Positions 1 to 20,005 of a DNA stretch of 20,005 nucleotides are shown in pieces. Where the stretch lies: positions 1-20,005 of IMG/VR virus record IMGVR_UViG_3300029267_000830. One strand, written 5' to 3'. The notes beneath the pieces were generated by a model. It was not told the DNA's origin. It did no database searches and saw only the letters and a list, made by a program, of their open reading frames with translations. The translations under genes and the position numbers were made by a program. The DNA is from a virus. How positions within the stretch are numbered: position 1 is the stretch's first letter; every line of letters begins with the position of its first letter.

Positions 1-128
1 GCGTAGGCATACGCAGGCACACATACACGCACACACATGCGCACATACAGGCACGCACATGCAGGCGTAGGCACACGCACACGTACACACACGCACAGGC
101 ACACGTATGCGCAGGCATACACGCACCC
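1..128. repeat. Alternating purine-pyrimidine tract with AGGC boundaries
   Basis: Every odd position is a purine and nearly every even position a pyrimidine. The exceptions are the G of each AGG triplet, plus the end of the tract. The tract divides into even-length blocks of 6, 10, 34, 14, 6, 28 and 16 bases, each ending in AG and followed by GC, then a last block of about 14. Such alternating CA/CG/TA DNA is known to favour left-handed Z-DNA. The composition is far richer in GC than the rest of the window. It begins at the window edge, so it may continue upstream. Its position just before the terminase genes would suit a packaging or replication region, but that is inference. Confidence 0.75.
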
Positions 129-174
129 GTTAACTACGCGCGTGTAGAGATTCACCGAATTGTTATACCCTATA

Positions 175-230
175 ATATAGACGTGCCTGTATACGTGCCC
201 ACGCCTGTCTATGATCGTGCGCGTCTATAT
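175..230. repeat. Inverted repeat, 9-base arms
   Basis: ATATAGACG at 175-183 is the exact reverse complement of CGTCTATAT at 222-230, with 38 bases between. The spacer is rich in alternating TG/CG/TA steps, in the opposite orientation to the CA-rich tract at 1-128. It could be a protein binding site, a cruciform, or part of a packaging or origin region; nothing in the sequence decides which. Confidence 0.55.
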
Positions 231-282
231 CATTTAGACATATGCGTATCTTAGAACGTAGACGTGTTTGTATCGCTTAGTC

Positions 283-297
283 ACCTATATACTAGGT
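283..297. repeat. Short palindrome ACCTA-TATAC-TAGGT
   Basis: Perfect 5-base arms (283-287 and 293-297) flank a 5-base loop. The palindrome contains TATATACTA, which recurs at 387-395 and within the promoter at 510-518. It may be an operator or a weak TATA element; it is too short to be more certain. Confidence 0.35.
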
Positions 298-507
298 AAC
301 AATTCTGGCTTTTAGTCCTTCCCTACTCTCTATACGTCCCCACTAAGGCTCATCCTGATTCGGCTCCAAAAGAATTTTTTCCTACGTATATACTAGTGAT
401 GGATGGTGCGTCCTATCTAAATTTTTTTGGAGGTAACATTTTGGGATTTTATGGCCTTTAGGCAAAAATCTGTGGCGCGCGCGAAAAACCCCTGTTTGAC
501 CGTAACC

Positions 508-515
508 TTTATATA
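508..515 (+). promoter_or_regulatory. Archaeal-type TATA promoter for the packaging operon
   Basis: TTTATATA is preceded directly by AACC, resembling an archaeal BRE plus TATA box. With the usual spacing of about 25 bases, transcription would begin near 538-542, giving a leader of about 100 bases to the terminase small subunit start at 640. This element differs from the ATGTATGTT-type motif found before later genes, so it may be read by the host machinery at a different time. Confidence 0.55.
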
Positions 516-547
516 CTACTTATACATTTATTCGTGGACTATATATT

Positions 548-634
548 ATGAGAGAATATAAAAATATATACAAATTAGTATATCTAAGGAGAGTCAAGCA
601 CGACGGGAGAAGGCGGGTTACTATTATTGGATGA
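548..634 (+). CDS. Possible 28-residue basic leader peptide
   Basis: An ATG lies about 8-10 bases after the predicted transcription start and opens a short frame rich in Arg, Lys and Tyr. It ends with TGA at 632-634, inside the ribosome binding site of the next gene. No ribosome binding site precedes it, so it would have to be read as a near-leaderless message, which archaea allow. It could be a leader peptide that affects translation of the terminase small subunit, or chance. No family is recognised. Confidence 0.2.
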   Translation: MREYKNIYKLVYLRRVKHDGRRRVTIIG

Positions 635-639
635 TATAT

Positions 640-1215
640 ATGACGAAGAGCAAAATAGAAAAATGGAACCTTGAAGAGGAGGTCGATCGTATGTTAGCTG
701 AGGGAAAGACGGCATACGCAGTGGCGAAACATATAAGTGAAAAGTATGCTGATATTCCTGAGTTGGCGAAGGTTAATAAGATGACTATCAGTCGTCATAT
801 TAAAAAGAAAGACGAAGACCGAATCGAAAATAAGTTGCAAGAGAAGAAAGATCCGATGGGTGTTGTGGAACAAGAATTCAACACCAAGATGCGTCAAAAC
901 ATTCTCGATGCAGAATCTATGAATCAGTTAGTAATGAGCTACAAGAATAAGCTCGACGCTGACGACTTAACAACTAAAGACTTAGCAACAATGTTGAAGG
1001 CATGGCAAACCGCTAATGACCAAATGAGGAAGAACCTAGTGTCATTAAGAGAATACACAGATAACCACATAATCAAACCAACACAAAACATAATCTACAA
1101 GAAAGAGATTAATGTAAAGAATATGTTAGTTGATTATGCACGTGAGCTATGTCCAGAATGTAGAAAAAAGATTAGTAAAATAATCGATATTGGAGAAGAT
1201 GAATATGACTTGTAA
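640..1215 (+). CDS. Terminase small subunit (probable)
   Basis: About 191 residues, highly charged and mostly helical. Near residues 22-50 a helix-turn-helix-like segment (AYAVAKHISEKY, then MTISRHIKKK) fits the DNA-binding N-terminus of small terminases, which recognise the packaging site and load the large subunit. A central helical part could be the oligomerisation core. A single CPEC pair lies near the C-terminus. The ATG at 640 is preferred to the one at 631 because GGATGAT at 629-635 is then correctly spaced, matching the GGTGAT-ATA-ATG pattern of other genes here. It is the first full gene after the promoter at 508 and lies upstream of the large terminase, the standard position. The assignment rests on position, size and HTH, not on a strong family signature; a virus regulator with an HTH is the alternative. 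Confidence 0.6.
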   Translation: MTKSKIEKWNLEEEVDRMLAEGKTAYAVAKHISEKYADIPELAKVNKMTISRHIKKKDEDRIENKLQEKKDPMGVVEQEFNTKMRQNILDAESMNQLVMSYKNKLDADDLTTKDLATMLKAWQTANDQMRKNLVSLREYTDNHIIKPTQNIIYKKEINVKNMLVDYARELCPECRKKISKIIDIGEDEYDL

Positions 1216-1447
1216 GAAACCATTTTGGCGACCAGGTGATGGATACGAGTGGGAAACTACACTCAAACACTTCTTGTATGGACTTGTTTTAGCTATTTTA
1301 TCTGCTGGAATTACATGGACAATTGGCTATCTCGAAGTTGCTCAAATTCCGCCTGAATATGCTATCTATACTGGTTTAATTATCGCTATCCTCGAATCCA
1401 TCGGTAATATGGTTACCCATTGGAATGATGAGTACGAGGGACAGTAG
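1205..1447 (+). CDS. Small membrane protein, two helices
   Basis: Eighty residues. Two hydrophobic segments (about residues 22-42 and 52-69) are separated by a short loop with EVAQIPPEY, and the tail is acidic. The start at 1205 is chosen because GGAG at 1192-1195 then lies 9 bases upstream; in-frame ATG 1199 and TTG 1190 are too close to, or before, that site. It overlaps the end of the small terminase gene by 11 bases, so the two are probably co-translated. A hairpin membrane protein of this size could be holin-like or could affect the host envelope. No family is recognised, and its place between the terminase subunits is unusual. Confidence 0.65.
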   Translation: MTCKKPFWRPGDGYEWETTLKHFLYGLVLAILSAGITWTIGYLEVAQIPPEYAIYTGLIIAILESIGNMVTHWNDEYEGQ

Positions 1448-1462
1448 ATAAATCATAAGCCA

Positions 1463-1490
1463 CGTATGTAGTTTATGTATAAAATATAAA
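1463..1490 (+). promoter_or_regulatory. Candidate late promoter (divergent copy of shared motif)
   Basis: CGTATGTAGTTTATGTATAA followed by an A/T run resembles the ATGTATGTTNTAATGTT motif seen before other gene clusters, and contains TATA-like sequence. It lies 18-45 bases upstream of the 36-residue gene. This copy is among the least well conserved. Confidence 0.35.
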
Positions 1491-1507
1491 AGACGGAGTT
1501 AATAAAA

Positions 1508-1618
1508 ATGTTTGAATTTCTGAAAGATGCGGATCTTGGTCTCAAAATCCTAGCTGGTATTGGGATATTATGGATTCTACAAAATCTTTTTGGCTTTACA
1601 TTTAGTTTCGCATTCTAG
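1508..1618 (+). CDS. 36-residue single-helix membrane peptide
   Basis: A small open frame with a correctly placed GGAG (1495-1498, 9 bases before the ATG). The product begins with a short amphipathic stretch (MFEFLKDADLGLK), followed by a hydrophobic helix (about residues 13-36) ending in a Phe-rich run. It has its own upstream motif and ribosome site, which argues that it is a real gene despite its size. It lies between two probable promoters, directly upstream of the large terminase unit. A holin-like or envelope-modifying role is possible but unproven. Confidence 0.5.
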   Translation: MFEFLKDADLGLKILAGIGILWILQNLFGFTFSFAF

Positions 1619-1652
1619 AAACTAATAAAAACAAAACTGAGTAATTAGCCCC

Positions 1653-1670
1653 ACATGTTATACTGTTATT
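1653..1670 (+). promoter_or_regulatory. Candidate late promoter before large terminase
   Basis: ACATGTTATACTGTTATT matches the second half of the shared motif (ATGTTATAATGTT) with one substitution. It lies about 22-39 bases upstream of the large terminase start. It would drive terminase, Alba, portal, protease 1 and the two small genes after them, which are tightly spaced to 5728. Confidence 0.5.
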
Positions 1671-1691
1671 TTATTTTCTTTATGTGACACA

Positions 1692-3071
1692 ATGGAAAAC
1701 GAATCGAAAATACTTAGATACATGCTGAGTCCAAAAGCATTCATGGAAGAAGTCTTAGGACTAACTGTTAAAGACTTTCATGCTGAATGGCTGGACGCAA
1801 TGCAACAAAACGATCATTTATGTTTACTAGCTCCAAGAGGACATGGTAAGTCTACAATTGTAGAAGGCTTTGTCGTTTGGAATATATTACTAAATCCTAA
1901 GATAAGGATTCTGATTGTTTCTATGAATCAGAACAAATCTGAGGATATGATGAATTTCATCAAATCATGTCTTGAACTCGAACAGGTTACTGAGATATGG
2001 GGAGAGCAGAAATCTCCAACTTGGTCAAGAAATAAAATTCGAGTCAAGAATCCAAAAGGTGGCATCCAACACAAAGAACCAACTCTACAGGTTCTTGGTG
2101 TGACATCATCACAAATTTCATCTCACTATGATATGATTATCCTTGATGATGTTCAAGATAGACAGAATGTTGCTACTGCTAATCGTAGAAAACAAATAAG
2201 AGATTGGTACAACACTGAGCTATTAGAGATGTTGGAACCTGGCGGAAAAATACTTAATATCGCAACACGATGGCACGAAGATGATTTACATAATTACTTA
2301 TCACAAAAGTCAATGTATAAAACTCTAAGATATCAGGCTGTTGACTATGAAAAGAAAACTGCTCTGTGGCCTGAGAGATTTACATATAACGATTTAATAT
2401 TATTAAGAGACGAACACATCGGCAAAACTGCATTCGCTATGCAATATCAAAATGAGATTGTTCAGACAGAAGATTCTCCAATTGATATGGAATGGGTTGA
2501 AAATGCACAAGCTCGTTGGAATCCAAGACACATCCCACCTGGATGTGAAAGATACATAGGTGTCGACTTGGCATCTAAGAGTGAAGATGGTGACTATTTC
2601 GTTGCAACAGTAGTTGCTAAGGACGAAAACAAAAACTATTGGGTTGTTGAATCAATTAGGGCACATAAGTCAATGAGTCAACAATTAGACATTATTTTAT
2701 CCCTAGCAGAAAAGTATGTTCCTAATAAAATAGGAATAGAATCAAATGCTACACAGCGAATAATAACAGACGAATGGATTGATCAGACTGATCTTCCAAT
2801 CTTACAAATAAAATCTTCATGGGTCAATGATAAGTGGTCTAGAGTACAAAGACTAGCAGTCTTACTCGAAACCAATAGAATAACAATTAATCCTTCATTG
2901 GATTTCTTGATAGATGAACTTATTAGATTTCCACGAGGAGCACACGAAGATGCTTTAGACAGTTTAGCATTTGCTATACAAGCATCTGGAGATGATAGAG
3001 AAGTAGACTGGGACGCAGTTATCAACTGTGTTAAAACAAAAACACGTAACCCATATGTGACTAAAATATAA
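1692..3071 (+). CDS. terL: Terminase large subunit (packaging ATPase-nuclease)
   Basis: Motor that pumps viral DNA through the portal and cuts it to length. The 459 residues are normal for the family. ATPase half: Walker A APRGHGKS at about residues 47-54, Walker B IILDD at 149-153 within SHYDMIILDDVQD, and a motif III-like ATRWHEDD near 191-198. Nuclease half (RNase H fold): acidic residues in GVDLAS (D292), GIES (E350) and HEDALDS (D420/D423), all three expected acidic positions present. The start at 1692 follows a weak GTGA site after a candidate promoter. It is followed at short distance by Alba and portal genes with GGAGG or minimal gaps, one transcription unit. The assignment is firm. 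Confidence 0.95.
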   Translation: MENESKILRYMLSPKAFMEEVLGLTVKDFHAEWLDAMQQNDHLCLLAPRGHGKSTIVEGFVVWNILLNPKIRILIVSMNQNKSEDMMNFIKSCLELEQVTEIWGEQKSPTWSRNKIRVKNPKGGIQHKEPTLQVLGVTSSQISSHYDMIILDDVQDRQNVATANRRKQIRDWYNTELLEMLEPGGKILNIATRWHEDDLHNYLSQKSMYKTLRYQAVDYEKKTALWPERFTYNDLILLRDEHIGKTAFAMQYQNEIVQTEDSPIDMEWVENAQARWNPRHIPPGCERYIGVDLASKSEDGDYFVATVVAKDENKNYWVVESIRAHKSMSQQLDIILSLAEKYVPNKIGIESNATQRIITDEWIDQTDLPILQIKSSWVNDKWSRVQRLAVLLETNRITINPSLDFLIDELIRFPRGAHEDALDSLAFAIQASGDDREVDWDAVINCVKTKTRNPYVTKI

Positions 3072-3083
3072 TGGAGGATTACT

Positions 3084-3374
3084 ATGACTGACAAAATAGA
3101 AGAGGTATACATTGGCGACAAGCTATCTGGCAAATACGTTAATGCTGGTCTTTGGGCTATCAAGTCTGGTGGAGTTGCCAGACTCATGGGTCGAGGACAT
3201 AACATCAAGCGGTGTGTTGATGTTACTGAAATCTTAAAGCGGAAGTTAAATAATCCAGAAACTCATATTGAAATATGGACTGAGGAGTACATGGATAAAA
3301 AAACCAAAAACTTACTCAAAGTGTCCGTTATAGCAATTGAGATAACTGGTACTATAAAAAATGAGGATGAATAA
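3084..3374 (+). CDS. alba: Alba-family DNA/RNA-binding protein
   Basis: Ninety-six residues matching the whole Alba fold, the small archaeal chromatin and RNA-binding dimer. The N-terminal strand and helix read EVYIGDKLSGKYVNAGL, lined up with the family's IGKKPVMNYVLAAL; of the two lysines used for DNA contact, the first is Asp (D12) and the second is kept (K13). The loop and helix GRGHNIKRCVDVTEI match GRGRAISKAVDTVEI. The end, LKVSVIAIEIT, matches the last strand. A GGAGG site sits 7 bases before the ATG. It lies 12 bases after the large terminase and 2 bases before the portal, so it is made with the packaging machinery. Possible roles: coating packaged or packaging-ready DNA, competing with host Alba, or binding late mRNA. 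The family is clear, the role is inferred. Confidence 0.85.
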   Translation: MTDKIEEVYIGDKLSGKYVNAGLWAIKSGGVARLMGRGHNIKRCVDVTEILKRKLNNPETHIEIWTEEYMDKKTKNLLKVSVIAIEITGTIKNEDE

Positions 3375-3376
3375 AT

Positions 3377-4732
3377 ATGGGATTAACAGAATCCATTAGG
3401 TCTATCCTTGGTAGACCAAATATAGAATACTTTGATGCAAAGACAGGAAGACCAAAAACTACAGTTAAAACTGGTGAGAAGAAAGGATTTTCTGCACCAG
3501 GTACATTCCAGAGAACCCAACAACAATTACAATTATATTGGAATTATTATGACTCTGACAATACTGTTTGGGCTGCAACTAATTCATTAGCTTTTAATAC
3601 TGTTATGGTAGGATACGATATTGTATCAGAAAATGAAGAAGCTAAGAAGGTTATTGAGAAGTGGTGTAAAAGAGTTGATTTGCAAACACACTTACTTGAT
3701 AGTGTCATTTATGCAGTTGTATTTGGTGATGCTTTCCTTGAAGTTATTGGAAACAAGAAAGGTGAGCCATCAAGTCTTAAAACAGTAGATCCAAAAACTA
3801 TGGAAATAGAATATGACAAATTTGGTGTAGTTCAATACTACATGCAAAGTCTTGGCAAAAGAGACAAGACAGGAATTCCAAAACTAGAGACTGAAAGGAT
3901 TTGTCACATAAAATTATTTTCAATGCCAGATGGGCCTTATGGTATTTCTATGTATAAGGCTAATCTAGAGGCAATCCAAAACAAAATTAAAGTAGACAGA
4001 GCACTTACAAATGCAATCATAAGACATGGCACATCTAAATTAGTATTCACTGTTGGCTCAGAAAAAGATGGTAAATTACCTCCACCTGCTGTGCTTGATG
4101 CAATAGAAAGTGAGGTAGAAGATATCGATGAGAAGAATGAATTCATTGTCCCATGGAATGTAACGGTACAATCCATAGATGAGAATGGAATTCAAGGTGT
4201 AGAGCAATATTATGACTTTGCACAAACTGAGCTGATTATTGGTATGATTTGCCCTGAGGAAGCATTGGGTATGGGCAAAAACACAACTAATGCCACATCT
4301 AAGACTAAGGCAATATTATATGAGAGAATGATTAGAACATTCCAACAAAGGATAGCTAGAACAGTTGAGAAACAATTATTTACTAGAGTCTTACAATCTA
4401 ATGGATTTGATCCAGAAGAAGTGTATGTGGAAATTAAATTTAAAAATGTAACTAGTGAAGACGATGCTATGGAAGCTAAATGGATGGGTAATCTTATTAG
4501 AGGATTCCGCTCTTCAACTGTAAAACCTTTCACAATTAATGAGATTAGAAAGAGATTTGGTGAGCGTGAATTGGACATACCAGAAGCTAACACTATTTTA
4601 TATGGTGAATTTGAAGAGGGTGGAGACCAAAATGAGCCTGGTGATGATGGAATGGAAGAAGACCCAGAATTAGATGACATGGATGAGAATGCTAAAGAAG
4701 ACATGAAAGAAGAACTAAATGAGGAAGAATGA
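3377..4732 (+). CDS. Portal protein
   Basis: Forms the ring at one capsid vertex through which DNA passes and to which the tail attaches. The 451 residues are typical. Family-like segments include TVWAATNSLAFNTVMVGYDI near residues 62-81, SVIYAVVFGDAFLEVI, the central DKFGVVQYY and KTVDPKTMEIEYD region, and QYYDFAQTELIIGM before a long helix (TTNATSKTKAILYERMI) that fits the stem/tunnel region. The last 40 residues are almost all acidic, a tail seen in some portals and possibly used for scaffold or motor contact. It sits 2 bases after Alba and overlaps protease 1 by 4 bases (ATGA), the standard portal-protease-capsid order. Confidence 0.88.
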   Translation: MGLTESIRSILGRPNIEYFDAKTGRPKTTVKTGEKKGFSAPGTFQRTQQQLQLYWNYYDSDNTVWAATNSLAFNTVMVGYDIVSENEEAKKVIEKWCKRVDLQTHLLDSVIYAVVFGDAFLEVIGNKKGEPSSLKTVDPKTMEIEYDKFGVVQYYMQSLGKRDKTGIPKLETERICHIKLFSMPDGPYGISMYKANLEAIQNKIKVDRALTNAIIRHGTSKLVFTVGSEKDGKLPPPAVLDAIESEVEDIDEKNEFIVPWNVTVQSIDENGIQGVEQYYDFAQTELIIGMICPEEALGMGKNTTNATSKTKAILYERMIRTFQQRIARTVEKQLFTRVLQSNGFDPEEVYVEIKFKNVTSEDDAMEAKWMGNLIRGFRSSTVKPFTINEIRKRFGERELDIPEANTILYGEFEEGGDQNEPGDDGMEEDPELDDMDENAKEDMKEELNEEE

Positions 4733-5256
4733 TGTCTACAAAGAAAAGATTAACGGTTCACAATGTATCGTTCGAATACAATGATAAGATTGTGAGTAAA
4801 AACACTGATGTTAGAATGTATCGTGATGTAGTTATGATTGCACCTGGAACGTTTACTGATTCAATTACTATGGCTCCAGTCAATTATTCTGCTGATGTAT
4901 TATCAAGGACTTCACATAAAGTAAGATCAAACTATCTAAATATTGATCATTCACATAGAACTTTAGATAGAGTTGGTAGATTCGTCAATCCCTACTGGGA
5001 TGGAGAGAAAGTACGCGCTGATCTGTGGATTTATCCAGTAACTCAGAATGCAAGAGACACTATTAGTCTTATTGACGAAGGATTAGTCAACTGGTTATCA
5101 GTTGAACTAATGACTGAAGATGAATGGGATATACATGATGAGAGGAATGTCGTGGACTTAGAATATATAGGTCTAGCAGTAGTGACATCTCCAGCATGTA
5201 AAGAATCACTTATTGATGAGTATGGTGAGAATCCTCCAGATTGGTTGTACGAATAA
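4729..5256 (+). CDS. Prohead maturation protease 1 (short form)
   Basis: Serine protease of the HK97/U35 prohead family that trims capsid subunits during maturation. In 175 residues it shows the family pattern: His in YLNIDHSHRTLDRVG (H74/H76), Ser in GLVNWLSVELM (S124), and a following acidic position in DLEYIGLAVVTSPAC (E145 region) that matches the family's EhSlVxxPA segment. There is no scaffold-like tail, unlike protease 2 (7419-8630). The start is ATG 4729 or the adjacent ATG 4732; both overlap or abut the portal stop, indicating translational coupling. Having a second protease in the same virus is odd. This copy is nearest to capsid protein 1 and may serve it. Confidence 0.75.
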   Translation: MMSTKKRLTVHNVSFEYNDKIVSKNTDVRMYRDVVMIAPGTFTDSITMAPVNYSADVLSRTSHKVRSNYLNIDHSHRTLDRVGRFVNPYWDGEKVRADLWIYPVTQNARDTISLIDEGLVNWLSVELMTEDEWDIHDERNVVDLEYIGLAVVTSPACKESLIDEYGENPPDWLYE

Positions 5257-5591
5257 TGAAATCACTTCACGTAGATGGTTGTCCATTTTGTAAAATCTTC
5301 GAAGAATTATATCTTCCTACTGAATTGTATTATCCTAAAGCGTCTGAGATTAAAAAGTTTGATGACTTTGTCATCATAAATTATAAAAAGAAACATATTG
5401 TTGTTGTGACGGACCACGTCCAATCTGTTTCAAAAGAACAGTGGGGCAGAGTCCTTTATAAATGTAAAGAACTATATGGTCAGGGAACACGTCTTAAGAT
5501 GAAGATGTATCCTATAAGAGACCATTGGTACGCAGAAATAGTCTGCTCTAATCAGAGAGACTATACACAAAAAGATTTAAGAGGCCAATAA
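5256..5591 (+). CDS. Degenerate HIT-like protein (tentative)
   Basis: One hundred and eleven residues beginning at the ATG that overlaps the protease 1 stop by one base (TAATG). It resembles the histidine-triad (HIT) nucleotide-binding fold: CPFC at residues 9-12, FDDFVIIN, then KKKHIVVVTDHV (H47, H54) matching the usual H-hLVI-xxH stretch, a helix with WGRVLYKCKELYG, and DHWYAEIV at 89-96 where the triad HxHxH should be. Only the first triad His is kept; the second and third are Tyr and Glu. If it is a HIT fold it is probably not a nucleotide hydrolase, but it could still bind zinc or a nucleotide. It also overlaps the next gene by one base. A virus-specific protein with a chance likeness is possible. 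Confidence 0.4.
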   Translation: MKSLHVDGCPFCKIFEELYLPTELYYPKASEIKKFDDFVIINYKKKHIVVVTDHVQSVSKEQWGRVLYKCKELYGQGTRLKMKMYPIRDHWYAEIVCSNQRDYTQKDLRGQ

Positions 5592-5728
5592 TGCCTAAAG
5601 TAAAACCTGGAGAGAATAAGAAAGACTTCATTGGTAGATGTATACCAATTGTTGAATCTGAAGGCTATGAACATGACCAAGCCGTTGCTATATGCTATTC
5701 TATTTGGGAGAGACGTAAAGATAAATAA
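5591..5728 (+). CDS. 45-residue conserved phage-type small protein
   Basis: A short gene whose ATG overlaps the previous stop (TAATG). The pattern MPKxKxGExKxDFIxRC followed by a gap, then DQAVAICYSIWE is one I recognise as a recurring short module in tailed-phage head regions, either alone or as the N-terminal part of larger proteins. Its function is unknown. It is probably a small helical hairpin with two conserved Cys (C17, C35). The overlap with its neighbour and the canonical motif make it a real gene despite its length. It ends the portal-protease unit just before the promoter of capsid protein 1. Confidence 0.6.
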   Translation: MPKVKPGENKKDFIGRCIPIVESEGYEHDQAVAICYSIWERRKDK

Positions 5729-5729
5729 C

Positions 5730-5755
5730 ATGTATGTAATGTATGTTATAATTTA
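5730..5755 (+). promoter_or_regulatory. Candidate late promoter before capsid protein 1
   Basis: Two overlapping copies of the shared motif occur: ATGTATGTAATG at 5730-5741 and ATGTATGTTATAATTT at 5739-5754, followed by an A/T run. The second begins 34 bases upstream of the capsid protein 1 start codon. The doubled motif is seen only here. Confidence 0.55.
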
Positions 5756-5772
5756 ATATAAGAGAACTTAAA

Positions 5773-6699
5773 ATGAGTAGACTAACAAAAATATTGGAAT
5801 ATGCAAACTCTCCTCCAAACAAACAGAAAAAACTGTTAGAACAAAAAGACTTTCCCTCTGACATGAAGAAGCTATTACTTGACACTCCATCAGAGTCATC
5901 TGATTTGGTTCGTCGAGAAGCTATTGGTGCAGTTGTTGAAGGTGCTAAGTCAAGAGAGAGTTGCAGAAAACTCTTACCAATCATAAATACTAATAGTAAT
6001 ACGGTAAAAATAGCATATGGAGCTACTCCATCTGGTGTATATGCACAATATGTATCTGACGGTGCTGCGATTCCTATAATGACTAATAATTACACATCTG
6101 GAAATGCTACTATTAAGAAAGCTGCAGTAAGACCAGCAATCACAATGGAAATGATTGAAGACGGTCAATACGATACAATTGAATTGGAGCTTCGTAGAGC
6201 TGGTGCTTTGTTAGAAAACAAACTTAATCAGCAAGTAATGACTACATTACTAGATGGTGTTAGTGGACCTGCAAATGTTGATCCTACAACTCATGTAACT
6301 ATTGCAAACATTGGTGAAGTAAAGAGCAATGTTGATGCATATGGTTGGATGGCTGATTCAGTATTTATTCACCCTGCTGCGTTTGGCTGGTTATATGATG
6401 AAGCCAATGTTTCTGACATTGTTGATGGAACGCATAATCTATTAGGAATGAAAACTGCAATTGTTGATTGTGTAACTGATGGAACTGGAACAGCGTATTG
6501 GGATGACACAGACAATACGAACCATTATTATGGTCTTGTGTTTGATTCATATAACTTTGGTTATATAGCAATGCGAGAAGATATTAATGTAAAAGGTTAC
6601 AAAGACCCAGTACATGATTTGGTAGGAATGAATGTATCAATGAGATTTGGTGTTGGCATCATGAATGCTAATGCTGGATGTAGAATATTATCTAAGTAG
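5773..6699 (+). CDS. Major capsid-type protein 1 (HK97 fold, paralogue)
   Basis: Capsid shell protein of 308 residues. It shares with the 9189-10175 product the opening MSRLTKxLEYA, a middle part EGAxxxxxCRxxxPxI, then GAAIPI, VRPxIxxExIEDG and LExKxN, and the ending MRxDxxxxxYxDPxHDLVGxxxxMRFGV. The N-terminal 45-50 residues are charged and helical, like the delta region that prohead proteases remove. The product is therefore a true paralogue of capsid protein 2. Six of its 20 Ile codons are ATA, against 2 of 31 in capsid protein 2, hinting at lower expression. It may form a special vertex (as T4 gp24 does beside gp23), mix into the shell, or build an alternative capsid. The upstream sequence lacks a clear GGTGA site. 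Confidence 0.82.
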   Translation: MSRLTKILEYANSPPNKQKKLLEQKDFPSDMKKLLLDTPSESSDLVRREAIGAVVEGAKSRESCRKLLPIINTNSNTVKIAYGATPSGVYAQYVSDGAAIPIMTNNYTSGNATIKKAAVRPAITMEMIEDGQYDTIELELRRAGALLENKLNQQVMTTLLDGVSGPANVDPTTHVTIANIGEVKSNVDAYGWMADSVFIHPAAFGWLYDEANVSDIVDGTHNLLGMKTAIVDCVTDGTGTAYWDDTDNTNHYYGLVFDSYNFGYIAMREDINVKGYKDPVHDLVGMNVSMRFGVGIMNANAGCRILSK

Positions 6700-6707
6700 G
6701 TATCCAA

Positions 6708-7184
6708 ATGACAAATCTGGCAGAACGAATTGGTAAATTAGAGAAAATATCACAAAGACTTCTTGCCGAAGAGAAAGGATTTGATTTAGGTGAGTGCGAA
6801 GCTGGTACACTAATATCAAAAAATCCATTTATGGATACCTTATTTATATTTCTTGACCACCTTGAGACGTTTGCTATGATAACAGAACCAGACGATTCTG
6901 TTATATATGTTAATCAACCAATGATTGATTGGCTTAATAAACTTGGAGCATCATTTGATTTAAAATCTAAAAAACCTTGGTGGGAACAAATTGGATGGGC
7001 AACAAATCCATCTGATAAAGGAATTTGTACTCAAGAATGTATGCAAAAAAGGAAAGTGATAAATCATTATGTGCCATCAAGATATATTGATGGACTTAGA
7101 TACGAAGTTATGTGCATACCATTAAAATATAATGGTGTTGCTGCTGTTTTGTCTTTAATAAGACCTGTTGATACTAATGACTGA
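6708..7184 (+). CDS. PAS-domain protein
   Basis: One hundred and fifty-eight residues. Residues 1-25 form a short amphipathic helix (ERIGKLEKISQRLLAEEKG), likely a dimer coiled coil. Residues 50-154 read as a PAS sensory domain: FAMITEPDDSVIYVNQPMIDW at the first strands and helix, a WW-containing middle, then GLRYEVMCIPLKYNGVAAVL and IRPVD at the last strands. GICTQECM (C107, C111) in the loop could bind a metal or sense redox state. There is no kinase, HTH or other output domain. The gene begins 8 bases after capsid protein 1 and overlaps the next, a membrane protein, by 8 bases. PAS domains bind small ligands or cofactors; its signal here is unknown. A PAS protein in a capsid operon is very unusual. 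Confidence 0.72.
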   Translation: MTNLAERIGKLEKISQRLLAEEKGFDLGECEAGTLISKNPFMDTLFIFLDHLETFAMITEPDDSVIYVNQPMIDWLNKLGASFDLKSKKPWWEQIGWATNPSDKGICTQECMQKRKVINHYVPSRYIDGLRYEVMCIPLKYNGVAAVLSLIRPVDTND

Positions 7185-7422
7185 TGAACAAAGATGGATG
7201 GATTTAGCTGAATTTCGAGGAGAAACAATTGAAGCAATGAAAGCCATTCACAGAGAACTAGAAGATATAAAGGATTCGCAAAGAAGAATTTCTGATAAAT
7301 TTGATAATCATTGTATGGATTTTGTAACATTGAAATCTAAGGTAGCTGGTATGGCTGTAGGCATCAGTATGGTAACATCAATTGTTGTTGGTTTAATAAT
7401 GTTAATGTTAGGTGTATTATGA
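7177..7422 (+). CDS. Coiled-coil protein with C-terminal membrane helix
   Basis: Eighty-one residues from the ATG at 7177, which overlaps the PAS gene by 8 bases; an upstream in-frame ATG at 7168 is also possible. Residues 12-57 are charged with heptad-like spacing (IHRELEDIKDSQRRISDKF), followed by one hydrophobic helix at 58-81 (VAGMAVGISMVTSIVVGLIM). This architecture resembles XhlA-type haemolysis or holin-accessory proteins of phages, which have a coiled coil followed by one membrane helix. It overlaps protease 2 by 4 bases (ATGA). The strict coupling to the PAS gene suggests the two act together, perhaps sensor and membrane partner. That link is inference. Confidence 0.65.
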   Translation: MTDEQRWMDLAEFRGETIEAMKAIHRELEDIKDSQRRISDKFDNHCMDFVTLKSKVAGMAVGISMVTSIVVGLIMLMLGVL

Positions 7423-8630
7423 GTGATATAAATATTGTAATAAAAGATAGCCTCTCTGATAATGAGAAGGAATTCATCGAAAAAGAATTAGCTACATTGT
7501 CAGATAAAATTAAGTATGACTTAATATCTTATGATGATAGAGATCACATAGAGTTTGACTTAAAAGGTGGTCTTGAAGTTGTAAATAAATCTGATGATGG
7601 TCGTAGAGTTATTGCTGGCTATGCTAGTGTTGCAGTGGTAGATGATGACAATCAATATATACCACCAAAGGTATTAGAAGATGGTCTTAGGACTCTAATG
7701 GCTGATGAATCTTATGCTAACTTAATGGTAGTTCACCACAACATACAAATAGGAAAACTTCTTAGTGAATATAAAGATTTACAGACCAAAGTCGATGACA
7801 AAGGTCTATTTATTGTAGCAGAAATACGTAAGGACTTAGAGACAGCAAATAGTATCTGGAGTAAAATCTTAAATGGGATTATGAAAGGATTCTCCATCGG
7901 AGGAGAAATTATAGAGAAACATAACCATTGTGATGAAGACAGATGTTATGAAATGATAGATAAAATTAATTTGTTTGAAGTCTCAGTTTGTAGCAATCCC
8001 ATCAATAGTCCATCAGGATTTGAGATTGTTGCGAAGTCAAATGTAAGTGAAAAATGTGAATATAAGGACGATGACAATATGTCAGAAAATAAAGAAGAAT
8101 TGGATACCAATGACTGTAAAGATTGCGATCCAAAGGATGTAGTCGAAGAGAAAGTAGAAAAGACAGAAGAGACCGAAGTTGTTGAAGAAAAGGTCGAAGA
8201 ACCTGTTGAAGAGACAGAAAAGGCGGATCCTATGGAAGCTATCATGAGTCAGATGGAGGACTTGTTTAACAAGTTTTCAAGTTCAATTGTCGATCAGTTT
8301 GATACTATTATGAAGTCAATTAACGAACCAGAACCAGTCGAAACAGAAACCGAGGAAAAGTCCGAGGACGAAGTTACAGAAGAGAAAGTCGAAGAGACTG
8401 AAAAATCTGAGGACAAAGAATTTGAATATGCCATTAAAGCTCGTGACGATGCAATCAAAGGTTACGAAGAAAAAATTGGTGAACTCGAAAAAACTATCAA
8501 AGACCTCTCAGCCAAAGTTGAGAATCTTGAGAATGTTGAAGAGACTCCAAAGACCACACACGAGGTCGAAGAGGAAATCATCAAAGATTCTGGTATCATC
8601 ATTAAACATGGTCGAGTTTACAAAGCTTAG
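7419..8630 (+). CDS. Prohead protease 2 fused to scaffold-like tail
   Basis: Four hundred and three residues in two parts. Residues about 48-205 form an HK97/U35 prohead protease: GRRVIAGYASVAVVDDDNQ, His in LMVVHHNIQIGKL (H106/H107), Ser in GIMKGFSIGGEI (S159), and LFEVSVCSNPINSPSGF (E187) as the third conserved block. From about residue 210 the chain is extremely acidic (VEEKVEETEE-like runs) with helical segments at 245-285 (MEAIMSQMEDLFNKFSSSIV) and a coiled coil at 330-375 (GYEEKIGELEKTIKDLSAK), like an internal scaffold. Many phages combine protease and scaffold in this way. An internal ATG at 8079 may give free scaffold. The gene overlaps the membrane protein gene by 4 bases. Confidence 0.82.
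   Translation: MSDINIVIKDSLSDNEKEFIEKELATLSDKIKYDLISYDDRDHIEFDLKGGLEVVNKSDDGRRVIAGYASVAVVDDDNQYIPPKVLEDGLRTLMADESYANLMVVHHNIQIGKLLSEYKDLQTKVDDKGLFIVAEIRKDLETANSIWSKILNGIMKGFSIGGEIIEKHNHCDEDRCYEMIDKINLFEVSVCSNPINSPSGFEIVAKSNVSEKCEYKDDDNMSENKEELDTNDCKDCDPKDVVEEKVEKTEETEVVEEKVEEPVEETEKADPMEAIMSQMEDLFNKFSSSIVDQFDTIMKSINEPEPVETETEEKSEDEVTEEKVEETEKSEDKEFEYAIKARDDAIKGYEEKIGELEKTIKDLSAKVENLENVEETPKTTHEVEEEIIKDSGIIIKHGRVYKA
8079..8630 (+). other. Possible nested scaffold start inside protease 2
   Basis: An in-frame ATG (codon 221 of protease 2) falls exactly at the border between the protease domain and the acidic tail, with AAGGA at 8064-8068 about 10 bases upstream. The product would be 183 residues of acidic, coiled-coil scaffold. 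In phage lambda, scaffold Nu3 is made in this way from inside protease gene C. The ribosome site is weak, so this is only a candidate. Confidence 0.35.
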
Positions 8631-8633
8631 ACT

Positions 8634-8679
8634 CATGTGTAATATGTTGTAATTTATTTGTTAATGTTTAAATAATATA
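8634..8679 (+). promoter_or_regulatory. Candidate late promoter before cement protein
   Basis: CATGTGTAATATGTTGTAAT and, 4 bases later, TGTTAATGTTTAAATAATAT both resemble the shared motif. The region lies 11-56 bases upstream of the cement gene, whose GGTGAT follows at 8680-8685. Confidence 0.45.
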
Positions 8680-8689
8680 GGTGATATAA

Positions 8690-9118
8690 ATGGCGATGAC
8701 ATTTGCTGCAATTACCGAAGATATTATTGTAGAAGAAGGCACTTTTGGTATGAACTTCGTTGCTTCTGGTACCATCCTTGGTGGAGAGGGAGTCGAAGTT
8801 GTTGGTGAGACTACAGGCTATGGTCGAGCAAAAGTTAAAGTTGCTTCACAAGATCATGGTAATTATCTTGCATCAACTAGCTGCTTTATCGGTGTGGCTG
8901 GTGGCCCAGCAACTGATGGTAACCCAGTGACTGTTTACCCAGTTGGTAACAAGGTTACTGTTCGTGCATCTGGTGCAATCACTGCAGGTGATGCAGTTAA
9001 AGCCGTATCAAAAGGTTTCTTCAAATCACAATATCTTCATGCATCTGGTGCTGCGCATCAGGGAATTGCATTGGAAACCTTCACTAGTAATGAGATGGGT
9101 ATTATCTTACTCGTCTAA
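8690..9118 (+). CDS. Capsid cement/decoration-like protein
   Basis: One hundred and forty-two residues, rich in Gly, Val and Ala, beta-structured and without long helices. The segment ASGAITAGDAVKAVSKGFFK with earlier VYPVGNKVTVRA is like the DUF2190/capsid cement group, in which small beta proteins bind the capsid surface and stabilise it. Its place between protease and main capsid protein is the usual place for such genes. GGTGATATAA stands right before the ATG, a strong site. None of its 9 Ile codons is ATA, and many codons end in C, suggesting high expression like capsid protein 2. A head fibre or minor capsid part is an alternative. Confidence 0.6.
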   Translation: MAMTFAAITEDIIVEEGTFGMNFVASGTILGGEGVEVVGETTGYGRAKVKVASQDHGNYLASTSCFIGVAGGPATDGNPVTVYPVGNKVTVRASGAITAGDAVKAVSKGFFKSQYLHASGAAHQGIALETFTSNEMGIILLV

Positions 9119-9128
9119 ATTTAATTTC

Positions 9129-9145
9129 ATTCTTTCATAAAGAAT
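9129..9145 (+). terminator. Hairpin after cement gene
   Basis: ATTCTTT-CAT-AAAGAAT is a perfect 7-base stem with a 3-base loop, 10 bases after the cement stop codon. No T-run follows directly, so it could be a processing or mRNA-stability element rather than a terminator. It separates the cement message from the promoter motif at 9150. Confidence 0.35.
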
Positions 9146-9149
9146 ACAC

Positions 9150-9168
9150 ATGTATGTTTTATTATGTT
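9150..9168 (+). promoter_or_regulatory. Candidate late promoter before capsid protein 2
   Basis: ATGTATGTTTTATTATGTT matches the shared motif with a 2-base insertion. It begins 39 bases before the start codon, with AGGTGAT at 9179-9185 as ribosome site. Confidence 0.55.
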
Positions 9169-9188
9169 CCTAATAAATAGGTGATAAA

Positions 9189-10175
9189 ATGAGTCGACTA
9201 ACGAAGATGCTCGAATATGCTTTCGCAGGAAATGCAGAACAATCCCGAATGAGACAAAAAGAATCTTTCAAGACTACAGTTTTGGATACAATTCCAAAAG
9301 CTGAGAAAGAACTTTTGATTTCAGAGGGTATGAATTCTACGTCTCTCTTGCAAACTGAAGTATACAACACTATCCTTGAGGGTGCACAACCTGAGATGGT
9401 ATGCAGAAACATTTTCCCAACGATTACAACCGACACTAACCAAATTCGTATTACTTATGAATCAGGTTCACTTGGCCTAGCCGAGGAAGTTGCAGAGGGA
9501 GCAGCTATACCAATTCATACAGAGAATTTCAATACACACAACATTGATATTAAGAAAATTGGTGTCCGACCTGTGATTACTAATGAACTTATCGAAGATG
9601 GTCTTTGGGATATGGCTGAGTTTGAACTTAAAAGAGCTGGACAAAAACTTGAACACAAGTTTAATTACGATGTAATTGGTGAAGCTACTGATTTAGATAC
9701 GTATAGTTCAATCGGATCAACTAATGCTGGAGGTACTTGTACCGTCCAACAGTTAATTACTGCAATTAAGGATATCCATAACAATGATCAGTTCCCAACT
9801 GATATTATCCTTACTCCAACTGCATATGCTAGCTTGATATCTGGTTCAAACATCTTAGAGGCAAACAAAGCAGGAGATAACAAAGCACTCAGAAACTATG
9901 ATATTGGATCTGTTCTTGGTCTTAAAGCACATATGCTTACAGTTGATGGACCTCCAAGTCCAACTACTAGTTATCAGTGGAATCATGGCTATGATACCGC
10001 AGTTGATATCGGTGCTGTTATTTGTGATCCATCATATTGTATGATTGGAATGCGAAGAGACCTTACCATTGAGCAATATGACGACCCAATCCATGATTTG
10101 GTTGGTATTGCTGCAACAATGAGATTTGGTGTCAAAACAGTAGATCAAACAAAAGCTCACATCTTGTACCATTAG
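9189..10175 (+). CDS. Major capsid protein 2 (HK97 fold, probable main shell)
   Basis: Three hundred and twenty-eight residues forming the HK97-type capsid shell. It is paralogous to the 5773-6699 product over its whole length (shared MSRLTKxLEYA start, EGAxxxxxCR, GAAIPI, VRPVITNELIEDG, and a DPIHDLVG-MRFGV end). Residues 1-50 are helical and charged, a likely delta domain removed by the prohead protease. An AGGTGATAAA site precedes the ATG. Only 2 of 31 Ile codons are ATA and many codons end in C, unlike capsid protein 1; the gene follows the cement gene and is closed by a hairpin plus T-run. These signs suggest it is the abundant shell protein and protein 1 the minor or specialised one. 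Confidence 0.87.
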   Translation: MSRLTKMLEYAFAGNAEQSRMRQKESFKTTVLDTIPKAEKELLISEGMNSTSLLQTEVYNTILEGAQPEMVCRNIFPTITTDTNQIRITYESGSLGLAEEVAEGAAIPIHTENFNTHNIDIKKIGVRPVITNELIEDGLWDMAEFELKRAGQKLEHKFNYDVIGEATDLDTYSSIGSTNAGGTCTVQQLITAIKDIHNNDQFPTDIILTPTAYASLISGSNILEANKAGDNKALRNYDIGSVLGLKAHMLTVDGPPSPTTSYQWNHGYDTAVDIGAVICDPSYCMIGMRRDLTIEQYDDPIHDLVGIAATMRFGVKTVDQTKAHILYH

Positions 10176-10177
10176 AT

Positions 10178-10213
10178 AAGATGCGTAATCCGCACCTTAT
10201 TTTTTATTTTTTT
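10178..10213 (+). terminator. Hairpin with T-run after capsid protein 2
   Basis: AAG-A-TGCG (10178-10185), loop TAATC, then CGCA-C-CTT (10191-10198) form a 7-pair stem with one mismatch, followed at once by a 15-base T-rich run. This looks like an intrinsic terminator, or in an archaeon a T-rich stop signal with an added hairpin, at the end of the most strongly expressed gene. Confidence 0.6.
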
Positions 10214-10230
10214 ATGTATGTTATAATGTT
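10214..10230 (+). promoter_or_regulatory. Candidate late promoter, best match to shared motif
   Basis: ATGTATGTTATAATGTT, the clearest copy of the shared motif, lies directly after the terminator T-run and 35 bases before the start at 10249. It would drive the neck unit to 12461. Confidence 0.65.
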
Positions 10231-10248
10231 TAACTATTGGAGATAAGA

Positions 10249-10512
10249 ATGTTACACGGACGTGGAGATAACTTTCAATTGACTAAAACATTTCTAAAGC
10301 TAAGAAATAAAGGACTTAGAGATAGAACTGATTTGACCGATGAAGAAATTGAAGAGGCAAAAATTACTGGTATAGAAGGTCTTGGTGGAACTGATGATAC
10401 AAAGACTTACATACGTAAGAACATGCCAGTCAATTCTGAGAAGAGTCTAGTGAAAGTTGATAGACGGAAAGCTTATCCACAGCTTGGAGAAAAAGGTGAA
10501 GTAGATGAGTGA
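10249..10512 (+). CDS. Unrecognised 87-residue head-neck protein
   Basis: The ATG at 10249 is chosen because GGAG (10239-10242) is then 6 bases upstream; an earlier in-frame TTG overlaps that site. The product is charged and mostly hydrophilic. It contains helices around LTKTFLKLRNKGLRDRTDLTDEEIEEA and a Gly-rich turn GIEGLGGTDDT, with no Cys and no membrane segment. No family is recognised. It is the first gene of the neck unit and overlaps the connector gene by 8 bases, so it may act in head completion or neck assembly; that is inferred from position alone. Confidence 0.6.
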   Translation: MLHGRGDNFQLTKTFLKLRNKGLRDRTDLTDEEIEEAKITGIEGLGGTDDTKTYIRKNMPVNSEKSLVKVDRRKAYPQLGEKGEVDE

Positions 10513-10927
10513 TTACAGTCCATCTTTAGTTTATGAATATGAAGTAAGAAATGCATTCACTCCGCCACTAAACTATGACGATATTTCAAAGGTAGATCTT
10601 CTAACTAAAATAGAACTTGTAGAAGACTTTATTAAACACAGATACTTTGATAGTAGTATGCCTACAAGGACACAAGCAAAATCTGCTGCTTTAATGATTG
10701 TCATGTCTCGAGTTGTTAGAGGCAATCCTGAATTAGCAAAGAAATATTCTGAGTTACAGTCATTAGAACTTGGTGACTATAAGGTAGCTTTCAATACAAC
10801 TGGTAGAGGTAAGCATGTTACTGCATACGAGAATGCTCTATCATGGGAAGAAATGGCTTTACAAATACTTGATAAAAAGGAAGCTGACGCTGCAAGTTGG
10901 ACCACTCCCGTGTTAGTAAATGGCTAG
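10505..10927 (+). CDS. Head-tail connector (adaptor) protein
   Basis: One hundred and forty residues, mainly helical, with the layout of HK97 gp6-like adaptors that bind under the portal. A helix of the form VDLLTKIELVEDFIKHRYF near residues 30-48 is followed by KSAALMIVMSRVVRGNPEL, and the loop ends in SWEEMALQILDKKE. It overlaps the genes on both sides by 8 bases (ATGAGTGA, ATGGCTAG), marking tight coupling. The position after the capsid protein and before head closure is canonical. Confidence 0.6.
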   Translation: MSDYSPSLVYEYEVRNAFTPPLNYDDISKVDLLTKIELVEDFIKHRYFDSSMPTRTQAKSAALMIVMSRVVRGNPELAKKYSELQSLELGDYKVAFNTTGRGKHVTAYENALSWEEMALQILDKKEADAASWTTPVLVNG

Positions 10928-11174
10928 AAAATATAAACGGCCTGACAATAGATATCCAGAGAACTGGAATCGTTTGAGATTTGTAATCTTTAAACGAGAC
11001 AACTACACATGTCAAATGTGTGGTAAGAAAGTATCTCCGAAATTTAAAGGAAATAAAAAAGCTAATTGTCACCATATCGTTCCTTTAGGATGTGGTGGCA
11101 ATAACTGCTTTGATAATCTTATAACTCTATGTGCAGGATGTCATAAAAAGATCCACAAGAGGAAAAATAAATGA
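10920..11174 (+). CDS. HNH endonuclease
   Basis: Eighty-four residues carrying a full HNH/zinc motif: CQMC (C31, C34), CHHIVPLGCGG with the catalytic His pair (H51/H52), DNLITLC (N66), and CAGCHKKIH (C71, C74, H75, H79). The N-terminus is basic (MARKYKRPDNR). HNH proteins next to terminases assist DNA cutting during packaging in HK97-like and other phages; free-standing ones can also be homing nucleases. Here it overlaps the connector by 8 bases and head closure by 4, so it is built into the operon, which favours a packaging role over a recent insertion. It stands unusually far from the terminase genes. Confidence 0.88.
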   Translation: MARKYKRPDNRYPENWNRLRFVIFKRDNYTCQMCGKKVSPKFKGNKKANCHHIVPLGCGGNNCFDNLITLCAGCHKKIHKRKNK

Positions 11175-11494
11175 GTAGTTATTATGAAAACTTACTAAAT
11201 AGAAATGTTGCACGTTATACTAAAACTACGGCAACAAATGCATTTGGTGAGGATGTCTCAACTATGTCATATGCTGAGTCTGGTGTCAAGTGTAGACTTG
11301 TTCCAGTTACAGCAGAACAACGAATGACTGCTCTTGGTGATTTTAAAGACATTGTGTACACAGGATATTTCTTGAGTTCCCAAACATTGGATCATGATGA
11401 CCAAATAAAATATGGTGGCTATTCTTACGTTGTAAGAGAAGTATCTGATGATTCTAGTGGATATGTAAGAAAAGCATTACTGAGTAGACTATGA
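11171..11494 (+). CDS. Head closure / head-tail joining protein
   Basis: One hundred and seven residues with the beta-rich layout of SPP1 gp16-type head closure proteins: YTKTTATNAFGEDVSTMSYAESGVKCRLVPVT near residues 16-47, then GDFKDIVYTGYFLSS and LDHDDQIKYGGYSYVVREV, the usual "in terms of damp-out" pattern of a polarity-setting strand pair. The gene overlaps HNH and the next gene by 4 bases each (ATGA). Position between connector and gp10-like gene agrees with the family. Confidence 0.65.
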   Translation: MSSYYENLLNRNVARYTKTTATNAFGEDVSTMSYAESGVKCRLVPVTAEQRMTALGDFKDIVYTGYFLSSQTLDHDDQIKYGGYSYVVREVSDDSSGYVRKALLSRL

Positions 11495-12069
11495 CTGAAT
11501 TAATGATGAAGATTAACGTCAGAGGACATAAAAAAGTTCTTAAAAATCTAGACGTTTTAAATGCAATTTATATGGATGTTATAGACAGTGGTGTTACATA
11601 TTTCTTAGAAGAGTATGCTAGAGCTGCTAATACAAATTTGATTAAGAGAATGGAGGGAAAAGAAAATCCAACCACATCTCATGGTGATGTGCAAACTCCA
11701 ATTATAGACCCTGCTGATGATTTAGCATCATGGCATCTAACAACCCTAGAACGTGCAGGTAATAGAATTGTTAAGAAAATGGAGAATGTAAGTGAACACG
11801 CTGCTGTAGTAGAATTTGGAAAGAAAGGAAAAATCTATCCAAAGAATTCTGGTTATAGAACTGGAGCAATAGGTGCAGAAAACTATGGTGGGATGTTATA
11901 TCTTGGATTGAGTTGGGGTGGTAATCCTGTTTATAAACCATGGGTTGAAGGACAGGCTGGTTATGGATACGCAACTGAAGCTTTACATGACCAAGCATTC
12001 ATGAGAGCACAAGTTAATTTCATGAGAAAGAGATTCTATAAGAATATTACTAGAGCATTTAATTTATAG
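11491..12069 (+). CDS. HK97 gp10-like neck/tail completion protein
   Basis: One hundred and ninety-two residues. The segment VSEHAAVVEFGKKGKIYPK near residues 98-116 is the typical gp10-family turn (AxxVEFGT-like), and the end YATEALHDQAFMRAQVNFMRKRFYKNI resembles the family's C-terminal helix that follows a P-F/A-F turn. The central GNPVYKPWVEGQAGYGYAT is aromatic and glycine-rich. Such proteins complete the tail end that binds the head. It overlaps head closure by 4 bases and lies 8 bases before the tail terminator gene, the expected order. Confidence 0.65.
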   Translation: MTELMMKINVRGHKKVLKNLDVLNAIYMDVIDSGVTYFLEEYARAANTNLIKRMEGKENPTTSHGDVQTPIIDPADDLASWHLTTLERAGNRIVKKMENVSEHAAVVEFGKKGKIYPKNSGYRTGAIGAENYGGMLYLGLSWGGNPVYKPWVEGQAGYGYATEALHDQAFMRAQVNFMRKRFYKNITRAFNL

Positions 12070-12077
12070 GTGATGAT

Positions 12078-12461
12078 ATGACATATACTGAAATGAAAAA
12101 TGTATACGATTCACTTTGTACTAATACTGCACTTACAAATGTAGTTCCATCTACAAGTATTAGAATAGGTGTTTTATCAGACGAGGATCCAACATTCCCT
12201 GCTATATCAATTAGACAAGCTGGTGGAAGACAAGTTGGTCGCCTTGGTCATGGCTCTAGTGGAGAAACAATGGAAGATACAACTCTTCAAATTGATGTAT
12301 ACTCACGCACAAGTGTAATGCAAGCTTATCAAATAGTTGACTTACTAGATAATATAATGATTAGTTCTACATATCGTAAGGACTCTGATTTAGATATCTG
12401 GGAAGATGAGTTTCAAGCTCATAGAAAGGCCACACGTTGGTCTAAATTTAGAATAATATAA
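12078..12461 (+). CDS. Tail terminator-like protein
   Basis: One hundred and twenty-seven residues, alpha/beta. TEMKNVYDSLCTNTALTNVV forms an N-terminal helix, FPAISIRQAGGRQV a strand, DTTLQIDVYSRTSVMQAYQIVDLLDNIM the strand and helix characteristic of tail terminator/tail completion proteins that cap the growing tube, and HRKATRWSKFRII the last strand. An AGGTGAT lies right before the ATG. It precedes the tube gene, as in other long-tailed viruses. Sequence likeness is modest, position strong. Confidence 0.6.
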   Translation: MTYTEMKNVYDSLCTNTALTNVVPSTSIRIGVLSDEDPTFPAISIRQAGGRQVGRLGHGSSGETMEDTTLQIDVYSRTSVMQAYQIVDLLDNIMISSTYRKDSDLDIWEDEFQAHRKATRWSKFRII

Positions 12462-12479
12462 ATGTATGTAATAAATGTA
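12462..12479 (+). promoter_or_regulatory. Candidate late promoter before tail tube genes
   Basis: ATGTATGTAATAAATGTA begins right after the tail terminator stop and 37 bases before the tube 1 start, with AGGTGAT ahead of the start. It fits the shared motif with small changes. Confidence 0.5.
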
Positions 12480-12498
12480 ATATATATTAGGTGATATA

Positions 12499-12951
12499 AT
12501 GGCAGGAATAGTTACAGGTGAGCACGCCCTGATTAAGTTCAGCAGTGCAGCAACTGCAGGTGGTTTTACTAATATGACGCTTCATGCTTTTTCGGATTTC
12601 TCTCTTACTTTTGACAGAGGAACTGTTGAGCAAGAGCTTTGTGGTCAGAAAGGAAATTACTTTAAACCTGGTGCTATGAGTATCGAAGGTTCTCTTACGG
12701 CTTGTAGATTTGGTGCATCAGGAAGCGATGCATTCTTAGATAGTATTATTGATGGTACATTATTTAAACTTTCAGGTACTACTAAATCTGGTGCTGCAGC
12801 AACTGATGACATTGGATTCTTTTTCCATTCATGTCAGTGTACTGGCTATGATGTAACTGCTGGAGATGCAAGTACTATTTCAGAAGCAACCATTGATTTC
12901 ACTGTACTCGATCCGTACAATATTACGTACGCATCTGGTTGGATACAATAA
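12499..12951 (+). CDS. Tail tube protein, copy A
   Basis: One hundred and fifty residues, almost wholly beta, forming rings of the tail tube by inference. It is homologous to copy B (12963-13430): both contain RGTVEQELxGQxGNYF, GSLTxxxxG, FLDS and GDASTIxEAxxDFTxLxPY at matching places. AGGTGATATA precedes the ATG. Tandem tube genes may make two ring types, for instance a main tube and a specialised terminal ring, or a tube and a decorated form. A tube role is inferred from fold type, size and position between terminator and chaperone. Confidence 0.7.
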   Translation: MAGIVTGEHALIKFSSAATAGGFTNMTLHAFSDFSLTFDRGTVEQELCGQKGNYFKPGAMSIEGSLTACRFGASGSDAFLDSIIDGTLFKLSGTTKSGAAATDDIGFFFHSCQCTGYDVTAGDASTISEATIDFTVLDPYNITYASGWIQ

Positions 12952-12962
12952 GGTGATGAAAT

Positions 12963-13430
12963 ATGGCATATGGAGATAATTTAACTACATATACTGGTGA
13001 GGAAGCATTCCTTTATTTCAAACCGTATGGTGGTTCTGGCTATGACATGGCTGGTATTGGTGTAGGAGACTTCACTATTACCCTAGAGAGAGGTACAGTA
13101 GAGCAAGAGTTGTTAGGTCAAACTGGTAATTACTTTACTCAAGGTTCGTTAACAGTAAATGGTTCATTAACATCAGTTAAACTTGGTAGTAATGCGGCTG
13201 GTATCTTTTTAGATTCTATGCTAAATACTAAGGTTATCCAAATTTCTGGTGGAGTTAATAACATTAGTGGACTAACATTTGATTTCGCATCTGGACAGAT
13301 TACTGGGTTTGATATTAGTATGGGTGACGCATCAACTATTACTGAAGCATCTGTTGACTTCACTATACTGAATCCGTATCAGCTTACAAAGACTGCTACG
13401 GCAAACGGTACAAAACATCTTTCATGTTAA
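12963..13430 (+). CDS. Tail tube protein, copy B
   Basis: One hundred and fifty-five residues, paralogous to copy A across the whole length, with a different N-terminus (MAYGDNLTTYTGEEAFLYF) and a longer C-terminal tail (KTATANGTKHLSC). It follows copy A by 11 bases with its own GGTGAT, so both are made from one message. The conserved core RGTVEQELLGQTGNYF and GDASTITEASVDFT is kept, so neither copy looks decayed. It is followed by a T-rich run before the chaperone gene. Confidence 0.7.
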   Translation: MAYGDNLTTYTGEEAFLYFKPYGGSGYDMAGIGVGDFTITLERGTVEQELLGQTGNYFTQGSLTVNGSLTSVKLGSNAAGIFLDSMLNTKVIQISGGVNNISGLTFDFASGQITGFDISMGDASTITEASVDFTILNPYQLTKTATANGTKHLSC

Positions 13431-13433
13431 ATA

Positions 13434-13453
13434 ATGTTATTTTTTATTCTTTC
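13434..13453 (+). terminator. T-rich stop signal after tail tube genes
   Basis: The 20 bases shortly after the tube B stop hold a run of six T and further T-rich sequence, without a clear hairpin. Archaeal termination works on T-runs alone. It also includes AATGTTATT, like the end of the shared motif, so a weak promoter role cannot be excluded. Confidence 0.35.
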
Positions 13454-13482
13454 CATAAGTGAAGGAATATGGAGAAATCTTT

Positions 13483-13965
13483 ATGGCAACTAAAGAAATC
13501 GAAGAGGAAAAGAAAAAACTAACAAAGAGAATTTCAGAGGAAAAACAAAAAGAGAAAAAACAAAACCTCGAGAAAGCTGCTCAATTACTTGCTACTAGAC
13601 AAAAGATTGAACGGGACTATGATGAGGATAAAATAAAAGTTACATTTTATACCTCACCAGAGACCCAACGTACAGTCCTTGCTAGAAAGCCAAACAATAA
13701 GGAAATGATGACTGTTATGATTCTTTCCGCAAGAGCAACTAAGTTCGAAGGTTCTGCTGATCCAGATAGCCTCTTAGAGATGGTAGAAATCTATGAGAAG
13801 TTAGCATCAATGGCTGCTGAACTCTCAATAGACCCTGAACTCGATGAAGAGTTCTGGGGAGAACACGTATCATTCTCAACTCTTCAGAGTTTCGTAACGG
13901 AGCTAGTCACTGAGTCCCAAAGTGGACACAGTGTCTCTTCGGAAGAAATGAAGAATTTTCGTTGA
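13483..13965 (+). CDS. Tail assembly chaperone, first part (gpG-like)
   Basis: One hundred and sixty residues. ATG 13483 is chosen because GGAG at 13471-13474 is then 8 bases upstream; an in-frame GTG at 13459 precedes that site. Residues 1-45 form a highly charged helix (EEEKKKLTKRISEEKQKEKK); a beta segment DKIKVTFYTSPETQRTVLARKP and helices with MVEIYEKLASMAAELSIDPELDEEFW follow, as in gpG-type chaperones that coat the tape measure protein during tail assembly. The gene lies after the tube genes, as expected. A second frame joined to its end (13961-14164) suggests a longer form made by +1 frameshift. Confidence 0.68.
   Translation: MATKEIEEEKKKLTKRISEEKQKEKKQNLEKAAQLLATRQKIERDYDEDKIKVTFYTSPETQRTVLARKPNNKEMMTVMILSARATKFEGSADPDSLLEMVEIYEKLASMAAELSIDPELDEEFWGEHVSFSTLQSFVTELVTESQSGHSVSSEEMKNFR
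13954..13963 (+). promoter_or_regulatory. Candidate +1 frameshift site (AAT TTT C)
   Basis: The zero frame ends AAT TTT CGT TGA. The +1 frame is closed upstream by TGA at 13949-13951 and open from there to 14164, so a shift must occur within about 11 bases. UUU followed by C lets tRNA-Phe move from UUU to UUC, and the slow CGU plus UGA stop come next. This is the arrangement of known +1 sites. No measurement exists. Confidence 0.4.
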
Positions 13966-14164
13966 GTCAGGTTACGGACATCTAGAATTTAAAATGTGTG
14001 AGTTTCTAAACTGCACACCAATGGAACTAAACAAAAAGCGAGATGAGAATCCTGCTGGAGTTAGATTCATTGAGATGTCTTTCATCCATCAATGGGAATT
14101 ACAAGAAGAAGAAAGGAAGAAAGCAGAAAAGGAACGCAAGAGAAGAGCGGCACGTCATAGATAA
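13961..14164 (+). CDS. Tail assembly chaperone, frameshift extension (gpT-like)
   Basis: Sixty-seven codons in the +1 frame, running on from the end of the first chaperone part. The product starts VESGYGHLEFKMCEF, has MELNKKRDENPAGVRFIEM and ends in a very basic charged helix (EEERKKAEKERKRRAARHR), the usual make-up of the T domain of G/GT chaperones. A fused form would have about 226 residues. An internal ATG at 13994 could make a free 56-residue protein, but no ribosome binding site precedes it, which favours frameshifting. Confidence 0.5.
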   Translation, partial: VESGYGHLEFKMCEFLNCTPMELNKKRDENPAGVRFIEMSFIHQWELQEEERKKAEKERKRRAARHR

Positions 14165-14180
14165 TGTATGTTTTAATGTT
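14164..14180 (+). promoter_or_regulatory. Candidate late promoter before beta-rich tail protein
   Basis: ATGTATGTTTTAATGTT, one change from the best copy at 10214, begins on the last base of the chaperone stop and 36 bases before the next start codon. Confidence 0.6.
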
Positions 14181-14199
14181 TATAATATAATGGTGAATT

Positions 14200-14826
14200 A
14201 TGGCAGCAAGAGTATATGTGGCTGAAATGAATGGTGCAAGCTGGTCTAAAGGAAATATGACCTTACTTAGTGGTAACGGTGTCGGTCTTACGGCAAGATA
14301 TTGTACTACTGATGCAGCACAACCAGCACAAACATTTCCAATTCCAATTCCAGATTCTGGACACAATCCAAGTTATGTAAAGACACACTTTCTTTGGATT
14401 AGTGGAACTACATCAGGTGGTGGAGGTACTAATACATTTACATATGTTTCATCTATAAGATGGTATGCAGATAACTCAATGTTTAATTGGGGAAGTACTA
14501 AGGCATCAGGTGTCGTATTAGTTGGTTCAGGTAACTCTTCATATTGGGGAGTAGCTAGTGGAAGCTATTCACAAGCAACTGGAACACAAGGAACATCTGG
14601 TCAGTATCTAACTGATTTGGCATCAATTGATGGCTCATCTAATGTAGAATCATTCTATGATTTAGATCACTGCTTAACAGTTGATGAGAGAAAGATTGTA
14701 CCAAATGACACAGCACAATTTGTATATTCAAAAGCGTTACTACACCAGTGTTGGGTTGGTGCAAATGCATCATCTGGAAATCCTGGTACAGAAACATTCA
14801 CTTGGGTTTGGGATGAAGTATCCTAA
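14200..14826 (+). CDS. Unrecognised beta-rich tail-region protein
   Basis: Two hundred and eight residues, rich in Ser, Thr, Gly and aromatic residues, low in charge, with no membrane segment. Repeated short strand-like pieces (SSIRWYADNSMFNW, GVVLVGSGNSSYWGVAS, TETFTWVWDEVS) suggest a beta sandwich. A Gly-Ser-Thr linker near residues 68-78 (SGTTSGGGGTN) divides it in two. GGTGA precedes the ATG. It has its own promoter motif and follows the chaperone, in the place where the tape measure gene is normally found, so it is likely a virion or tail-surface part. No family recognised. Confidence 0.65.
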   Translation: MAARVYVAEMNGASWSKGNMTLLSGNGVGLTARYCTTDAAQPAQTFPIPIPDSGHNPSYVKTHFLWISGTTSGGGGTNTFTYVSSIRWYADNSMFNWGSTKASGVVLVGSGNSSYWGVASGSYSQATGTQGTSGQYLTDLASIDGSSNVESFYDLDHCLTVDERKIVPNDTAQFVYSKALLHQCWVGANASSGNPGTETFTWVWDEVS

Positions 14827-14843
14827 ATGTATGTTCTAATGTG
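14827..14843 (+). promoter_or_regulatory. Candidate late promoter before zinc-ribbon gene
   Basis: ATGTATGTTCTAATGTG begins right after the stop of the beta-rich gene and 43 bases before the next start. It fits the shared motif except at the last base. Confidence 0.55.
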
Positions 14844-14869
14844 ATAATACTTGATAGGTCGGCAATAAT

Positions 14870-15544
14870 ATGTATGATAAAATGGCATCCAAGTCGCTGT
14901 TAAAACACACTCAAAAAGATGGTTCATGGGTTTACATGTGGATTGCTCATTATGATAATGGGACTTCTCTACCACAATATGATCCATATACATTAAAATC
15001 ATTCACGTTCGATGATGTAGATAAAGAACGTGTAGTTAAATTTGGTTGGTATCCATTTCCAACTCAGTTAGCAAAAAGACTTCGAGAAGAGAAAAACTTA
15101 CCAGTTAAGGCAAATGTATTTCTTCCTAAATATGAAGTTGAAATAGACAAGAACAAAAGAGTCATCGGTGCACTAACTACAAACTTCCAAGAACAAAAGT
15201 CGTATGTTAAGTGTCCTGAATGTAACTCTGTAAATGAAAAGAAGAATGTTAAGATTATAAATATGGGCGGTAAAGTTTATACACCACAATGTCCTAATTG
15301 TGGTACCAGAGCCTATTGGAAGTGTCCTAAGTGCAACAGAAAGTTTGCACATATAGAAAAGTATAGATGTCCTGATTGTGATGTCATGCTTAATGCTAGA
15401 GATGCTCCTAAATTTGAAACATTCACTAAAACTGAGAGATGGAGAATATACAAATTAGGGTACCAAGAGACAATTAACAACAAAAACTACAAGACCATAA
15501 TGCATATATATGATGATGGTCACGTAATATTAAAGGATAATTAG
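14870..15544 (+). CDS. Double zinc-ribbon protein
   Basis: Two hundred and twenty-four residues. The start may be ATG 14870 (AGGT at 14856-14859) or ATG 14882. The N-terminal 110 residues are aromatic and charged, without a recognised fold. Four CxxC pairs (C115/C118, C141/C144, C152/C155, C167/C170) make two zinc ribbons in a row. A basic, aromatic C-terminus ends in YDDGHVILKDN. Zinc ribbons bind nucleic acid or protein, and this type is common in archaea. Its setting among tail genes with its own promoter motif suggests a structural or assembly part, or a late regulator; the sequence does not decide. Confidence 0.7.
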   Translation: MYDKMASKSLLKHTQKDGSWVYMWIAHYDNGTSLPQYDPYTLKSFTFDDVDKERVVKFGWYPFPTQLAKRLREEKNLPVKANVFLPKYEVEIDKNKRVIGALTTNFQEQKSYVKCPECNSVNEKKNVKIINMGGKVYTPQCPNCGTRAYWKCPKCNRKFAHIEKYRCPDCDVMLNARDAPKFETFTKTERWRIYKLGYQETINNKNYKTIMHIYDDGHVILKDN

Positions 15545-15617
15545 CTGAATTAAAGTCCAATGCACAGATACAACTTTTTGGTTCTACCACTTCGCTTGGG
15601 TATTTATCACTCTTTAT

Positions 15618-15632
15618 CCATGTTATAATGTT
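15618..15632 (+). promoter_or_regulatory. Candidate late promoter before giant surface protein
   Basis: CCATGTTATAATGTT matches the last 13 bases of the best motif copy exactly. It begins about 42 bases before the start codon. The preceding 70 bases hold no other feature I recognise. Confidence 0.5.
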
Positions 15633-15659
15633 TTGATTAAGGTTTATTAGGTTTAATTT

Positions 15660-18600
15660 ATGATAGAATTAGTATTGATTGCAATGTTAATAACATTGGG
15701 TCTAGGAGCAGTCTATTTCAGACAAGATATTATTAAATGGTTTAAGAGTCATTGGAAGAAAATGGCCGTTATTGGAACAACTGGTTTAATATTAGGAGGT
15801 GGAGCTTTATTAACATTAGAACCACCATCATTAGATACAGGATGGAATAATCCAACAGGAGATGGTGCTGGTTATGATGAATGGACTAATCCAACTAATG
15901 CATATACACAAAATGATATTAGAGCTCAAGCATCTAGTTCTGGTCCAGGTGCGAATGAACAAACATTCAGTGATTTTGGGTTCGATGAAGAAGTTGCAAG
16001 TGCGATATCAATAGATGGTATAGAATTAGAATTAGATATATATGGAGCTGCTAGTGGCGGGGATTTTACTATTAAACTATCGTGGAATTCTGGTAGTAGT
16101 TGGACTTCAACTCAACAATATGAAAATGTTGGTACTTCAGATACTGACACATATTATGCACTTGGTGGTAGCTCTGATACGTGGGGACATACATGGTCAA
16201 CATCAGAGTTGGAAGACGATAATTTTTTGGTTTATATTGTTGTTCAAGGAGGTGGAGTGTTTGGTACAACATTTTATGTTGACCATGTACGCTGTAAAGT
16301 ATATTATACTATAAATAGTAATCCAACTTGTACTTTAGATGAAATACCTGCTTCAGCTGGGGATAGCGATGTAGTTCCTATTGAGGGAACTGCTACTGAT
16401 TCTGATGGTGGGGATTATATTACTAATGTTAAGATGAGATTACTAAATAATACTGATGCAACGTGGTGGCGTGATTCTGATGATTCGTGGCAAGGTGGAA
16501 AAGCGCAATATTTTGATGCAGTTCCATCAGATGGTACTTTTAATTCTGCAAGTGAAGATTTTGAGTATAATATAGAAACAAATCATGGTGAATTTGTAGC
16601 AGGAAAGAGTTATAGTATATATGCTCAAGCATTTGATAATAATGGTGGCAAATCAAATATTGACACTGATTCTTGGACACATGTCGGTGATAATACAATA
16701 CCATATATTTCTAATCCAATTCCTGAAAATGAGTCAACAAATTGGTATTCTTCTCCTTCAATGTCAATCGATATTGAAGATGCAGAGGGAGATAGTATGG
16801 AGATTTATTGGAATTGGTCAGAAACAGGTACTGGTAGTTGGGAAAATTTTGGTCATTATACTTCACAAACAAATGGTACAAAATCAGAAACTGCAGATTT
16901 TGCAGATACCGAATCAACTACATATTACTGGAAAGTTGATGTTGGAGATGGAACTACTTGGAATAGTTCGGATGTCTTTGAATTTACTACAGGTACTCCT
17001 GCAGAAATTAATCCGTGGCCAGCTAATTCTAGTACTGATATTTTAACTGGTATTACTAATGTTACATTTGAGCTTACTGGTGGAGCAGATGAAATACGAA
17101 TAACTGGACATAATATAGATACAGGAGCACAAACAATAAGTCAGACACTTACAAATAAAAGAGCTGGACGTTATAATGCTACTGTAAATACATATTTTAT
17201 GTTTAATAATACAATAAAGTGGTACATTAATTCGTCATTTGATGATGCATGGTATAACGGAACATATTTTACTTATACAACTTTTAATGGTTCTGGATTT
17301 TTATATTTAGACAACGAAACTAATTCTTCTGCAGAAGAATCTGATGATTATCGTTTAGGTGTAGAAGCAATTAATGGAACTTATTTTATTCTATGCAATA
17401 ACACTGATCATGATATTGATTTATTATGTTATAATGTTCAAAATCAAACTCTAGTTCATTATGAAACAGTTCAAATGGATGGCAGCGCAGCATTTACCGC
17501 ATCGGAAGTGAAAGGTTTAGCGGCTGCCAATTATCTACATACAATTTATTTTCATGATGGAGTATTAGGACCAAAAAGTACAATTCAATCTGTTGATGTA
17601 ATGACTCCTTTTGGAGGAGAGTTTTATACTAAATTAGGAAAGGAACAATTTGGAGTTGCAGTAATTAGAGATGTTGCTGCTACAGCAAATACATCAGACC
17701 CTACTTCAGATTGGCTTCACGTTTCTATGAATGGTGATGGAGTCAATGGTATTAGATGTTGGAATATCTCAGGAGAATATAGCGGATTTTATGAAGAGGG
17801 AAATACTTCTGTAATTCAGGCGCGTGTGGGCAAATTAGATGTTATTGGTCAAAATATTATTGGTATAGACAGTTCAGATTATGATTTAAATTTATTTACT
17901 TATGACGGTACTTACACATATAGAGATACTTATGTGGGAACATATAATGATATTGTTCAAGATGGAACGTATTTTTATGCTGTTTCTGATACATCATTAG
18001 ATATATTTACTGTAGAAGATAATGAAATTGTTCGTTTATATAGTCATGAAGATTCTGCAGAAACAGCATATAAAATTGGTGATGAAGTATTCTTAGGTAC
18101 CATAGATGGATATTTAGGTTCATTTTTATTTGAGGGTGGAGATTTTCTTGAGCAAGAATCAGAAGATATGATAAACAACACAAAGAATGTTTATCGATTA
18201 AACGGTGAAGATATGTATGTTGTTGCAGCGTGTGAAGATGGTGGTTTGCATCTTTATGGTTATGAATTATTGAGAGTTGCTCCTCCAGTTATTATAGTTG
18301 ATATTGCTGGAGACCCAACTGCTGATATAGTTACTCGAGATGGACAATTAAGATATGTCAATCAATCGTTTAACTTTCAATCATTTTGTAATGTAACAGC
18401 AAATATCACAGTTCCAGATTATCGTACAATGGGGAGATATTTTAAAACTACAGATGATGATATTTTAGTTGCTTCAGGAAATTTAAGTGATGGTGATACA
18501 CAATATGTTCATGAACAAAATCATACTATAATAGCATGTAAATATCCTTGTACTTATACAGGTAAATATAGTCAAATTACAGCTTATTTATTAGGTTCTG

Positions 18601-20005
18601 GATTAGCTCCACCGTGGGTAGGTTATGCAATTTATGATGATAATTCAGGTGAGCCAGGAAATCTTTTAGCATATACATCAGCAGGTTGGCCTGGAAGTGA
18701 TGTATTTACTGAAACTCAAAGAGATTTAGGAACTCTTTATTATCCACCTTGTCATAGGGTTTGGCATACTCAAGACATTGCTTATGACGCAAATGATGAT
18801 GCAATCAATTATATTGAATTAACAGAAGGAATGGATTATTGGATTGTAATGGCAACTAATGATAGTTTAGGATATACTACTTGGGGCCTTACATATTCTA
18901 CTGATATTTATTGGCTTCTTTGTAATGAGTTAGGTGATGAGTCACAGATGAAAGTTGCTCAATGGAATATTACCGCAGATTGTAATTTCAGTAATGTAAC
19001 ATCACCAACTTGGGAAACTGCTGTAGGACAGAATGGTGAATCTCCTAATTATGGTTGTATTTATGCAGTTGCAAATTCAACTTATAATGATATCACAACA
19101 GTTGATATTACTTCTGCAACATTAGAATGGTATAATGATTCTTCAAATGATTGGAATTTAACTATGACTCAAATGGCTGATGGAAATTGGACTTATAATG
19201 TTACTGGATTAGATGATAATAAATGGTATTCGTTTGATATTACTGCTAGAGATGAATTGGATGATTCCGTCACATACGAACATTATAGACAGATTGTAGA
19301 AGGAAATACTGAAAGAATAGAATTTATGAATAATGTTCCAGCGACCCAAGAAGCTGACCATTTAGGTTATGATAAAGACCTTAATACGTCAGCTGATTTA
19401 TATGCATCACCTTACGTATTTTATCTAGAAAATAGGACTTATGGTACTGATACTTGGTATGGTGATGATGAACATATGGAAGATGCACTTCCTCATGAAC
19501 AAGGTGTTGATGGTACTGCTGATGATACTGGTGGATGGGTAAGAGGATTACCTGATGATGAGATACAAGCAAGACATTGTTTAAAGTTTGCTGGTGGATG
19601 GTGGGATGAGAATATATCTATTGATGGCGAAGTTACTTTAAATCGTATTTATTATCACTGGTGGACAGGTGGTGGAGGATTAGGTGCATGGGATACTATG
19701 CGAGTTCATTTTGGTCAATTAGATACTCTTTATGATTTTGGGTGGTTAGAACTTACTGAAGAAGTAGGTGAATCATGGAATTATACAGAATTAGATACAA
19801 ACGCAAGTTGTCGTGAAACTTATTATCCTATTCCTATTTCTGAAAATGTTAAAGACCCTGAAATATTAAATCTTGGTAGATTAAGAACGGGATATATTAA
19901 TGTTTCGAATATTGATGATAATACATTCGATGGTAATAGTATTTATAATTTCTTTATGGGATTTGATAATAATGGTTCTCCACCATTTGATGGAGATGAG
20001 GGTTG
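15660..20005 (+). CDS. Giant membrane-anchored, sequon-rich beta protein (3' end missing)
   Basis: Open from ATG 15660 to the window end, over 1448 codons without a stop. Residues 3-18 and 35-52 are membrane helices joined by a basic loop (RQDIIKWFKSHWKK). Then, by eye: a beta sandwich (about 55-220), three FN3/Ig-like units (221-545, with PYISNPIPENEST and INPWPANSSTD openings), a beta-propeller-like region (about 546-872), a further sandwich with CKYPCTYTGKYSQITAYLL (about 955-1090), an FN3-like unit (about 1135-1205) and more. I count about 42 N-x-S/T sequons, nearly all after residue 345. This is the look of archaeal cell-surface proteins and fits an adhesin, receptor-binding or exclusion protein. 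It is not a tape measure: no long coiled coil is seen. Confidence 0.8.
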   Translation, partial: MIELVLIAMLITLGLGAVYFRQDIIKWFKSHWKKMAVIGTTGLILGGGALLTLEPPSLDTGWNNPTGDGAGYDEWTNPTNAYTQNDIRAQASSSGPGANEQTFSDFGFDEEVASAISIDGIELELDIYGAASGGDFTIKLSWNSGSSWTSTQQYENVGTSDTDTYYALGGSSDTWGHTWSTSELEDDNFLVYIVVQGGGVFGTTFYVDHVRCKVYYTINSNPTCTLDEIPASAGDSDVVPIEGTATDSDGGDYITNVKMRLLNNTDATWWRDSDDSWQGGKAQYFDAVPSDGTFNSASEDFEYNIETNHGEFVAGKSYSIYAQAFDNNGGKSNIDTDSWTHVGDNTIPYISNPIPENESTNWYSSPSMSIDIEDAEGDSMEIYWNWSETGTGSWENFGHYTSQTNGTKSETADFADTESTTYYWKVDVGDGTTWNSSDVFEFTTGTPAEINPWPANSSTDILTGITNVTFELTGGADEIRITGHNIDTGAQTISQTLTNKRAGRYNATVNTYFMFNNTIKWYINSSFDDAWYNGTYFTYTTFNGSGFLYLDNETNSSAEESDDYRLGVEAINGTYFILCNNTDHDIDLLCYNVQNQTLVHYETVQMDGSAAFTASEVKGLAAANYLHTIYFHDGVLGPKSTIQSVDVMTPFGGEFYTKLGKEQFGVAVIRDVAATANTSDPTSDWLHVSMNGDGVNGIRCWNISGEYSGFYEEGNTSVIQARVGKLDVIGQNIIGIDSSDYDLNLFTYDGTYTYRDTYVGTYNDIVQDGTYFYAVSDTSLDIFTVEDNEIVRLYSHEDSAETAYKIGDEVFLGTIDGYLGSFLFEGGDFLEQESEDMINNTKNVYRLNGEDMYVVAACEDGGLHLYGYELLRVAPPVIIVDIAGDPTADIVTRDGQLRYVNQSFNFQSFCNVTANITVPDYRTMGRYFKTTDDDILVASGNLSDGDTQYVHEQNHTIIACKYPCTYTGKYSQITAYLLGSGLAPPWVGYAIYDDNSGEPGNLLAYTSAGWPGSDVFTETQRDLGTLYYPPCHRVWHTQDIAYDANDDAINYIELTEGMDYWIVMATNDSLGYTTWGLTYSTDIYWLLCNELGDESQMKVAQWNITADCNFSNVTSPTWETAVGQNGESPNYGCIYAVANSTYNDITTVDITSATLEWYNDSSNDWNLTMTQMADGNWTYNVTGLDDNKWYSFDITARDELDDSVTYEHYRQIVEGNTERIEFMNNVPATQEADHLGYDKDLNTSADLYASPYVFYLENRTYGTDTWYGDDEHMEDALPHEQGVDGTADDTGGWVRGLPDDEIQARHCLKFAGGWWDENISIDGEVTLNRIYYHWWTGGGGLGAWDTMRVHFGQLDTLYDFGWLELTEEVGESWNYTELDTNASCRETYYPIPISENVKDPEILNLGRLRTGYINVSNIDDNTFDGNSIYNFFMGFDNNGSPPFDGDEG

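Follow-up and report, generated by a model that had tools for sequence, protein, structure and literature searches.

Two divergent HK97-type major capsid proteins (MCPs), both accompanied by a maturation protease of their own, have been described for the Ekchuahviridae, which include the Methanophagales viruses GBV301 and GBV302 (PMC9894754). The stretch of IMG/VR virus record IMGVR_UViG_3300029267_000830 analysed here (positions 1 to 20,005; hereafter the window, 20,005 bases) shares this trait, encoding two HK97 MCPs and two S78-type proteases, an arrangement which is therefore not new, having already been published for that family; unlike the window, the Ekchuahviridae are presented in the main text of PMC9894754 with no mention of a PAS domain. 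The window is a tailed-virus structural module (Table 1), in which the genes for a stand-alone PAS sensor and for a tail-anchored coiled-coil membrane protein (CC-TM) directly precede the second protease gene (protease B).

Table 1. Features of the window (positions in bases; strand where recorded).
Feature	Position	Strand	Remarks
terS-like gene	631-1215		
Small membrane protein	1202-1447		Between terS and terL; conserved throughout the lineage
terL	1692-3071		
Alba-family DNA/RNA-binding protein	3084-3374		Most members of the lineage encode it between terL and portal
Portal	3377-4732		
S78-like protease A	4729-5256		
Cys/His small protein	5256-5591		CxxC near N-terminus, H-x-H-type motif near C-terminus (DHWHAHI in relatives); HIT-like by eye, without convincing Pfam match; behind protease A in nearly all relatives
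MCP1, HK97-type capsid protein	5773-6699	+	Upstream of the cassette; missing from many PAS-bearing relatives
PAS sensor gene	6708-7184	+	N-terminal helix (residues 4-23) followed by predicted PAS fold (about residues 40-158); lacks an output domain
CC-TM	7177-7422	+	ATG 7177; 81 aa; predicted TM residues 63-81; XhlA-like architecture
Protease B, S78/HK97 prohead protease	7419-8630	+	ATG 7419; long acidic, coiled-coil scaffold-like tail
Cement/decoration-like protein	8690-9118	+	Between protease B and MCP2
MCP2, HK97-type	9189-10175	+	Downstream of the cassette; better conserved shell protein
Paralogue 1	12499-12951		Adjacent to paralogue 2, possibly tail-tube-like; pair kept in L002 and L007
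Paralogue 2	12963-13430		
Large surface or adhesin-like protein	15660-20003		At least 1448 aa, the ORF being cut by the window's end; beta-rich segments of Ig-like appearance and a membrane helix at the N-terminus

The ORF coordinates agree with the overlaps of 8 bases (PAS/CC-TM) and 4 bases (CC-TM/protease B) reported in the first-pass annotation, and the trio is indeed flanked by two shell genes, both of HK97 type; neck and tail genes come after MCP2. The three genes are considered real because the order of their proteins is kept in relatives whose PAS proteins are only about 20-60% identical. MCP1 alleles appear to be swapped between backbones, that of the window showing 78% identity to L007 (7067-7993) and 39% to L003 (7057-7986), despite TerL identities of 82% and 80%, respectively.

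Regarding the PAS protein of the window taken alone, no Pfam or NCBIfam match was obtained and the PDB sequence matches were at chance level, so that the proposed membership in PAS families stands on its relatives: members of the family match PAS_9 (best 1.5e-9), PAS (6.5e-8), PAS_8 (1.8e-6) and also PAS_4, and the family profile matches the Aer2 PAS domain at 9e-5. The second PAS gene of L048 (6898-7329) scores above the curated cut-offs for PAS_9, PAS and PAS_8, the other members that were scored remaining below threshold. An AF2 model built from a 20-sequence alignment has a core pLDDT of about 90-95, and its strands and helices follow the order of a PAS domain; it gave 106 Foldseek matches in the PDB at E<=1e-3 (best E 6e-6), of which the best 50 were all PAS/LOV domains, and an earlier model from 8 sequences agrees. 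Judged by model and family profile, the gene thus encodes a stand-alone PAS-fold protein, and the domain is, as first described, free of an output module: the ORF stops at the last PAS strand, and no kinase, HAMP or other output is present. Because the protein ends there, the N-terminal helix is its sole evident output element. Redox sensing through C107/C111, which had been suggested, fits poorly with the family, as C107 is missing from L003, L007 and L009 and the cysteine set differs between lineages; of the two loop cysteines in the window, C111 is conserved within its clade and C107 is not, and the loop-region count varies from 0 to 4 among the PAS proteins (a cluster of 3-4 in 10 of the 20 family members). 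Light sensing has likewise been abandoned, no LOV GxNCRF(L)Q flavin-binding motif occurring anywhere in 6708-7184. The ligand probably differs from lineage to lineage.

In all 29 aligned CC-TMs a C-terminal TM helix is predicted by hydropathy, ending no more than 7 residues from the C-terminus, and the charge just before it is neutral or positive; the coiled coil was recognised from sequence and profile matches. Membrane helices are oriented according to the positive-inside rule, which, given this charge, would place the coiled coil in the cytoplasm, alongside the sensor. The PHROG family phrog_1193 ('hemolysin') was matched by 20 of the 29 proteins (best 1.9e-7) and Pfam XhlA weakly by nine (best 7e-5), the highest XhlA score, 23.3 bits (L019), lying below the cut-off of 34.7. 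These matches weakly favour a holin-accessory role, and the similarity could be that of any coiled coil followed by a TM helix; since low complexity makes them unreliable, release timing is put forward as a hypothesis. No lysis gene adjoins CC-TM and no endolysin was recognised in the window, where the small membrane protein encoded between terS and terL is an equally good holin candidate. Searches of annotated phages for relatives of PAS or CC-TM returned nothing beyond chance-level matches. Values of dN/dS were saturated for nearly all pairs, only the CC-TM pair L051/L073 being usable (about 0.19).

PAS, TerL and protease B served as queries in scans of viral contigs for relatives, which represent a broad lineage; genes were mapped by HMMs, the ORFs upstream of protease B were read, and near-identical contigs were counted once. 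Among the 30 distinct contigs with protease B and readable upstream DNA, 20 carry PAS (the window, L003, L007, L009-L012, L025, the short or truncated L046 and L047, L048, L051, L052, L056, L058, L061, L062, L064, L067 and L073), three a cupin alone (L026, L054, L069) and seven neither (L019, L021, L024, L038, L049, L070, L071). A CC-TM-like gene adjoins protease B in nearly all 30, including the sensor-less ones; in L024 the adjoining coiled-coil gene is without TM but follows TM genes, and the gene of L070 was missed by the model. Overlaps of 1-4 bases between CC-TM-like and protease B genes are frequent, and overlap or near contact of sensor and CC-TM genes is the rule. Conservation of the trio, which had been proposed as a check, thus holds nearly always for CC-TM-like and protease B genes and in 20 of 30 contigs for PAS. 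As to whether PAS would be absent from relatives or placed at random, it is missing without replacement from seven of the 30 contigs and never lies elsewhere, all family matches in ten longer PAS-bearing records falling at the slot upstream of protease B; the gene thus behaves neither as randomly placed cargo nor as a universal component.

The cassette is present in at least six PAS-bearing records with one MCP only (L058, 144.5 kb; L067, 137.8 kb; L052, 155 kb; L061; L025; L056), on which ground the suggested role in capsid choice is rejected; these records may be incomplete, but three of them exceed 135 kb, and the PAS-bearing L009 and L011 have two MCPs each. Relatives of this head module thus lie on the 138-155 kb contigs of L058, L067 and L052, a size that is large for archaeal tailed viruses. 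A search of the larger records for subtilisin was empty. Before CC-TM, several relatives encode long fusions of a metallo-beta-lactamase-like part and an ATP-dependent DNA ligase domain (L021 8565-12455, L046 3669-6920, L022 13692-17654, L038 2-1135, and L049/L050); the L046 protein matches DNA_ligase_A_M at 4.8e-20, and the L021 copy looks, by eye, as if it bore an intein.

Cupins occupy the slot of PAS in L026, L054 and L069, and a further one precedes PAS in L062 (6955-7341 and 7334-7759), the tandem being followed by one CC-TM; all four match Cupin_2 and have invariant metal motif residues (HXH, E and a later H). Two PAS genes in tandem (6898-7329 and 7322-7765) likewise precede one CC-TM in L048, and each tandem sensor in both loci has its own N-terminal helix. 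A similar helix (DLxxLKxLTxEL) opens both the PAS and the cupin versions: when an HMM trained on PAS N-termini was searched against 2725 sequences, the N-terminus of the L062 cupin ranked first among non-PAS sequences (E 1.4e-4) and that of L069 second (0.014), the match being weak for the L054 and L026 cupins.

Pairwise similarities of sensor and CC-TM remain correlated when protease B is removed (partial r 0.51, P 5e-5, 19 loci) and when the portal is removed (partial r 0.68, P 1e-4, 15 loci), the corresponding value for CC-TM and protease B beyond portal being 0.40 (P 2e-4) and the correlation between protease B and sensor 0.30. Because part of the tree structure is disregarded in Mantel tests, more weight is given to the exchanges. 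On the protease tree L048 and L069 come out as sisters (100/100), with nearly identical protease B. Their DNA agrees at 77% until shortly before the sensor, then at 85% once the protease start codon is reached (7991 and 1628, respectively); between these stretches L048 has two PAS genes and one type of CC-TM, L069 a cupin and another type of CC-TM. Homology also resumes at the protease start in L010 versus L012 (10054 and 9289, respectively), and in L056 versus L061 the PAS subtypes are swapped together with their CC-TMs. By these comparisons the exchanged unit is sensor plus CC-TM, with protease B outside it as a conserved neighbour. Overlap, co-variation and co-exchange thereby support the genetic coupling of PAS to a single-helix coiled-coil membrane protein that had been read from the window, and the specific coupling to the protease is not upheld, homology resuming at its start codon. 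Taken across the contigs, the locus is a conserved, single-location, exchangeable sensor/membrane cassette, an observation stronger than reading one sequence could yield.

With its Alba gene, the window hints at an archaeal host. A scan of genome contigs with MCP2 yielded three MAG contigs (a Guaymas MAG binned as Planctomycetota, Methanoregulaceae and ANME-2), and the nearest annotated MCP is that of HRTV-4; together with Alba these apparently point to archaea. A TerL scan of genome contigs for a provirus was empty; protease B, searched for in the classes to which two of the MAG matches belong, gave nothing, and neither did a spacer-type DNA search of one phylum.

To our knowledge, the timing of assembly and exit decisions in archaeal tailed viruses is largely undescribed. 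That sensor and CC-TM are swapped as a unit, or the kind of sensor replaced, suggests a membrane step tuned to a cellular chemical signal, and the best explanation (probability roughly 0.42) is a two-gene module by which a late step at the membrane, probably the timing of release, is tuned to a small molecule. In the cytoplasm of the archaeal cell the soluble sensor (PAS here, metal-type cupin in some relatives) would bind a small molecule or cofactor; its N-terminal helix, the only element common to both kinds, would dock on the cytoplasmic coiled coil of CC-TM and switch or tune it. CC-TM would act late at the host membrane, most likely in virion release (lysis timing) as an XhlA-like holin accessory, and ligand binding would tie the time of exit to the metabolic or redox state of the host. 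Against this explanation, the seven sensor-less contigs retain a CC-TM-like gene, L024 only in a loose sense.

That gene, directly upstream of protease B in nearly every contig with or without a sensor, also fits a different function, in which CC-TM would anchor procapsid assembly (protease B scaffold plus portal) at the membrane and the sensor would gate assembly or maturation; the correlation of CC-TM with protease B beyond portal agrees. This is nevertheless unlikely, for CC-TM is coupled more strongly to the sensor than to protease B, HRTV-4 has a related MCP and no TM protein upstream of its protease, and L048 and L069 combine nearly identical protease B with unrelated types of CC-TM, homology from the start codon onward implying that no matched pair is needed. 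The repeated replacement of alleles in near-identical backbones resembles exclusion or immunity modules, and a small membrane protein would suit a superinfection-exclusion, immunity-type or host-signalling interference pair under diversifying exchange, the sensor tuning a membrane block directed at other viruses or at responses of the host. Exclusion genes usually act early, whereas a site inside the structural operon suggests late expression, and profile matches gave no homology to known exclusion proteins; this reading, too, is held to be improbable.

Location among capsid, decoration and adhesin-like genes would be expected if both proteins were virion components, packaged or embedded and acting at entry or uncoating; as far as we know, no membrane is present in tailed virions of this kind, and no scaffold, cleavage or capsid-binding motif was recognised in the proteins, which makes this quite improbable. 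Other phages, too, encode PAS proteins that stand alone, as they would if the gene were cargo unlinked to its neighbours whose product modulates host sensor kinases by heterodimerisation, but its single, unvarying position throughout the ten PAS-bearing records that were searched, the co-variation and co-exchange with CC-TM and the substitution by cupins at the same slot leave very little room for it. For the tuning of a late membrane step, natural allele replacements such as L048 versus L069 make both the signal and the gated step testable. If it is correct, viruses use modular small-molecule sensing outside transcription control.

The folds of the components are known; what is new is the system, and its novelty rests on comparative anatomy, not on function. 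The cassettes may, at somewhat less than even odds, represent a new class of sensing module in head operons of archaeal tailed viruses, in which a shared N-terminal helix connects interchangeable PAS, metal cupin or tandem sensors to a tail-anchored membrane effector, so that virion production or release follows host chemistry. In line with the first-pass annotation, no viral PAS system of this kind was found in the searchable literature, which is thin on subscription journals, most of these lying outside it.

Compared with archaeal and bacterial PAS sensors (3bwl, Aer2, DosP), the window protein shares the PAS fold and the region of the YxN motif, but unlike the PAS domains of signal proteins it has no kinase, cyclase, HTH or HAMP and bears an extra N-terminal helix common to the cupins. 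Stand-alone phage PAS proteins (BFVD A0A6J5KZZ3 and others) are likewise short viral PAS-fold proteins, for which, in contrast to the cassette, neither pairing with a CC-TM nor exchange for a cupin is described in searchable papers. T4 holin T with the antiholins RI and RIII (PMC8385771 for RI/RIII) offers a soluble regulator gating, upon a signal, a lysis-time membrane protein; the likeness is by analogy only, no sequence relation having been found and the sensor here being a PAS or cupin protein. XhlA (PBSX haemolysin, PF10779/phrog_1193) is, like CC-TM, a small coiled-coil protein of tailed viruses that bears a single membrane helix at its C-terminus, whereas CC-TM scores below the Pfam cut-off, lies in a head operon and not in a lysis cassette, and is paired with a sensor of ligand-binding type.
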